Shown here: positions 1 through 64,000 of the stretch, piece by piece
Layout of the letters: each line of letters starts with the position of its first letter
How positions within the stretch are numbered: the stretch's first letter is position 1
Assembly (NCBI RefSeq): GCF_000378345.1
Contig: NZ_KB899547.1
Location: forward strand, 1 to 64,000
DNA: 64,000 bases
Direction: 5' to 3'
Source: Hirschia maritima DSM 19733
GTDB lineage: Bacteria; Pseudomonadota; Alphaproteobacteria; Caulobacterales; Hyphomonadaceae
The notes under the pieces: model-generated
The model's database searches: none
What the model was told of the DNA's origin: nothing
What the model saw: only the letters and a program-made list of their open reading frames with translations
Program-made: the position numbers and the translations under genes

Positions 1-1169
1 ATTGCTGCCCACCCAGTCAATGAAGTTACTGGGTCCCATTCTCCATACCCAATATCATCAGCTTCAAAAGAACCATTCTGCAATAAGTTCTCACCTACAA
101 TTAACTCATAATCCATTGCTTGAGAAATAATAGCCTCATACTCTTCCAGAGGACGCGTCAAAGTCACATAAGAGTGATTTTCATGGTTCGAATTAAGGGT
201 GTTAGACAGCCATTGTGTGGAATGCTGATTTTCATCAGTACTAGAGTTATCCAAACTCATATACCCATATGAATTAACGTTAAAATATTCAGGATATTTT
301 TCTGTTCCAATCATCACACAAAGTAAATCCCAACTAGGCCGCCCCACCTCTAACACTGGTCCTGCACTTCCGTTGGTGCTACTACCATTGGGGAAATATT
401 GGCGGTTTGCTGAAGTAGGAAAGGTTCGATATGCTTCTCTAACCGGATTTAGAGACGTATTGTTTGCTAAAACTTGTCCTGTATTAATCGGGCCCCCGAC
501 ATAGAACGTTGAAAAAAGCATCGGAGCAGGAAAATCATTTAAAACATTTAAAGAAGTTTCAGAACTCCCCCATCTGGTAAGGTTATATGGTCTTTGCAAG
601 TAGTTAATACTTCCTCCACCTACAACCAATCGTTTAACCTTATCTTCAACAAGCTGATATCCCTCAGGGTCATCAATTAACGCTGATACATTTTGAAGAT
701 GCCCAACCGAAATAATCACCACATCGTCGTGAGCTGTCAAAAGTTCTTTATATAAAGAGACTGGATCCTGCACATCAGCGTGGTTTCTAGATCTAACATT
801 GTGCGGGTATGTCGATGTATTATCATCAAGTGCCTCATACATCATGGCATCTGTGCGCCCTACGGAAGATCCTTTGTATGCTCCTAACTTGACATCAGAT
901 GTATCAGGTCTATCAAAATACGTATTTATTGCATCAACAACCCCTACAGATGCGTCTGCACTACTATTAGTGATCACAGCCAACAACTCAATATCGCCCT
1001 GATCAGCGTAATAGTGGAGCATTGCTAGCGCACCAGCGTCATCACAGTCCCCTTCCATGTCGGTCTCAAAAATTACTTTTATTGGATCAGCGAATGCTCC
1101 GGTGCTTAGAGTGATCGCACTTAACGCTATTACAGGTATCTTGGATATTGAATTTAAAAGATTTTTCAT
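1..1169 (-). CDS. Secreted nucleoside hydrolase-like protein, 3' end outside window
   Basis: The frame is open from an ATG at 1169, behind an AGAGGA ribosome site, to the left edge, so the C-terminus is missing. Residues 1 to about 27 form a signal peptide ending near GAFA. Next comes FETDMEGDCDDAGALAML, which resembles the Asp-rich calcium/ribose-binding loop (DTDxxxDDxxAL) of inosine-uridine nucleoside hydrolases, and further on a hydrolase-like VVIISVGHLQNVSALI stretch. Near the edge the text NLLQNGSFEADDIGYGEW looks like the start of a C-terminal beta-sandwich or carbohydrate-binding module, a common extra in secreted enzymes. It is probably a periplasmic or exported enzyme cleaving N-glycosidic bonds, but substrate is not predictable. 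A run of eight C lies 52-59 bp upstream of the start. Confidence 0.72.
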   Translation of the reverse strand, partial: MKNLLNSISKIPVIALSAITLSTGAFADPIKVIFETDMEGDCDDAGALAMLHYYADQGDIELLAVITNSSADASVGVVDAINTYFDRPDTSDVKLGAYKGSSVGRTDAMMYEALDDNTSTYPHNVRSRNHADVQDPVSLYKELLTAHDDVVIISVGHLQNVSALIDDPEGYQLVEDKVKRLVVGGGSINYLQRPYNLTRWGSSETSLNVLNDFPAPMLFSTFYVGGPINTGQVLANNTSLNPVREAYRTFPTSANRQYFPNGSSTNGSAGPVLEVGRPSWDLLCVMIGTEKYPEYFNVNSYGYMSLDNSSTDENQHSTQWLSNTLNSNHENHSYVTLTRPLEEYEAIISQAMDYELIVGENLLQNGSFEADDIGYGEWDPVTSLTGWAA

Positions 1170-1381
1170 GTTGTCCTCTTGCTGTAATGGGAGGAATGAT
1201 CAATCTTTGAAAAGTTACTACCCCCCCCGGGCAGGTATTATCTTAGTATACTGTTTTCTTAATTGACAACAGATGATTATCTTAAACCCACAATAGTTTT
1301 TGGCATTGTGCTATCAAATCATTTCACTGGTTCCATGAGGAGGGTTTAAATGAAATTAACTGTGGGCACATTAACTAGCCC
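1170..1381. other. Intergenic region with C8 tract
   Basis: This 212 bp gap separates the start of the nucleoside hydrolase-like gene from the stop of the esterase gene. It must hold the promoter of the former on the minus strand. It contains a homopolymer of eight C at 1221-1228. A good GGAGG site followed by ATG at 1350 on the plus strand opens only a 33-codon frame running antisense into the esterase gene, which I do not count as a gene. Confidence 0.5.
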
Positions 1382-2557
1382 CTACAAACACCCATACAGT
1401 GCGGCGATGAGGCGTTGGGCGCGTTCGTCGGTTTGCAATTGGTTGGACTGACGGTTCATCACATAAGCAGCAGATAGATTGCGGTCTGGATCACCAAAGC
1501 CCATTGAACCGCCCCAGCCAGCATGGCCTAGCGTATTGGTGTTTGGCCCGTAGATGCGATTATTGTTGCGCATGACACCTGCTGCAAATTCAATTTCATA
1601 CGGCAAAACGCGGTCTTGGCCTTTGCAGCGGCGCTTTGAAAACTCAGAGAACTGCCCATCTGCACTGATGATGTTGTTCTCGCCAATTTTGCCGCCATTA
1701 GCAAAAGCAGAATAGAGGCGTGCAACAGCTTTGGCTGTTCCATGACCATTGGCGGAAGGAATTTCCATTGTGCGCCATTCTGGTCCACCGCGATTAGGCG
1801 CTGCCCATTTAGTTAGGAATGCCGTTTTACGAAATTCATTCATATCGCCAAGTTCTGGCGGTTTGGTCGGGCGCACGATATCAGCAATACGATCATGTTC
1901 ACCTACAGGTGTTCCAATCCAGAAATCTATGATTTCGCGTTCGGGATCAGCGCCATCTGCATTGGTGATTTTGTTTTTGAGCTGTGTGCCAAGCGAGGCC
2001 CCTGAGACGCGCCAGATAAGTTCTGCAACTAAGTAACCCCAAGTGAGTGGGTGATAGCCTGAGCCTTCACCTGCGGGCCACATTGGCGCGGTGTTAGCAA
2101 GTTTATCAGCAAGCCCATGACTATCAAACCACAATTCAGGTTCGATTGGTTCGACGAAACCGGGAAGGCCAGCTTGGTGAGATAGCATTTCACCAATTGT
2201 GACTGCTTCTTTTCCGTGAGCTGCAAATTCTGGCCAAACTTGAGCTACAGGCACATCATATGGATTTTCCAAATGATTGAAGATTTCCATGCAGACGGTC
2301 ATGGCAGCGATTGGCTTAGTCGTAGAATAGACTGGAACGAGTGTGTCCTCTGTCCAAGGATCTGTTTTACGCCGATCTTTCCAACCACCGGTCAGATTAA
2401 CGACCAGTTCATCATCAATATAGGCGGCAAACCCAGCTCCCAGTTCTTGAAGATCGGAAGGGGAAGCTTCACCCAATTTTTCGGCAAAATTTTGTTCGAA
2501 TGCGTCCTGAACGGCTTCAAAGCCTGGCGCAACATATCCAGAAATATTGTCAGTCAT
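1382..2557 (-). CDS. Serine hydrolase, beta-lactamase/family VIII esterase type
   Basis: The 391-residue protein has the class C beta-lactamase fold signature: the nucleophile motif S78-T-T-K81 (SxxK), a tyrosine at about residue 168 in the GYHPLTWGYL segment corresponding to the Y-x-[NS] catalytic tyrosine, and a GHAGWGG segment near residue 345 in place of the KTG box. That combination is typical of family VIII carboxylesterases and EstB-like lipolytic enzymes rather than true beta-lactamases. No signal peptide is visible, which also argues for a cytoplasmic esterase. It reads in the same direction as the pyridoxal kinase gene 69 bp upstream and may share its transcript. The natural ester substrate is unknown. 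Confidence 0.85.
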   Translation of the reverse strand: MTDNISGYVAPGFEAVQDAFEQNFAEKLGEASPSDLQELGAGFAAYIDDELVVNLTGGWKDRRKTDPWTEDTLVPVYSTTKPIAAMTVCMEIFNHLENPYDVPVAQVWPEFAAHGKEAVTIGEMLSHQAGLPGFVEPIEPELWFDSHGLADKLANTAPMWPAGEGSGYHPLTWGYLVAELIWRVSGASLGTQLKNKITNADGADPEREIIDFWIGTPVGEHDRIADIVRPTKPPELGDMNEFRKTAFLTKWAAPNRGGPEWRTMEIPSANGHGTAKAVARLYSAFANGGKIGENNIISADGQFSEFSKRRCKGQDRVLPYEIEFAAGVMRNNNRIYGPNTNTLGHAGWGGSMGFGDPDRNLSAAYVMNRQSNQLQTDERAQRLIAALYGCL

Positions 2558-2626
2558 AAAGCTTCGGTAATCTCAAATGCGCCTGCGTCAAGTGTTTTTC
2601 AAATTGAAGACGTATTTCAATGAAAA

Positions 2627-3502
2627 TTAGTGCAGATGTGTTGTTTGAATGCGCGGCGGCGTACGAATTAATTGAGCACTAGAAGCTATAGGTAAGTCTT
2701 TTAGGTTTTGCGTCACTGCTGCTTCAATTATGGCCGATGTACCACCGACGGCCTTCATCATTGCTTCTTTGCATTCATAATTTTCACTAAGGTAGGCAGA
2801 GAGCAATAAGGTCGCCAAATCGCCAGTTCCATGCGGGATGTAGCCATTTAGTCTTGGTGTTTCGCAAAACCACGCTGAGTTATGTTCTTTTTCGATGTAG
2901 AGTGAGCCCAAGCCAATTTCGGATGGTACGGATGTTATCATAGCGTCACATGGCAGAGATTGAGCTGCCTTCCAGACATGTTCGGCAGTTTGCAATGAGT
3001 GAATATCTGTACGCGTGAGGTAGGCAAATTCCCATAGATTGGGCGTGATGACATCTGCTCGTTTTATCAAATCCTGACGGATAGCATTGGCTGTGTCTTC
3101 TCGAATATACAACCCTGTATCTCTATCTCCCATAATTGGGTCGACAATAATTTTAGCTTTTGTCGGCGGTAGCCAAGGCTTGGTTTCTGGGCGCTTGGAT
3201 GCGCGGACTTTGTCTATTGTTTCTGCTGCAACATGAACTTGTTCGGGTGAAGCAAAATAACCTGTTATCAAACCATTGCACTTATCATAATCGCCGTGCG
3301 CTTCAATGCCTTCCAGCATCGAAGCAAGCCTGTCAGCGGGCACGGCGCTTCCTCCGGGTGAACCTAGTCCCGGATGTCTGCCAAGTAGTGTTGTGGGTGC
3401 CAATGCGCAATCAATTCCTAGGTGGGCCAGTGTAGCGGGCGCGATTGATCCGCCTACACTTGATGTCGCCACGAATGACGAGATAACCAGAATTTGCGTC
3501 AT
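2627..3502 (-). CDS. pdxY: Pyridoxal kinase (PfkB/ribokinase superfamily)
   Basis: The 291-residue protein begins with MTQILVISSFVATSSVGGS, the N-terminal strand and substrate loop of the pyridoxal kinase family. Residues about 110-125 (IIVDPIMGD) match the PdxK/PdxY core, and the C-terminal GTGDLATLLLSAYL provides the anion-hole GTGD whose Asp is the catalytic base. It phosphorylates pyridoxal to pyridoxal 5'-phosphate in B6 salvage. Length is close to the usual 280-290. The start ATG overlaps the stop of the upstream GNAT gene by 4 bp (ATGA), so the two are translationally coupled. The choice between PdxY and PdxK names is by similarity of the N-terminal motif only. Confidence 0.85.
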   Translation of the reverse strand: MTQILVISSFVATSSVGGSIAPATLAHLGIDCALAPTTLLGRHPGLGSPGGSAVPADRLASMLEGIEAHGDYDKCNGLITGYFASPEQVHVAAETIDKVRASKRPETKPWLPPTKAKIIVDPIMGDRDTGLYIREDTANAIRQDLIKRADVITPNLWEFAYLTRTDIHSLQTAEHVWKAAQSLPCDAMITSVPSEIGLGSLYIEKEHNSAWFCETPRLNGYIPHGTGDLATLLLSAYLSENYECKEAMMKAVGGTSAIIEAAVTQNLKDLPIASSAQLIRTPPRIQTTHLH

Positions 3503-3975
3503 ATAAGATCCTTGCGCACATTGAAGTTTGTCAGTTCCACACCATTCGCGATGGGGAATTGTCTTTTCAATACTTTATACCCTCTTTTTTCGAAAAAGGG
3601 GCGTGCGACAAAACTCACATCTGAAGTTATCGATTTTACACCCTGAGCTTCAGCAAATGTCTCTAGCGTTGCGTAAGTCTGCGAGGCCGCACCTCTACCT
3701 TTTGTGCGAGGGTGAGCATAGGCAAAATCAAGATAGTGTTCTTGTGTCAGCGTCATGAGAGCCGCCATGCCCTCAGGATCAGATGCAATGAAAAAGAGTT
3801 GGTCTGCAAAGCGTTGTTTTGCGCGATCACCAGCATAGGGTTCTGGTGCCCATGCTTTTATTTGTTCGTCTGAATAGTGCGTATGAGCCAGGCCGTGAAT
3901 GCTGTCATAGATTAGCTGTCCAGCGGCGTCCAAGTCTACTTCTTCGGCCGGCATGATACTGATGTCGAATGTCAT
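3499..3975 (-). CDS. GNAT family N-acetyltransferase
   Basis: The 158-residue protein has the layout of the Gcn5-related acetyltransferase fold: a beta-strand with LDFAYAHPRTKGRGAASQTYATLE near residues 85-110, where RTKGRGAA is the acetyl-CoA pyrophosphate-binding loop (Q/R-x-x-G-x-G/A), followed by SDVSFVARPFFEKRGYKV, the typical strand and C-terminal arm with the conserved ARPFFEKxGF element. It would transfer an acetyl group to a small molecule or protein amine; the substrate is unknown. It is first in a two-gene unit with pyridoxal kinase, overlapping by 4 bp. A divergent promoter region lies between it and the CitE-like gene at 4136. Confidence 0.85.
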   Translation of the reverse strand: MTFDISIMPAEEVDLDAAGQLIYDSIHGLAHTHYSDEQIKAWAPEPYAGDRAKQRFADQLFFIASDPEGMAALMTLTQEHYLDFAYAHPRTKGRGAASQTYATLETFAEAQGVKSITSDVSFVARPFFEKRGYKVLKRQFPIANGVELTNFNVRKDLI

Positions 3976-4135
3976 TATTTGCCCCGTATTTTATTATTTT
4001 TATCGGGCGATACTAATGTAAAATTACCTAGAGGAATAGGGGTGCATGGTTAACGTAAAAAATATCACTTGCTGCACTGCACAATTTTCTGTTAGCCTGT
4101 AAAAATAATAATATGCCAAGTTACGGGATACAAAA

Positions 4136-5029
4136 ATGTCAGCACAATCGATGAAATCACGCCCACGTCGTTCCTGTCTTTATATGCCGGGTGCCAATGA
4201 GCGCGCTCTTGAGAAAGCAAAATCGATTGCTGCTGATACTCTTCTTCTAGATCTGGAAGATGCGGTCGCACCTGATGCAAAAGTTGAAGCGCGCGACCGT
4301 GTGTGTGAAGCGGTTAAAGCAGGTGGATATGGTAAGCGTGAAATCATCATCCGCATGAATGGTTTGGATACACAATGGGGTGCGGAAGACTTAGAAGCGG
4401 CGGTAGCAGCGGGACCAAATGGGATATTGGCACCCAAAGTCTCTTCAGCTGCCGAAGTACACGCCCTTGATGAAGCTCTCACAAAAGCTGGAGCAAGTGC
4501 AGACTTTTCGCTTTGGATAATGATTGAGACTCCGCTTTCTATTCTTAACCTTCACGAGATTTCTGCGTGTGCATCTACAACTCGTTTGACGACATTTGTT
4601 ATGGGGACAAATGATTTGGCTAAAGATATGCGGGCTATGATGACACCTGATCGCATAGCGTTTCAGACGCAGCTTACAATGGCAGTAACAGCAGCACGTG
4701 CATATGGCATAACAGCGATTGATGGGGTCTTTAACGACATTAAGAATAGTGAGGGCTTTGAAGCTGAATGTCAGCAGGGCCGCGTCATGGGGTTTGATGG
4801 AAAAACACTGATCCACCCAGCGCAAGTAGAGACATGTAATACTGTCTTCTCGCCCTCTGAAGCAGATGTTGCTCAAGCGCAGGACGTCATCGCAGCATTC
4901 GCTGACCCTGAAAATGCTGGTAAAGGTGTGCTTAAAGTCAACGGGAAAATGACTGAAATCTTACACCTTGAAGAAGCAAAAAGACTTATTGAGATGGAAA
5001 AAGCCATTCAATCGCTAATCGAGGGCTAG
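4136..5029 (+). CDS. HpcH/HpaI aldolase, CitE / malyl-CoA lyase-thioesterase family
   Basis: The 297-residue protein starts with RRSCLYMPGANERALEKA and contains DTLLLDLEDAVAPDAK, the hallmark of the CitE/malyl-CoA lyase TIM-barrel family; the acidic residues of LDLEDAV and the later E in WIMIETPLSI coordinate Mg2+ and the CoA ester. GFDGKTLIHPAQVE closes the barrel as in CitE-like enzymes. In the ethylmalonyl-CoA pathway relatives split beta-methylmalyl-CoA (Mcl1) or hydrolyse malyl-CoA (Mcl2, (3S)-malyl-CoA thioesterase). Length and the mesaconyl-CoA hydratase gene 464 bp downstream suggest one of these roles; I lean to the Mcl2-like branch but cannot separate them. An alternative start lies at 4151. 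Confidence 0.82.
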   Translation: MSAQSMKSRPRRSCLYMPGANERALEKAKSIAADTLLLDLEDAVAPDAKVEARDRVCEAVKAGGYGKREIIIRMNGLDTQWGAEDLEAAVAAGPNGILAPKVSSAAEVHALDEALTKAGASADFSLWIMIETPLSILNLHEISACASTTRLTTFVMGTNDLAKDMRAMMTPDRIAFQTQLTMAVTAARAYGITAIDGVFNDIKNSEGFEAECQQGRVMGFDGKTLIHPAQVETCNTVFSPSEADVAQAQDVIAAFADPENAGKGVLKVNGKMTEILHLEEAKRLIEMEKAIQSLIEG

Positions 5030-5103
5030 CATGTTATAAAAGCTGCGTTAATTTGCCGGTCTGATTTGCCGGCACAATGCCGCTTAACTGTATGAGATTG
5101 CTT

Positions 5104-5451
5104 ATGACCTATATTCTTTTGACAAACCCAGCATGCTCCACTTGCCGCAATGGCCTAGCGCTTCTTCAAGAGAAGGGCATAGAGCCAACATTACGCAAAT
5201 ATATGAATGCAACTGAACAATTGTCTGAAGAAGAGCTGCGCGACATTGCTAAAAAGCTTGGCAATGTGCGTCCGCATGATTTCTCACGTCCCAAAAACAT
5301 TTCTGCTGAAGGCCTCGATCCAGAGATGAGCGATGATGAGCTTTTTGCAGCAATGGCAAACAATCCGAAATTTATTCAGCGTCCGATTTTGATCAAAGGT
5401 GATGAAGCTCGCCTAGGTCGTCCAATCGAGAAAATGCTGGAACTACTTTAA
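5104..5451 (+). CDS. ArsC-family (arsenate reductase-like) thioredoxin-fold protein
   Basis: About 115 residues beginning MTYILLTNPACSTCRNGLAL. The C-x-x-C-R near residues 10-14 and C-terminal RPILIKGDEARLGRPIEKMLELL are the glutaredoxin-coupled ArsC signature, where a Cys attacks arsenate and three arginines bind the anion (the RPI and LGRP arginines are visible). The frame extends 9 codons further upstream to 5077, but the start at 5104 fits family N-termini. No arsenical pump or ArsR neighbours are present; it sits between two ethylmalonyl-CoA pathway genes, so a role as a general ArsC/YffB-type protein is equally possible. Confidence 0.82.
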   Translation: MTYILLTNPACSTCRNGLALLQEKGIEPTLRKYMNATEQLSEEELRDIAKKLGNVRPHDFSRPKNISAEGLDPEMSDDELFAAMANNPKFIQRPILIKGDEARLGRPIEKMLELL

Positions 5452-5493
5452 TTCAACATCGTCAGTGATTTATCTGACGTTAGGAGAAAACAC

Positions 5494-6615
5494 ATGAACC
5501 AATCTCTCAAAGATGCAATGGCTGGAGCATTCGGGCAGGAGCTTGTCGATAAGGCAGATGCAAAGTCCAAAGTGAAGGCAAATGCTGGAAACTTCTTTGA
5601 AGATTTTTATGTGGGTATGAATATTGTTCATGCCACGCCCAAGACAGTGACTGAAGGTGATGTTGCTCTTTATACAGGGCTTACAGGTAGCCGTTATGCG
5701 CTTTTCTCTTCTGATCGTTTTGCACAGGATATCGGGTTGGAAGCTGCTCCGGTTGACCCACTTTTGGCTTTTCACGTTGTTTTCGGGAAGACAGTTCCAG
5801 ATATTTCATTGAATGCAGTGGCCAATCTTGGCTATGCGGATGGTCGATTTGGCGTTCCGGTATTTCCAGGTGATACACTTTGTTCTCTCTCCGAAGTCAT
5901 TGGTATTAAAGAAAATTCCAATGGAAAAACGGGCGTTGTCTACGTGCGTACAACTGGATTCAATCAAAATGATGAAGTTGTATTATCTTATGTAAGATGG
6001 GTGATGGTCAAGAAACGTGACGTGAATTCACCGGCACCAGACACAGTGATTCCCGACCTCCCCGAAGCTGTAAAAGGGGAAGATTTATACGCGCCAATGA
6101 TGGATGCAGAAGATTGGCAATATGATCTAGCAGGTAGCCCGCATTCTTATGAAGATTATGAGGTTGGTGAAAAGATAGACCACTGTGATGCATTCACTGT
6201 GGAAGAAGCCGAACATCAGATTGCAACACGTCTTTATCAGAACACAGCTAAAGTTCATTTCAATCAGCATGAGCAAGCTCAAGGGCGCTTTGGCAAGCGT
6301 TTGATTTATGGTGGTGTAGCCATATCAATGGCGCGTTCAATTGCGTTTAACGGTCTCGCCAATGCGGCTCAGATTTTGGGTATTAATTCTGGTGCGCACG
6401 TGAATCCTCTTTTTGCAGGTGACACGGTTTATGCTTGGTCTGAGGTCATTGAGAAGGCAGATATTTCTCAAGGTTTTGGTGCGCTGCGTTTACGTCTAGT
6501 CGCGACCAAAGACCTACCTTGTGCAGACTTCCCGTATAAAGGGGAAGATGGCAAATATCTGGAAAATGTCATTCTTGATTTTGACTATTGGGCGGCCATT
6601 CCAAAACGAGGCTAA
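5494..6615 (+). CDS. mch: Mesaconyl-CoA hydratase (MaoC-type, ethylmalonyl-CoA pathway)
   Basis: The 373-residue protein has two MaoC/hot-dog halves. The first includes FFEDFYVGMNIVHATPKTVTEGD and YTGLTGSRYALFSSDRFAQ, and the second has YEDYEVGEKIDHCDAFTVEE and TAKVHFNQHEQAQGRFGKRL, with Asp/His residues in the expected hydratase positions. This is the double hot-dog layout of mesaconyl-CoA (2-methylfumaryl-CoA) hydratase, which converts mesaconyl-C1-CoA to beta-methylmalyl-CoA. A GGAG-type ribosome site (TTAGGAGAAAACAC) precedes the ATG at 5494. It follows the ArsC-like gene by 42 bp and fits functionally with the CitE-like gene upstream and ccr and the mutase further on. Confidence 0.9.
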   Translation: MNQSLKDAMAGAFGQELVDKADAKSKVKANAGNFFEDFYVGMNIVHATPKTVTEGDVALYTGLTGSRYALFSSDRFAQDIGLEAAPVDPLLAFHVVFGKTVPDISLNAVANLGYADGRFGVPVFPGDTLCSLSEVIGIKENSNGKTGVVYVRTTGFNQNDEVVLSYVRWVMVKKRDVNSPAPDTVIPDLPEAVKGEDLYAPMMDAEDWQYDLAGSPHSYEDYEVGEKIDHCDAFTVEEAEHQIATRLYQNTAKVHFNQHEQAQGRFGKRLIYGGVAISMARSIAFNGLANAAQILGINSGAHVNPLFAGDTVYAWSEVIEKADISQGFGALRLRLVATKDLPCADFPYKGEDGKYLENVILDFDYWAAIPKRG

Positions 6616-6709
6616 TCTTAGATAAATTCTCTATTCTCTTGATTGCTAAGCGATTGATCCCAAGGTTAGTGTGGTCAATCGCTTTTTGCTTTTTAAGCCC
6701 GAGGTCTAC

Positions 6710-7129
6710 ATGGATTCATTTACGATCGCTGCTATCGCCATTGCGATTATATTATCTGCAATTGTTCGGATAATCCGCACTGATGCAGCTTGGAAAGCTG
6801 TAGATGAAAACTATGCAGGGGCAGATCATTTGCGCGATCTAACGGGCATTGTGCAGCGTTCAGCGCTTCAAGATGTATTTGGGCCGCCGACGGTGGAGGG
6901 CATATTCCATGTTCCACGTAGCCTGGTGGAACAGGAACGACGCTTGACCGGTCACCTTATGGGTAACCTGCAGCTCGATGGCATCTCCATTGCCGTTGGG
7001 CTGGTGGCGTTGGTCTGGCGACCCTATGGTAGTATTGGTGATCTATTGAACATGTTTGTGTTCTTTGCGTTGATTTATCAATTGGCAGGTTGGGGCGCTA
7101 CCTCACTTTTAATGAAAGAAAAGGGTTAG
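6710..7129 (+). CDS. Small membrane protein of unknown function
   Basis: I place the start at 6710 (139 residues) because of the GAGG site just before it; the frame is open to 6671. Residues 4-20 form one hydrophobic helix and residues about 98-130 two more, with a polar centre (residues 25-85) carrying several Arg and Asp. I do not recognise a named family. The stop TAG at 7127-7129 overlaps the stop of the convergent DUF2157 gene, so the two genes share the four bases TTAG and there is no room for a terminator between them. Confidence 0.7.
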   Translation: MDSFTIAAIAIAIILSAIVRIIRTDAAWKAVDENYAGADHLRDLTGIVQRSALQDVFGPPTVEGIFHVPRSLVEQERRLTGHLMGNLQLDGISIAVGLVALVWRPYGSIGDLLNMFVFFALIYQLAGWGATSLLMKEKG

Positions 7130-8124
7130 TCCGCTTTCTGGGCGTGCTCTTTTTGCCAGCGATCAAATCGCGTAATTCCAAATGCTGCTCCCAGCATGGT
7201 TGCGCCCGCAACAACCAAGACCAAAGGTTCTGCACCCAATGTTTCAAATAATTGAGTGTAGAAATGGATTGCGAGGAAAGTGACAGCGGTGTTCGCAAGA
7301 AAACGTCTATGATCTTTCGTGCCTAGCCAAATACAAACACCCAGGAAGATCGCCCAGCCAATTGAAAATATCGCTTCATGAATGAAAATAGCTTGATCTC
7401 GCCAAGCTCTGGTTGCTTCCCAGCCATCTTCTGAAACCCATAATTCGCCAACATAATCTCCCCAGAGTGATCCAACCCAAAATCCAAAATTGACCATGAA
7501 AAAGGATACCCGCGCAGCGATTGTAACAACGCCATGCCATGCGGCGGTTAGTTTTTCTCGATAGAAATAAAGTCCTGCAGCAATGGCTGAGAATAGAAGA
7601 ACAGTGACCGTTGTTTCGCGAACAAATATTCCATAGCTCGCGTGCCAATATGCGGTTCCTGAGCCAATGAGAGACCCTATTGAAAGAGGAACCAAAGCTG
7701 CCAGAAATGATTGCTTGAAATAGGCGGCACCCCACGAAAATAGAATGAGTGCTACGATTTGTGGCAGCCAATTCATTGTATTTGGCCATGTTTCCTGAAC
7801 CTGCCAAGCGGTCCATCCTGCAAGTCCCAAACAGCCCATCACAATGAGGCCATGAGAAAGTATGCGCCACTCTTCTGTTTTTATTTGAAAGAGATAAAAA
7901 CCCGCCCCAAGAGCAGTTGCAGCAAGTATCAGCCCTACAGCTGGGGAGGGTTGAAGACTAATGACGCCAGTGGAAACTGCAATAGCGCCCAAAATCATAA
8001 AGAGGTTGGCAAATAATCCAGCGCGTTTTTTTGAGTCACTTAAACTTAAAAAGTGATCTGCCTCTTCTTGTGTGATTTTTCCATCACTGAGGAGTTGTTC
8101 AAGATCCAGCGTTATTTTTGTCAT
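7126..8124 (-). CDS. DUF2157 domain membrane protein
   Basis: About 332 residues. The first 40 residues (LDLEQLLSDGKITQEEADHFL) form the soluble, amphipathic DUF2157 head in which a short helix pair is followed by a long array of membrane segments; I count about nine hydrophobic stretches from residue 45 to 320. I chose the ATG at 8124 because GAGGAG lies seven bases upstream; the frame extends five codons further. Function of the family is unknown. It converges on, and overlaps by four bases, the small membrane protein gene ending at 7129. Confidence 0.82.
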   Translation of the reverse strand: MTKITLDLEQLLSDGKITQEEADHFLSLSDSKKRAGLFANLFMILGAIAVSTGVISLQPSPAVGLILAATALGAGFYLFQIKTEEWRILSHGLIVMGCLGLAGWTAWQVQETWPNTMNWLPQIVALILFSWGAAYFKQSFLAALVPLSIGSLIGSGTAYWHASYGIFVRETTVTVLLFSAIAAGLYFYREKLTAAWHGVVTIAARVSFFMVNFGFWVGSLWGDYVGELWVSEDGWEATRAWRDQAIFIHEAIFSIGWAIFLGVCIWLGTKDHRRFLANTAVTFLAIHFYTQLFETLGAEPLVLVVAGATMLGAAFGITRFDRWQKEHAQKAD

Positions 8125-8277
8125 GACACTTCTCCTCAATCTCTCATAATTTAGCCAGCTGATCTAACATTGTGCAAGCTTATGTGGGGATTTGACTGTC
8201 GACAACTTTGTTTCCATTGGCATTGTATGCAGAGCGTCGTTACACTCGCCTGATTCTTCAATTTGAAACGATGAGTT

Positions 8278-8859
8278 ATGGCCAAGCTTTATTTTCATTA
8301 TGCTGCGATGAATGCAGGTAAATCCACGCTTTTATTGCAAGCTGCTCACAACTATGAAGAGCAGGGAATGCGCACTTTGTTGATGACATCATCATTGTAT
8401 GCTGATGATGAAAACGGCGCGATATCCTCTCGCTTAGGTGTAGGGGCTGATGCAACTCTTTTAGATCGCAATAGCGATGTAATGAACATTGTGAAAAATG
8501 AACTATTAGAGGCTAAATTAGATTGTATCTTTATTGATGAGGCGCAATTCCTAACCAAAGATCAGGTTTGGCAATGTGCAAGGATTGCGGACCATCTCGG
8601 CATACCGGTTATGTGTTATGGCCTACGTACTGACTTTAAGGGTGAACTTTTTGAAGGTTCAGCTCAACTGTTGGCCATCGCAGATCATTTAAGAGAAATC
8701 CGTACAATCTGTTGGTGTGGAGCCAAGGCAACAATGGTTGTTCGTAAAAGTGCAGAAGGTAGCACTTTGGCTGAAGGTGAGCAGGTGGATATCGAAAAAT
8801 CTGTTTACGTATCTCTTTGCCGAAAGCACTGGGATGAAGAGATGAGCCGCGTGCTATAG
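8278..8859 (+). CDS. tdk: Thymidine kinase, class II
   Basis: The 193-residue protein shows the class II thymidine kinase pattern: a P-loop in FHYAAMNAGKSTLLLQAA, the lid/Walker B region with CIFIDEAQFLTKDQVWQ where the Glu is the catalytic base, YGLRTDFKGELFEGS for the thymidine site, and zinc ligands in CWCGAKA and the later CRKHW. It phosphorylates thymidine to dTMP in salvage. Length matches bacterial enzymes (about 190-200). It stands alone with its own upstream region; its end overlaps the convergent membrane protein gene by 6 bp. Confidence 0.95.
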   Translation: MAKLYFHYAAMNAGKSTLLLQAAHNYEEQGMRTLLMTSSLYADDENGAISSRLGVGADATLLDRNSDVMNIVKNELLEAKLDCIFIDEAQFLTKDQVWQCARIADHLGIPVMCYGLRTDFKGELFEGSAQLLAIADHLREIRTICWCGAKATMVVRKSAEGSTLAEGEQVDIEKSVYVSLCRKHWDEEMSRVL

Positions 8860-9516
8860 AAACCAGACCGCCCAAGTCAGAGTAGCGGAATATGCAACCA
8901 GCAGAAAAATAGCGCGACCAATGGCCAATCCGGCATGAGTGCGAACGATCGGTACACTGGCGGTGGCGGCAACTTTCGAAATCGCGTCAGCAATTTGCTC
9001 AGAAATATCTTCTTGAGAATAACGTGAAAGGGCGATCCAGTATTTCACTTTTGGATCTTTAGTTTCATCCATCACCTGTTCATAAGCTTGATCAAATACA
9101 TTTGCAGCCACCATTTCGCGGAGGGCTTGAAACAAATTCCATTCATGTTGACGGCTTAGCATCCACAATTGCTTGGCAGTTGGATAAATCGCCCAAGCAT
9201 CTCTGATGAGGAATAGAATTAATGCAAATGAAATGATGTATCTGAGTGCGTCGCGTTCGAATATGCCTAAAAAATATAGAACAACTAAAATAGCAATGAA
9301 GGTGGCTTTAAACACGAGATTGCGTGTGAACGCGATCAATTGTTCACTGACAATAGTTTTGACCTGATGATCCAGATCGCGGATCGCTATATCTTGCGCT
9401 TCGATAATTTTAGCATCGATCTTCTTTTCAATTGTTTTGTCCAATTGATTACGGGCAAGGGCAGCTCCACCCGATAAAGCTGCAGCAGCTATTCCAATGA
9501 CACGAAAGATCGACAT
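8854..9516 (-). CDS. Predicted membrane protein, unknown
   Basis: 220 residues. An N-terminal hydrophobic segment (residues 3-20) is followed by a charged stretch with a coiled-coil look (KTIEKKIDAKIIEAQDIAI), then two membrane helices at roughly residues 68-85 and 92-108, and a final one at 200-220 ending in WAVWFL. I recognise no named domain. It runs in the same direction as the TPR-type gene immediately upstream (13 bp gap), so both are probably one transcript. Confidence 0.75.
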   Translation of the reverse strand: MSIFRVIGIAAAALSGGAALARNQLDKTIEKKIDAKIIEAQDIAIRDLDHQVKTIVSEQLIAFTRNLVFKATFIAILVVLYFLGIFERDALRYIISFALILFLIRDAWAIYPTAKQLWMLSRQHEWNLFQALREMVAANVFDQAYEQVMDETKDPKVKYWIALSRYSQEDISEQIADAISKVAATASVPIVRTHAGLAIGRAIFLLVAYSATLTWAVWFL

Positions 9517-9529
9517 TCAGGCCTGTGTT

Positions 9530-10444
9530 TTATTTCTTAGTTTTTGCGTCAGCATTACACTCGATAACTTCATTATACAAAGGGTTTCGAGGTGCCAATT
9601 GTTGCGCTTTCGTTTGGGACTTTAGAGAGTCCTCACATTTTCCCAATGTGGCGGAGACCAAAGCGGTGTTGAATTGGAAATTCGGGTTGTTGGCGTCTTT
9701 CTCAAGAGCTGATTTGCAAAAAGGGAGACCTTTTTCAGCGCGTCCCATTCGAGAGAGAAGCAAACAATGACTGCTCAAGAATAGGGGGTTATCGGGTTGG
9801 GCAGCGACGACTTTGGCTGAATAAATCAATGCAGCATCAAATTCTTCTATGTTAGCCAAAACGCCTGCTCGTCTCGCGGCATCCATTAGAGAACTTAGAG
9901 GAATTGATTGATAGCGTTTTAAAACATCATTTGCTTCTGGTGTGTTTAAATAAGCCGTTACTGGAACTAACACCTCTAAAAGAGGTTCAAGCAATTCATT
10001 ATCTAATTCGATTTGAGTGACGCCACCTAGCTTACCCGACTTCACCCAATCATATGAAAATTTGGCATGGTTTTTCGCTTTGGTATCAGCGCCGATGCGC
10101 CAATATGTGCTGGCGCGTAGGGCATGGGCGAACGCATCTAGCTGTTTGGCTCCCCCATCTGCAGGTGTACTGAGATCAAAAAAACGTGCAGCTGATTGAA
10201 AATCACCATTATAGTAGGCTTGGCTTCCCAGATTTGAGTATGCAAGCATTGATGCTTCGCTTCCTGGATCAGCTTCTGAAGCGCAGGCTATCCATTTCAT
10301 GGAATTCTCGAAAGCTTCTAAGCAAGATTGTGGCACGCCAATATCGGTTTTATTTGACTTTGATTGAGCCAGCGCAAGGCTTGCACTTGTTATGGTTGCA
10401 AAAAAAGCTATCGCAAACGAGCAGCGTTTTAATATTGCAGCCAT
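9530..10444 (-). CDS. Exported tetratricopeptide-like repeat protein
   Basis: 304 residues with an N-terminal signal peptide (hydrophobic core FAIAFFATITSASLALA, cleavage near residue 27). The mature part is all-helical; LAYSNLGSQAYYNGDFQSAARFFDLS, RRAGVLANIEEFDAALIYSAKVV and NTALVSATLGKCEDSLKSQTKAQ are tetratricopeptide-like 34-residue units with the usual small residue spacing. Such proteins serve as periplasmic scaffolds. Two late Cys pairs (residues about 233, 247 and 283, 298) could form disulfides. A GGAGAG ribosome site precedes the ATG at 10444. Partner unknown. Confidence 0.78.
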   Translation of the reverse strand: MAAILKRCSFAIAFFATITSASLALAQSKSNKTDIGVPQSCLEAFENSMKWIACASEADPGSEASMLAYSNLGSQAYYNGDFQSAARFFDLSTPADGGAKQLDAFAHALRASTYWRIGADTKAKNHAKFSYDWVKSGKLGGVTQIELDNELLEPLLEVLVPVTAYLNTPEANDVLKRYQSIPLSSLMDAARRAGVLANIEEFDAALIYSAKVVAAQPDNPLFLSSHCLLLSRMGRAEKGLPFCKSALEKDANNPNFQFNTALVSATLGKCEDSLKSQTKAQQLAPRNPLYNEVIECNADAKTKK

Positions 10445-10627
10445 TCAAACTCTCCAATCTTCTTAGCGATTTCGATTACCATGATATCGATCAAATGCGA
10501 CGATTTCAGGTGCATTGTCAGCATATGATAATCCAAACGGGCGAAATTGTGTTCATAGCTGCTATTCATTTACAATTTTATTGGCGACGTTCACAAAAAA
10601 ATCAAATTTCACATGTCATAAGGCGGC

Positions 10628-11059
10628 ATGTCTTTTTCTACACAAACATTACCGCAGTTTTTGCTATTTGCCGCTGGAACAGTTTTTGGTGGCCTGGTCG
10701 CTTTTTTCACTTGGGGAATGCTAACTCCGGGGGATCCGTCTGCGCGATTCTTGCCGTTTGATTTGCCCTATGAGGACAAGATATTGCACTTTGTCGCGTT
10801 TGGTATGATGGCAATCCCTGCAGGCGTTGTGTTGCCACGTCGATACCTTGGTTTCATATGTATGAGCCTAGTCGCGCTCGCGGCGGGGATGGAATTTGCT
10901 CAAGGTGCTGGCGGAGCTGGCCGCGAGGCTTCGATAAAAGACTTTATCGCAAGCGCAGCAGGTGCAGCAATGGCATGTTTGTTCGTTTTGTTTGCGCGTC
11001 GAGCTTATGGCAGGCGGCGAGATGGACAATTAGAAACAGTTTCATCTGCTGCTGAATAG
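10628..11059 (+). CDS. VanZ-like family membrane protein
   Basis: 143 residues with four hydrophobic segments (about 10-28, 55-72, 75-92, 108-128). The pattern DKILHFVAFGMMAIPAG, followed later by GMEFAQG...REASIKDFIASAAGA, is the VanZ/RDD-like signature (DKxxHFxAFxxLA then E-x-x-Q and R-x-x-x-x-D). Such small proteins are widespread and their role is poorly defined; the name comes from a glycopeptide resistance cluster and does not imply resistance here. It lies 99 bp upstream of the macro-domain/patatin pair and could be co-transcribed, but the spacing leaves room for a separate promoter. Confidence 0.82.
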   Translation: MSFSTQTLPQFLLFAAGTVFGGLVAFFTWGMLTPGDPSARFLPFDLPYEDKILHFVAFGMMAIPAGVVLPRRYLGFICMSLVALAAGMEFAQGAGGAGREASIKDFIASAAGAAMACLFVLFARRAYGRRRDGQLETVSSAAE

Positions 11060-11158
11060 CTATTCCTACACAACAGTAATAATTTTATATTCTTGTTTGT
11101 CCTGCTATCATGGTTAATATGGTCTGAGTATCGTAGAAACCGTTAGGTTGGTGGGACC

Positions 11159-12496
11159 ATGACTGACGACAAGCAGACGCATGCTGGCTTAGTAAGCCTT
11201 GATCCTGAAAACGTAGATGTTGTGCTGATTGCGCCCTTTGAAGAGGCAGGGCGTCGAGAGTTCGATAAATTCCTAGATGAAGTGATTGGGCCCGCAGTCA
11301 TAAGAGTGGAAGAGCGTACTAAAAGACAGGTGCACGCTGTTGTTCTCAATGATTTATTAGAAGACAGCGTCTTTGAGCACGATTACATATATCGCCTACT
11401 GCATTTGGCAGATATTGTATTAGCTGACTTGAGTGCTGTGAATGGTGCTTTAGACGCGCAAGTACTTTCAGCGTTTTCCATCCGTCAGTCTTTAACGTCT
11501 AAACCGGCTCTACCATTCACACGCGACGAAACGCCTATCGACTATCCTTTCAATGTGGGAGGAATGGTTCTCAATGTTGCGTCGGAGCATGGAAGAGATA
11601 GCGCGCAAGCATTATTTTACTCAGAAATATTGGCAGCGTTTGAGGGTAAGCCAACGCGCAAATATATCAGCCATGTGTTTTCCAGTTTAACTGCGCTCAG
11701 AACGGATTTACGAGGTTCGCCTAATAGCAAAGGTAGAAAGCCTGTTTACGAGGCGATTAACTATCAACCGCGTCATAACCGAAAAGACATTCAGTTGCCG
11801 CGTTTTGAAGTCGCTGTTGGCGATATGCGCGAAGTGAAACATGTGGATGTCTGGATCAATCCAGAAAACACTCACATGGAGATGGCGCGAGTGTTCGATA
11901 CATCCATTTCTGGCATTATCCGGCATATGTCTTCGGGCTGGTCGCATGGCGGTAAACGTTCAGACGATTTTATCCGCCGTAAACTCGCAGAGGCGCTAAA
12001 GGGAGAAGAAATAGCGCCAGGTGGAGCTTTAATGACGGCTTGTAAAGGGCAATTAAAAGCCGAGCATTTTGTGAAGAAAGTCGTTCATGTCGCAGCTGTT
12101 TCAGCAAATGGTGATGAGCCTGGCTGCGGTTATATGGCGGTCAATGATGTGGGTATCTGTATCAAAAATGCTTTGGAAAAGGTTCAAGATTATAATCTCA
12201 GCTGGATGGGAAGTGGTCATAATAGGTTAGCGAGTGTTGTGACTCCCTTATTAGGTGTGGGTTCTAATCCAGAACTAGCTTATGAGAATGTATTCTCTTT
12301 GCTAACGCATGCGGCGCAATTCTTTGATACTAACCCAGACTCAATGATAGATCGCTTTGTCGTGTTGGCGTATTCGATGGAGGATCGTCGCCTAATCAAC
12401 AAGGCGCTAAAACGCATTCCGCAGCTCAGCAATAAAATAGATGCTGTACCCAATATGACAAATCAAACGGATACAAATTCATCGGGAGAAAACTGA
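11159..12496 (+). CDS. Deoxyribosyltransferase/TIR-like domain fused to a macro domain
   Basis: 445 residues with two domains read by eye. Residues about 18-165 resemble the Rossmann-like nucleoside 2-deoxyribosyltransferase/TIR group: VDVVLIAPFEEAGRREF, then LADIVLADLSAVNGALDAQV, which matches the (A)DxxIADLTxxNxNVxYE motif. In that alignment the catalytic Glu corresponds to Gln101. Residues about 229-415 resemble a macro (ADP-ribose-binding) domain: VDVWINPENTHME, with Asn in loop 1, GGALMTACKGQLKAEHFVKKVVHV, and PLLGVGSNPELAYENV as the second ribose/phosphate loop. The stop overlaps the start of the patatin gene (TGATG at 12494-12498), so the two are coupled. I infer an NAD- or nucleotide-derived-signal sensor or enzyme; this is from motifs, not a search. 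Confidence 0.75.
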   Translation: MTDDKQTHAGLVSLDPENVDVVLIAPFEEAGRREFDKFLDEVIGPAVIRVEERTKRQVHAVVLNDLLEDSVFEHDYIYRLLHLADIVLADLSAVNGALDAQVLSAFSIRQSLTSKPALPFTRDETPIDYPFNVGGMVLNVASEHGRDSAQALFYSEILAAFEGKPTRKYISHVFSSLTALRTDLRGSPNSKGRKPVYEAINYQPRHNRKDIQLPRFEVAVGDMREVKHVDVWINPENTHMEMARVFDTSISGIIRHMSSGWSHGGKRSDDFIRRKLAEALKGEEIAPGGALMTACKGQLKAEHFVKKVVHVAAVSANGDEPGCGYMAVNDVGICIKNALEKVQDYNLSWMGSGHNRLASVVTPLLGVGSNPELAYENVFSLLTHAAQFFDTNPDSMIDRFVVLAYSMEDRRLINKALKRIPQLSNKIDAVPNMTNQTDTNSSGEN

Positions 12497-15408
12497 TGAG
12501 TGTAGAGTTTGAAAAGAAATTGGAAACTTCAAAAGTAGACGCGATTACTTCCGTCAGCCCAAAGCAGCGAAAGAAAGTAGCGCGGGCACGACGAGCAGCA
12601 GCGATCGCTGAAAAGGATCTTGGGTTTGACCAAGAACGTTCGACATATTGGAGCCGCTGGCTAACAATCTGGAATGTCATCAGGCCCATATGGCCTTTGT
12701 TTGTTGCAAATTTATTCGTCTGTGCAGTGGCGTTCGGAACTGATCAGGGGCGTGAAGCCGCGAAATTTGCTATGACGTATTCAGGGCAGTTTGCGTTTTT
12801 GCGTCCAATTTCTACGGCTCTCGCACTGACTTGGTTTGCCATATCCATCCATGAAGTTTGCTTGCGAGCAATTACTAGGGACTACCCTTTTTCTTCCAGA
12901 GCGAACCCTTTATTGAAGCTGCGGTTTTCTATTTCCACTATTGCCGCGTTGATCACACCATTGGTGTTTTTCATATTTTACGTGAACACATTGGTTGATG
13001 TGGCAGGGCGTGACCCGTTGATAATGCAGGGGATACCATTTGACGGTTTTTTGTTTGCAGGAAAACACCTCAATATTGTGCTGATCACTTTGGTTATCGC
13101 TATTGCAGTGTCAGCGACCTATGACGGTTTCGGGCACTTTTTTCGTCACAAGATTATACATTTTTCTAGACCGATAGAACGATTTGCACTCAACCTGTTT
13201 CCTGTCTTGTTGTGCGTGTTTTTGGGCATGCTTTTATGGAATTATGTTCTTGCGCCAATCGTTTGGTTGCTAGTAGCGATCGTACAAGCTGGAGGAATGA
13301 TCGAAGAAGCAGCGGGGCGTCAGGCCGCGCGAACCGGCACAATTCTAACCGGCTTATCTTTGATCGTTGCGGGTATTGTTATCAAGAGCGTGCACAAAGT
13401 TAGTGTGCGTAGGTATTATACGAATTTCCATCAATTTGTTGTGTTTCGCCAATGGCATAATTGGTTGATGTTCGGTTTGTTGTCAGCGTCTGTGTTGATG
13501 GCAGTATTGTTCTTAGTCTGGCCAGGCACGATGGCCGCAATGTTTGGGCCTGTGTTTACATTGCTTGCGAGTGTTGGACTTTTAGCAGGTATATTCACAT
13601 TTTTGGCGGTTTTAGCGTCGCATTATCACGGTTTCCCAACGATTGTTGCAGTGGTTTTCTTAATGGGACTTGGTCCGATTCTGGGACCAGTGAAGTTCCA
13701 CAATGTCGCTTTAACCGAGCCAAGTGCGTTACTCGTTAGTCAAACAGGTGAGGCCAAGCCAACCCATACTGATCTACCAAACATGGAAAACGCAGTTAGG
13801 CTTTGGCGTGAAAACCGTCCCAGCAATGCTCCTGCTGTTGTTGTGCTTGCAGAAGGCGGCGGTATTCGTGCAGCATTGCACACTGCAAGTCTTTTATCGT
13901 GTTTAGACGAGACATTGGGAGGAGAGCTTTACGATAATCTATTCTCTATGTCCGGTGTATCTGGTGGTGCAGTTGGTGTGAGCAGCTATCTAGCAGCGCG
14001 TGCAGATGGAATGGCACAGGAGGCACAATATGTGTCGCAAGAAGAATGGTATGAAAAACGCTGTGACTTTGACCTAGAAAAACGCCGTGGGGAATTTGCA
14101 GCAACCGAACATATGTCGGCGCGGAATTTGTCTGAATTCTTGCAGGCGGACTTTTTCTCACCAGCATTGGCTGGATTAGTGTTTAGAGACTTTCCGCAAG
14201 ATATATCCATATTTTGTGTGATGTTTGATTGTGGAATTGCTGACCGAGCAAAATTGTTTGAGGACGCTTTTGTCTCCACATATCGGATGATGGGGGATAG
14301 GCGTGGCCGTGTGCAAACAGAGAAAGCATTAGCCCCGGGCTTTGATGGGGATTGGTTTGCAGCGCCGTTTTTAAATGTCGTTGAAGCGGCTAATTTCAAT
14401 GCAAAAGTATATGATGGTGGTCCGATTGTATTGCTCAATTCATTTGATGCTAAATCGGGGCGACCAGCAGTTGTTTCCAATGTTTCTTTAAAACAGGCAT
14501 CGAGGACTGGAGAATCTGGCACGAGTGGCAGTGTCTACGGAATGACAAACCTCCTAGAGAAAATGTGTGATGGAGAAAGTATTTCGCTGGCGAGCGCAGC
14601 GCATTTATCTGCGAGGTTTCCACTTGTAAGCCCCCCTGGGCGAATTGAACTTGATGGATGTGAAGAGCGTGCTCGCAAACTTGAAGAAACCTCGAATGAG
14701 GAAGCGGGAATTGGGCTTTATGTAGACGGTGGCTATTTTGATAACTCTGGTGCCGCATCTTCATTGGCGGCGTTGAAGATTTTGAGAGAGCAAGATCAAA
14801 TTGAATGCCGCGCTTATATTCAAGCATTGAGAGACGGTTTTACATCGGAGGTGCGTAATTGTATGCGCCCTGTCATAATTCTTCATGTTGTGCATCGCGG
14901 GCATGCGGGAGAAGCTAGGGATACACGACTAAGCCCGTTTTATGAGTTCGCGACGCCTGCAGAAGCAGTAATGGCTGCCCGTGGTGTTCACGGAGATGTA
15001 CCTATTCAACGGTTGTGTGAAGGTGGTGCGGGACGAGTAAATGCACCTGAGGGGTGTCGTCACCTCAATGGGTGGTTGGCTGACGCTGAGCTGGATGTCA
15101 GTGAAGAAGAATATGAAAAAACTCTGATCTATGATCCCAAAATTGCGCTTGAGAACTGGGTGGATATTGATCAAAATTCGGGCACGCCTCGTTTGATTTG
15201 GCTGCGTTCTCCTTTGCAGTTTGCTGCTGATGTGGATGACATTGGAGTGCGTTTGCCATTGGGGTGGTTGTTGGGTGAAACAGGGCCGACCATCCTCAAA
15301 CGCGTAGATGCACATGTTGAACGGATGCGTTCTAGTTTGGATTGCTATGTACGTGATGATTATTCACCTGACACTTTATTAACCTGCCAAAACATGGTGT
15401 TGCAGTAG
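12496..15408 (+). CDS. Polytopic membrane protein with patatin-like phospholipase domain
   Basis: 970 residues. Residues about 60-420 hold nine or ten hydrophobic membrane segments. From about 447 a patatin domain begins: G454-G-G-I-R forms the oxyanion hole, the nucleophile is S489 in GVSGG (GxSxG elbow), and D744-G-G in YVDGGYFDNSGA is the second member of the Ser-Asp dyad. All key residues are present, so a lipase acting on membrane lipid is expected. A GGGAG site lies inside the end of the upstream gene, which overlaps by one base (ATG at 12496). Patatins are known effectors in CBASS-type and other abortive immune systems, but this architecture, with a large membrane part, is unusual. Ordinary lipid turnover is the alternative. 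Confidence 0.85.
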   Translation: MSVEFEKKLETSKVDAITSVSPKQRKKVARARRAAAIAEKDLGFDQERSTYWSRWLTIWNVIRPIWPLFVANLFVCAVAFGTDQGREAAKFAMTYSGQFAFLRPISTALALTWFAISIHEVCLRAITRDYPFSSRANPLLKLRFSISTIAALITPLVFFIFYVNTLVDVAGRDPLIMQGIPFDGFLFAGKHLNIVLITLVIAIAVSATYDGFGHFFRHKIIHFSRPIERFALNLFPVLLCVFLGMLLWNYVLAPIVWLLVAIVQAGGMIEEAAGRQAARTGTILTGLSLIVAGIVIKSVHKVSVRRYYTNFHQFVVFRQWHNWLMFGLLSASVLMAVLFLVWPGTMAAMFGPVFTLLASVGLLAGIFTFLAVLASHYHGFPTIVAVVFLMGLGPILGPVKFHNVALTEPSALLVSQTGEAKPTHTDLPNMENAVRLWRENRPSNAPAVVVLAEGGGIRAALHTASLLSCLDETLGGELYDNLFSMSGVSGGAVGVSSYLAARADGMAQEAQYVSQEEWYEKRCDFDLEKRRGEFAATEHMSARNLSEFLQADFFSPALAGLVFRDFPQDISIFCVMFDCGIADRAKLFEDAFVSTYRMMGDRRGRVQTEKALAPGFDGDWFAAPFLNVVEAANFNAKVYDGGPIVLLNSFDAKSGRPAVVSNVSLKQASRTGESGTSGSVYGMTNLLEKMCDGESISLASAAHLSARFPLVSPPGRIELDGCEERARKLEETSNEEAGIGLYVDGGYFDNSGAASSLAALKILREQDQIECRAYIQALRDGFTSEVRNCMRPVIILHVVHRGHAGEARDTRLSPFYEFATPAEAVMAARGVHGDVPIQRLCEGGAGRVNAPEGCRHLNGWLADAELDVSEEEYEKTLIYDPKIALENWVDIDQNSGTPRLIWLRSPLQFAADVDDIGVRLPLGWLLGETGPTILKRVDAHVERMRSSLDCYVRDDYSPDTLLTCQNMVLQ

Positions 15409-15499
15409 AAGGCCGGGTGATCAGACGGAATTGTAAACTAGTTGACGGTTTTACTTTTTGGCCTGCAGTATACTGCCCAAAACATAAGAGGGCAGGAAA

Positions 15500-15862
15500 A
15501 TGAGCACAGAAAAACAATTTAAGTCATTTGAAGAATTCTACCCATTTTATTTGGGTGAACATTCCGATCCTAAATGCAGAGCATTCCACTATGTTGGGAC
15601 TGTGCTGTCGCTCATTGTTTTGGGCCTAGCGATTGCCGTACACCCAGCTTGGATCATAGCAGCTCCTTTTGCTGGATACAGTTTTGCGTGGTTTTCTCAT
15701 TTTACTATTGAGAAGAATAAGCCTGCTACTTTTACATATCCATTGTGGTCTCTAATGGGAGACTATAAAATGTTCTTTAGCTGGTTGTCGGGGCAATTGC
15801 CGGCTCAATTGGAAGCGGCAGGCGTGGCCTCAAACTCAGTGAAGTCCCCAGCGGTAGAGTAA
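15500..15862 (+). CDS. Mpo1-like / DUF962 family protein
   Basis: 120 residues. FKSFEEFYPFYLGEHSDPKCRAFHYVGT and the later FAWFSHFTIEKNKPATFTYPLWSLMGDYKMFF are the two conserved blocks of the Mpo1-like (DUF962) family; the histidines are metal ligands in yeast Mpo1, an Fe2+-dependent dioxygenase in sphingoid-base/phytosphingosine breakdown. Two membrane segments separate the blocks. The ATG at 15500 has an AGGAAA site. Bacterial members are mostly uncharacterised, but the first conserved block carries the expected H and E residues. It lies 91 bp after the patatin gene. Confidence 0.85.
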   Translation: MSTEKQFKSFEEFYPFYLGEHSDPKCRAFHYVGTVLSLIVLGLAIAVHPAWIIAAPFAGYSFAWFSHFTIEKNKPATFTYPLWSLMGDYKMFFSWLSGQLPAQLEAAGVASNSVKSPAVE

Positions 15863-15985
15863 ACTGCAAAATCAGATTTTGTTGTTGGTTGATTGCTCGC
15901 ATTTTAAAATATATGCAATTTTCTACTATTCGTAAGTTTGTAGTGATATGTATTTGCTGCAATTGATGCGATTTAAGGGTAGGTA

Positions 15986-16249
15986 ATGCATTTCAATCCT
16001 TCTGACATAATTGGTTCGACAGGCGTCGCACTTCTGCTGCTGGCATTTGCGCTAAATCTGGCTGGAAAGCTGGATCAAAAAGGAATTGTGTATTCTGGAA
16101 TGAACTTTATTGGTGCCGGGTTAGCTGCCTTGGCATCATGGATGATCAACTACATTCCATTTGTTGTTCTTGAGGGGACTTGGTGCTTGGTATCTTTGCT
16201 AGCGCTATTGCGGGCTGGTATTCAGCAGAGGCATTCGGACAGTGACTGA
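15986..16249 (+). CDS. CBU_0592-like small membrane protein
   Basis: 87 residues with three predicted membrane helices (about 8-27, 38-52, 55-76). The LLLLAFALNLAG...YSGMNFIGAGLAALASWMIN...VLEGTWCLVSLLALL arrangement resembles the small CBU_0592-type family, of unknown role. It is the first gene of an overlapping three-gene unit: its stop is at 16249 while the next gene opens with GTG at 16242. Confidence 0.75.
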   Translation: MHFNPSDIIGSTGVALLLLAFALNLAGKLDQKGIVYSGMNFIGAGLAALASWMINYIPFVVLEGTWCLVSLLALLRAGIQQRHSDSD

Positions 16250-16961
16250 TGCCAAGTACAACATATGTATTGTTCAAAATGAAGTACATGAGAACGCAGG
16301 CAAAATTCTCATTTGGTTGGAAGAACGAGAACTTTCACATGTTGTCATAACGCCGGATACTTTTAAAAACGGAGATAATGTTCCGGAATTTGAATTGCTT
16401 ATTATTTTGGGTGGGGCGGTCAATGTACACGAGCGAGAACTTCATCCTTGGCTTTTGCGAGAAATAGCTTTCATCCAAAAATGTTGTGCAGCTCAGATAC
16501 CCGTGCTTGGCATCTGCCTTGGTAGTCAATTGCTGGCCCATGCCCTTGGTGCCAAAGTTTTTAAGCTGTCAAAAGAAGAAATTGGTTGGCACGGTATTCA
16601 GTTTGATCTTCAAAGAATGATTGAAGCTGAATTGCCTGAAAATATGCCACTGCCTGAGACGGTTATGGAATGGCATAGCTACAATTTCGAAATTCCGAGC
16701 GAAGCGTTAAGATTGGCCTCCACAACGATGTGTCAGAATCAGGCATTCATAGCTGAAAAGCGATTTGTGGGACTTCAGTTTCATCCCGAATGGACAAGAG
16801 AAATTGTGGAGCAGGTCCACAAAAAAGAAGGTTTGGATGCGAGCGATGAAACCATTCAATCGATCGAATTTATTCTGAGTGGTGATTTTGAAAAATCGGA
16901 CGCTTTTTTATGGTCTTTATTGGATCATTTGTATTCATTAAAAATGGAAATGAAATCATGA
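16242..16961 (+). CDS. Class I glutamine amidotransferase-like (GMP synthase-type) protein
   Basis: 239 residues starting with GTG at 16242, eight bases inside the previous gene. VLGICLGSQLLAHALGAKVFKL contains the nucleophile Cys in the C-x-G elbow, and the C-terminal LQFHPEWTREI provides the His-x-Glu of the triad, as in GuaA-type class I GATases. The stand-alone domain resembles gamma-glutamyl-gamma-aminobutyrate or GMP synthase-like hydrolases acting on unknown substrates. It ends with ATGA overlapping the lipoprotein start. Confidence 0.9.
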   Translation: MTDAKYNICIVQNEVHENAGKILIWLEERELSHVVITPDTFKNGDNVPEFELLIILGGAVNVHERELHPWLLREIAFIQKCCAAQIPVLGICLGSQLLAHALGAKVFKLSKEEIGWHGIQFDLQRMIEAELPENMPLPETVMEWHSYNFEIPSEALRLASTTMCQNQAFIAEKRFVGLQFHPEWTREIVEQVHKKEGLDASDETIQSIEFILSGDFEKSDAFLWSLLDHLYSLKMEMKS

Positions 16962-17698
16962 AGGTAGCGAGTTATTCTGTAGCGGTTCTGCTATCAACGA
17001 GCGTATTGCTTAGTGCCTGTGGCGAGAATGATGGGGCCGTCAGCGCTGTTGAGTCTTCGCAATCTCAAACTGCAGCGGTTCAACAACATGTAGACCACAC
17101 TCAGCATAGCCGCATGGGCAGCCATGGCATGGCTGTGATTGGTCTGGAAAACTTGTTGGTCTATCATATGGCGTTATATGGACAGCCACATGATCGTCAG
17201 ATTTTGACACCTGCAGTATTTGCCAATCACGATGACAAAGCGCGATTTCAAGAATGGCGTCAGAGTTATGATGGCATGGTAACCATCTTGCCGGAAAATT
17301 TTGATTTAGATCGCCTCGAACTTGCAGCTAAAAATCCCATTACGGAGTTTAAAGCTGATATCTATAAAGGGCACTTTGAGCGTGGTGGTGAAAGGGTGTT
17401 TGAGAATATTGAGTTTAAATTGTCTACGCCTGTCCTTCATCTTCCTGTTTCGGAAAATGCGTCACCAGAAATCAGCTATACTTTAGTGAAGCATCTTAGC
17501 GATGCTTATTTGGTTCGTGATATTGGGCCTCGTCCGGGTAAAGACTACATTGTTCAAATTTTGGAAGATGCCAATGTCGAGGCCGGTGCCCGATTTAAAT
17601 TCAACGAGGAGGCAGGAGAATTTATCTCAGCCGAGAATGTTGTGATCCCAGTTGAAAAAGCACAAACAGCCTATTTAGAAACGTCTGATTTTCAATAG
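16958..17698 (+). CDS. Lipoprotein of unknown function, histidine-rich N-terminus
   Basis: I place the start at ATG 16958, overlapping the previous stop (ATGA), giving 246 residues; the frame is open further up to 16910. Signal peptide: MKVASYSVAVLLSTSVLLSAC, with lipobox LLSAC. The mature N-terminus is His-rich (HVDHTQHSRMGSHGM), possibly metal binding. It contains VYHMALYGQPHDRQIL, an H-M...P-H-D pattern seen in a few uncharacterised exported proteins. Operon with the amidotransferase and a small membrane protein. No function assigned. Confidence 0.75.
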   Translation: MKVASYSVAVLLSTSVLLSACGENDGAVSAVESSQSQTAAVQQHVDHTQHSRMGSHGMAVIGLENLLVYHMALYGQPHDRQILTPAVFANHDDKARFQEWRQSYDGMVTILPENFDLDRLELAAKNPITEFKADIYKGHFERGGERVFENIEFKLSTPVLHLPVSENASPEISYTLVKHLSDAYLVRDIGPRPGKDYIVQILEDANVEAGARFKFNEEAGEFISAENVVIPVEKAQTAYLETSDFQ

Positions 17699-17710
17699 AG
17701 TTGAAGCATT

Positions 17711-17742
17711 GCTAACTGGCGGATTAACTTCGCCAGCTTAGC
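17711..17742. terminator. Hairpin between convergent genes
   Basis: A stem GCTAA-CTGGCG pairs with CGCCAG-(C)-TTAGC around a nine-base loop at 17722-17730. It lies between the lipoprotein stop (17698) and the Rieske gene stop (17724), so it overlaps the latter. No U-tract follows on either strand, so termination is plausible but not classical. Confidence 0.45.
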
Positions 17743-18854
17743 GTGCGCGGTTGGATTGGGTTTTCAAATTCGCGGTTTTCTGTGCGCGTAGCAACCCATT
17801 CACGTTTGAGTTGCTGATACCATTTGGCCTGCACATCAATATCATCAATCCATAACATGTTCTTTTGATATTTCATGCCGCGATTTTGTAGATCCACCAT
17901 TTCTTTGTCTTGGAGCAGGAATGTAGTTCCCATGCGCTTTAAAAGAGGTGTTGCTAGCTTTAGGAGTGGTGCGTTTTCGATCCAAGTGATTTGAACGACT
18001 TTTGTTAGCTTTTCTTGTTGAGGCAAAAGGCAGGTGAGTGTGAAAAAGCGTGATTTTTCGTTTTCAACAACTTCCCAACGCATGCCCGGTAATTGAAACA
18101 CTATTTCGGTGGTAACTGCATCACCGAAGACCATATTGTAAAGTTTAGAATTTCCCGATGGTGTGTGGCGTGCGATTGCCCAACCGCGTGTACGAGGTTC
18201 AAAAGGTTTTTTCTTGATTTTAAAACCCGCAGATGGAGGTCTCCACCACCATTGATTATGTACAAATGGCACGTGGGCAGGATCCATCAATCCCACAACG
18301 GCATCATCCATATGGGCATTAAAATCTTCTGAGATCACGAATGTTGGCTGTGCTGGCAGTTTGCCAAAATCTGGCGGCTCGACAACTGGCTCACCGTCAA
18401 AACGCGGATTGTGAGAAACATAAACATATACGACGCCATTGGCTTCATGCAGTGGATATTTGCGTACTTTTACCCGAGATGGATCAGTTGTATCCTCAGG
18501 GGTGAGAGAGGGCATGTGTTTGCACACCCCATCAGCAGTTCCAAAGCGCCAGCCATGATATGGGCATTCAATTGTGGGCGAGCCATCTGTTTCTAATTGC
18601 CGGCCGGAGGATAGAGGTACAAGTCTATGTGGACAGATGTCTCTAAGAGCGAATGGCTTCCCATCACCTGAGCGACCCAATAGTATTGGCTGACCCAATA
18701 TCTCGCGGTGGATATGTTTTCCTGCGACGAGTTCTTTTGAGGTTGCAGCAAAATACCAACAATCCGTAAGCCAGCCCTCTTCGGTAATACCGAGTTTTTT
18801 CTTAGGTGGAGTTTGGGTGATGTTGGAACTGTCTGCGGGCATGCTTGCGCTCAT
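17724..18854 (-). CDS. Rieske [2Fe-2S] oxygenase alpha subunit (VanA-like)
   Basis: 376 residues. Rieske cluster ligands C74-P-H76 and C97-P-Y-H100 are followed by GWRFGTADG, and the mononuclear iron site is marked by MDDAVVGLMDPAHVPFVHN, where D-x-x-D-P-A-H-x-P-x-V-H supplies the Fe(II) triad. This is the ring-hydroxylating/O-demethylase oxygenase family (VanA and relatives). The substrate may be an aromatic or a steroid. A separate reductase is not next to it. No ribosome site is evident before ATG 18854; another ATG lies four codons in. Confidence 0.88.
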   Translation of the reverse strand: MSASMPADSSNITQTPPKKKLGITEEGWLTDCWYFAATSKELVAGKHIHREILGQPILLGRSGDGKPFALRDICPHRLVPLSSGRQLETDGSPTIECPYHGWRFGTADGVCKHMPSLTPEDTTDPSRVKVRKYPLHEANGVVYVYVSHNPRFDGEPVVEPPDFGKLPAQPTFVISEDFNAHMDDAVVGLMDPAHVPFVHNQWWWRPPSAGFKIKKKPFEPRTRGWAIARHTPSGNSKLYNMVFGDAVTTEIVFQLPGMRWEVVENEKSRFFTLTCLLPQQEKLTKVVQITWIENAPLLKLATPLLKRMGTTFLLQDKEMVDLQNRGMKYQKNMLWIDDIDVQAKWYQQLKREWVATRTENREFENPIQPRTLSWRS

Positions 18855-18933
18855 ACTTTATACGCTAGATGAAATTGTGGCCCATCAATGCGCTTTTGTG
18901 GCGTACAAGGCAAGCATGCACTTGCAAAAGAGG

Positions 18934-19752
18934 CTAATTCGTCGCTGCTATTAGGCCTTCATTCTCTATGCCCTGCATAATAGGAGTGAGTTCACCTTTA
19001 GTGGATAACTGCTCCAGTGAATGTAGTAGTCCGCTATAGGCGTTATTCATTAAGACTGGTCCCATACTTACTCGGGTGACGCCGATGTCTTTTAGAGTTT
19101 GCATATTTACGAAATCTGTCACCGGCCCGAGCAATACATTGAGGGGCCTATCTACTTCAGACAAAACTGTTTTGATATCATCCAGAGTTCTCAGAGCTGG
19201 TGCGTAGAGTACATGTGCACCAGCTTCTTGATAGGCTTGTAGCCTTAAAATCGTATCTTTCAGATCTGGAATCCCTGTAAAGAAATTTTCTGCTCGTGCT
19301 GTAAGCATAAATGGAAAATCAAGAGAGTTGGCAGCCTCAACAGCGGCGGCAACGCGCTCTTTTGCAAATGTGATATCATATTGGGGAGCATCGGAATTGC
19401 GGGTGAAGTCTTCTATGGAGCCGCCAACTAGGCCAGCCTGAGCGCCAAGCTTGATTGTTTGAGCACAAACTTCAGGAGAGTCTCCGAAACCGTTTTCAAG
19501 GTCTGCCGTAAGAGGTAAGTCAGAATTCTGAGTAATCGATTGGATATGAACAAGCAGTTCGTCGCGAGATAATTGATAGTCTTTTTTACCCAGCGTCATA
19601 GCAAAGCCGGCACTTGTGGTGGCTAGCGCATTGAAGCCCTTGCTCGACATAAGTTTAGCTGAACCAACATCCCAAGGATTTGGTAATATAAAGAAATTTC
19701 CGTTCTCGTGAAGAGATTGAAATTTTTTTGCTTTTTCGTGTTGTGAGATCAT
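18934..19752 (-). CDS. Isocitrate lyase/PEP mutase superfamily protein
   Basis: About 272 residues starting at the ATG 19752, which has a strong CGGAGGGG site; the frame extends to 19794. GNFFILPNPWDVGSAKLMSSKGFNALATTSAG, with the PNPWD and TTSAG elements, and ADLENGFGD, with metal-binding D and E, are the PEP mutase/isocitrate lyase superfamily core. Members include oxaloacetate decarboxylases, 2-methylisocitrate lyases and 2,3-dimethylmalate lyases, so substrate is open; a C-C lyase on a small 2-oxo or hydroxy acid is expected. It ends 84 bp before ccr's stop end but is a separate unit in the same direction. Confidence 0.85.
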   Translation of the reverse strand: MISQHEKAKKFQSLHENGNFFILPNPWDVGSAKLMSSKGFNALATTSAGFAMTLGKKDYQLSRDELLVHIQSITQNSDLPLTADLENGFGDSPEVCAQTIKLGAQAGLVGGSIEDFTRNSDAPQYDITFAKERVAAAVEAANSLDFPFMLTARAENFFTGIPDLKDTILRLQAYQEAGAHVLYAPALRTLDDIKTVLSEVDRPLNVLLGPVTDFVNMQTLKDIGVTRVSMGPVLMNNAYSGLLHSLEQLSTKGELTPIMQGIENEGLIAATN

Positions 19753-19835
19753 AAATCCCCTCCGTAATTTCTCAGGGAGGGGATAGCAATTCATTGCCGT
19801 TTGATCTGGCGATAATCGGCTATTTACATTCGGCT

Positions 19836-21077
19836 TTACTTCAGGCCGTCTAGTGTTTTCATGCCTGTTTTAGGGGCGTTTACCAGAACAGCCATATTGC
19901 CGGGTAAGTGTTGATTATCTAGCATTTTTTCGTGTGCTGCTGGAATTTCATCCCAAGGGAAGACTTCAGACATGCAGGGGTCAATGCGTTCCTGGCACAC
20001 CAACTCATTGGCGGCGGCTGCTTGTTTTAGGTTGGCAAAGTGAGAACCTTGAACACGCTTTTGGCGCATCCATAAGAAACGTGCATCCATTGTCAGGTTG
20101 AAGCCCGAAGTACCCGCACAAATAACGACCATTCCACCGCGCTTCACTAGGAATACGGAAACGGGCATTGTTGCTTCACCAGGGTGCTCAAAAACCATAT
20201 CAAGGTCTTTTCCGCCGGTGATTTCACGAATGGCTTTACCAAATTTGCGGCATTCCTTCATGTAAGCATCAAACTCAGGACCATTAACAGTAGGCAATTG
20301 TCCCCAACAGTTAAAGTCTTTGCGGTTCAAAACTGCCATCGCGCCTTGATCAAGGACAAATTGCTTTTTGTCTTCTGAAGACACCACCCCAATTGCGTTC
20401 GCACCTGCAATTTTAGCAAGTTGGATGGCATATGATCCAAGACCACCAGATGCACCCCAAACTAGGATGTTTTGACCAGGTTTTATTTCATGTGGTGCGT
20501 GCCCAAATAACATGCGGTAGGCGGTCGCCAATGTCAGCGTGTAACAAGCAGACTCTTCCCACGAAAGGTGTTTAGGGCGAACCATAAGCTGTCTATCTTG
20601 TACGCGGCAGAATTGAGCAAATGACCCATCTGGTGTCTCATATCCCCAAATACGCTGGGATGATGAATACATAGGATCACCACCATTACATTCTTCATCA
20701 TCTCCGTCGTCTTGGTTACAGTGGATTACAACTTCATCACCTGGTTTCCAGCGTTTTACGCTTTTACCAACAGCCCAAACGATACCAGACGCATCGGAAC
20801 CGGCGATGTGGTAGGGTTCTTTGTGTACATCAAACGGTGAAATCGGTTCACCCAATCCTGCCCAAACACCATTATAGTTCACACCGGCAGCCATTACATA
20901 AACAAGCACATCGTTTTCACCTAATTCAGGCGTGTCAACGACTTCCAGCTGCATGGATTCATTTGGCCGACCGTGGCGTTCCCGGCGAATGGCCCAAGCA
21001 TGCATTTGCTTTGGCACGTGATAGTTTTGCGGCAATTCACCTAAATCATAAAGATCTTTCTTTGGTGTATCTAACAT
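19836..21077 (-). CDS. ccr: Crotonyl-CoA carboxylase/reductase
   Basis: 413 residues of the medium-chain dehydrogenase/reductase superfamily. AAGVNYNGVWAGLGEPISPFDVH holds the active-site Asn and a long family-specific insertion ahead of HIAGSDASGIVWAVG; the NADPH fold is ILVWGASGGLGSYAIQLAKI. CNQDDGDDEECNGGDPMYSSSQRIWGYETPDGSFAQFC is the characteristic Ccr insert. The enzyme reductively carboxylates crotonyl-CoA to ethylmalonyl-CoA. GAGGA lies nine bases before ATG 21077. Together with the mutase at 22429, mch at 5494 and the CitE-like gene it gives most of the ethylmalonyl-CoA pathway. Length is near the usual 430. Confidence 0.95.
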   Translation of the reverse strand: MLDTPKKDLYDLGELPQNYHVPKQMHAWAIRRERHGRPNESMQLEVVDTPELGENDVLVYVMAAGVNYNGVWAGLGEPISPFDVHKEPYHIAGSDASGIVWAVGKSVKRWKPGDEVVIHCNQDDGDDEECNGGDPMYSSSQRIWGYETPDGSFAQFCRVQDRQLMVRPKHLSWEESACYTLTLATAYRMLFGHAPHEIKPGQNILVWGASGGLGSYAIQLAKIAGANAIGVVSSEDKKQFVLDQGAMAVLNRKDFNCWGQLPTVNGPEFDAYMKECRKFGKAIREITGGKDLDMVFEHPGEATMPVSVFLVKRGGMVVICAGTSGFNLTMDARFLWMRQKRVQGSHFANLKQAAAANELVCQERIDPCMSEVFPWDEIPAAHEKMLDNQHLPGNMAVLVNAPKTGMKTLDGLK

Positions 21078-21299
21078 GAGCTGTGTCCTCGGGCTTCAGC
21101 TGCAATTATTGGTTAGTTTATTGGAGCAACTGATCTGGTTTTCTGTTCTGATCTCAAAATACTGCATTGCAGCAAATTTGACAAGTGATTTTTGTGCGTC
21201 GCAATAAGGTAGTCTGTTGTTACGAATATTATTCGGGTTTTATTTGAAGTCAGAGAGGAAGTAGGCAATATAGAATAGTGTAACTGGAAGGAATGTTTC

Positions 21300-21905
21300 A
21301 TGGTCATGCTCAAACGCTTCAATAAACTTGCTGCTATGGTTCTGTGTGCTGCGGGGATTAGTGGAATGGCGGATGCTCAGGAAATGTCTGATCCGGCAAA
21401 AGATGCGAGTGTTCAGGATGTTTTGGCTTGTAGGGCTCTGGCCAGTAATTCAGAGCGGTTAGCGTGTTTGGACCAAGCCATGCCGGCTTTGGAAGCGGCG
21501 TTCCCAGTTGAGAAACTTAGTGCTCAAGAGCAATTGGAAATAACTGTTCGTCAGAATGAGCAAACGCAGAAAGCTGCGGAAAAGGTTTTTGGGCAATCGA
21601 TTGATCAACAGGCTAGAGTTCAAACAAAAAGTGCTTCAAAGGGGCAAGCAGTTTCGAACATTGAGAGAAAGAAAGAGCTGAAACAAATTGCTTCGCAGAT
21701 TGTTAGAATCGAATTGACACCACTCAAAAAGGCGATTGTGTATTTGGAAAATGGGCAAGTGTGGAAGCAGCTAGAAGCTGATGATTATATAGTAAGGGTT
21801 AAGTCTTCTCTAGGAAAAGAAGCAGTCATTAAGAAGAAATTGTTGGGTGGATATACCTTAAGAATTGGAAATAAGCGTGCTTTTAGAGTACAACGATTGA
21901 AGTAA
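21300..21905 (+). CDS. Exported protein of unknown function
   Basis: 201 residues with an N-terminal signal peptide (hydrophobic core AAMVLCAAGISGMADA, cleavage near ADA-Q). A central part VLACRALASNSERLACLDQA has the CxxL..ER..CLD pattern seen in several short periplasmic alphaproteobacterial proteins, and the C-terminal half (KAIVYLENGQVWKQL...GGYTLRIGNKRAFRVQRL) looks like a beta-rich OB- or SH3-like module with basic surface. A GGAAGGA site precedes ATG 21300. It lies divergently from ccr and its role is unknown. Confidence 0.75.
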   Translation: MVMLKRFNKLAAMVLCAAGISGMADAQEMSDPAKDASVQDVLACRALASNSERLACLDQAMPALEAAFPVEKLSAQEQLEITVRQNEQTQKAAEKVFGQSIDQQARVQTKSASKGQAVSNIERKKELKQIASQIVRIELTPLKKAIVYLENGQVWKQLEADDYIVRVKSSLGKEAVIKKKLLGGYTLRIGNKRAFRVQRLK

Positions 21906-21933
21906 GGAATAGAGGAAGCCTAGGTTGGTTTTC

Positions 21934-22209
21934 TTAATCTGTAGGTTGTTCGTTCTTCAAATTGGTTAGTTTTACAGCCAAAATACTGGCAGCGAGTAAA
22001 AAAGTGATCGAGTTGGCGATTATTAGTGACCAGCTCGATAAAAGAATTCCATAGATAAACCAGAATGCTACGCCTATCGTAAATAGCGAATACATGGTGA
22101 GTGAAATACCGTCGGTATTCTTTGTTCTTAACGTCATGAGGGCTTGCGGCAAAAAAGAACCTGTTGTCAGTATCGCTGCTAAAAATCCCAGATATTCGAT
22201 GCTTTGCAT
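21934..22209 (-). CDS. SemiSWEET family sugar transporter
   Basis: 91 residues with three membrane helices. LGFLAAILTTGSFLPQALMTLRTKNTDGISLTMYSLFT includes the PQ motif (the LPQ) and the later conserved G-x-x-x-x-Y/N of the SemiSWEET/MtN3 family; the protein works as a dimer of triple-helix bundles. The family moves mono- or disaccharides across the inner membrane by facilitated diffusion. It lies convergent to the exported protein gene and 220 bp before the mutase. Confidence 0.9.
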   Translation of the reverse strand: MQSIEYLGFLAAILTTGSFLPQALMTLRTKNTDGISLTMYSLFTIGVAFWFIYGILLSSWSLIIANSITFLLAASILAVKLTNLKNEQPTD

Positions 22210-22428
22210 AAACTGAAATCCAAATGTTTGTATGAATTGATCGATGATACCGTTATCATAAATTGTTGTGAGTGTAATCCTTCTATTGAAGTTTCATGCT
22301 GAAAGTTCTGTATTTCAGATGATTGAAAAATTCTTCAATGGCATAGCTCTTCAAAAGTATTGATTTTGGGGACTTGTTGCGATGGCTAAATTCTGGCATG
22401 CTGCGCCGCAACATGGGAGAAATTTAGA

Positions 22429-24414
22429 ATGGGTAACAAAGCCTATCAGCACGCAGCAGACAGACCGTGGATCTTCCGCACTTATTCGGGACACTCAACG
22501 GCAGAAAAATCTAATGCCCTGTATCGGAGCAATCTGGCAAAGGGACAAACGGGGCTTTCTATTGCTTTTGATTTGCCAACACAGACGGCTTATGATTCTG
22601 ACCACATCCTCGCAAAAGGTGAGGTAGGGAAGGTTGGAGTTCCAGTCGGTCACCTCGGTGATATGCGGACATTGTTTGACGGCATTGAAGTTGCTCAAAT
22701 GAACACTTCTATGACGATAAATGCACCGGCAAGCTATATGTTGGCACTATATGTGGCACTTGCAGATGAGCAGGGCGCAGATCGTAATGTGTTGATGGGT
22801 ACTACCCAAAACGACATCATTAAAGAGTACTTATCGCGTGGGACATATGTATTCCCGCCCGGGCCCTCAATGCGTCTGATCTCTGATATGGTGTCTTGGT
22901 GTTATACTGAAACACCCAAATGGAATCCGTTGAATGTATGTTCCTATCATTTGCAAGAGGCCGGTGCGACACCAGAGCAAGAGCTTGCTTATGCATTGGC
23001 AACAGCTTGTGCCGTTCTGGATGCAGTGAAGGCTGGAGGGCAGGTTCCGGAGGAAGATTTTGAAACTGTCTTTGCACGTATTTCATTTTTCGTAAATGCA
23101 GGCGTTCGTTTCGTGACGGAACTATGTAAAATGCGCGCATTCGTTGATCTGTGGGAAGAGATTGGTCGCGAACGTTACGGCGTAAAATCTGAAAAGGCAT
23201 TGCGCTTCAGGTATGGGGTGCAGGTTAATTCCCTGGGATTAACTGAACAGCAACCCGAGAATAATGTGTATCGTATTTTGTTGGAAGCAATGGCTGTGAC
23301 GCTTTCCAAGCGTGCACGTTGTCGAGCTCTTCAATTACCGGCATGGAATGAGGCGTTGGGACTACCGCGCCCTTGGGATCAGCAATGGTCATTGCGCATG
23401 CAACAAATCATGGCGTTTGAAACAGACCTTCTAGAATATGAAGACCTGTTTGATGGCTCACATGTGGTTGAAGCCAAGACAGATGAACTCAAAGAGGGCG
23501 CGCGCGCTCAATTAGACGAAATTGATGAAATGGGCGGTGCTGTAAATTCTGTTGAATTCATGAAGGAGCAGCTTGTTGCATCGCAAAAAGAGCGTGTTAT
23601 GGGCATTGAAGGCGGTGATCAAAAGGTTATCGGTGTGAATGCTTTTACTGCTACAGAGCCAAGCCCTTTAGCGACTGGCGATGACGCCATTATGACTGTG
23701 GACCCAGCAGAAGAGTATGCCCAGATTGAGCGTCTCAGGCAGTGGCGAAAAGATCGTGATAGTCTTGCATGTGGTCGCGCGATTGCAGCTTTGAAAGAAG
23801 CAGCCTCCGAAGGGCAAAACATTATGCCCAAAACGATTGAGGCGGTTAAAGCTGGCGTCACCATTGGTGAATGGGGTGAGACGCTACGTGAGGTGTTTGG
23901 AGAATATCGTGGACCGACTGGAGTTTCGGTTGTGATAGCCACCGATGGTGATGAAGATATTGAAAAAGTAAAAGCAGATGTTGAGAAGGTGTCAGAACTG
24001 CTTGGACGAACTTTAACATATGTACTTGGTAAGCCGGGACTGGATGGTCACTCCAATGGTGCCGAACAAATTGCAACGCGTGGCCGCGCATGCGGAATGA
24101 AAGTGATTTATGAAGGAATTCGTTTCACACCGGAAGAAATAGTCCAGCAGGCAATTGATAATGACGCTCACATCGTTGGCTTGTCAGTATTGTCTGGGTC
24201 TCATTTGGATTTAGCGCGTGAGACAGCTCGTGTTATGCGTGAAAAAGGATTGGATAACATTCCTCTTGTGGTTGGCGGTATTATTCCAAATGAAGATGCG
24301 ATGGCGCTCAAGCAAATGGGTATCAAACGTGTCTATACACCTAAGGATTTTCAAATTACCGATCTGATGGGTGATATAGTGGAACTAGTTTCAGATGCAC
24401 ATTTGAAAAAATAG
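22429..24414 (+). CDS. ecm: MeaA-type coenzyme B12 mutase, likely ethylmalonyl-CoA mutase
   Basis: 661 residues. RPWIFRTYSGHSTAEKSNALYRSNLAKGQTGLSIAFDLPTQ opens the substrate barrel of methylmalonyl-CoA mutase relatives, and the C-terminal cobalamin domain has VLGKPGLDGHSNGAEQIA, the D-x-H-x-x-G...cobalamin-binding histidine motif. MeaA-like proteins without a separate small subunit are ethylmalonyl-CoA mutases, converting ethylmalonyl-CoA to methylsuccinyl-CoA; Methylobacterium MeaA is the type. GGGAGAAATTTAGA precedes ATG 22429. Its neighbourhood with ccr supports the ethylmalonyl-CoA assignment over methylmalonyl-CoA mutase. Confidence 0.9.
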   Translation: MGNKAYQHAADRPWIFRTYSGHSTAEKSNALYRSNLAKGQTGLSIAFDLPTQTAYDSDHILAKGEVGKVGVPVGHLGDMRTLFDGIEVAQMNTSMTINAPASYMLALYVALADEQGADRNVLMGTTQNDIIKEYLSRGTYVFPPGPSMRLISDMVSWCYTETPKWNPLNVCSYHLQEAGATPEQELAYALATACAVLDAVKAGGQVPEEDFETVFARISFFVNAGVRFVTELCKMRAFVDLWEEIGRERYGVKSEKALRFRYGVQVNSLGLTEQQPENNVYRILLEAMAVTLSKRARCRALQLPAWNEALGLPRPWDQQWSLRMQQIMAFETDLLEYEDLFDGSHVVEAKTDELKEGARAQLDEIDEMGGAVNSVEFMKEQLVASQKERVMGIEGGDQKVIGVNAFTATEPSPLATGDDAIMTVDPAEEYAQIERLRQWRKDRDSLACGRAIAALKEAASEGQNIMPKTIEAVKAGVTIGEWGETLREVFGEYRGPTGVSVVIATDGDEDIEKVKADVEKVSELLGRTLTYVLGKPGLDGHSNGAEQIATRGRACGMKVIYEGIRFTPEEIVQQAIDNDAHIVGLSVLSGSHLDLARETARVMREKGLDNIPLVVGGIIPNEDAMALKQMGIKRVYTPKDFQITDLMGDIVELVSDAHLKK

Positions 24415-24419
24415 AAATG

Positions 24420-25316
24420 CTATTTTCCTTTCCCAGCTAACCATACGCCGAATAGAATTAGTGCGGCTCCAGCCATTTGGATCAGCGCTAATTCTTCGCC
24501 AAATAACGGCCAAGCAATCAATCCAGCTATGACAGGTTGAATGAGTAATATCACGCCTCCAATAGACGGTGTTGTTAAACCCACTCCATAAACCAATAAA
24601 CCTTGTCCCAGGGCTTGTGCAAAAAATGCTAAAAACAGAGGGGCAGCGAAGTCTGAATAGTGGTGAGGAAAGATTTCTTCACCTAATATCAAAGCAAATA
24701 TAAGCCCCACTGGTATTGCTGAAATTGTTATCCAAAATATCGCTTGGAATCCTGAAACACTTGAGCGAGCTATCGTTGCAAAAAGCAAGTAGCCAGTGAT
24801 GCAAGCCGCTGCGATCAAGGCTAAACTATCGCCAGTTAGATCGGATGCGCTGTCTTCGGATGCGCCAAATGCCATGGCCGCAGCGCCAGCTGTTGCTAAT
24901 AAAGCGGCCACTGGCCAGCTGATTGAAGGGCGCTGCTTTAGGACTAGCCACGCCGCTAAACCTACTGCGACAGACCCGAGGTTAACGAAAAAAGTAGCAT
25001 TGGCGACTGAAGTTCTAACGAGTGCTAAATGCCAAAAACACATGTCCAGACTGAAAAACACACCAGCAGCGATGAGGGCTTTATTGGGGCGACCAATGGG
25101 TTGTTTGAAGATGAACGCAGCAACCACTAATACAGGAACTGCAAATACAAATCTCCATACAGCAGTTATCGTTGGTTCCATTGTTGAGAAACGCAAACCA
25201 ATAGGAGCAAGTCCAATACATACGGCTGCTAGAACCAGTATTAGCGGACCTTTCAAATTTGCAGGAACTATTGCTCCCAGTTGGAGGGGGGCAATTTGAT
25301 TATTGTTATTGGTCAT
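24420..25316 (-). CDS. DMT-superfamily EamA-type transporter
   Basis: About 298 residues with ten hydrophobic segments. Two halves resemble EamA repeats: PLILVLAAVCIGLAPIGLRF...TITAVWRFVFAVPVLVV and GQGLLVYGVGLTTPSIGGVILLIQPVIAGL. Such carriers export metabolites or amino acids. The frame starts with GTG at 25331 or ATG at 25316; neither has a clear ribosome site. Its stop is 6 bp from the mutase stop, convergent. Confidence 0.85.
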   Translation of the reverse strand: MTNNNNQIAPLQLGAIVPANLKGPLILVLAAVCIGLAPIGLRFSTMEPTITAVWRFVFAVPVLVVAAFIFKQPIGRPNKALIAAGVFFSLDMCFWHLALVRTSVANATFFVNLGSVAVGLAAWLVLKQRPSISWPVAALLATAGAAAMAFGASEDSASDLTGDSLALIAAACITGYLLFATIARSSVSGFQAIFWITISAIPVGLIFALILGEEIFPHHYSDFAAPLFLAFFAQALGQGLLVYGVGLTTPSIGGVILLIQPVIAGLIAWPLFGEELALIQMAGAALILFGVWLAGKGK

Positions 25317-25640
25317 GAAATGCAGACTCACGAATGCAGAAGAGAAATGCTTTCTTGTAAGTCTAATTCATACTTTCCATCATCTGGCAATATTTGTATT
25401 CAAGGCTGCAAGTAAATTTCAGAGTAATATGTTTTTAAACAGTGATTTATTTCGTTTTTTGTTGTGTAAGGTGCAAATTTTATTTCAGTTTATTTTGATG
25501 TTTTATCTTGATTGTCACTGGAGTGTCGTGAAGTATCGATTACAACTTAAATGACAGAGTATTCAATCGGTATTCTGTGACAGGTTTCCGGCTGCTAGCC
25601 GCAAACGCGGCATAGCGGCCTCTGCGAAGGGAGGATCGTC
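25317..25640. other. Intergenic region before HNH gene with alternative hairpins
   Basis: This 324 bp gap is AT-rich from 25320 to 25560. Just before the HNH gene it holds two overlapping short inverted repeats: CGGCT-GCT-AGCCG at 25589-25601 and GCCGC-AAAC-GCGGC at 25598-25611. They cannot form together. The ribosome site GGGAGGA follows about 20 bases later. I see no other gene. Confidence 0.5.
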
Positions 25641-26240
25641 GTGGCTGAATTGTTATCCAAGCAGATTGCGTCTTCGCCGGCGCTCGTCTTGAACGCGGAT
25701 TTTAGGCCATTGTCTTATTTTCCGCTTTCCCTATGGCCTTGGCAAGAAGCTGTGAAATCCGTCTTTCTCGGAAAAGTTGATGTGATCGCGGAATATGATT
25801 TTGTAGTGCATTCACCATCTTTTGAAATGCGTCTGCCTTCTGTTATTGCGTTACGAGAATTCGTTAAACAGAATCGTGCGCCCGCATTCACGCGTTTCAA
25901 TTTATTCCTCCGAGACGGGTTTAAATGCGTGTATTGTGGATCCCCTGATGATTTGACTTTCGATCATGTCATCCCGCGGCACAGGGGAGGGAAAACAAAT
26001 TGGGAAAATATTGTGACGGCTTGTAGCCCTTGTAATTTGAAAAAGGGAGGGCGCATGCCAGTGGATGCTGGAATGGTTGTAGAGCCAGCGCCTTCATGTC
26101 CTGATACATATCATTTACAGAATATGGGTCGCAAATTCCCCCCTAATCACTTGCATTCAACGTGGTTGGATTATCTATATTGGGACATCGAATTGCAAAA
26201 AGATCCCAACAATATGGCCAATGAAAAGCCAGAGATTTAA
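25641..26240 (+). CDS. HNH endonuclease
   Basis: 199 residues starting with GTG at 25641 (GGGAGGA site). The C-terminal HNH: CVYCGSPDDLTFDHVIPRHRGG..NWENIVTACSPCN has two CxxC zinc pairs and the D-H-x-I-P catalytic His with N-x-x-x-x-C-x-x-C-N. The N-terminal half (residues 10-80: ALVLNADFRPLSYFPLSLWPWQEAV) matches the widespread stand-alone HNH proteins of bacteria. No methyltransferase, phage or restriction partner is near; so the role is probably genome-maintenance rather than restriction. Confidence 0.9.
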   Translation: MAELLSKQIASSPALVLNADFRPLSYFPLSLWPWQEAVKSVFLGKVDVIAEYDFVVHSPSFEMRLPSVIALREFVKQNRAPAFTRFNLFLRDGFKCVYCGSPDDLTFDHVIPRHRGGKTNWENIVTACSPCNLKKGGRMPVDAGMVVEPAPSCPDTYHLQNMGRKFPPNHLHSTWLDYLYWDIELQKDPNNMANEKPEI

Positions 26241-26359
26241 GCTAGGTCCATTGATTCAGATTGGCTTCCTGCAGCAGAGCTGAAAGAAACCAAAGTTCAA
26301 TAGTTCTTTCTTAACTAAAAGGCATTTGAATGCCCCTACATTTTTTGAGGGGAATTCAA

Positions 26360-27754
26360 ATGTTAAAATTGCGTAGAACTCGCAACGCTGAGAACATTGC
26401 TGCTTTTCGAGGAGAAGCTCACGCAAATGACAGAGAAATTGAGAGTTTGGTGCCGATTTTAGAGAAGGTGTGTCGTGAGATCCAATTGGGCAAGCAGCCG
26501 GATTTTGCCATTCTTCCACATAATATTTCCCAGCCTCTTCAGAAATTGTTTGATTCTATTCAGCAACGAAATGTTGAAGACCTAGAATGTACTGTGGATT
26601 ATTCGGTTCAGGCGAGCGAATCCATGGCTGCCGTTGCGCGAAGCATCGGTGAGGTGAGAGCTGCAAGAGAGCAAACGCAAATTATCGCGGCTGCCGTTGA
26701 GGAGTTAGATGTATCGACGGGCCAGATTTCTGAAACAGCTACTAAAGCTGCAAATGATGTAAATTCGTCTTCAGAATTGATGAATGAGTGCCGTCAAAAA
26801 GTTCAAATGACGTCAGATGCCATGGAACGTATTGGTCATTCCATGACGAGCACGGAAAGCGAAACATCATCAGTGACCAGCGCAGTTGAAAAGATAACTG
26901 CATTTATTGGCACAATAGACGGGATTGCTCAGCAAACAAACTTGCTAGCATTGAATGCCACAATTGAAGCTGCAAGAGCTGGTGAAGCTGGTAAAGGCTT
27001 CGCAGTTGTGGCTGAGGAAGTTAAGACGCTATCTGGTGAAACTCAAAAGGCAACTGAACAAATAGGAGCGTTAATTGATGAATTGCGCTCGGTGTCTGGA
27101 AATTTGACTCAGTGCGTTGAAGAAGCATTGGCTTCTGTCTCTGCAGCGAAAGAGTTAACTGTTGCGACAGAAGAACTCTCTTCGCAGGCAAGTGAATTGG
27201 CGAGCGGAACGTCTAACAATATGTCGGAAATTGAACATGTATTGAAAGAGCAATCCAAGGCAACATCTGAAATATCCCAAGGCGTATCACATATTGCTCA
27301 TGTCTGTGAAAAAGCAACTTCCTTTGGAGATAATGTCATTGATTCAGTTGTGAAATCTGAGAAAAACATCAATAGGCAGTTTGCTCAGTTGGATAAACTT
27401 GAAATACCAAATTATGTCCTGCACCGTGCAAAATCTGACCACTTCTTGTGGAAAAAGAACCTATCTGAAATGTTGGTTGGATTGAACAATCTTACTGCGG
27501 CTGAATTGTCAGATCATCATTCCTGCCGACTAGGGAAGTGGTATGATAAAGTTTCTGATGTTTCAATTTCTCAACATCCATCCTTCATTGAAATTCAAAA
27601 GCCGCATTCCGATGTTCATAATTATGGAAAAAAGGCTGCCTCACTATTCGCGCGAGGTGATCGCGATGGGGCGGTTAATGCTGTTGAAGACATGGAGAAA
27701 GCTTCTATCGAAGTTGTGCGTTTGTTGGATGTTATGATTAGCCGTCCCAAATAG
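26360..27754 (+). CDS. Soluble methyl-accepting chemotaxis protein with CZB domain
   Basis: 464 residues from ATG 26360 (GAGGGG site); upstream frame to 26330 unlikely. No membrane segment is visible. The signalling hairpin is [40 protein letters not shown] at about residues 189-228. The C-terminal part [14 protein letters not shown]...[11 protein letters not shown]...HSDVHN is a CZB domain, which binds zinc with one Cys and three His. Cytoplasmic CZB chemoreceptors sense zinc or hypochlorous acid. No Che genes adjoin it. Confidence 0.93.
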
Positions 27755-27815
27755 AAGGTTTACTGTTTTATCCATGTTGCAGGCTGCGATAGAATAAGGT
27801 TTTGAACGCTACATG

Positions 27816-27848
27816 AAGAGCTTCATCCCAGCGCGAAACGAAGCTCTT
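27816..27848. terminator. Perfect 9-bp hairpin between convergent genes
   Basis: AAGAGCTTC pairs perfectly with GAAGCTCTT around a 15-base loop at 27825-27839. It lies between the chemoreceptor stop (27754) and the S41 protease stop (27869). Neither side is followed directly by a T run, though TTTTTATTC occurs 15-20 bp on. A bidirectional stop is the likeliest job. Confidence 0.55.
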
Positions 27849-27868
27849 GGAGTAGGGGGGATGGATTT

Positions 27869-28954
27869 TTATTCTATTTTATTATCTTCAACCAACTTGG
27901 ATATACGTGCTTCAATTCTCTTTAGCTTCCTTGCATCATTAGTTGTTGTCTTGAGGATGTCTAAATAGTGGGTCTGAGCAATATTTAGAGCGGAAGATGA
28001 TGGTGCCTCTATGTGGGGCACCACTCCTTTGCCTTCAAAATTGCTGTTTGTAGAGGTATAGACCGGGCGTCGGGTTGGTATAAAGGCGCTAAAATGTTGG
28101 GTTATTTGTATATCGCTGCCCGCATTGGCAGCTCCAATGCTTTTCGTGCCAACAATGGTCGCACGGTCTATATGTTTCATCATGTACGATAAAGATTCTC
28201 CTGCGGAGAATGTGTTCTCATCGATCAGAATATAGACTGGTCGGTCAGTACCATATCTAGGGCCATTGAGTTGGCTATCACTCCAGCGCTCTTCTATTTC
28301 GCCAGTTTTGCGGGAATGCATGTCCAGTAAATGTGTCTTTTCCTTCAGAAAATAGCTAGCGATTAGTTGATCAGTATATTCATACCCACCAAAATTGCCG
28401 CGAAGATCGAGAATAAAGCTGTCTGTATCTTTAAGGAACTCAAAGGAAGCGGCGAGTTTCGCTTTTGCCTGCTCGACAGGCGCAAACGCGGATAGCTTTA
28501 AATAGCCTACATTGAAAGGTAGCCGTTCAACTTTTTCAAACCCTAGATTTCTCGATTTCCAAAACTTCATTTCCATCGAGTCTTCAAAATCTCTGGAGAC
28601 CTGTTCACTATCTGGAATATCTAAAGCGATAGGAGAGTATTGAATTCTGATGTGTTGGTCGCCGGATACCTGTTGGAGCTCTTTTGTCAAAAATTCAGCA
28701 AACGTTTCTGGATCTTCTTTCATTTGAATCTGTTGATTGTTGTCGATTTTATCCAGATGATCGAGCATCATTGTCGCTTTTTCTACATCTACGTATGAAG
28801 TTGAAATAGCTTCTTTTAAGCCATCAACTACTGTGAGCGGCATATGTTCATGGAGTTGTTTTGGAGGAAGCTGGGCTGATGCGGTGGAAAATGAACACCC
28901 GCAAAGATAAAAAGCTGAAATTGCGCTTAGAAATAAAGTCGGTGTTTTCTGCAT
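27869..28954 (-). CDS. S41 family (tail-specific-like) serine peptidase, lipoprotein
   Basis: About 361 residues from ATG 28954 (GGAG upstream), which gives a signal peptide with lipobox-like LCGC (FLSAISAFYLCGC); the frame extends 22 more codons into the MarR gene. FILDLRGNFGGYEY is the conserved beta strand of the crotonase-like S41 core, and ENTFSAGES contains the catalytic Ser (S-A-G-E). The later GTKSIGAANAGSD fits the Lys/Gly loop. An envelope-anchored peptidase, possibly acting on peptide uptake or turnover; the substrate is unknown. It sits 5 bp after the MarR gene in the same unit. Confidence 0.85.
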   Translation of the reverse strand: MQKTPTLFLSAISAFYLCGCSFSTASAQLPPKQLHEHMPLTVVDGLKEAISTSYVDVEKATMMLDHLDKIDNNQQIQMKEDPETFAEFLTKELQQVSGDQHIRIQYSPIALDIPDSEQVSRDFEDSMEMKFWKSRNLGFEKVERLPFNVGYLKLSAFAPVEQAKAKLAASFEFLKDTDSFILDLRGNFGGYEYTDQLIASYFLKEKTHLLDMHSRKTGEIEERWSDSQLNGPRYGTDRPVYILIDENTFSAGESLSYMMKHIDRATIVGTKSIGAANAGSDIQITQHFSAFIPTRRPVYTSTNSNFEGKGVVPHIEAPSSSALNIAQTHYLDILKTTTNDARKLKRIEARISKLVEDNKIE

Positions 28955-28958
28955 TGGG

Positions 28959-29444
28959 CTATTGCTCCGTTTGATCTTCGAGTTTTGAATTTTGTTGGGC
29001 TTCTTGAATGCGTGCAGCAAAATCCTTTTGAGCGAGTGCTTGAGTGACCTGATTGAGAATTTCTGAAAACGAATACCCTAAGTCATTGTCCAAGCTTGCT
29101 GCCGCTTGCTGAGTAAAGGTCCAATGGTTTTGAAGTTGAGGGGTGATGCTTTTGGCGTAATCGGTCATGCCGATCAGGCGCTCACGTCCGTCTTTTTCGC
29201 TTTTTGTGATCGAAATGAGATTTGCTTTAGCCATTAATTTGACAGTTTGTGTAGCTGCGGGTTGCGTTATTTTCGCATGGGTAGCGATTTCGCTAATTGT
29301 GCATGTTTTCAATTGAATGAGAGCTTTCATGACGGGCGTATATCTGGGGCGGTAGTCTAGGCCGCTCTTTTCATATGAATCTGCTACAGCTCCGTCCAAC
29401 AGCTCTATGATATGCCGGAGTTGAGTACCGAGTTTGGATTTCAT
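28959..29444 (-). CDS. MarR family transcriptional regulator
   Basis: About 161 residues from ATG 29444 (weak AGGG site). The winged helix is visible: TPVMKALIQLKTCTISEIATHAKITQPAATQTVKLMAKANLISITKSEKDGRERLIGMTDYAK, with the recognition helix and the D-x-R-x-x-x-x wing of MarR proteins. It stands directly before the S41 peptidase gene, in the same unit, and may control it. The ligand is unknown. The frame is open upstream to 29543, but the upstream codons lack the family alignment. Confidence 0.85.
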   Translation of the reverse strand: MKSKLGTQLRHIIELLDGAVADSYEKSGLDYRPRYTPVMKALIQLKTCTISEIATHAKITQPAATQTVKLMAKANLISITKSEKDGRERLIGMTDYAKSITPQLQNHWTFTQQAAASLDNDLGYSFSEILNQVTQALAQKDFAARIQEAQQNSKLEDQTEQ

Positions 29445-29650
29445 TGCATAAGCCCTTATGTATTTCGATGTGTTGAGGTAACAAAAAATACATAAGCGGT
29501 AAAGTATATTTGGAGAAAATATTTTCAATATGATAAAATGCATTGATTTTATTATGTAAAATATTTATCTTGGACGTTCGGGTGTATGAGGCGAAGTACG
29601 CAGTTCGCACTGTTGCGGTTAGAAAATCGACCTTATAAAAATCTTGAATG

Positions 29651-30130
29651 TTATTTCTTGCCGGCGTTTGGATGATCTAAATGGTCGACATCAACCAGAT
29701 CCCATTCCAGTCCTTTTTGGCGGAATAATCGTTTATTCTGTTTGGGGTAATCAACAACATCATGGTCTAGGCGTTGGCCGACAACTATTGCTTTGAGGAT
29801 GGTTTCCCCAGTATTAATTATCGTATGGGATGCACCACCGGCGCGATATCCGATAAAATCACCAGCTGAAACAGTGTGCGATTCATCGTCGATGATAGCG
29901 GTAGCTGTTCCTTCCAATATATAAACACATTCATCTTCATGGTGATGCATGTGTTGTTCTGTTGTTTCGTCCCCTGGAGCAACTTCTATAAGATGAAATC
30001 CAAACCCTTGAAGGCTAGTAAGATCGCCAAGAGATTTATTTAATCGCTTCGCATTGTCATTGAGAAAATGAGTTTTTTCAGAACCTTCGAATGCATCAAT
30101 TTCAGATTTTGTCAGGATGTATTTGCTCAT
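29651..30130 (-). CDS. Cupin domain protein
   Basis: 159 residues from ATG 30130 with a GGAGGTTTTATTG site. The cupin motif 1 is HMHHHEDECVYILEGTATAIIDDESHTV (HxHxxxxExxxxxxG) and motif 2 GDFIGYRAGGASHTIINTGE (PxxxxH-like), so a metal-binding beta barrel is expected. Similar small cupins bind or isomerise sugar or auxin-like compounds; function unknown. A 250 bp gap with presumable katG promoter lies upstream. Confidence 0.85.
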   Translation of the reverse strand: MSKYILTKSEIDAFEGSEKTHFLNDNAKRLNKSLGDLTSLQGFGFHLIEVAPGDETTEQHMHHHEDECVYILEGTATAIIDDESHTVSAGDFIGYRAGGASHTIINTGETILKAIVVGQRLDHDVVDYPKQNKRLFRQKGLEWDLVDVDHLDHPNAGKK

Positions 30131-30326
30131 CAATAAAACCTCCCATTCTATTTTTGCTTGTTAAGAGATTAAAGCATCAACATTTACGAGTCGTGTAAAT
30201 ATAAATATTTGTGATGTTTGATATGCTTAAATATCACTATTATTTATTTTGGAATCATTCTAAACTGAGCTCATCGCTGGCTGAAGAGTAAGTTCGAAAG
30301 CAGGTTATGTTCAATATGATGCATAG

Positions 30327-32552
<2,226 letters not shown>

Positions 32553-32565
32553 TGCAGTCTTGAAA

Positions 32566-32607
32566 AGCTTTGCGCACTTGGGAGAAAATCCTGAGTGCGC
32601 AAAAGCT
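32566..32607. terminator. Bidirectional terminator between katG and coq7
   Basis: AGCTTTGCGCACT pairs with AGTGCGCAAAAGCT (one bulged A) around an interior loop. It is followed on the plus strand by ATTTTAG, and on the minus strand the reverse complement is led by a run of T. It lies 14 bp after the katG stop and 4 bp before the coq7 stop. Confidence 0.7.
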
Positions 32608-32610
32608 ATT

Positions 32611-33153
32611 TTAGATCTTTTCTGAAACTTTAATGGCAAAGCGACAGCCAGCTTTTATGAAACCAGATAAAAGCGGATATGCAGGAGCCTCGTGTGCGCC
32701 TTCTTCAATTGCATAATGTTTGTGAGCTGCTTCATCATCTCGGAATTTGGCAAACATTGGCGCATATTCCGTCTCGCCGCGTTTTTCTAATTCTTTTACC
32801 TGATCATCATAGTGTTGTTCGATCACTGTCTCTACTGCTTCTGTGCAGGCATGGGCCGCTTTTTCACCAAGAAGTGCTGTTGCAACGCCTAATCCATATG
32901 ATGCGACGCCCCAGATTGGCGTCATTGCTGTTGGACGAACTCCTTTTGTTTGAATGAGTTCATCAAAAGCATCGAGGTGATCTTGCTCTTCTTCTTCCAT
33001 ATGAGTGAGGTCGTCCACGATTTTGGATTTACCTTGAAGACGTTCGAAGACTGCGCGTTGTCCTTTATAAATGCCAACCGCTGCGTACTCACCAGCATGA
33101 TCTACTCGGATCATTTCCTCAACACGGCGGGATAGGGGGCGTGGACGTGGCAT
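32611..33153 (-). CDS. coq7: Demethoxyubiquinone hydroxylase (Coq7/Cat5)
   Basis: 180 residues. RRVEEMIRVDHAGEYAAVGIYKGQ and HMEEEEQDHLDAFDELI supply the Glu-x-x-His pairs of the di-iron centre, and the second half has EQHYDDQVKEL...FRDDEAAHKHYAIEEG for the matching ligands. Coq7 hydroxylates demethoxyubiquinone in ubiquinone biosynthesis, membrane-associated. The family in alphaproteobacteria is of this size. It is followed 46 bp later (in reading direction) by no gene in the same direction until katG's convergent end. Confidence 0.93.
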   Translation of the reverse strand: MPRPRPLSRRVEEMIRVDHAGEYAAVGIYKGQRAVFERLQGKSKIVDDLTHMEEEEQDHLDAFDELIQTKGVRPTAMTPIWGVASYGLGVATALLGEKAAHACTEAVETVIEQHYDDQVKELEKRGETEYAPMFAKFRDDEAAHKHYAIEEGAHEAPAYPLLSGFIKAGCRFAIKVSEKI

Positions 33154-33198
33154 TTTGAGACTCCTTTAAAAGGCTCAGAAACTAGAGGTGACTCTAAT

Positions 33199-33708
33199 TC
33201 AATTTTGATTTTTGCGAAAGGCGCTCATAAAGGAGGCCATTGCAAGAAGCATTGCAGCGAATGCATTCATATTGGCCATTGTGACGCCAAAAATCACGAG
33301 TGGCGGCTCGTCGCACTTTCCCACAACGATTGGTGCATCTAGTGATAAGCTTTGAGTGGGATCTAAATCCACGCTTTGACAACCAGCTTCGAAGAGCCCC
33401 CATTCCACGCCTGAATGATAAAGTGCGTATCCAGTTCCATAAAGAAAAACCAAACCCAGTAGTAGGTTGGTGACTTTTAGAATTGGCCAGTTTGATTTGG
33501 CACGAAAAAGTACGAGTCCCGATATCGCTAAGAAAATTGCTGCCCAATAGGGTTCTCTTTGCTTTAGGCAAAGTTCGCATGGAAACATTTTGCCAAAATT
33601 CTCAAATGCGTGGGCGCTTGCGAGCATAAATATGCTCACAAGTATGGCTGCGTATGGCCATATGCGGGACGTGAATAGCTTTTCTATCATGTCGTATGTT
33701 TTCTTCAT
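33199..33708 (-). CDS. dsbB: Disulfide bond formation protein B-type (DsbB)
   Basis: 169 residues with four membrane helices. FPCELCLKQREPYW includes the CxxC pair CELC in a periplasmic loop, and WGLFEAGCQSVDL and VGKCDEPPLVIFGV provide the second Cys pair. DsbB reoxidises DsbA by passing electrons to ubiquinone. The alphaproteobacterial relatives are shorter on the second loop. Start may be ATG 33708 or 33690. It lies upstream of coq7 in the same direction with a 46 bp gap. Confidence 0.88.
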   Translation of the reverse strand: MKKTYDMIEKLFTSRIWPYAAILVSIFMLASAHAFENFGKMFPCELCLKQREPYWAAIFLAISGLVLFRAKSNWPILKVTNLLLGLVFLYGTGYALYHSGVEWGLFEAGCQSVDLDPTQSLSLDAPIVVGKCDEPPLVIFGVTMANMNAFAAMLLAMASFMSAFRKNQN

Positions 33709-33747
33709 ATCGAGGAAGAAAGCAATGCGTTATGATGTGATTGTGAC

Positions 33748-34434
33748 TTAACGTCCCAATAGAACTTTTAATGTTTCACCAGGATCAAGTAAATTACCTG
33801 TCACAAGGCCTGTGGCAATCAAAGTCGCGACCGTAATCAAAGCACTTACCCATATTATTCCCAGCAATAAACCTCCGACGGTTAGGATGCCGTCGCGTTC
33901 CATGCGACCAAAAGAAACCATCGCAACTGCAAACCCCGGAATGGTATTGGTTGCAGGTAATGGTGTAAGGATGGAAAGACAGAATATGACAAGGATCAAA
34001 CCAATTACACGATCCAATTTGGAACTTGCGAAAAAGGTCAAACGTGGACGAGATATTTTTTCGACCCAACCAAAATACTTACGGCCACCTTTGGCAGTGT
34101 TTTGAAGGCCTTCTTTAGATATTTTGCGCTCTGCGAATTTCGTTGGCAACCATGGCTCTTTGCGGCCCATTACCATTTGAAATGCAATAGCTGCCATTGG
34201 AAGAGCTACAATCTGTGGGACGAGGTATAAAAATGGGACACAGCAAGGCAGAGCTAGGATAAAGAGCGCGGCACCAAAAGCTTGTCCCTCCAGTGCGTGT
34301 GTAAGCTCTTTGAGAGTGATACCTTCCTCAGGAGCGTTTTCAGCTAAGTCCTCTATGGATTCAATTAGGCTGGGCTTTGAATGCTTCATGTCGACTGCCT
34401 GTTTGGAAGGTGATTCACTAACTATTTGATTCAT
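33748..34434 (-). CDS. Exopolysaccharide synthesis ExoD family protein
   Basis: 228 residues. ITLKELTHALEGQAFGAALFILALPCCVPFLYLVPQIVALPMAAIAFQMVMGRKEPWLP is the ExoD block, with a polar N-terminus and then four or five membrane helices. ExoD-like proteins affect exopolysaccharide amount and alkaline tolerance in Rhizobium; direct function is unknown. It stands alone; its start faces the tRNA-Leu gene. Confidence 0.85.
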   Translation of the reverse strand: MNQIVSESPSKQAVDMKHSKPSLIESIEDLAENAPEEGITLKELTHALEGQAFGAALFILALPCCVPFLYLVPQIVALPMAAIAFQMVMGRKEPWLPTKFAERKISKEGLQNTAKGGRKYFGWVEKISRPRLTFFASSKLDRVIGLILVIFCLSILTPLPATNTIPGFAVAMVSFGRMERDGILTVGGLLLGIIWVSALITVATLIATGLVTGNLLDPGETLKVLLGR

Positions 34435-34629
34435 AGCCCGGTACTCATATTCGCGTTAAATTTGTGCGCTGAAAAACTGTGATGCAGGATTAATACCTGA
34501 ATGTGTTCGGATAAAGATAAATCTCAATATTGTCTGCACAAAATTGGGTATGAAGATTATTTCAAAAAAGTGTTTAAAACCATTTGACCTTTGGCTGTGT
34601 CTCTGTCATTTTCCCGCCTCGCTTAGGTT

Positions 34630-34714
34630 GCCTCTGTGGCGGAATTGGTAGACGCGTTGGATTCAAAATCCAATTTCTTCGGAAGTGTCCGTTCGAGTCG
34701 GACCAGAGGTACCA
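34630..34714 (+). tRNA. tRNA-Leu (CAA)
   Basis: The 85-base gene (with ACCA encoded) folds as a class II tRNA: acceptor GCCTCTG with CAGAGGT, discriminator A at 34711 and CCA at 34712-34714; anticodon stem TTGGA/TCCAA around the loop TTCAAAA, giving anticodon CAA at 34664-34666; a long variable arm; and T-arm with GTTCGAGTC. Leucine identity is supported by the long variable arm and A73. Confidence 0.95.
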
Positions 34715-34825
34715 AGCGATATTTTCCCAAAATATGACGTTAGGTGACGAGTTGAATTAAGTTTTGGCTCCCTCATACTCTCAATTAGAACTGTTCGAGA
34801 TCTAAAATTGGGAATGAGTGACGAC

Positions 34826-35731
34826 ATGGATATTCTAAGAACACCAGATTCAAGATTCCAAAATTTGCCTGACTATGAATTCGCACCCCATTATTATGAT
34901 GTCGTAGGGCATGAAACCGGGACTCTGCGTCTGCATTACATCGATGAGGGGCCTAAAGATGGGCGAGTCATCTTAATGATGCATGGTGAACCTAGTTGGT
35001 CTTATTTGTATCGATTTATGATCAAAAAAGTGTCGGAGGCGGGTTTTAGGGTGATCGCGCCAGATCTTATCGGATTTGGAAGATCAGATAAGCCCAGTGA
35101 GACTTCCGATTATACCTATAGCCGACACGTTGATTGGATGAGCGATTGGTTTGAGGCCTTGAAAATTCAAAATGCAGTTTTGTTTTGTCAGGACTGGGGT
35201 GGGTTAATTGGATTGAGGCTGGTTGCAAAATACTCCGATCAGTTTAGCGGCGTTATAGCTGCCAACACTGGATTGCCTACTGGAGAGCATTCTGCCAGTG
35301 AAGCGTTTTTGCAATGGCAAGAGTATTCCCAATCAGTGCCAGTGTTTCCAGCTGGAGGTGTCATTAGCCGAGGCACGGTTAGAAAGCTAAGTGATACTGA
35401 AATTGCAGCGTATGATGCTCCATATCCAGATGAGACCTATAAAGCTGGGGCTAGAATCTTCCCCAAATTGGTTCCAACATCACCAGATGCTGATGGCGCA
35501 AAAGATAACAAAGAAGCTTGGAAGGTATTGAGCCAATTTAACAAGCCATTTTTAACTTGCTTTTCGGACCAAGACCCTGTGACGGCAGGTGGTGAAAAAA
35601 TCTTTCAAAAGCTGGTGCCCGGATGTGAAGGGCAAGATCATACAATTCTTACCGGTGGAGGGCACTTCCTACAGGAAGATGTGAGCGATGAATTGTCTGA
35701 TATCATCATTAAGTTTGCTGGTCAGGTTTAG
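34826..35731 (+). CDS. Haloalkane dehalogenase (HLD-I, DhlA-like)
   Basis: 301 residues from ATG 34826 (upstream frame reaches 34808, TTG). The oxyanion element is HGEPSWSYLYR, the nucleophile is D123 within FCQDWGG, the halide-binding Trp is W124, and GGGHFLQED carries the catalytic His. The nucleophile Asp with the HGEP motif is the signature of haloalkane dehalogenase subfamily I, which hydrolyses C-halogen bonds. Related alpha/beta hydrolases such as epoxide hydrolases cannot be excluded entirely, but HGEP plus W124 favours dehalogenase. Confidence 0.88.
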   Translation: MDILRTPDSRFQNLPDYEFAPHYYDVVGHETGTLRLHYIDEGPKDGRVILMMHGEPSWSYLYRFMIKKVSEAGFRVIAPDLIGFGRSDKPSETSDYTYSRHVDWMSDWFEALKIQNAVLFCQDWGGLIGLRLVAKYSDQFSGVIAANTGLPTGEHSASEAFLQWQEYSQSVPVFPAGGVISRGTVRKLSDTEIAAYDAPYPDETYKAGARIFPKLVPTSPDADGAKDNKEAWKVLSQFNKPFLTCFSDQDPVTAGGEKIFQKLVPGCEGQDHTILTGGGHFLQEDVSDELSDIIIKFAGQV

Positions 35732-35866
35732 CTAAATCAACCCGTTTCAAAGCGACATCGACTGGAGTAATGTCATTTCTGAACATAAATCCACGCGGCT
35801 ATGCCAAATAGTGTGGAATGTTTCTTGCTAGATTCAGCTTGTTTATATCTGAATCTAGAGGTCACT

Positions 35867-36040
35867 ATGTTGAACTTACGTTTTAGTGAAGATAGGTCGC
35901 CAAGGTATCCTGAGAAATCACGAGGCGGTGTTATCTCTAAAATTATTGCAATCTCAACAGTTTGTTTTGTTGGGACGCTCGTTTATTTGAACCCTGATGT
36001 AATGATTGAAGTTACAAATCGCTTGGTTGGTGAGCTGTAA
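35867..36040 (+). CDS. Small single-helix membrane protein
   Basis: 57 residues from ATG 35867, chosen for the AGAGGT site six bases upstream; the frame is open to 35801. One hydrophobic helix VISKIIAISTVCFVGTLVYL follows a charged N-terminus with RFSEDRSPRYPEKSRGG. The 3' end overlaps the amidotransferase gene on the other strand by 29 bp. Function unknown. Confidence 0.55.
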   Translation: MLNLRFSEDRSPRYPEKSRGGVISKIIAISTVCFVGTLVYLNPDVMIEVTNRLVGEL

Positions 36041-36752
36041 TAAAATCGCACATCCATTTGGCGACGAGTTGATTATCATCTTTGGTATTGTGCAAAGACG
36101 CTACGGCTTGGTCGACGAATTCGGGTGCCAAAATTGTACCTCTTCGGACACTATACAGTGCCGTTGAGTATTCTATGCTGAACTCTGGATGCCCTTGAAA
36201 AGATAAAGCTGGTGCTTGCGGGTAATAGAGCGCAGCAAATTCACAAAATTCAGAAGAGGCAAGAAGTTCACTGTTGGGCGGTTGAATTTCAACTTGATCT
36301 TGATGGCTTACGGATAAGTAGAACTCTTCCACATTTTGGGAAAACCAATCGGGCCGTGAATTGACATTGTAAGTGTGCCGGCCAGCTCCCCAACCTTTTT
36401 CTGATTTGACAACATTTCCATTGAAAGCTTGTGCAATCGCTTGATGCCCAAAGCATATGCCAATTTGAGGTTTGTTTGCGGTGGCAATATCTCGAATGAA
36501 TTGAAGCAGGGGAGATATCCATGCATGGTCTTCGTAAACTCCCGCCGCTGAACCAGTGATGAGAAAACCATCAAATAAATCTATGGACGGAAGTTGGTCT
36601 TTTGAAAAAGGGTGTTCACAAATACGAAAAGTTTCAAATTGAAATTGATCGGTCACGGAATTGAAGAGCTGTTCAAACATCACTGGGTAGGTTGGGAAAT
36701 CTGAACGAATAGTCTCAGGTGGAAGGCCTGTTTCGATTATTGCTATTTTCAT
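36012..36752 (-). CDS. Class I glutamine amidotransferase-like protein
   Basis: 246 residues. IGICFGHQAIAQAFNGNVVKSEKGWGAGRHTYNV contains the GICFGHQ elbow with the nucleophile Cys; LSFQGHPEFS provides the His-x-Glu. The whole fits the stand-alone GMP-synthase-like family (GATase1_GMPSynth). Substrate unknown. It is a second copy-type relative of the gene at 16242 but not close in sequence. The end overlaps the small membrane gene at 36040. Confidence 0.9.
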   Translation of the reverse strand: MKIAIIETGLPPETIRSDFPTYPVMFEQLFNSVTDQFQFETFRICEHPFSKDQLPSIDLFDGFLITGSAAGVYEDHAWISPLLQFIRDIATANKPQIGICFGHQAIAQAFNGNVVKSEKGWGAGRHTYNVNSRPDWFSQNVEEFYLSVSHQDQVEIQPPNSELLASSEFCEFAALYYPQAPALSFQGHPEFSIEYSTALYSVRRGTILAPEFVDQAVASLHNTKDDNQLVAKWMCDFITAHQPSDL

Positions 36753-36911
36753 TTTGCTTTAGTCCGCGGCATTAACATCATAATGAGTAAGTAGGTGCGG
36801 AGTTACCTCTTGAAAAGCCTGAGTTTTTAAGAATGAAATGCAAGTGCAAAATGTTAGCGCTATAACATAAAATATAGTGCAGACATATGGTCCCTAAGAG
36901 ATTGCAATACG

Positions 36912-36939
36912 TTGACACCTCATTAAGAGCGGCTAATTA
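36912..36939 (+). promoter_or_regulatory. Candidate sigma-70 promoter of sdhCDA
   Basis: A perfect TTGACA at 36912-36917 and TAATTA at 36934-36939 with a 16 bp spacer lie about 58 bp before sdhC. No other strong box pair is nearer. The match to sigma-70 is by eye. Confidence 0.5.
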
Positions 36940-36997
36940 CAGTATGCAAAAAATGATGAAACAGCATTCGCAGTTTTAGCGCGGAAAAGGGGCATTC

Positions 36998-37408
36998 ATG
37001 GCCAATCAGGTCGAGGCAGACAAGCGTCCATTGTCGCCGCATCTACAAGTATGGAAATTCCACCCAACGATGTTAACGTCGATTATGCAACGTATCACAG
37101 GCGTTGGTAATGCGTTGGGTGTCGCAATTGTTGTTGGTTGGCTGTTTGCTATCGCATCCGGCGGTGACATCTACAGATGTTATGATGTGTTCTTTACATC
37201 AATTTTTGGAAAGATAATTCTTTTCGGCTTTACAGTTTCAGTGATGTACCACTTGGCGCAAGGTGTTCGTTTTCTTTTCTGGGATATGGGAAAGGGATTT
37301 ACACCAGCAGTCGCAAATTTCTGGTCTTATTTCACGATTGCATTCGGTGTGCTCGGTGCGGTTGGTGTTTGGTTCTTTGCGGGTCTCATCCCGGGCGTAG
37401 CGGTGTAA
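36998..37408 (+). CDS. sdhC: Succinate dehydrogenase cytochrome b556 subunit
   Basis: 136 residues. RPLSPHLQVWKFHPTMLTSIMQRITGVGNALG is the canonical SdhC start with SPH...SI.HR/QRITG; three membrane helices follow. The haem ligand His is in VMYHLAQGVRFLFWD. With SdhD it anchors the dehydrogenase and reduces ubiquinone. It opens the operon; the sdhD ATG follows after 13 bp. Confidence 0.95.
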   Translation: MANQVEADKRPLSPHLQVWKFHPTMLTSIMQRITGVGNALGVAIVVGWLFAIASGGDIYRCYDVFFTSIFGKIILFGFTVSVMYHLAQGVRFLFWDMGKGFTPAVANFWSYFTIAFGVLGAVGVWFFAGLIPGVAV

Positions 37409-37420
37409 GGGAGAGTATCA

Positions 37421-37819
37421 ATGTCAAACTCAATGCGTACACCTTTAGGTAAAGTTCGTGGTCTTGGATCTGCACGTGATGGTGCGGGCCATTTTATAGC
37501 TCAGCGCGTTTCTGCTGTAGCGCTGGTTTTTCTGGTCCCTTGGTTTCTAGTGTCTCTTCTATGTGCGACGCGCGGTGACGATACTGCAGCTCGTTTTGCA
37601 AATGCGGAAGCTTGGTTGAGCCACCCATTCAACGCGATTTTAGTATTGCTTGCTGTTTGCGGCACAATCTATCACATGCGTTTGGGGCTTCAGGTTGTGA
37701 TTGAAGATTATATTACTGGTCACACAATGCGCATTGCATTGTTGATCTTAAACACCTTCGCAAGCTACGGCCTTATCGCAGCAGCCGTGTTCTCCGTATT
37801 AAAAGTTGCAGTAGCATAA
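37421..37819 (+). CDS. sdhD: Succinate dehydrogenase hydrophobic anchor subunit
   Basis: 132 residues. MRTPLGKVRGLGSARDGAGHFIAQRVSAVALVFLVPWFL is the SdhD pattern (G-x-G-S-A-x-x-G...H-x-x-x-Q-R), with three membrane helices; the haem His is in TIYHMRLGLQVVIEDYI. It is the second anchor of complex II. Gap to sdhA is 55 bp, with sdhA's ribosome site AAGAAAGGCAATTGAG. Confidence 0.95.
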   Translation: MSNSMRTPLGKVRGLGSARDGAGHFIAQRVSAVALVFLVPWFLVSLLCATRGDDTAARFANAEAWLSHPFNAILVLLAVCGTIYHMRLGLQVVIEDYITGHTMRIALLILNTFASYGLIAAAVFSVLKVAVA

Positions 37820-37874
37820 AAAAATTTGATCGCCCCCACAGTGATGGCGCGGGCGAATAAGAAAGGCAATTGAG

Positions 37875-39668
37875 ATGAGCGACTATAAGTGGATTGATCA
37901 CACGTTTGATGTCGTCGTTGTTGGTGCAGGTGGTTCTGGTTTGCGTGCGGCTCTTGGTGCTGCTCAAGCTGGATTGAAAACTGCTTGTATATCAAAAGTT
38001 TTCCCAACGCGTTCCCACACAGTAGCAGCCCAGGGTGGTATTGCTGCATCTTTGGGAAATATGGAAAATGGTGATGACTGGCGCTGGCACATGTTTGATA
38101 CCGTTAAAGGGTCAGACTGGTTGGGTGATCAAGATTCAATCGAATATCTTGTGCGACATGCGCCAGATGCTGTTTATGAATTAGAGCACTGGGGTATGCC
38201 TTTCTCGCGTACCGACGAAGGTAAAATCTACCAACGTCCTTTTGGTGGTCACACAACTGAATTTGGTGAAGGTCCGCCAGTTCAGCGTACATGTGCAGCT
38301 GCTGACCGGACTGGTCACGCAATGCTTCACACTCTTTATGGTCAGTCATTGCGTCACGATGTTGAGTTTTTCATCGAGCATTTCGCAATGGATCTCATCA
38401 TGGATGATGATGGTTCTTGTCGTGGTGTTACGACATGGCAGCTAGATAATGGTGAAATGCACCGTTTCCGGGCTCAGCGTGTTATCTTGGCAACTGGTGG
38501 GTATGGTCGTGCTTACTTCTCTTGTACATCTGCACACACATGTACTGGTGATGGTAATGCCATGGTGCTTCGTGCCGGTTTGCCATTACAAGATATGGAG
38601 TTTGTTCAGTTCCACCCAACAGGTATCTATGGATCGGGTTGTTTGATCACTGAAGGTGCACGTGGTGAAGGTGGTTACCTGACGAACTCACAAGGTGAGC
38701 GCTTTATGGAGCGTTATGCACCAACTTACAAAGATCTAGCGTCTCGTGATGTTGTTTCTCGTTGTATGACAATGGAAGTTCGAGAAGGTCGTGGTGTCGG
38801 TGATGAAAATGACCACATCTTCCTTCATCTAGATCACCTTGACCCTAAGGTTTTACAAGCTCGCTTGCCAGGTATTTCTGAAAGTGCGCGCGTCTTCGCT
38901 GGTGTTGATGTGACTAAGGAGCCAATTCCGGTCATTCCGACAGTTCACTATAATATGGGTGGTATTCCGACCAATTATCATGGTGAAGTGCTGACTAAGA
39001 AGGGCGATGACCCTGATGCAGTTGTACCTGGTCTTATGGCTGTTGGTGAAGCTGCTTGTGTGTCAGTGCACGGTGCTAACCGTCTTGGATCAAACTCATT
39101 GATCGACTTGGTTGTGTTTGGTCGTGCTGCAGGTCTTCGTTGTGGTGATGTCTTAGAAGCAAACGCACGTCAGGCAGAGTTGCCAGCTTACGCTGGAACA
39201 AATTCTCTTGATCGTCTTGATCACTACCGTAACAAAAAAGGTGGTACGCCAACTTCGCAACTTCGTTTGCAAATGCAAAAAGCGATGCAAGCCAATTGTG
39301 CAGTTTTCAGAACTGGTGAAGTTCTTGAAGAAGGTGTGGCGAAAATTACTGAATGTTACACAGGTATGCCTGATTTGGATGTTAAAGATCAAAGCCTCAT
39401 CTGGAACACAGATCTTGTGGAAACATTAGAGCTGGATAACCTCATCGGGCAGGCAGCAGTGACAGTAAATGGCGCGGCCAACCGTAAAGAAAGTCGTGGT
39501 GCGCATGCACGTGAAGACTTCTCAGAGCGTGATGACAAGGAATGGATGAAGCACACACTCGCATGGTGTGATGACAAAGGTAATGTGAAAATTGATTACC
39601 GTCCTGTCCATGAATACACCATGTCAGACGATATTGAATATATTAAGCCTAAGGCTCGAGTATACTAA
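37875..39668 (+). CDS. sdhA: Succinate dehydrogenase flavoprotein subunit
   Basis: 597 residues. FAD fold [23 protein letters not shown] and [16 protein letters not shown] (with the histidine that carries FAD covalently in [10 protein letters not shown]), then catalytic [10 protein letters not shown] and REGRGVG with the active Arg, and [17 protein letters not shown]. It oxidises succinate to fumarate. It ends the sdhCDA transcript: the strong terminator at 39691 follows 22 bp after the stop. Confidence 0.97.
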
Positions 39669-39690
39669 GAAATATCAGTATCTTGATTTA

Positions 39691-39725
39691 AGCCCACATC
39701 ATTTAGATGTGGGCTTTTTTATTTT
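39691..39725 (+). terminator. Strong intrinsic terminator between sdhA and SUFU/sdhB
   Basis: A perfect 10-bp stem AGCCCACATC / GATGTGGGCT with loop ATTTA is followed by TTTTTATTTT. This is as good an intrinsic terminator as any in the window and implies that sdhB is at least partly transcribed separately from sdhCDA. Confidence 0.9.
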
Positions 39726-39831
39726 ACTATGCAAATATTGGTTGAATACTGCTGAACTAATCAAAATAAAACTACAGCTGGTTGAATAGTATTTGATTGA
39801 CCGGTGAATAAGGGACGTTACAAATCTCAGC

Positions 39832-40605
39832 ATGGATATCTGGGGACCAGAAACTGATTTTGGCATGTCGTCTGATGACATGCGCGACGCGCTTGATCTG
39901 CATCTTGCGCGCAATATCGGTGAGTTCCAAACGGTGTTTACAGATGATGATGGTTGGGCTGGGAACTCGTCTGAAGACGGACCACCAATTGATGTTTTAG
40001 TTGTGCCACCTGAAGGGGAACGTAAGTTCGCTTATGTTTGTAGTTTCGGTTGTTCATTCGCGCCGCTCCCATCACCACAATACCGTGAAAACAATCAGGT
40101 ACGCCGCGTTGAGTTTGTTCTGGCAGCTCAACAAAAAGGTGATGAAGAGGAAGATTTAAAAGCGCTCAACCTTGCCGCCAACACGGTACGTCAGTTCGCA
40201 AAACTAGTTCATATCAATGCCGTTGCTGTGGAAGAGGGCGAAACAGTAATGTTCTCTGAAAAGCCCCGTCCAGTATTTGAGGGAGCCGAATTTTGTGGCT
40301 TCGGTTTTGTTAAGCCGCTTCTTCCAGGTGTGGGGTTTGATTGTATGAAAGTGGAAGAAGGGGATGAGAATAGTTTTGTGCATTTCATCTCACCTGTCCC
40401 ATTGTACAAAGAAGAAATGGAAATATCTTCAAATCAAGGACCAGAGGTGCTTTGCCAGGGGCTGTTAAAGGCTGGCGTTTCCGAAATGATCGACATGCAA
40501 CGCAAATGCATTGTGCCGCGTGAACCTCTTAAAGAAGAAGTTGAAACACCTCCTAAGAGCAAGACAATTTGGGATAAAATGTTGTCTTGGATTGGGATAG
40601 AATAA
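39832..40605 (+). CDS. Suppressor-of-fused (SUFU)-like domain protein
   Basis: 257 residues. FVHFISPVPLYKEEMEISSNQGPEVLCQGLLKAGVSEMIDMQR resembles the SUFU family C-terminal beta region (LVPLYxxE...), and the VEFVLAAQQK...ALNLAANTVRQFAKLVH centre supports this. The first 60 residues, ending GGAC-like, are acidic. Bacterial SUFU-like proteins often sit near toxins, but here it is between sdhA and sdhB after a terminator; the likely role is unknown. Note that the assignment rests on weak similarity. Confidence 0.6.
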   Translation: MDIWGPETDFGMSSDDMRDALDLHLARNIGEFQTVFTDDDGWAGNSSEDGPPIDVLVVPPEGERKFAYVCSFGCSFAPLPSPQYRENNQVRRVEFVLAAQQKGDEEEDLKALNLAANTVRQFAKLVHINAVAVEEGETVMFSEKPRPVFEGAEFCGFGFVKPLLPGVGFDCMKVEEGDENSFVHFISPVPLYKEEMEISSNQGPEVLCQGLLKAGVSEMIDMQRKCIVPREPLKEEVETPPKSKTIWDKMLSWIGIE

Positions 40606-40770
40606 GCTTATCCTGCTGATTTAATGTCAAAATCGCAGAAATTGTTGAGAATGATTTTTAGTTGCGAACATTTTTTCTTTTTTTAGCGCTACCAAAGTTC
40701 AATAACACTATGCATTTACGATTTGCTCGTTAGATTGCAGGCAAATAAAGAAAAAAAGGTTGTGGACATC

Positions 40771-41556
40771 ATGGTTCAGCTAACGCTACCGAAGAATTCC
40801 AAGATTAAGACGGGTAAAACCTGGTCTGCCCCAGAAGGGTCTTCATCAGGGCCATTAAGAACTTTCCGTGTTTATCGTTTTGATCCTGACAATGGTGAGA
40901 ATCCGAGATGGGATACATATAACGTCGATACTTCAAAATTCGGTCCAATGATCCTTGATGCTCTGATTTACATCAAGAATGAAGTTGACCCGACTTTGGC
41001 TTTCCGTCGCTCCTGTCGTGAAGGTGTGTGTGGATCTTGTGCCATGAATATTGGTGGCCGCAACACAATTGCATGTACGAAGGGTGTAGATGAGTTTAAA
41101 GGCGCGATTACGATTTCGCCTTTGCCGCATCAGCCTGTCATCAAAGATTTGGTTCCTGATCTTTCACAATTTTACGCTCAACATGCCTATGTCGCGCCTT
41201 ACTTGCAGACAACGACACCAGAGCCGCAAAAAGAGTGGAAGCAGACACCTCAAGATCGCGAAAAACTAGATGGTTTGTATGAATGTATCATGTGCGCATC
41301 TTGTTCAACATCTTGTCCGTCTTACTGGTGGAATGGTGACAAATATCTTGGTCCTGCAGCTTTGCTGCAAGCATATCGTTGGTTGATTGATAGCCGCGAT
41401 GAAGCAACAGGTGACCGTTTGGACGATTTGGAAGACCCATTCAAATTGTATCGCTGTCACACAATCATGAACTGTGCGCAGGTTTGTCCAAAAGGTCTAA
41501 ACCCTGCAGAAGCAATTGCTTCAATTAAAACAATGATGGTTGAGCGTCGCGTATAA
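40771..41556 (+). CDS. sdhB: Succinate dehydrogenase iron-sulfur subunit
   Basis: About 261 residues from ATG 40771 (frame open 16 codons further). [23 protein letters not shown] binds [2Fe-2S], [16 protein letters not shown] and C-H[12 protein letters not shown] bind [4Fe-4S] and [3Fe-4S], all ligands intact. It passes electrons from SdhA to quinone. It lies 165 bp after the SUFU-like gene, with its own leader. A terminator follows at 41588. Confidence 0.96.
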
Positions 41557-41587
41557 GACAGCGAACCAACTATTTATAATTTTAAGA

Positions 41588-41618
41588 GGGCCCGAAGTGA
41601 ATTCGGGTCCTTTTTTTT
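41588..41618 (+). terminator. Intrinsic terminator of sdhB
   Basis: GGGCCCGAA pairs with TTCGGGTCC (one G-T pair) around GTGAA; eight T follow directly. It lies 32 bp after the sdhB stop. Confidence 0.9.
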
Positions 41619-41711
41619 ATGGAGATTCAATTTGTATGCGATTGTTCATAGTGTACTCAGGTTAGGTATGTTAACGCTTGGTTAATGTAAGAATTATCTG
41701 TGAGGATTATT

Positions 41712-42389
41712 ATGGCTGGATTGAATTTAATGGATATGTTGTCGTCTGGTGCGGGTCAGGGGGCATTACAACAACTAAGTCAGCAGTTTGGGTTAGATGC
41801 CAACACAACTCAATCTGCGGTTAAAGCGTTGCTACCAGCTATTTCAGGTGGATTGAAGCGCAATGTCGGCCAAGAAGGTGGTCTTGAAGCGCTTATGGGC
41901 GCATTACAAAACGGTGATCACGCTAAATATCTTGAGCAACCTGAAACATTGGCATCACAAGATACAGTGAATGATGGAAATGCAATTCTTGGACACCTTC
42001 TAGGTTCTAAAGAGGTTAGCCGTGAAGTTGCGACAAAGGCAGGTGAGCGCGCGGGTGTATCTTCTGATCTCATGAAACAGTTATTGCCAATGGTTGCTTC
42101 CATGGCGATGGGTTCATTGGCTAAACAGTCTAAAGATCCAGCCGTTCCCGCAAATTTAATGGGCGATTTAGGTAGCATTGCATCTGCGGCTCTAGGTGCT
42201 GCATCATCAGGCAATAAGCAATCTGGTGGTGGTCTGCTCGGCGGTCTCCTTGGTGGATTGATGGGCGGCAATAAGCAGCAAGCTTCATCCGGCGGTGGTG
42301 CAATGGGCATGATCGGGAACCTGCTGGATGCTGACGGCGATGGAAATGCGGTTGACGACATCTTTGAAATGGTGATGAAGCGCCGTTAA
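41712..42389 (+). CDS. DUF937 family protein
   Basis: 225 residues from ATG 41712 (GTGAGGATT site; a GTG at 41700 is in frame). LNLMDMLSSGAGQGALQQLSQQFGLDANTTQSAVKALLPAISGGLKRN is the DUF937 head (LxxLLxxxxGQxxLxQLAxQFGLxxxQ), followed by a Gly-rich middle GGGLLGGLLGGLMGGN and the end LLDADGDGNAVDDIFEM, which looks like an EF-hand-like calcium loop DADGDGNAVDDI. Family function is unknown; the end motif suggests calcium binding. It overlaps a terminator shared with the convergent midA-like gene. Confidence 0.85.
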   Translation: MAGLNLMDMLSSGAGQGALQQLSQQFGLDANTTQSAVKALLPAISGGLKRNVGQEGGLEALMGALQNGDHAKYLEQPETLASQDTVNDGNAILGHLLGSKEVSREVATKAGERAGVSSDLMKQLLPMVASMAMGSLAKQSKDPAVPANLMGDLGSIASAALGAASSGNKQSGGGLLGGLLGGLMGGNKQQASSGGGAMGMIGNLLDADGDGNAVDDIFEMVMKRR

Positions 42390-42415
42390 ACGTTGCGGTC
42401 AAAATTGAAAATATT

Positions 42416-42446
42416 AAAAGCCACTCCGAAATGGGTGGCTTTTTTA
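42416..42446. terminator. Terminator between DUF937 and midA-like genes
   Basis: AAAGCCAC pairs perfectly with GTGGCTTT; TTTTT follows on the plus strand and the leading A run gives T on the minus strand, so it should stop both transcripts. It overlaps the midA-like stop at 42444. Confidence 0.8.
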
Positions 42447-43529
42447 TTGAAAACCAGCAGGTTTGGGGAGGTCATTTGACGACAAGCATATGGCTTGAAA
42501 ACGTTCCCCCATATGTTCAGGAGACATAAGCTTTGTGCCACCCTCAGCAATATTATCAGCAAGGCTGGGGTTTTGGTCCATGAGTTGGTTGATACGTTCC
42601 ACACCGCCCATAGAACCCAAAAACCATCCTTGTGAAATAGGCCCAGAAACATCCAAATTGTGATTTTGTGCAGATTTGGAAACTTCTGTGAAATCAACAT
42701 CAGCTGTTAGATCTGTTTTCCCGACTTGGGTGAGTGGATCAATTTGTTTGCCATTTGCATAGGCTCTGAAAGTATCTGCCGGACGTGAGCTAGCTGGACC
42801 ATAATCAATAAATAAAACGCGGGAATTTCCTTGCGCTAAGCGCTCGCTTATCTGCTGGATATAAGCATCCAACGCTGTTGAAATTTCGATGATGGATTGG
42901 TTTCTGGGAAGCTCTTCTAGCAGAGCTTGATCTTTGGCAGAGTTGATAGGTCCAGATAAACCAAAGGTGAAACAGTTTTTATCGTCCAGCCCTATTTGAC
43001 GTTCATGCCATTTATCGTGTTTTTGAACAAATTGCCGAATGGGCAAGCAGTCCAATACCTCATTGGCAATAATTAGAGTTGGACCATCGGGGATGTCTGC
43101 TAGATCGTCGACCCATTCTGGGGTTAACTCAAGACCAAGTGTGTCAGCCTGCTTTTTTCTTAGTGCTAAAGAGGGCTCTATGAGGTGAACTTGAGCGGCG
43201 TCGTTAAAGCCTTGAATTTTAGATGTCGCGCGCCAGATGTCTCGTATCATTGTGCCGCGTCCGGGCCCCAATTCAATAAGATGGAAAGTTGAAGGGCATC
43301 CTAGTTGTTGCCATTCATAGGCTGCCCAAACACCTAACAATTCGCCAAACACTTGGCTAATCTCAGGTGCCGTAATGAAATCTCTTCCGATACCGGGGCG
43401 AGTGGCATAATAGCCTTGTTTGCGGTCAAACAAAGCTAATTGCATAAATACTGAAATCGAAATTGGCCCATTCGTTTGGATAAGCGATTTGATACGCGTT
43501 TCTAAACTTGGTTCTCTTGATTCAGTCAC
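42444..43529 (-). CDS. SAM-dependent methyltransferase, MidA/NDUFAF7 family
   Basis: 361 residues. YYATRPGIGRDFITAPEISQVFGELLGVWAAYEW and IELGPGRGTMIRDIWRA are the MidA/NDUFAF7 core; the SAM-binding Gly-rich loop is ELGPGRGT. In mitochondria this protein dimethylates an Arg of complex I subunit NDUFS2; bacterial members form a neighbouring family. It follows the Lgt gene directly (2 bp), so the two share a transcript; this pairing is common in alphaproteobacteria. Confidence 0.88.
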   Translation of the reverse strand: MTESREPSLETRIKSLIQTNGPISISVFMQLALFDRKQGYYATRPGIGRDFITAPEISQVFGELLGVWAAYEWQQLGCPSTFHLIELGPGRGTMIRDIWRATSKIQGFNDAAQVHLIEPSLALRKKQADTLGLELTPEWVDDLADIPDGPTLIIANEVLDCLPIRQFVQKHDKWHERQIGLDDKNCFTFGLSGPINSAKDQALLEELPRNQSIIEISTALDAYIQQISERLAQGNSRVLFIDYGPASSRPADTFRAYANGKQIDPLTQVGKTDLTADVDFTEVSKSAQNHNLDVSGPISQGWFLGSMGGVERINQLMDQNPSLADNIAEGGTKLMSPEHMGERFQAICLSSNDLPKPAGFQ

Positions 43530-43531
43530 GT

Positions 43532-44482
43532 TTAACTTGGGGTTTCCGAGTTAGGAAGACGTTTCCCACTATTGGGTTTGTTCGCGCGATTTATGAGGTA
43601 GATACCTCCTAAAATCATTGGAACTGAAAGGAGCATTCCCATTGTGAGGTTGCCCGGTAAAAAACCAATATGAGAATCTGGTTCGCGGAAATTTTCAACA
43701 AACGTTCTTGCAGCTGCATACCCCAATAGGAAAATACCCGTTGCCATGCCTGGTTTGCGATAGATTTTGAATTTCCAAACGGCAAAAGAAACAATGGAAA
43801 AAAGAAGTAAGCCCTCTAACGCTGCTTCATATAATTGGCTTGGGTGAACATTGCCCTGTGATCCTAATTCGCGACCTAGGGCGTCTTCATACATCCATGT
43901 TCTACTTCTTTCATCGAAGACAGGAAAATTCATCCCCCATGAAACATCTGTTTTGCGGCCATAGAGCTCACCATTGATGAAGTTAGCGATGCGTCCCAAG
44001 AAGAGTGCAATAGGGGCTGTTGCGGCTCCAAGGTCGGATAGGCTTAGAATTGAAAGCCCTCGTTGATGGGCGGTATAAGCCATAGCGAAGGCGACCCCAA
44101 TCAAGCCCCCATGGAAAGACATGCCGCCTTCCCACATTTTGAAGATCATCAATGGATCATTGAGTAGGCGTTCAGGTTCAAATGGAAGCTGGTAAAAGAA
44201 AATGTAACCAAGCCGGCCCCCGATGAGTACACCCATCATGGCCCAGAAAATGAAGTCATCTAAATCATCTTTAGATACTGGGCTTTTGACATTATCAGCT
44301 GACCAAAGATTGTTCTTCTTGATCAGGTGATCCGCATATTTCCACGCTAAAAGGAGGCCAATAATATAGGAAAGAGCATACCAACGCAGCGGGAATGGTC
44401 CTATGGAAAAATCACCAAGAGATAATACCGGAATGGTGAAAACTGCCGGATCAATTTCCGGGAATGGAATTGCCACAAACAT
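43532..44482 (-). CDS. lgt: Prolipoprotein diacylglyceryl transferase
   Basis: About 316 residues from ATG 44482 (AAGGA site); the frame goes on to 44530. RWYALSYIIGLLLAWKYA, then GGRLGYIFFY, MWEGGMSFHGGLIGV (HGGL with the essential His) and GRIANFINGELYGR, the Lgt signature, are all present; seven membrane helices. Lgt moves diacylglycerol from phosphatidylglycerol to the lipobox Cys, here used by several lipoproteins of the window (16958, 28954, 63371). Confidence 0.95.
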   Translation of the reverse strand: MFVAIPFPEIDPAVFTIPVLSLGDFSIGPFPLRWYALSYIIGLLLAWKYADHLIKKNNLWSADNVKSPVSKDDLDDFIFWAMMGVLIGGRLGYIFFYQLPFEPERLLNDPLMIFKMWEGGMSFHGGLIGVAFAMAYTAHQRGLSILSLSDLGAATAPIALFLGRIANFINGELYGRKTDVSWGMNFPVFDERSRTWMYEDALGRELGSQGNVHPSQLYEAALEGLLLFSIVSFAVWKFKIYRKPGMATGIFLLGYAAARTFVENFREPDSHIGFLPGNLTMGMLLSVPMILGGIYLINRANKPNSGKRLPNSETPS

Positions 44483-44609
44483 GCTGCCGCGTCCTTTTGA
44501 CCAAAATCTATGAACAATCACCCTTTGCAAGGTGGCTCATAGTCCACTATGTTTCTAACTATGCAGTGCCACGGTAAGAGTGCCGGGTCCAGAGGCGAGA
44601 CATTAACAA

Positions 44610-44861
44610 ATGCAAACAAAGAACCCAATTTTTGATGAAGCCGCCAAATTTGTGACTGGCGCTATGGGAGCTGCGCAAGCTGCTGGAGATGAAGCTAAGG
44701 GCCTTTTGAGATCGCAAACGGATCGTGTCATTGCTGATATGGATTTAGTAAGCCGTGAAGAATATGAAGTGTTGAAAGAAATGTTTCAGGCTTCACAGGC
44801 CCGTATTGAAGCATTGGAAACAAAACTCGAATTGCTTACAAAGCACTTGAATAAAGACTAA
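44610..44861 (+). CDS. ubiK: UbiK-type accessory factor (BMFP family)
   Basis: 83 residues. The N-terminal amphipathic helix and C-terminal coiled coil (VSREEYEVLKEMFQASQARIEALETKLELL) are the BMFP/UbiK (YqiC-like) layout, with RxEYExLKxMxxxARxxIxxLExKLxxL. UbiK supports ubiquinone biosynthesis as a membrane-fusing accessory. Together with Coq7 at 32611 it indicates aerobic ubiquinone synthesis. Confidence 0.85.
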   Translation: MQTKNPIFDEAAKFVTGAMGAAQAAGDEAKGLLRSQTDRVIADMDLVSREEYEVLKEMFQASQARIEALETKLELLTKHLNKD

Positions 44862-44979
44862 AAACGTCGGTTCCTTAAAAAAATAACACAGGTTAACTTT
44901 ACCCCGCTTGTAATAGCGGCTAACGCCGTTTAAAGCGATTTGCTGCTTTTAGCTCGCTTACTTGGCAAAGGGTGTTCTC

Positions 44980-45483
44980 ATGTCGGCTCTTCCGTCCCAA
45001 CAATACGAAGCAAACGATGATACAATGGATATCATCGAGCAATGCTTGGCGTCTGCCGAATGGGGAGCTGAACGTTCTGACGAAAGAAGCATGAATTTTG
45101 CCGCGCCCACGCGTTGGGGTGAATGCGGTGGTATTTTCATTTTACGCGATGAACCGCGCGCTGTGCATTTTTCTATGTCTGTAGATATGCGCGCATCCAA
45201 CACGCGTCGCGTCCAAGTTTTGGAATTGCTTTCCATGGTGAATGAACGCCTTTGGATGGGACATTTTGAATATTGGAATGATGACGGTGTGATAATGTAT
45301 CGTCATACATTGCCATTGCTAGATCGAGAAGCGCCTGAAAAAGGTGAAGTGGAAGCTGTGATGCAAGCTGCAGCAGAAGCTATCGAGAAATTTCTTCCAG
45401 CCTTCAACTTTGTTGTATGGGCAGGAAAGACACCTAAACAAGCTCTTGAAGCGGCTTTGTTTGATACGCTAGGTGAAGCGTAG
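44980..45483 (+). CDS. YbjN domain protein
   Basis: 167 residues from ATG 44980 (the frame reaches 44962). FAAPTRWGECGGIFILRDEPRAVHFSMSVDMRASNTRRVQVLELLSMVNERLWMGHFEYWNDDGVIMYRHTLPL has the YbjN alternation of strands with MNERLWxGHFE. YbjN-type domains occur as chaperone-like proteins; type III secretion chaperone-like folds. Function here is unknown. ProC follows 34 bp later and may be co-transcribed; this pair is common in alphaproteobacteria. Confidence 0.85.
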   Translation: MSALPSQQYEANDDTMDIIEQCLASAEWGAERSDERSMNFAAPTRWGECGGIFILRDEPRAVHFSMSVDMRASNTRRVQVLELLSMVNERLWMGHFEYWNDDGVIMYRHTLPLLDREAPEKGEVEAVMQAAAEAIEKFLPAFNFVVWAGKTPKQALEAALFDTLGEA

Positions 45484-45517
45484 ATCTAATTAAAACCAAT
45501 TTGACTGGCTAGATATC

Positions 45518-46348
45518 ATGGCAAATCCAAACGAGTCTAAATCCGTTGCAACACTCATCGGAGGGGGGCGAATGGGTATCGCCATGGCTAAGGGATGGTT
45601 GTCCAACCTTGAAGCTGCGGGATTGAGCAGGGTCAATATTGTGGACCCCACGCCAAGCGAAGATTTATCTCAGCTATGTTTAACGGAAGCTGCGGAATTG
45701 AATCCGGAAAATTCGTCAGCAGCTGATGTTGTGATATTGGCAATCAAACCGCAAGTTTTCTCTAAAGTTGCGGCGGATGTCGTGAAATGGGTTGGTCCAG
45801 AAACTTTGGTTATTTCTGTGATGGCTGGGATCACTTTAGAGCGTTTAGCCAATGAAACAGGCGCGCGCAAAGTTGTTCGTACTATGCCCAATACGCCTGG
45901 AGCAGTGGGGGCAGGTGTTACTGCTTATTCAGTGTCAGAACACTGTGATGAGGCCGACAATGCCAAGGTACATGCCTTGTTGGCGTCATTGGGTACTGTT
46001 GAAGGGCCATTGGATGAAAGCTTGATGGATGCCGTTACTGTCGTTTCGGGGTGTGGTCCTGCTTATACTTTCTTGCTCGTTGAAGCGATGGCAGCTGGCG
46101 GTGTTGCGTTGGGGCTTGAAGAAGGCATGGCGCAGAGATTAGCTCGCCAAACAGTCATTGGATCGAGTGTGTTGATGGATCAGGATCCAACATCTGCTGA
46201 AGACCTTCGAAAAGCTGTAACATCTCCAAATGGAGTTACTTTAGCAGCGCTTGAGGTCATGATGGCTGAAGGCGGTATCCCGGATGTGACCAAAAAGGCT
46301 TTGGAAACAGCTCGTGATCGATCCATTGAATTGTCAAAAGGCAGCTAA
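45518..46348 (+). CDS. proC: Pyrroline-5-carboxylate reductase
   Basis: 276 residues. NAD(P)-binding LIGGGRMGIAMAKGW, VVILAIKPQV, and VVRTMPNTPGAVGAGVTAY (the MPNTP signature), and the C-terminal TVVSGCGPAYTFLLVEAMA and LRKAVTSPNGVTLAAL with the catalytic Thr are all present. It reduces pyrroline-5-carboxylate to proline. The stop is directly next to the kinase stop (46350), convergent, with no terminator between. Confidence 0.97.
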   Translation: MANPNESKSVATLIGGGRMGIAMAKGWLSNLEAAGLSRVNIVDPTPSEDLSQLCLTEAAELNPENSSAADVVILAIKPQVFSKVAADVVKWVGPETLVISVMAGITLERLANETGARKVVRTMPNTPGAVGAGVTAYSVSEHCDEADNAKVHALLASLGTVEGPLDESLMDAVTVVSGCGPAYTFLLVEAMAAGGVALGLEEGMAQRLARQTVIGSSVLMDQDPTSAEDLRKAVTSPNGVTLAALEVMMAEGGIPDVTKKALETARDRSIELSKGS

Positions 46349-46349
46349 G

Positions 46350-47678
46350 CTAAGTTTCGCGGCGTGTTGATGTTGGCATATTTAGAGTTGCGCTAAGGCC
46401 GCCAAGTTCAGATTTTTCCAACTTTAAAAAGCCACCATGCGCTTGAGCGATATCTTTAGTGATACTCAAACCAAGGCCAACGCCGGATTTGTTTTGATTC
46501 CGAGATTCGTCAAGGCGACCAAATGGCTTTAAAGCTTCAGTGATTTTGTCTGCGGCTATGCCTGGCCCATTGTCTTCGACGCATATTCTGATCAATCCAG
46601 GAGCTTGAGTGAGGTGAACGTAGACAATATCCGCATGATCGGCAGCGTTGTTGGTTAGGTTTGCAATTGCTCTTTTCATCGCGAGCGGACGACCGCGCAT
46701 CAATAGGTGTTCAGGGGCATTGATCGTAAGTTTTACTCGACCTGCAGCAGCAGCACTGGCTTGGTTTATAAGTTCTACAGCATCAAACTCTTGCGTTGGT
46801 TCATCTTTTTCGCCACGAGCAAATGCTAAATACCCATCCAGCATTTGTTCCATTTCTTGTATGTCAGCTTTAGCTGCTGTCAGGTCGACATTTTTTAGCC
46901 CCTTCATCAGAGCTAATTCTAATTTCAATCGTGTCAGCGGTGTGCGTAGGTCATGCGAAACACCTGCGAGCATTTGGGTGCGTTGATCCACATAGCGTCC
47001 AATGCGATTACGCATTCGAATAACCGAACGAGCAGCTTGGCGCACTTCTCGTGCACCTGATGGTTTGAAATGTGGAGCTTCTTCTCCTCGTCCAAATGCA
47101 TCGGCAGCGTCGGCAAGGTTGAGAATGGAGCGGACATGATTGCGAAGAAAGCCGTGGGCGATCAATAATAAAAGAGCGCTAAGTAGAATGGACCAGAAAA
47201 TGAAAATATGCGCGGTGATCATCACAGCTCGTTTTCGAGGAAACTCTATAACGAGCGTATCTATGTTGATGTCGCTTGTGGCATTTAATTGATAGTGGAT
47301 ACGTATCAAACCATCTTGCTTCACCCGTTCAATATTGAGCTGATTGGGAAGAGTGCGTTTGAGGATATCGTGGAGAACATCACAACAAGGCGTGCCGAAT
47401 AGCGCTGGATTTTGAATTGAGCTAATCCGAGCATTCATAAGTTCCGCGGAAGTGAAGTTGGATCGGATTTTTTCAAATAGAGCTCTATCGGAATTGGCGG
47501 CTGAAACGAGAACTTCTATTTCCGAGCCAACGGACAGAGCAAGGCGTCTGTTGACCTCTTTGACGTGTGATCCGAAGAACATTGTAGTCATGGCCGCGAT
47601 AAGCAGACCAATCGGCAAGATAACGATCAGATATGATCGAACGAGATATCCTCGGGGGAAGAAACGTGACAACTTCAT
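46350..47678 (-). CDS. Sensor histidine kinase (EnvZ/OmpB-like)
   Basis: 442 residues. Membrane helices near residues 14-34 and 157-175 flank a periplasmic sensor of about 120 residues. A HAMP region follows, then the H-box LAGVSHDLRTPLTRLKLELA with the phosphorylated His, NLTNNAADHA (N box), VEDNGPGIAADK (G1) and KSGVGLGLSITKDIAQ (G2). It should phosphorylate the response regulator at 47699, whose start is 20 bp from its start end in the same operon. Its sensor input is unknown; a periplasmic pair CCDVLHD of cysteines is visible. Confidence 0.93.
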   Translation of the reverse strand: MKLSRFFPRGYLVRSYLIVILPIGLLIAAMTTMFFGSHVKEVNRRLALSVGSEIEVLVSAANSDRALFEKIRSNFTSAELMNARISSIQNPALFGTPCCDVLHDILKRTLPNQLNIERVKQDGLIRIHYQLNATSDINIDTLVIEFPRKRAVMITAHIFIFWSILLSALLLLIAHGFLRNHVRSILNLADAADAFGRGEEAPHFKPSGAREVRQAARSVIRMRNRIGRYVDQRTQMLAGVSHDLRTPLTRLKLELALMKGLKNVDLTAAKADIQEMEQMLDGYLAFARGEKDEPTQEFDAVELINQASAAAAGRVKLTINAPEHLLMRGRPLAMKRAIANLTNNAADHADIVYVHLTQAPGLIRICVEDNGPGIAADKITEALKPFGRLDESRNQNKSGVGLGLSITKDIAQAHGGFLKLEKSELGGLSATLNMPTSTRRET

Positions 47679-47698
47679 CTTAGCAGAGTAATTGGTGC

Positions 47699-48373
47699 TT
47701 AATCGCCGATCAAGCGATAGCCAATACCTCGTACTGTTTGTAAGTGAATGGGTTCACGTGGATCCTGCTCGATTTTTCTGCGCAAGCGGGTGACTTGTAC
47801 ATCCACAGATCTTTCAACACCAGCAGAAGTTAGGGTAGCTAATTCTTGGCGAGAAACTGGTTCACCGTAACGTTGCGCGAGGATTCGCAACAATTGAACT
47901 TCATTTTCTGTGAGACGCATAATGCGTCCATCTCTGCGGAGTTCGCCTTTTTTAACGTGAAATATTTGACCTGAGAGATTAATTTCTTCCACTGGTTCAG
48001 GTGGAACCGACCTTCTAAGGATTGCGGCGACACGTAGAAGAAGTTCTTCCGGTTCGAATGGCTTGGTCACATAATCGTCCGCACCACGCTTTAAGCCTTC
48101 AATTCTGTCAATTGTAATATCTTTGGCGGTGAGAAGTATAACTGGTGTTTCGTCATTTTGCCTAATCGAGCTGAGTAGGCTGAAACCGTCTTCTCCAGGC
48201 ATCATCACGTCTAGAATGATGAGATCAAAAGCCATCGACTTCATTAGTTTGCGTGCACCTTCAGCATCTGAGGCCGTGGTAACGCCATATCCTTCCGATA
48301 CAAGAAAGCGCTTTAGCAAATCGCGTATGCGGTCATCATCGTCAACGGCGAGAATATGAGCGGTTTCTGTCAT
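47699..48373 (-). CDS. OmpR-type response regulator (PetR-like)
   Basis: 224 residues. Receiver: HILAVDDDDRIRDLL with acidic pocket D11-D13 and phospho-acceptor D55 (LIILDVMMPGEDG), Lys near 103 (VTKPF). The winged helix RLTENEVQLLRILAQRYGEPVSRQELA...VQVTRLRRKIEQDP...VRGIGYRLI is OmpR-type. With the MarR partner directly overlapping (ATGA at 48370-48373), this pair is arranged like PetR/PetP of Rhodobacter, which control cytochrome bc1 genes. No bc1 genes are here. Confidence 0.93.
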   Translation of the reverse strand: MTETAHILAVDDDDRIRDLLKRFLVSEGYGVTTASDAEGARKLMKSMAFDLIILDVMMPGEDGFSLLSSIRQNDETPVILLTAKDITIDRIEGLKRGADDYVTKPFEPEELLLRVAAILRRSVPPEPVEEINLSGQIFHVKKGELRRDGRIMRLTENEVQLLRILAQRYGEPVSRQELATLTSAGVERSVDVQVTRLRRKIEQDPREPIHLQTVRGIGYRLIGD

Positions 48374-48915
48374 TCTTCTTGATCTTTCTCTGGCGAGGAA
48401 TCAGCTATTTGCTGAAGTAGTTTCTTGGCGTTTGAAACAACTTCAGGTCCAGATGCTCTATATGCCTTTAATAACACATTTCTCCACCCTTTGGCAGCAT
48501 GCGCGACTAAAGTTTTTCCCGAATCACTGAGGTGCAACAAACGTCTCCTGCCATCCTTTACGCAGGGGATACGCTTGATATAGCCCGTTTTTTCTAGGGT
48601 TTTTAAATTTCTTGCCAAAGATTGTTTGGGAGCATTTAGGTGGTTTCTTAGCTCCGATATGTCGCAACCCTCAATTGTGGAAAGTTCGATCAGGGTTTCC
48701 AATTCGGCGTCTAAAAGGTTTGCTTCCTGAGCCACTGTATTCAGATGATGTCTGAGTTTTCGCGCAGATTGTCGAATCAGTGAAGCACCCATATCCAGAT
48801 CGGACTCGCGCAAATACAAACGCGACTCTTCAGCCGAATTGCCTACGCCTCGAGAAACTGGGCGACTCATGGATTGATTGACAGGTCTAATCACACTAAG
48901 AGAATGGATTGACAT
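48370..48915 (-). CDS. MarR family regulator (PetP-like)
   Basis: 181 residues. LETLIELSTIEGCDISELRNHLNAPKQSLARNLKTLEKTGYIKRIPCVKDGRRRLLHLSDSGK is the MarR winged helix, with the D-G-R-R-R wing. The first 50 residues are a basic-acidic tail. The stop overlaps the response regulator start by four bases. PetP works with PetR in Rhodobacter, but in this organism the target is unknown. It is divergent from the aminotransferase gene, with 56 bp between. Confidence 0.87.
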   Translation of the reverse strand: MSIHSLSVIRPVNQSMSRPVSRGVGNSAEESRLYLRESDLDMGASLIRQSARKLRHHLNTVAQEANLLDAELETLIELSTIEGCDISELRNHLNAPKQSLARNLKTLEKTGYIKRIPCVKDGRRRLLHLSDSGKTLVAHAAKGWRNVLLKAYRASGPEVVSNAKKLLQQIADSSPEKDQEE

Positions 48916-48971
48916 TGACCGGAACTCAAGTCGGTCAGTGATAGTTTTTGCAATAAATCGAGGAATTTCTC

Positions 48972-49850
48972 ATGTCTATACTGCCCTATGATGATCGTGA
49001 TGGATGGATCTGGCAGGACGGTGTCTATGTGCCGTGGCGTGAGGCTAAGGTCCACATTCTAACTCACTCACTGCATTATGGGTCTGCAGTGTTTGAAGGA
49101 GAACGTGCATATGAAGGTAAGATTTTTAAATCAGAAGAGCACACCAAACGCCTCCACAAATCTGCTGAATTGCTAGATTATAAAATCCCTTATTCGGAAG
49201 ATGAAATCAATGCCGCCAAAGAAGACTTGATGGCCAAAATGGGCTTCAAGGATTGTTATATTCGTGCATTTGCATGGCGTGGTTCTGAGATGATGGGTGT
49301 CTCTGCTCAGCAAAACACTATCCACTTAGCGATAGCGATGTGGGAATGGGGTAATTACTTTGCTGATAAAATGAAGGGTATTCGCGTGACCATGTCAAAA
49401 TGGAAACGTCCTTCACCTGAAACTATTCCATCTGCCGCCAAGGCCGCTGGTCTTTACATGATTTGTACCATGTCTAAGCACGCAGCTGAAAAAGAAGGCT
49501 ATGCAGATGCATTGATGTTGGATTATCGCGGTTATGTGTCTGAGCTAACAGGTGCGAATGTATTTTTGATCAAGGATGGTGTGATCCACACGCCGATCGC
49601 TGACTGTTTCCTTGATGGTATCACGCGCCGCACAGTTATTGACCTTGCTAAAGCGCGTGGCTTTGAAGTGGTTGAGCGCCGCATTCTACCTGAAGAATTA
49701 AGCGAATTTTCAGAATGTTTCATCACTGGGACTGCAGCCGAAGTTACGCCCGTGGCTGAGATGGCAGGACATGTTTATAAGCCGGGTGAAATGACTGAAG
49801 CGCTGGTCAATGATTATGATGCGCTGGTTCGCGGTAAATTGACTTTATAA
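48972..49850 (+). CDS. ilvE: Branched-chain amino acid aminotransferase
   Basis: 292 residues. WIWQDGVYVPWREAKVHILTHSLHYGSAVFEGERAY is the fold IV PLP transaminase head; KWKRPSPETIPSAAKAAGLY carries the catalytic Lys (about 159), and ALMLDYRGYVSELTGANVFLIKDG, then GITRRTVIDLAKA are conserved motifs. It transfers amino groups to 2-oxo acids of Leu, Ile and Val. It starts with an ATG after GAGGAATTTCTC. Confidence 0.94.
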   Translation: MSILPYDDRDGWIWQDGVYVPWREAKVHILTHSLHYGSAVFEGERAYEGKIFKSEEHTKRLHKSAELLDYKIPYSEDEINAAKEDLMAKMGFKDCYIRAFAWRGSEMMGVSAQQNTIHLAIAMWEWGNYFADKMKGIRVTMSKWKRPSPETIPSAAKAAGLYMICTMSKHAAEKEGYADALMLDYRGYVSELTGANVFLIKDGVIHTPIADCFLDGITRRTVIDLAKARGFEVVERRILPEELSEFSECFITGTAAEVTPVAEMAGHVYKPGEMTEALVNDYDALVRGKLTL

Positions 49851-49870
49851 TTTGATCGCTTGTGTCATCT

Positions 49871-49909
49871 CCATTTGCTTGGTTTAAATATAAAAACTCA
49901 AGCAAATGG
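49871..49909 (+). promoter_or_regulatory. 11-bp perfect inverted repeat overlapping a ribosome site
   Basis: CCATTTGCTTG and CAAGCAAATGG form a perfect 11 bp stem around 17 AT-rich bases. The second arm overlaps the GGGAG ribosome site (49908-49912) of the downstream membrane gene at 49918, so the hairpin could hide it. It lacks a following U-tract, so I rate an end signal for ilvE less likely. Confidence 0.45.
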
Positions 49910-49917
49910 GAGCTGAC

Positions 49918-50358
49918 ATGAGTGATGTATCCGATTCAAAGAGTTGGGTGGACAACAAAACGCTAGTTATCAGCTGGCTGCTGGTTTTTGTGCCTGTAGG
50001 CCTTTATGGTCTTTGGAAAGGCAATGTTTTTCCTAAAAATTATAAGATTGGCATCACAGTAGCCATCATCATAGCTTTCATTATCGTCGGTGGGCGCATG
50101 GTGAATGGCATCCACGTCTTTATGCTGTATCCCATTGCATTGTATTTGCTTTGGAAGTCATCTGAAATTTCCAAAAAAGTGTTTTATCGTTTTGCTGCTG
50201 GATGGGGCGTTTTAGCGCTGCTAACTGTAGTGAATGGTGCCATGGGCAGTGGAGGTGGGTATCCAAGCGGTGGTTCTTGCTCTGCTGTCATGACGAAGGG
50301 AAATTGCACTTATTATCGTGATGACAATTGCAATGTAATTGCTCGGCAGTGTGAATAA
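49918..50358 (+). CDS. Membrane protein of unknown function
   Basis: 146 residues from ATG 49918 (GGGAGCTGAC upstream; the frame reaches 49906). Four hydrophobic helices at roughly 20-34, 44-58, 62-78 and 88-105 and a Gly/Cys-rich C-terminal segment GSGGGYPSGGSCSAVMTKGNCTYYRDDNCNVIARQCE, carrying four cysteines, probably exported and disulfide-bonded. Not recognised. Confidence 0.75.
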   Translation: MSDVSDSKSWVDNKTLVISWLLVFVPVGLYGLWKGNVFPKNYKIGITVAIIIAFIIVGGRMVNGIHVFMLYPIALYLLWKSSEISKKVFYRFAAGWGVLALLTVVNGAMGSGGGYPSGGSCSAVMTKGNCTYYRDDNCNVIARQCE

Positions 50359-50515
50359 CGGCCAATTGGGATGAGAATTCCGAGGACTAGACAAACAATT
50401 CAGCGACAACGGTGAAATTTCATTGCTCTATTGTGTTGAACACATTATGTCATTGGGAAATATTTTAATTATCTTGTGAAATTGCTTGTGAGATAATTTT
50501 GTAGGAGAAATCACT

Positions 50516-50596
50516 ATGGCATCAGTATACGCACTTTTAGGTACATTCGTTGTGTTCGCAATCTTGAACCTTCTTGAGTACAAGCGTTTAGACTAA
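50516..50596 (+). CDS. 26-residue membrane microprotein
   Basis: ATG 50516 behind a fine AGGAGA site, TAA at 50594-50596. MASVYALLGTFVVFAILNLL is one hydrophobic helix followed by EYKRLD. It is too short for standard gene callers, but good ribosome site and helix composition, and its place between two genes on the same strand, suggest a real small protein. It could be a subunit of a membrane complex; no partner visible. Confidence 0.55.
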   Translation: MASVYALLGTFVVFAILNLLEYKRLD

Positions 50597-50632
50597 TCTT
50601 GCTGTCTAACACCTTAGGTATTCTCTACTGAT

Positions 50633-51658
50633 ATGATTATGCAAATTGTCTGGCTGCTTTGCGGTCTAGGATTGCTTTTGTACGCCGGTGATGCGCTTGT
50701 GCGCGGCGCTGTTGCTGCTGCCCTTAAGATGGGATTGTCACCGTTAATTGCTGGTATTGTTGTCATTGGCTTTGGAACGTCGCTTCCTGAAGTGCTAGTA
50801 TCGCTTGATGCGGCATTTAGTGATGCAGAAGACCTCGCCCATGGAAATATTGTCGGGTCAAACATTGCCAATATTATGCTGGTGCTTGGATTTACCGCGA
50901 TATTTGCGCCGGTGGCCACGAATGCGGTAGGTACGGGACGATCCATGTTCGTAACCTTCGCAGCGACGTTCATTTGGATTGGTGTCACCTATTATATGGG
51001 TTTAAATCCCATGATTGGTGCCGCGTTCCTGACAGCGTTGATCGTTTATATTGCGTATCTAGTGATTTCCAGCCGTAAGCAGGTAGGCATTTCAGGTGTG
51101 CATCATGATGAAATTCCAGAGGAAGTTGATGAAGAAGATAAAGACCTGCCGATTTGGAAGGTTTGTGTATTTCTTCTCATTGGATTGTTGGGACTGGCGC
51201 TCGGCGCTCGCTTAACAATTAATGCAGGTGTGTTTATTGCTAAGGAATTGGGCGTATCTGAAGCCATAATCGGGCTTACACTTCTGGCTGTTGGAACCTC
51301 CTTACCGGAAATTGGGGCAAGTGTTGCTGCGGCAATGCGTAAGCATACAGATGTAGTTTTTGGGAATGTGCTCGGTTCTAACTTATTCAATTTGTTTGCA
51401 GCTGGTGGTGCAATTTCATTAGTAAAAACTCAGACGCTTGGCCCTAGCTTTCATGTTTATAGCCATTGGGTTATGGCTGCTGCCACTATTGCAATTGCTA
51501 TTTTTGTTGCTTTCAAACTGAAGATTGGGCGTCTAGTTGGACTTGTCTTACTGTTGATTTATGGTGCCTACATCTTTGGGCTAGTGAATGATTTCTCTTT
51601 CATGGAAATGCCCAATCTTATTGTTGAGCCAGAACAAAGTGAAATTATAACACAGTGA
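50633..51658 (+). CDS. Calcium/sodium antiporter (CaCA family)
   Basis: 341 residues with ten helices in two repeated halves. The alpha repeats are VIGFGTSLPEVLVSLDAA...GNIVGSNIANIMLVLG and LTLLAVGTSLPEIGASVAAAM...VVFGNVLGSNLFNLFAAGG, with the GTSLPE and GSN signature of YrbG/NCX-type exchangers. A central acidic loop EIPEEVDEEDKD. It exchanges Ca2+ for Na+ or K+. The stop overlaps the GTG start of the SDR gene by 4 bases. Confidence 0.93.
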   Translation: MIMQIVWLLCGLGLLLYAGDALVRGAVAAALKMGLSPLIAGIVVIGFGTSLPEVLVSLDAAFSDAEDLAHGNIVGSNIANIMLVLGFTAIFAPVATNAVGTGRSMFVTFAATFIWIGVTYYMGLNPMIGAAFLTALIVYIAYLVISSRKQVGISGVHHDEIPEEVDEEDKDLPIWKVCVFLLIGLLGLALGARLTINAGVFIAKELGVSEAIIGLTLLAVGTSLPEIGASVAAAMRKHTDVVFGNVLGSNLFNLFAAGGAISLVKTQTLGPSFHVYSHWVMAAATIAIAIFVAFKLKIGRLVGLVLLLIYGAYIFGLVNDFSFMEMPNLIVEPEQSEIITQ

Positions 51659-52416
51659 TTGAAAAACGTGCGCTGATAACAGGAGCGGGGCGAAGGCTTG
51701 GACAAGCCATGGCGGCCGGCCTTGGCGCGCGTGGGTTCAAGGTTGCAGTTCATTACAGATCTTCAAAATCTGGCGCAGAAGAAACGCTTGAAATTGTCCG
51801 TAAAGCTGGCGGAGAAGGCGCGCTTATCCAAGCGGATTTGCAAAACGAAATTGATGTGGCCCGGCTTGTCGAGCAATCATCCCAAGCTCTTGGAGGGGCG
51901 TTGGGCCTGCTTGTGAACAATGCTTCTTCATTTGAAGATGATGACCTTCAGACCCATTCGTCACATAGTTGGAATATGCATATGGGCGTTAATCTACGCG
52001 CACCTATTGTATTGTCTCAGGAGTTCGCAAAAGCACTTCCGGAAGATGCTAAAGGCTTGATTGTCAATTTGATTGATCAGCGCGTATGGAAGCTTAATCC
52101 AACATTTTTCAGTTATACATTGTCTAAATCAGCTTTATGGTCGGCGACCAAGACGATGGCGCAAGCCTTGGCGCCTAATATTCGGGTAAATGCGATTGGT
52201 CCGGGACCGACTATGCAGAATGCACGGCAAGCAGCTGAAGATTTTCAAAAACAAGTGGATGCCACACTCACAGGCGAGGGATCTTCTCCCGAAGAGATTT
52301 CTAAGGCTTTGTTGTATTTTGTGGATGCAGAAGCTGTGACAGGGCAGATGTTGGCTGTCGATGGTGGACAGCATCTCGTATGGCAAACACCTGATGTTGA
52401 TGGCGTTGTGGAGTAG
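51655..52416 (+). CDS. SDR family oxidoreductase, FolM/pteridine-reductase-like
   Basis: 253 residues starting with GTG 51655, overlapping the previous gene. TGAGRRLGQAMAAGLGARGFKVAVHYRSS is the NADP-binding Gly motif in the form typical of FolM/PTR1 (TGxxRRLGxxxA), with NNASSFEDDD and the catalytic Tyr in YTLSKSALWSATK. It lies 2 bp before folB, so dihydropterin reduction in folate synthesis is the best guess. Confidence 0.82.
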   Translation: MIEKRALITGAGRRLGQAMAAGLGARGFKVAVHYRSSKSGAEETLEIVRKAGGEGALIQADLQNEIDVARLVEQSSQALGGALGLLVNNASSFEDDDLQTHSSHSWNMHMGVNLRAPIVLSQEFAKALPEDAKGLIVNLIDQRVWKLNPTFFSYTLSKSALWSATKTMAQALAPNIRVNAIGPGPTMQNARQAAEDFQKQVDATLTGEGSSPEEISKALLYFVDAEAVTGQMLAVDGGQHLVWQTPDVDGVVE

Positions 52417-52418
52417 AG

Positions 52419-52796
52419 ATGATTAATTCTTACGAGCGTAATCCAGAGTATACAGAGATTTTCATTAAACGCCTGACAATTCGTGCCCAGCTTGGCGTGT
52501 TCACGCACGAGAAAGGCCGGACGCAACCTCTCATTTTGACAATGCGAGCTTGGGCGAAGGTAAAGCCTGTAAAAGATGATATTGTGGAAACGGTGGATTA
52601 TAATCTTTTTTCAGACACAGCACGGGACCTGGCTGAGAACCAACATTTTGATTTAGTTGAAACATTTTTGAATACGATGGCGGATCGTATTATGGAAGAT
52701 GATCAAATTGTTGCGGGTGAATTCACAGCAGAAAAGCCGGAAGCTATTGAAGGCGCTGAGTGCGCAGGGGCCGTTGTGTATCGACGCAAAGACTAG
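52419..52796 (+). CDS. folB: Dihydroneopterin aldolase family protein
   Basis: 125 residues. IFIKRLTIRAQLGVFTHEKGRTQPLILTMRAWAK has the FolB start (G-x-x-x-x-E-x-x-x-x-Q), ETVDYNLFSDTARDLAENQHFDLVETFLNTMADRIM the active centre with Tyr and Glu. It cleaves dihydroneopterin to 6-hydroxymethyl-dihydropterin in folate synthesis. Follows the SDR within 3 bp. The SixA-like gene converges 2 bp later. Confidence 0.87.
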   Translation: MINSYERNPEYTEIFIKRLTIRAQLGVFTHEKGRTQPLILTMRAWAKVKPVKDDIVETVDYNLFSDTARDLAENQHFDLVETFLNTMADRIMEDDQIVAGEFTAEKPEAIEGAECAGAVVYRRKD

Positions 52797-52798
52797 AT

Positions 52799-53308
52799 TT
52801 ACTCTGCTTTAGATTTTAATTCTTTAGGGGTGATGAAGGAATTCAGCGACCATTCTGCTGCTGGTGTTTCCTTACGAAAGAAAGCTGCTGCGCTGGTTGG
52901 GAAGCCCATTCTAACGTGTGCCTCATTTTCGCTTTCACCTGAAGCCAAATCCATTGCGAGTAAGTGAAGCCCAGGATTATGTCCGATCAATATAACGCTC
53001 TGACAATCAGATGCAGTTGCGTGTAGTTTCACTTGATTCATGATGACATGCGGTTCTGCTAAATACAGTTCAGGTGCGGCGCTGGTAGGTGGATTGTTGA
53101 ATATAGATTGGACGCATTCCACAGTTTCAAAACAACGTTGAGCATCGGAATGCAGGAGCAGATCTGGTCGGGCACCGAGCGTGTAAAGTTTTTTAGCGAC
53201 GAGTTTCGCATCTTCATGACCGCGTTCAGTTAGACGTCTATCATGATCGAATTGGCCATCTTTAGCAGGATGTGTCTTGGCGTGACGAAACAATATAAAC
53301 TCGAGCAT
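52799..53308 (-). CDS. Histidine phosphatase (SixA-like)
   Basis: 169 residues. LFRHAKTHPAKDGQFDHDRRLTERGHEDA has the RHG motif (R-H-A-K-T) and the later VILIGHNPGLHLLAMDL second His. SixA-type phosphohistidine phosphatases reset histidine kinases; small phosphatase domain members have other substrates too. Convergent with folB, single gene. Confidence 0.87.
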   Translation of the reverse strand: MLEFILFRHAKTHPAKDGQFDHDRRLTERGHEDAKLVAKKLYTLGARPDLLLHSDAQRCFETVECVQSIFNNPPTSAAPELYLAEPHVIMNQVKLHATASDCQSVILIGHNPGLHLLAMDLASGESENEAHVRMGFPTSAAAFFRKETPAAEWSLNSFITPKELKSKAE

Positions 53309-53529
53309 GAGTAGTCCTGCTAAACCAGATGAAATTTAGGTTAGGTATAATCCGTGTTTATGGATGCTGGCTAGCCTATTCTTCAAATAGGAGACTATCT
53401 TGCTCCAAAAGCTTGAGAAATTTCAATTGAGGGTATGAGAATAAATAAAATTGCATGTGAAGAGGGTGAAATTATTATGATATGCAGTATGCCTTCTTGG
53501 GATGATAAGCTGACTTCATAGGGCCTGAA

Positions 53530-55110
53530 ATGAGATTTTTTCCGTTTGTATTGAGTTGTTTGGCTTTACTCATTTCTGTAGGCGCAAGCCTTTACACGGA
53601 ATGGGCGTGGATTGCGATTGTGCCTATGGCATTACTCACTGGATTTGGGTTTCTAGATTTCTTTCAAACCGAACACGCTGTGCGCCGCAATTACCCAGTC
53701 ACTGGTAGGTTTCGGTGGTTCTTTTATTGGTTACGTCCGTTTTTACGCCAGTATATAGTTGAAAGCGAAACAGAAGGGCGTCCCTTCAATCATGAGCAAC
53801 GTTCTCTCGTTTATAAACGTGCAAAGAATGTCAGCAGTGTTGAGCCTTTTGGATCTCATGTAGATAACAATACGACTGGATTTGAATGGATCGCGCATTC
53901 TGCAGGTGCCAAGGAGCCGGCCCCTTTGGAAAGCTTGCGTGTCGATATTGGCGGATCTGATTGTAAACAGCCATATTCTGCAAGTGTCTTGAACATTTCA
54001 GCTATGAGTTATGGTTCGCTAAGTGGGCGCGCCATTGAGGCGCTTAATAAAGGTGCAGCCAAAGGAAATTTCTATCACGACACAGGCGAGGGCGGCGTGT
54101 CGCGATTTCACAAAGCGGGCAATGGAGACCTCGTTTGGGAATTAGGCTCTGGTTATTTTGGGTGCCGCGCACCTGATGGAAATTTTGATCCGGTTCAATT
54201 TGAAGAAACAGCCAAGCTCGACAATGTAAAAATGATTGAGATTAAATTGTCTCAAGGGGCAAAACCCGGCCATGGCGGACTATTACCAGGTTCAAAGGTT
54301 ACAGAGGCAATTGCTGAAGCACGCGGTGTCCCTGTTGGTGAAACAGTCGTGTCTCCTCCATATCACAAAGCGTTTTCGAACCCAGTTGAATTGATGCAGT
54401 TTATCAAGCAATTGAGGGATTTATCTGGCGGGAAGCCTGTAGGGTTCAAACTATGTATGGGGCCTGCTCATGAATTTCTAGCTATGGTAAAAGCGATGCT
54501 TGAAACTGGCATTAAACCAGATTTCATCGTCGTGGATGGTGCTGAAGGTGGAACAGGCGCTGCGCCAATGGAATTCCAAGATCATATTGGGGCACCATTG
54601 AGAGATGGGTTAATTCTCGCGCGCAATGCGCTTGTTGGTGCCGGTTTAAAGGATGAGATAAAACTCGCGGCATCGGGAAAAATTGTATCTGGGTATGGAA
54701 TGGCTGCGGCAATGGCTCTGGGAGCAGACTGGATTAATTCAGCGCGCGGATTCATGTTTGCGCTAGGGTGTGTGCAGTCTTTGCATTGTCATAAAAATAC
54801 CTGTCCAACCGGAATTGCGACACAAGACCCAAGCCGTGAACGGGGATTGGTTGTACCAGAAAAAGCAGACCGCGTTTATCATTTCCATCACAACACATTG
54901 CACGCTCTAGCCGAAGTGATCGCATCTGCTGGTGTGAGCCATCCTTATGAGCTTGAAGCAGAACGGCTAATGATCAAGCAGGCCAATAAGAAGTCCATTC
55001 CCGCAACGCAATATTATGATTTGTTGGAAACAAATGCATTGATCGAAGACGCGGCTGGAACTTATCTAGATCGCGATTGGGAAAGAGCTAATCCTAATAG
55101 TTTTAGGTGA
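53530..55110 (+). CDS. FMN-binding glutamate synthase family protein
   Basis: 526 residues. Two N-terminal hydrophobic helices (3-20, 25-40) precede a glutamate synthase-like alpha/beta barrel: NISAMSYGSLSGRAIEALNKGAAKGNFYHDTGEGGVS, SQGAKPGHGGLLPG, FIVVDGAEGGTGAAP and the Fe-S region CVQSLHCHKNTCPTGIATQDP with three cysteines. It resembles the alpha-subunit synthase domain of GltB without the amidotransferase and GXGXG parts; the real reaction is unknown. The stop is 18 bp before the DUF4105 gene start. Confidence 0.9.
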   Translation: MRFFPFVLSCLALLISVGASLYTEWAWIAIVPMALLTGFGFLDFFQTEHAVRRNYPVTGRFRWFFYWLRPFLRQYIVESETEGRPFNHEQRSLVYKRAKNVSSVEPFGSHVDNNTTGFEWIAHSAGAKEPAPLESLRVDIGGSDCKQPYSASVLNISAMSYGSLSGRAIEALNKGAAKGNFYHDTGEGGVSRFHKAGNGDLVWELGSGYFGCRAPDGNFDPVQFEETAKLDNVKMIEIKLSQGAKPGHGGLLPGSKVTEAIAEARGVPVGETVVSPPYHKAFSNPVELMQFIKQLRDLSGGKPVGFKLCMGPAHEFLAMVKAMLETGIKPDFIVVDGAEGGTGAAPMEFQDHIGAPLRDGLILARNALVGAGLKDEIKLAASGKIVSGYGMAAAMALGADWINSARGFMFALGCVQSLHCHKNTCPTGIATQDPSRERGLVVPEKADRVYHFHHNTLHALAEVIASAGVSHPYELEAERLMIKQANKKSIPATQYYDLLETNALIEDAAGTYLDRDWERANPNSFR

Positions 55111-55127
55111 ATAATTGGGGGGAGAAT

Positions 55128-56045
55128 ATGCGGGATAAATTGCTTGGGATGCTTGATAGGTTAGCTAATAAAGTGAAGCGCTTTCCAGCCTCCAGTGGTG
55201 TTGTTCTTGTATTTCTGTTGCTGCTTTCCTTTACCTTGTATGGCGTGTCTCGTCCTGTGAGCCATGACCGTGACTTTGTTGAACATCTATCTCGGTTACC
55301 GCATGTAGAAGTGAATGAAGAAGGATTTCAGGTCTCTCCTTTGCGCAATTGGAGTTATGAAGTAGAAGGGCCTCTCAATAAATCTTGGACCGAAAGTCCG
55401 ACACTTTATGAATTTGGTGATTTAAAGAAAATTTGGTTTTTGGTTGAGCCTCATCCTGGAATGGAGGCGATGGCGCACACGCTTTTATTGTTTGAGTTCG
55501 GCGACGATAAACTGTTAGGGTTGACGATTGAAGCGCGCCGAGAAATCGATGAAGGATATTCGGCATTTTGGGGGAATTGGGGCAAATTTGAATTGCTTTA
55601 TGTATGGGCGAATGCCCGCGATCTGGTTCAAAGGCGGGCTATTCATTTACAAAAGCAAGTTGAGATTTATCCAATAGAAATAGAGCGTGAAAATGCTGTA
55701 GAGTTTTTAAGACGAATGCTACGGGGTACAGTTCGTATTGAAAATAAACCTAGGCTTTACAATACATTGTTTTCAAACTGTACGAATGAGTTTGGGAAAA
55801 ATGCAGGTATTGGATGGCATTATTCATTCATAACAATCGGCTTTGCTGCCGAGCATCTGCATTCCAAAGGTTTGATAAAAGATACGCGCGCATATTCTGA
55901 AGTTCGTCAAACAGCGACAATTACTGAATATCTGCGGAACTTGGAAAAGAATAATCCAGCTTTGCCTGCTGAACAATTTGACAGAGAATTATTGTCTCAT
56001 TTGCGTCAAACTTGGTCTAGCTCTCTTTCGAAAGAAGAGAGCTAG
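55128..56045 (+). CDS. DUF4105 (Lnb N-terminal periplasmic-like) protein
   Basis: 305 residues from ATG 55128, which has a GGGGGGAG site; the frame goes up to GTG 55107. An N-terminal helix (SSGVVLVFLLLLSFTLYGV) anchors it or acts as signal. VEVNEEGFQVSPLRNWSYE...LVEPHPGMEAMAHTLLLFEF and YNTLFSNCTNEFGKNA are the DUF4105 motifs, with the conserved H and NCT cysteine. In Lnb-like proteins this domain has been linked to lipoprotein N-acylation-like chemistry; here it is only family assignment. Confidence 0.8.
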   Translation: MRDKLLGMLDRLANKVKRFPASSGVVLVFLLLLSFTLYGVSRPVSHDRDFVEHLSRLPHVEVNEEGFQVSPLRNWSYEVEGPLNKSWTESPTLYEFGDLKKIWFLVEPHPGMEAMAHTLLLFEFGDDKLLGLTIEARREIDEGYSAFWGNWGKFELLYVWANARDLVQRRAIHLQKQVEIYPIEIERENAVEFLRRMLRGTVRIENKPRLYNTLFSNCTNEFGKNAGIGWHYSFITIGFAAEHLHSKGLIKDTRAYSEVRQTATITEYLRNLEKNNPALPAEQFDRELLSHLRQTWSSSLSKEES

Positions 56046-56061
56046 AATATATTATCAAAGG

Positions 56062-56541
56062 TCAGCCTGCAGCCGATTTGCTTTGTAGCTGGATATAGTT
56101 CTGGATACCCATTTTTTCGATCATGGATTGCTGAGTTTCAATCCAATCAACGTGTTCTTCTTCATTATCTAGGATTTTGTTGAATAGATCGCGTGATACA
56201 TAATCACGAATGCTTTCCGAGTATTCGATTGCATCACGTAGAAGAGGGATGGCCTGATTTTCAAGTTTTAAATCCGCCTCAAGAATTTCTTCAACATTTT
56301 CTCCGATGCGAAGTTTTCCAAGGTCTTGCAGGTTGGGTAGGCCTTCAAGAAACAGAATGCGATCGATCAACCAATCAGCATGCTCCATTTCTTCAATGGA
56401 TTCCTTGTACTCTTTCTCAGCCAATACAGAGATGCCCCAATCTTTGAGCATACGAGAGTGAAGGAAGTATTGGTTGATTGCTGTCAATTCATTCTTCAAT
56501 GCTTTGTTGAGGAATTCGATGACTTTTGTATCGCCCTTCAT
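56062..56541 (-). CDS. bfr: Bacterioferritin
   Basis: 159 residues, typical size. Ferroxidase ligands are in [15 protein letters not shown] (E18), [15 protein letters not shown] (E51, H54), EDLKLENQ-like loop and [15 protein letters not shown]; the haem-binding M52 is present. It stores iron as ferric mineral in 24-mers with haem at dimer interfaces. It is on the minus strand downstream of bfd, so the operon is bfd-bfr. A palindrome at 56688-56702 lies upstream. Confidence 0.96.
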
Positions 56542-56687
56542 GAACCTGTCCTTATAATTTATCGCCTCGATAGAGGTATTTCTGATCGGGACAAACTCTA
56601 AGCGTGTTTGATGTTGTTTTCAACGAAAATGCTAAAAAAAGCTAATTTTTTCAATTAGTTCTGAGAATGTGTCTTAGTACGAAATGC

Positions 56688-56702
56688 GAATGAAAATCAT
56701 TC
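56688..56702. promoter_or_regulatory. Palindrome GAATGA-AAA-TCATTC before bfr
   Basis: A perfect 6-3-6 palindrome, reminiscent of iron-responsive (Fur/Irr-type) operators, overlaps the bfd stop 147 bp before the bfr start. It could serve an internal bfr promoter. Confidence 0.4.
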
Positions 56703-56891
56703 AGCAGCAATATTATTCGTATTTTCAGAAGTTTGGCTTTCAGCGACCATATCTGCGATGTCATGGCGACATTGACCACAATTAAAGCGTGTTTTGTGGT
56801 GTTTCATAACTGCAGGTGCAGAATCAGCACCGGCCTCAATGGCTTCGGTGATTTTCTTTTCGTTAAGGCGGCGGCAAATACAAACGATCAT
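56697..56891 (-). CDS. bfd: BFD-like [2Fe-2S] bacterioferritin-associated ferredoxin
   Basis: 64 residues from ATG 56891, where the family's first line MIVCICRRLNEKKITEAIEAGA begins; the frame is open 25 codons more, but the start shown gives the normal length. The cluster ligands are C4, C6 and C-x-x-C in RFNCGQCRHDI. Bfd reduces bacterioferritin to release iron. Gene order bfd-bfr on the minus strand. Two tandem Fur-like boxes cover its start. Confidence 0.88.
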   Translation of the reverse strand: MIVCICRRLNEKKITEAIEAGADSAPAVMKHHKTRFNCGQCRHDIADMVAESQTSENTNNIAAE

Positions 56892-56926
56892 GAGAATGAT
56901 TTGCACACAAGTGCGAATGATTGTCA
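56891..56926 (-). promoter_or_regulatory. Tandem Fur-like boxes at bfd
   Basis: Two 15-mers fit the 7-1-7 pattern TGANAATNATTNTCA: TGAGAATGATTTGCA at 56891-56905 and TGCGAATGATTGTCA at 56912-56926, with starts 21 bp apart, two helix turns. They overlap and precede the bfd ATG on the minus strand. This fits iron repression of bfd-bfr. Confidence 0.6.
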
Positions 56927-57038
56927 ACAGCAAACTATGGTTAAAAAGCATTTTAGAATGCTTCAAAGTTGTTCTTTTTTAACATCTGTCCCCGAAAATG
57001 ATTTCAACAAGTCATTCTGAGTACAAAGGGACCTTCAC

Positions 57039-58112
57039 GTGTCTACATTTTCTAATCGTCGTCGTCTTGTTGCAGCACTTTTATTGGCTGGTGTTAGCCC
57101 TGCAGCATTTGCGGGTCCTTCGAAAGAGGAAAAGGGCGATGACAAAGCGGCTGAAGCAGAAGGTGATGTGCTGACGTGTGGAAAGGAATTGGTAGGTTCC
57201 TGGTTGATTGAATATGACGCTTCCACATGGCGTGTTATGAGTGACTCAACCGAGATTGAGTGGATGATTGCCACGACGATGGAAAAAGTGGTGACGACTG
57301 GGTTCTTTATTGAAGTAAATAAGGAGCGTCGCACAGCAGGTGGCTATCGATATCAGGATGAAACAAAGGTTTGGTACAATGTTCCAGAGGTGCCGCTGAC
57401 AACATCCCACGGTACGGAATATACAGTTTTTGGAGATACGCTCGGGCATTCATACCATCGCACTGTGGGCTTTGGGACCCGTCGTTATTGGGTTGAAAAA
57501 AACGAATTCTGGTATCCTTCCGATGGTGAATTCAGCACAAAAATGGCGTTGAAAAAGCCTAAGATCGCAAAGGCATTTGCCTATTCGCTTGCACATAAAC
57601 ACACACCTTTGAGGTTGGAGCTATATGCTCCGAACTGGTCTGATCAAAATGCCATCGCGATAGGGAATATGGTAGATCAACCAGGATTGGAAGCTGCCGT
57701 AAAAGTTGCTGAAGAGCGCGTGAAAGCATTGGCAGAAGATGGTATGGAGTGCCGTATTCCTTCTGAGCCCGATTTTCTACCACCAGAAAAAGAAGGGTGC
57801 TTCCTTACAACGGCTACCGTTGGAGCAATAGGTCTTGCTGACGATTGTTGGGAATTGCAAACCCTGCGGCGCTTTAGAGATAAGATTTTAAAACCAACTC
57901 AGGATGGTCGCAAACTGGTTGAAACCTATTATGAGATTGCGCCTAGGATTGTGGACAACATCAATGCACGTCCGGATGCGGAGAAAATATGGCGACGTAC
58001 TTGGGGATTTGGAATTTTCCCTGCTGCGATCGCTGCGCGTTTAGGTTTCAATAAAGTGGCTCAATCCATTTATCACAATATGACAACTCGCTTGCATAAG
58101 CTGGCACTCTAA
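57039..58112 (+). CDS. Exported protein with CFI-box-CTERM-like domain
   Basis: 357 residues from GTG 57039 (AAAGGGACC site). Signal peptide with core RRLVAALLLAGVSPAAFA. The central part has alternating strands ending WYPSDGEFS. The C-terminal 100 residues start CFLTTATVGAIGLADDCWELQTLRRFRDKIL and go on YYEIAPRIVDNINARPDAE, which matches the CFI-box-CTERM layout (CFIATAxxG...LRxFRDxxL). Proteins of this type are exported and of unknown role. It has no near partner. Confidence 0.75.
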   Translation: MSTFSNRRRLVAALLLAGVSPAAFAGPSKEEKGDDKAAEAEGDVLTCGKELVGSWLIEYDASTWRVMSDSTEIEWMIATTMEKVVTTGFFIEVNKERRTAGGYRYQDETKVWYNVPEVPLTTSHGTEYTVFGDTLGHSYHRTVGFGTRRYWVEKNEFWYPSDGEFSTKMALKKPKIAKAFAYSLAHKHTPLRLELYAPNWSDQNAIAIGNMVDQPGLEAAVKVAEERVKALAEDGMECRIPSEPDFLPPEKEGCFLTTATVGAIGLADDCWELQTLRRFRDKILKPTQDGRKLVETYYEIAPRIVDNINARPDAEKIWRRTWGFGIFPAAIAARLGFNKVAQSIYHNMTTRLHKLAL

Positions 58113-58223
58113 AGTCACAATCATTCACTCACTGGATTGTGAGGCGCTTAATATAGGGCCTCAACATTGACCCGCGCGTATAGCAAGGCTAACTGGCCTG
58201 CTTAAACCGGAGAAAATATGTAA

Positions 58224-59843
58224 ATGACAAACCCTGTTCTATCAGCAGATATCCTCACGCCACTCGCAGAGTCGGCTAAAGCCTGGCCATTTGAGCAAGC
58301 GCGCGCTTTGCTTAAACGTATCCAGAAGCTAGAGGACAAACAGGGACGTTCTAAAGACCAACCAGTTGTATTTGAAACTGGTTATGGTCCATCAGGTCTA
58401 CCTCACATCGGAACTTTCGGTGAAGTTGTTCGTACCACAATGGTCATGTCTGCGTTTGAGCAACTGACTGCTGGCGCATACAAAACCAAACTAATTTGTG
58501 TGTCAGATGACATGGATGGTATGCGCAAAGTACCTCCGCATTTGCCGCAGCAGGAAATGCTAGAGCAGCATATGCAGCAGCCTCTGACAGCCATTCCTGA
58601 TCCATTCGGTACGCATGACAGCTATGGCGATCATATGAATGCTCGTTTGTGTGCATTCTTGGATAGCTTTGGGTTTGAATATGAATTTCATTCCGCCACT
58701 AAGTTTTACAAAGGTGGTGACTATGATGCTGCGCTTTTAAAAGCAGCAGAAAAATTTGATGACATCATGAAAGTGATGTTGCCAACTTTAGGTGAAGAGC
58801 GTCAGGCAACTTATTCACCATTCTTGCCAATTTCGCCAAAGACAGGACGCGTGCTGTATGTACCGATGAAGAATGTGAACGCTGAAAAAGGCGAAATCAC
58901 ATTTGAGGATGAAGACGGAACTGATGTGACAATTCCCGTGACTGGCGGGAATGTGAAGCTTCAGTGGAAGCCTGACTTTGGGATGCGCTGGGCGGCTCTT
59001 GGTGTGGACTTTGAAATGTTTGGAAAAGACCACCAAGCTAATGCGCCAATCTATTCGCGTATTTGTAAAATTTTGGGCAATGAGCCACCGACGCAATATG
59101 TCTACGAGCTTTTCCTCGATGAAAAAGGCGAGAAGATTTCCAAATCTAAAGGGAATGGAATCTCAGTGGAGCAGTGGCTGAAATATGCACCGCAAGAAAG
59201 CTTGGCGTTATTCCAATTCCAGAAGCCACGCGCTGCCAAGAAGCTTTATTTTGATGTCATCCCAAAAGCTGTGGATGAGTATCTGACATTCTTGGCAAAA
59301 TTCCCAGAAGAAGAGCCAGCACGTCAGGTGGAAAACCCTGTTTGGCACATTCACTCAGGAAATCCGCCCAAGGAAACATCACCAATCTCGTTTGCATTGT
59401 TGCTAAATCTAGTGTCGGCGGCCAATGCAGACACAAAGGATGTGTTGTGGGGCTTTATCTCAAAATATGCACTTGAAGCGACACCTGAAAATGCTCCATT
59501 GTTGGATCATCTTGTGGGATTTGCGATGGAGTACTTTGCTGACTTTGTGAAGCCAACAAAAACATATCGTGCACCAACTGACCAAGAGCGCGCAGCACTA
59601 GAAGATTTAGCCGCTAAGCTTGAAGGGTATGAGGGTGAAGAAACGGGTGAAGCACTTCAATCTCTCGTGTTCAGCATCGGTAAAGAGCATGAATTTGAAA
59701 ATCTACGCGACTGGTTCAAAGCCATTTATGAAGTGCTGCTTGGTCAATCTCAAGGCCCGCGCTTTGGTGGATTTGCCGCGCTTTATGGTGTCAAAGAAAC
59801 AGCAATTCTCGTTCGCAAAGGTCTTGCTGGAGAACTTGGCTAA
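58224..59843 (+). CDS. lysK: Lysyl-tRNA synthetase, class I
   Basis: 539 residues. [26 protein letters not shown] holds the HIGT version of the HIGH motif, and [19 protein letters not shown] the KMSKS motif. Class I LysRS (archaeal type, PF01921) is standard in alphaproteobacteria. It charges tRNA-Lys. It ends in a clear terminator (59871-59900). No class II lysS is in the window. Confidence 0.96.
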
Positions 59844-59870
59844 GAGCTGATCTCAAATCTAATTTAGAGA

Positions 59871-59900
59871 AGCCCGCTAGAGAAATTTGGCGGGCTTTTT
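59871..59900 (+). terminator. Intrinsic terminator of lysK
   Basis: AGCCCGC pairs with GCGGGCT around 12 bases, followed by TTTT. It overlaps the stop of the convergent S24 gene at 59899 by two bases. Confidence 0.88.
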
Positions 59901-60519
59901 ACTGACTAGCCCACAAAATACGGGCGATCCATTCAATGTCGTTGGCGGCAAATTCGCGGGGCGGGTAGTCTGGATTAGCGGAGATTAATTCTACGCGGCT
60001 GGCAGACATGTGCCCCAGAAGTTTGGCGAGTATTTCACCTGACTTTGTTTTAGCAACCACGCGGTCGCCGCGGCGTACATCCATGCCGGGAGCAACGATA
60101 ATGCGGTCACCTTCACGAAACACCGGCAACATGGAATCGCCCGAAATTTCCAGCGCATAGACAGTTTCATCGCCCATATCGGGGAAGTGGATATCATCCC
60201 AACTTGCGCCGACGGGAAAACCAGCATCATCAAAAAAACCGCCATCACCCGCTTGCGCCAAGCCAATTAGGGGGATAGTGCGCCCCTGACGCCCTTGGGC
60301 GAGGTCCGCAAACTCTTCCCAACCAGCGCCCACGGCGGCCAAAGCTTTGGAGAGACTTTCTGTGGAGGGCCAGCGCGGTTTGCTGCCATCAGCACTCGTG
60401 CGTTTGGATTTGTTAAAGGCGGTGGGGTCTAATCCAGCCGACTTTGCCAAGGCCGATACAGACAATCCATGACGCGCCGCCAGCGCATCAATACCATTCC
60501 AGATATCGCTATGTCTCAT
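59899..60519 (-). CDS. HTH repressor with S24/LexA-like peptidase domain
   Basis: 206 residues. The first 65 residues form an HTH (LAARHGLSVSALAKSAGLDPTAFNKSK). The second part has the S24 fold: YALEISGDSMLPVFREGDRIIVAP with the nucleophile S (GDSM) and RRGDRVVAKTKSGEILAKLL with the Lys (VAKTK region). It is similar to phage CI-like and chromosomal XRE-S24 regulators. Region is visibly more G+C rich than neighbours. No prophage genes are near; the targets are unknown. Confidence 0.88.
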   Translation of the reverse strand: MRHSDIWNGIDALAARHGLSVSALAKSAGLDPTAFNKSKRTSADGSKPRWPSTESLSKALAAVGAGWEEFADLAQGRQGRTIPLIGLAQAGDGGFFDDAGFPVGASWDDIHFPDMGDETVYALEISGDSMLPVFREGDRIIVAPGMDVRRGDRVVAKTKSGEILAKLLGHMSASRVELISANPDYPPREFAANDIEWIARILWASQ

Positions 60520-60616
60520 GTGTTAAATGTCCTGTAATCGCGAGATGTGAGGACTATATACTAAACGAAAAGGAAAATAAACCTATATCATTTGAGGGCC
60601 GTTTGTTTTTTCTTCC

Positions 60617-60727
60617 TGTCATGCCCGACGCGAAGCGTCAGGGCATCGATCTCGAATTTTTCCAATGCTAGCAAGCGGTGCAATTTCGGGAGTTGGATCC
60701 CCTGACACGGGCGTGTCGGGGATGACA
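60617..60727. repeat. Bipartite palindromic intergenic repeat
   Basis: Outer arms TGTCATGCCC (60617) and GGGGATGACA (to 60727) pair as an inverted repeat. Inside, ATGCCC-GACGC/GCGTC-A-GGGCAT (60621-60646) and ATCCCC-T-GACACG/CGTGTC-GGGGAT (60697-60723) are each near perfect. This is the TGTCATxCCC...GGGxATGACA type common as dispersed repeats in alphaproteobacterial genomes. It could be a MITE-like remnant. Confidence 0.7.
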
Positions 60728-60805
60728 AAAGTGCATGTGTTTTAACCCAACACCAAAACCTCCGCCACCGATTGTCGATGCGAGAGTATGCATAAATGGG
60801 CTGCA

Positions 60806-61017
60806 AGGCGTTGCCATTAACAGCGATAAGGATAGCTGGATCGCTCCAGCAGTATAAGTAGCTGCCTCTGGCAACGCCTCACCTGATATTTTGTCCGCAG
60901 TGAAGACCTGTCTTACAGAGGCTCCATGAACCTCAGCCAGGGAGGCGAACCTCCTCTGGTTCCCTTTCTGGTACAGCGCCCAAAAGCTCTTTCCGGTCTA
61001 CCAAAGCTAAAGACCGG
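60806..61017. ncRNA. Structured intergenic element, unassigned
   Basis: Four good hairpins in 212 bases: AGGCGTTGCC (60806-60815) with GGCAACGCCT (60870-60879), which encloses GCTGGA/TCCAGC (60835-60850, TCGC loop); CCAGGGAGG-CGAA-CCTCC-TCTGG (60937-60959); and CCGGTCT...AGACCGG (60993-61017). It does not match tmRNA, RNase P, 6S or SRP signatures that I know. It may be an unknown RNA or decayed mobile DNA. Confidence 0.35.
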
Positions 61018-61189
61018 CGAGTCCCTTCAGGATATCAGTCCTCTCATCAGAAATGCCAAGTCGGTCGCGCATTTTCCGCCCACACAATGCGATGAGAAGA
61101 TGGGATCAGTATGGGGAGGATTGTGAGGGAGGGGGATTAAAAAGGGTTTATCCCGAAATATGAGGGAGCTTGCGCGGAAAATATTTCTT

Positions 61190-61221
61190 GAATGACTATT
61201 TCTCGCCAGAAGCAGTCATTC
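61190..61221. repeat. 8-bp inverted repeat
   Basis: GAATGACT and AGTCATTC are perfect complements 16 bases apart, upstream of the MerR-type promoter. Role unknown. Confidence 0.5.
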
Positions 61222-61327
61222 TTCGTCTCTTCGGCGAACAACTGATTTGAGCCCAAAGTAACAAATGCTGCGTTTCTTATGAATGCTTGGTTATTCTAGA
61301 AATTTTCTATTCAGCACAAAGAGGTCC

Positions 61328-61358
61328 TTGACCCTGACGTTAGTGTCAATGCTCTAAG
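61328..61358 (+). promoter_or_regulatory. MerR-type promoter/operator of the SDR gene
   Basis: TTGACC (61328-61333) and TCTAAG (61353-61358) are separated by 19 bp, the long spacer used by MerR-activated promoters. The spacer carries a dyad from TTGAC at 61328 to GTCAA at 61349, 18 of 22 positions symmetrical. The MerR gene is the second gene downstream, so it probably binds here. Confidence 0.65.
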
Positions 61359-61399
61359 AGAGTCTCCAATCAAAGATGGAAGATTGGAGACACATCATC

Positions 61400-62164
61400 A
61401 TGACCTATTGCGATACATGGCAAGGGAAGGTTGCAATCGTTACCGGGGGTAGCTCTGGAATCGGGTTGGCGACAACACGCGAACTTGTTGCGAGTGGTGC
61501 AAATGTACTTATTACGGGGCGCAGAGCGGACAAGCTGGCCCAAGTCGCAGCATCCGACGACAAAATTAAAACACTACAGATCGACAGCGCCGATGTAACC
61601 AGCGGACAGCAAATCGTTGAAGCTGCGATGTCGCGTTGGGGGCATATTGATTTGATTGTAAATAATTCAGGCGCAGGCCAGCTATTGCCTGTGGGAGAAT
61701 ACGATGCAGAAGTCATTGCAAAAATCTCTGCGGTCAACATCGTCGCTCCGTCACAACTTGTGAAGGCGGCTTACTCCGCGTTGAAGGAGAGCAAGGGTGC
61801 AATCGTAAACATTGGCACAGCGGTATCCCGCAATGCCGCGCCGTTGTTGGCACACTATGGGGCGACCAAAGCGGCCCTAGAGCATCTGACCAAATCTTGG
61901 GCCGTAGAATTGGCAAAGGATGGTATTCGCGTGAATGCTATTGCGCCCGGCCCAGTAAAGACCGGTGCTTTAACCGGATTCATGGGGTTGCCGCAAGAAA
62001 TGGCCCAACAGGTCGAAGCACAGGAAGCGGCACAAGTGCCATTGGGTCGCCGGGGCGTGACATCTGATATTGTGCCTTGGATTTTACGGTTTGGAAGCAC
62101 CGAAAACGAATGGCTCACGGGCCAAGTTCTGACAGTTGATGGTGGTTGGTCCTTGCGATCTTGA
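61400..62164 (+). CDS. SDR family oxidoreductase
   Basis: 254 residues from ATG 61400 (GGAG ten bases before). The NADP site is VAIVTGGSSGIGLATTRELVASGANVLITGRRADK, the catalytic Tyr/Lys YGATKAALEHL, with NNSGAG before and VNAIAPGPVKTGAL after, all classical SDR. Substrate unknown. It is controlled by a MerR-type promoter and followed by the merR gene after 94 bp; the pair is more G+C rich than the rest and may be acquired. Confidence 0.92.
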   Translation: MTYCDTWQGKVAIVTGGSSGIGLATTRELVASGANVLITGRRADKLAQVAASDDKIKTLQIDSADVTSGQQIVEAAMSRWGHIDLIVNNSGAGQLLPVGEYDAEVIAKISAVNIVAPSQLVKAAYSALKESKGAIVNIGTAVSRNAAPLLAHYGATKAALEHLTKSWAVELAKDGIRVNAIAPGPVKTGALTGFMGLPQEMAQQVEAQEAAQVPLGRRGVTSDIVPWILRFGSTENEWLTGQVLTVDGGWSLRS

Positions 62165-62258
62165 TTCACAGGCCGGGTTGCAGGCGACTGCACCCGGCCC
62201 AAACTTGATTTCTACTTACAGCCCTTTCATATATATCAAGGTTGTTGGAGAATTTGGT

Positions 62259-62627
62259 ATGCAAGCAAAAGAAGCTGCGGAGCGGCTCGGGATAACGCAG
62301 CGTATGTTGCGCCACTATGAGAAAAAAGGCCTTTTGGAAGTCAGCCGAACGCTAAATGGCTATCGAAGCTATAGCGACGCTGATCTGAGAAGAGCTGGCC
62401 GTATCCGCGACTTTATCGCAACCGGATTCTCAACCCGTGAAATCCGCGCCATGAGCGCATGTCTTTCGGATGACGGAGCTGGCCCTTGCGAAGGCGGCAT
62501 TGAAAGGTTGACCGAAAAGCTTGAACATATCGACCGGCTTAGAGCAGAACTTGACGAAAAGCGCAGTGCTATCATCGACAGACTTGCGGAACTGAGAAGT
62601 GAGCTGGCACCCCTAAACAGCCATTGA
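62259..62627 (+). CDS. MerR family transcriptional regulator
   Basis: 122 residues from ATG 62259 (TTGGAG site); the frame extends upstream but without family features. MQAKEAAERLGITQRMLRHYEKKGLLEVSRTLNGYRSYSDADLRRAGRIRDFIATGFSTREIR is the MerR winged HTH, followed by a coiled coil IERLTEKLEHIDRLRAELDEKRSAIIDRLAELR. Only one Cys pair at residues about 68 and 77 (ACLSDDGAGPCEGG) could take part in sensing. Likely partner of the operator at 61328. Confidence 0.9.
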   Translation: MQAKEAAERLGITQRMLRHYEKKGLLEVSRTLNGYRSYSDADLRRAGRIRDFIATGFSTREIRAMSACLSDDGAGPCEGGIERLTEKLEHIDRLRAELDEKRSAIIDRLAELRSELAPLNSH

Positions 62628-62981
62628 GTTGTTTAGTGGTAACGTCCGATTTGTCAGCATACCAGCTGCTAGCATGTCTACAGCTAACCGGCCGTTAAAG
62701 GGCCAATATATACCACCCAGCTATCTCAACCATTCAAATTCGCACACCTCTAAGTCGCTTCCAGCCTGTGGATAAGTGTGTTAATCTTTTAAAATACAGA
62801 CAACAGTCTTCATTGGCTTGGTCGGATATCTGAAGGCGCTATCGCCAGTGCCCACCTACTAAGGTGAGAAGTAGGGCTTGCTTACAAGTCACATCCGATG
62901 GGAAACAAAAAGCCAATATGCACCCCGACAGAGGGTTTGGCCAGAATGATTGGCTCGGGACCTGACGGGGTGTTTCTGTGT
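62628..62981. other. Non-coding region before lipoprotein gene
   Basis: A 354 bp gap without gene. It contains a perfect DnaA-box-like TGTGGATAA at 62767-62775 and, from 62812, several nested complementary segments described separately. No coding frame with a ribosome site is seen. Confidence 0.5.
62812..62972. ncRNA. Possible structured RNA with terminal hairpin
   Basis: ATTGGCTT (62812) pairs with AAGCCAAT (62910-62917), and inside it CGGAT/ATCCG, GGCG-CTAT-CGCC and GCCC-A-CCTACT/AGTAGGGC nest to a rod-like fold. A separate hairpin CACCCCG...CGGGGTG (62921-62972) follows with TTTCTGTGTTT on the plus strand. The rod resembles 6S-type RNA in shape, but I do not recognise a conserved sequence; on the minus strand the last hairpin could end the lipoprotein gene. 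Confidence 0.35.
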
Positions 62982-63371
62982 TTATAGGTCTAGTTCTTTC
63001 TTTTCCAAACGTTTAGCAAAATCCATGCATTCACGCTTAGTGGGGTGTTTTGATCCAATAAGTTCATATGCGTATTGAAGAGCTGCTGCATTGAATGCAT
63101 TTTTCTCTGTTTGTGATGGTGGGGAAACCAATATATCTGCCGCAAGCTTTGTAATGAAGTCTGAATTTCTACGATTGAAGTCAGCAGCGGATCCCGCAAA
63201 AGATTCAAATTCATCTTCGTGCTTTAGTTTAACGATACATATAGCAGTGGCATTTTGAACGCCGCTATAATACTCAAATTTTTTCAGTTCAGATTGACGC
63301 GTTTCCTCATCTGGACAAGCTGTGAGAAGCAGTGCGAGACACAATATTGGAAGAGATGCTTTCATTTGCAT
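62982..63371 (-). CDS. Small lipoprotein of unknown function
   Basis: 129 residues. MQMKASLPILCLALLLTAC is a lipoprotein signal with lipobox LLTAC, followed by PDEETRQSELKKFEYYSG. The mature part is helical with one further Cys pair (ICIVK and RECMDF), possibly one disulfide. No family is recognised. ATG 63371 or 63365 could be the start. Confidence 0.7.
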   Translation of the reverse strand: MQMKASLPILCLALLLTACPDEETRQSELKKFEYYSGVQNATAICIVKLKHEDEFESFAGSAADFNRRNSDFITKLAADILVSPPSQTEKNAFNAAALQYAYELIGSKHPTKRECMDFAKRLEKKELDL

Positions 63372-63413
63372 GACTTTAAGCGCTAAATTGTATTTAGCAA
63401 CTAGTAGTGTGTT

Positions 63414-64000
63414 TTAGTAAAACGCTTCAAATATCAATTTTGCGCCCAATACACACATCATGACATAGATGAATTTATAAAAGCGGGCGGTTTCAATGCG
63501 CCTTACAATCATCACGCCAGCCAAGGTGGCTAGAATAGCCAGAGGCAATAGTATGGCGGATGTTTTTAGATTGGGAATGGTCATTTGTCCAAGAGCTAAA
63601 AATGCCGGTACTTTGATCCAGTTTACAAAGCCAAACACGATGGATTTTGTGCCGATGAGCAGGTCTCTGGGTAGTTTTTGTGGAAGTATCCACATGTAAA
63701 AGGGCGGACCTCCGGCATGAGCTATTTGGCTTGTGAAACCAGTAATCGTGCCGAAAAAGAGCCCTGATCCGATATTGGATTTTTTAGGGGGATGTTCTTT
63801 TTTGTGGAATGTTTGCCAAAGATTGCGTGCACCGAAAATTAGCGAGATCGCGCCAACAGCCCCCATAATGGCATCTTTGGACAACATATCTGCATATAGG
63901 TATCCAAGATATACACCTAGGCTCATGCTGGGGAGCATGATGAGCGTAACGCGCTTGTCTATTGTTTTGCGATAGGACCAAATGCCCACTGCGTCCTGAC
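63414..64000 (-). CDS. TSUP-family (TauE/SafE) permease, 5' end outside window
   Basis: The frame is open to the right edge, so the N-terminus (about 60 residues by family length) is missing; GTG 63989 is not a true start. The rest, about 195 residues, has membrane segments near LIMLPSMSLGVYLGYLY, IMGAVGAISLIFGA, GLFFGTITGFTSQIAHAGGPPFYMWIL, SIVFGFVNWIKVPAFLALG and LKTSAILLPLAILATLAGVMI. The block GFTSQIAHAGGPPF is the second conserved repeat of TSUP carriers (GxxSxxxGxGGxP). They move sulfite, sulfoacetate or similar anions. Confidence 0.85.
   Translation of the reverse strand, partial: QDAVGIWSYRKTIDKRVTLIMLPSMSLGVYLGYLYADMLSKDAIMGAVGAISLIFGARNLWQTFHKKEHPPKKSNIGSGLFFGTITGFTSQIAHAGGPPFYMWILPQKLPRDLLIGTKSIVFGFVNWIKVPAFLALGQMTIPNLKTSAILLPLAILATLAGVMIVRRIETARFYKFIYVMMCVLGAKLIFEAFY

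What the first reader, a model, noticed from the sequence alone, without database searches (positions are those of the whole stretch)
60617..61221. Cluster of palindromic repeats and hairpins in a G+C-richer gap
A dispersed-type palindromic repeat, four strong stems and an 8-bp inverted repeat fill 600 bp with no gene, flanked by an S24 regulator and a MerR/SDR pair. The area may be an integration hot spot, or the stems (60806-61017) an unknown RNA.
Basis: partly seen in the sequence, partly recalled or inferred. Interest (0 to 1): 0.5.

Follow-up and report, generated by a model that had tools for sequence, protein, structure and literature searches.

The report
Multicopy structured RNA gene family
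The gap holds one copy of an apparently undescribed RNA gene, about 330 bases long with a promoter-like start and a terminator-like end, which occurs in scattered copies in many genomes of one branch of the alphaproteobacteria and keeps its fold while its sequence changes fast.

Summary
In detail: the gap has a dispersed palindrome (60619-60727), strong stems and an 8-bp inverted repeat, at 51% G+C against 45% for the window. The stems belong to a ~400-bp unit (60745-61146, RNA on the minus strand): a conserved upstream block, a -10-like CATACT, a ~330-nt branched RNA and a terminator-like hairpin.

The unit has three further copies at 94-96% identity in its own genome and 12 divergent relatives in a sister species. 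A covariance model built from five relatives, without the window type, finds the window copy as its only match in 64 kb (33 bits, E 6e-9) and gives a 320-nt match in another genus. In those five, 35 of 96 pairs change on both sides; consensus-fold z is -16 on the RNA strand, -8 on the other.

A model of promoter plus 5' domain matches 25 of 398 genomes of the order at E<=0.001; a retrained one finds five genomes of two families outside it, each with 2-9 matches. No Rfam family reaches threshold; no plasmid, phage or paper was found.

I read it as a new multicopy noncoding-RNA family spread as a DNA unit. Transcription, function and the agent of spread are not shown.

The parts
60619..60727 (.). 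dispersed palindromic repeat, neighbour of the unit and not part of it
   Evidence: partial matches elsewhere in the genome
60746..60759 (-). T-rich stretch after the 3' hairpin (GTTTTGGTGT on the RNA strand)
   Evidence: sequence; the automatic terminator search chose another hairpin for this copy
60760..60786 (-). 3' terminator-like hairpin
   Evidence: same hairpin as copy C3:383876, -9.3 kcal/mol with 6 T in the next 10 (L003)
60797..61113 (-). RNA body as matched by covariance model R1
   Evidence: 33.2 bits, E 6.2e-9, only match in the window; best opposite-strand match here 1.1 bits
60802..60883 (-). long terminal hairpin with internal loop
60883..60889 (-). 3' strand of the helix that closes the branched centre (AUAUCAG)
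61032..61038 (-). 5' strand of the closing helix (CUGAUAU)
61039..61102 (-). 5' domain: outer stem (61091-61102 with 61039-61048) around the conserved GGGCGG / GCGCGACCG stretch
61108..61113 (-). -10-like CATACT
61132..61154 (-). upstream block GGGATAAACCCTTTTTAATCCCC (family consensus GGATATCTCAAAACTTATCCCC)
   Evidence: R2 match 61019-61146, 32.0 bits
61190..61221 (.). 8-bp inverted repeat, upstream of the block and outside the unit

Best explanation
60745-61146 (minus strand) is an independent gene for a ~330-nt structured noncoding RNA of a new multicopy family. Shown by sequence: a conserved promoter-like block, a 5' stem, a branched centre closed by a short helix, a long terminal hairpin, a hairpin with a T-rich tail, and copies at unrelated places in the genome. 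Inferred: it is transcribed from the block, ends at the last hairpin, and works as a folded RNA, since the fold is kept while the sequence drifts. Inferred: it spreads as DNA, promoter included, by an unknown agent, which makes it a semi-mobile RNA gene. Least certain is what the RNA does. I think binding a protein in trans is likelier than control of neighbouring genes, because neighbours do not recur and the conserved RNA sequence is mainly one loop region (GGGCGG..GCGACCG).
For: Copies: three more in the own genome at 94-96% with unrelated flanks. Fold: 35 of 96 pairs changed on both sides in five members (shuffled mean 17.0, 0 of 500 as high; slid controls 2-10); z -16.1 on the RNA strand and -7.9 on the other; five further sets all favour the promoter strand, narrowly in set A. 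R1, trained without the window type, finds the window copy. Between the four own copies 9 of 10 varying paired columns keep pairing through G-U. Promoter-like block at near-constant spacing. R1 gives 31.4 bits over 320 nt in another genus, on the promoter strand (L134). Site kept in two related species, unit 90% identical while the 210-259 bp before it do not align.
Against: No expression data. The opposite strand also folds far better than shuffles (z -7.9), as hairpin DNA would. R1 found 7 of 16 cross-genus loci, two of the seven being one locus; nine gave nothing. R2 and R3 contain the promoter block, so some of their weaker matches may share only the block, as in G002, where it precedes an ORF. 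Only 10 of 18 members have the expected 3' hairpin with 5 or more T in the next 10 by the automatic test. The own-genome member at C3:102676 lacks the normal -10 spacing. Only 4 of 15 copy pairs outside the genus share just the unit; the rest share more flank.
Confidence: 0.72

Rival explanations
1. A non-autonomous DNA transposon (MITE-like): the hairpins matter as DNA for a transposase acting in trans, and any RNA is incidental.
For: Dispersed copies, near-identical in several genomes; strong hairpins on both strands.
Against: The RNA strand is favoured in all six sets and stem changes go through G-U; promoter-like block; no terminal inverted repeat above chance in four own copies and no target duplication in three.
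Confidence: 0.17
2. A cis-acting leader, trailer or terminator element of neighbouring genes.
For: Units lie between genes; two sites are kept by descent.
Against: 130 neighbouring ORFs (two longest per side, short flanks) of 40 loci gave only four cross matches, one of them an orthologous place; orientation to neighbours varies.
Confidence: 0.05
3. An integration hot spot, with the stems left over from insertions.
For: The stretch right of S24 differs in the sister species; a CBASS-like pair and a TIR-AAA gene lie beside two other members.
Against: Other neighbours seen are diverse; I saw no integrase among the nine neighbours scanned; the conserved fold needs another explanation.
Confidence: 0.03

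Closest known systems
suhB RNA (RF00519) of alphaproteobacteria
   Same: several copies per genome, each with putative promoter and terminator, no fixed neighbours (PMC1273637, passages)
   Different: that paper describes little conserved structure (a short 5' helix and the terminator); here ~96 pairs; no Rfam match at threshold
CIR intergenic repeats of Caulobacter
   Same: multicopy, intergenic, folded, alphaproteobacteria (PMC2229807, passages)
   Different: ~110 bp with a conserved GANTC; here ~400-500 bp and 28 of 36 members have no GANTC
Large structured bacterial RNAs (HEARO, GOLLD, ROOL, OLE; recalled)
   Same: long, highly folded, some multicopy or linked to mobile elements (recalled)
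   Different: no Rfam match at threshold and only weak sub-threshold matches; no recurrent neighbouring gene
MITEs and other small mobile sequences
   Same: dispersed copies without a gene of their own
   Different: no terminal inverted repeat or target duplication found; fold conserved on one strand

Membership tests
any Rfam 15 family | score at or above the gathering threshold | tested here: not met
   window: only a tRNA. Permissive scans: 60520-61400, 16 and 6 loci with members, 20 cross-genus loci; the only match above threshold is a TPP riboswitch outside the unit
CIR repeat | conserved GANTC site | tested here: not met
   none in 28 of 36 members; the window copy has one
CIR repeat | length about 110 bp | tested here: not met
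   shared stretch 362-390 bp to about 500 bp
MITE | terminal inverted repeats | tested here: not met
   longest exact stretch shared by the ends 5-6 nt in four own copies, random mean 5.0
MITE | target-site duplication | tested here: inconclusive
   three own copies, longest shared flank 4 nt; exact ends uncertain
omega RNA / HEARO / bridge RNA | adjacent nuclease or transposase gene | tested here: inconclusive
   no recurrent neighbour in 130 ORFs of 40 loci; none in nine neighbours scanned with Pfam; a partner elsewhere in the genome was not searched for
noncoding RNA gene | transcript of its own | not testable with these tools
   no expression data held; promoter-like block and terminator-like hairpin only

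The most novel reading that the evidence does not exclude
A bacterial mobile RNA gene: a promoter-to-terminator unit whose structured RNA takes part in its own spread (for example by recruiting an unlinked transposase or recombinase), carried in several copies by many members of one alphaproteobacterial branch and rebuilt in sequence while keeping its fold.
Probability: 0.15. Interest if true: 0.92.

Novelty: new variant of a known kind. Interest (0 to 1): 0.74.

Why it matters
A large, strongly folded RNA gene kept in several copies, without a match in Rfam and not met in the papers searched, points to an unrecognised RNA-protein complex or to a mobile RNA gene. The covariance models and the shared promoter block make expression, partner protein and mobility directly testable in any culturable member.

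Tried and rejected
A protein-coding reading (minus-strand frame 60668-60997 looked protein-like at first): no Pfam match. A hammerhead-like CUGAUGAG string: dropped by eye; one search lists no hammerhead. Spread by phages or plasmids: the window unit, and units of G284, G014, G238 and one genus outside the order, gave no match in the plasmids; the window and G284 units gave none in the phages. Exact core patterns gave none in viral contigs; a promoter pattern gave two hits that look like AT-rich coding sequence, although R3 gives them 18-22 bits. The blastn matches in G025, G250 and G395 looked like coding sequence and were dropped. Known sigma or regulator boxes for ACTTATCCCC: compared from memory only, none fits. 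Opposite-strand R1 rows inside the units were not counted as members. A weak R3 match at G000:C3:100998 (24 bits) has the block but no recognisable RNA and was not counted.

Literature: eight searches listed no paper that I recognised as being on such a family, judged from titles and abstract starts; passages only were seen in PMC2229807, PMC1273637, PMC4287350, PMC4117421. Supplements could not be read, so Caulobacter RNA tables may hold members.

Full report
What is there. The gap between the S24 regulator (59899-60519, minus) and the SDR gene (from about 61400, plus; Pfam) holds three separate things: (i) a dispersed palindromic repeat, 60619-60727; (ii) a ~400-bp unit, 60745-61146; (iii) an 8-bp inverted repeat, 61190-61221. 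Only (ii) is the subject below. The unit has 52.7% G+C, the window 45.2%.

The unit is a repeat. It has three more copies in the own genome (G000): C1:404043-404431 (95%), C3:383876-384265 (94%), C1:773330-773691 (96%), with unrelated flanks. A 431-bp query matches only the own genome of 61 searched. Another copy as query matched 5 of 398 genomes of the order; besides the own genome, G001 (same genus) gave two short matches, to the two ends of the unit, and reading the DNA showed divergent relatives there. Searches with those found more. In all I count six in G000: four window-type, C3:102676, and a truncated one at C1:260515. In G001 I count 12: eleven distinct places plus the one at C1:575 kb. 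The genome-wide search did not list the four window-type copies, although the same model finds them when their DNA is given. The contig length of G001, 3,455,622, is what I recall for Hirschia baltica; no call names the organism.

The fold. Five divergent members (60-71% identity, alignment A3) give a consensus of 96 pairs on the strand that is minus in the window: a 5' stem, a helix closing a branched centre, arms, and a long terminal hairpin. In one search, 35 pairs have a change on both sides (one search counts 32 by its own rule), against 17.0 in shuffles (0 of 500 as high) and 2-10 in slid controls. The structure was derived from these sequences, so the share of paired cells (92.9%) is favoured. 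Against column shuffles z is -16.1 on this strand and -7.9 on the other; the second value is also far from chance, as expected for long hairpins. Model R1, built from these five, does not contain the window type. It matches the window copy at 33.2 bits, E 6.2e-9, as the only match in 64 kb at E<=1; the best match on the other strand of this stretch has 1.1 bits. In that alignment the 5' stem, the closing helix (CUGAUAU/AUAUCAG here, GAUGG/CCAUC in the model) and the long hairpin are aligned, while the centre is skipped. Between the four own copies 10 paired columns vary and 9 keep pairing, each through G-U, which would be A-C on the other strand; 20 unpaired columns vary (212 of 370 columns are paired).

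Ends. Upstream lies a block, GGATATCTCAAAACTTATCCCC in consensus, at near-constant distance from CATACT or CATATT. Among the 18 loci, L046 (G000:C3:102676) lacks the normal spacing, and L050 and L056 have weaker blocks. The block recurs in 36 members from many genera, but most of these were found with models that contain it. In the three genomes of the genus the block occurs, within 3 mismatches, 15 times: at ten RNA units, at four copies of a repeated ORF in G002 and at one other place; reversed controls 0. In G002 its CATAAT lies 7 bases before an in-frame ATG, with an earlier in-frame ATG overlapping it. At the 3' end 10 of 18 members have the expected hairpin with 5 or more T in the next ten by the automatic test. 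L052, L054, L025 and L060 have three, and for L051, L053, L055 and L012 (the window) the script chose another hairpin. By eye the window hairpin, 60760-60786, is that of copy C3:383876, which has six. In copy C1:773330 an unrelated hairpin with six T stands in its place.

Distribution. R1: 2 of 3 genomes of the genus, 3 of 105 of the family, 2 of 398 of the order (fewer candidates scored per genome, G021 not found there). G021, the third in the family, is another genus; R1 covers its long hairpin (27-29 bits) and gives 3.3 bits to its 5' part; by eye the block and 5' loop are in place. R2 (block plus 5' domain, twelve sequences from G001 and G021): 64 of 398 genomes of the order at E<=0.05, where about 20 would be expected by chance, and 25 of 398 at E<=0.001 by my count of the listing, G000, G001 and G021 among them. 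G002, one of the 64, is matched at the block of its ORF. At most nine candidates per genome were scored, so numbers of copies are lower bounds; the largest listed are 8-9 matches. R3 (37 sequences): 12 of 385 genomes of the class at E<=0.01. Six have 2-9 matches: the own genome, and G417, G728, G528, G631, G716 of two families outside the order. Six have one match at 0.003-0.009, close to the four expected by chance. For part of these the RNA itself is supported, not only the block. R1, given sixteen cross-genus loci, matches seven on the promoter strand: L134 (31.4 bits, 320 nt), L090 (27.8, 112 nt), L094 and L135 (one place, 18.2, 328 nt), L088 (15.8), L149 (14.2) and L093 (11.1). L124, L126, L127, L142, L154, L155, L156, L157 and L158 gave nothing. 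In five further sets of members the promoter strand has the better z in each: -5.2/-4.9, -7.6/-4.6, -9.9/-8.6, -7.1/-4.7, -4.6/-1.1 (30 shuffles each).

Copying and retention. In the own genome the three comparisons with the window copy end near the limits of the unit. Of 15 copy pairs compared in G014, G284, G096 and G086, four share sequence just from the start of the block (-10 to +2) to +490-520: L120/L122, L122/L124, L145/L147, L149/L151. The others share more on one or both sides, partly dispersed palindromes, and one ends at a contig end. In G284 the shared part begins 53-119 bp before the block. Neighbours do not recur: 130 ORFs (two longest per side, short flanks) of 40 loci gave four cross matches, one of them an orthologous place. 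Two sites are kept by descent. One lies beside the same gene in G000 and G001, which I recognise from memory as polA. The other is in G014 and G005: the unit is 90% identical, flanking stretches 88-92%, and the 259/210 bp directly before the unit do not align. This G014 member is nearer its orthologue (0.89) than its paralogues (0.81-0.84). No terminal inverted repeat (four own copies) or target duplication (three) was found.

Interpretation. A fold kept while the sequence drifts, a strand bias that fits G-U pairing, and promoter-like and terminator-like ends point to a functional noncoding RNA. Near-identical copies at unrelated places point to spread of the gene as DNA. What moves it and what the RNA does are open. 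At the window site a sister species keeps the two left-hand genes (the first looks like a lysyl-tRNA synthetase, from memory) but shows no unit and no SDR/MerR in the next 1.5 kb.

Known things. No Rfam family reaches its threshold in a unit. suhB RNA and CIR repeats are nearest in habit, not in form. Eight literature searches listed nothing that I recognised as this family; supplements of Caulobacter RNA maps were not readable, so members may sit unnamed in such tables.

Noticed in passing
   Followed up: partly
L046 111-1395 (G000:C3, about 101.3-102.6 kb): A CBASS-like pair (oligonucleotide cyclase PDLC00803, E 2.7e-77; membrane effector PDLC00664, E 4.9e-67) lies next to the unit beside the polA-like gene.
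   Followed up: partly
L049 1864-3288 (G001): A TIR plus AAA_31 (ParA-like) protein lies beside another member of the family.
   Followed up: no
G000:C1:773330 (L010 3279-3333): In this copy the usual 3' hairpin is replaced by CGTCAGGCGCTAGCGCCGTGACG, again with a T-rich tail; a similar CCGTCAGGCGC hairpin ends the G021 member.
   Followed up: partly
window 34630-34711: tRNA gene, the only Rfam match of the window at threshold.
   Followed up: no
L115-L124, L141-L144: In G284, G096 and G066 dispersed palindromes stand directly beside many copies of the unit, as in the window; whether this is more than both being intergenic was not tested.
   Followed up: no
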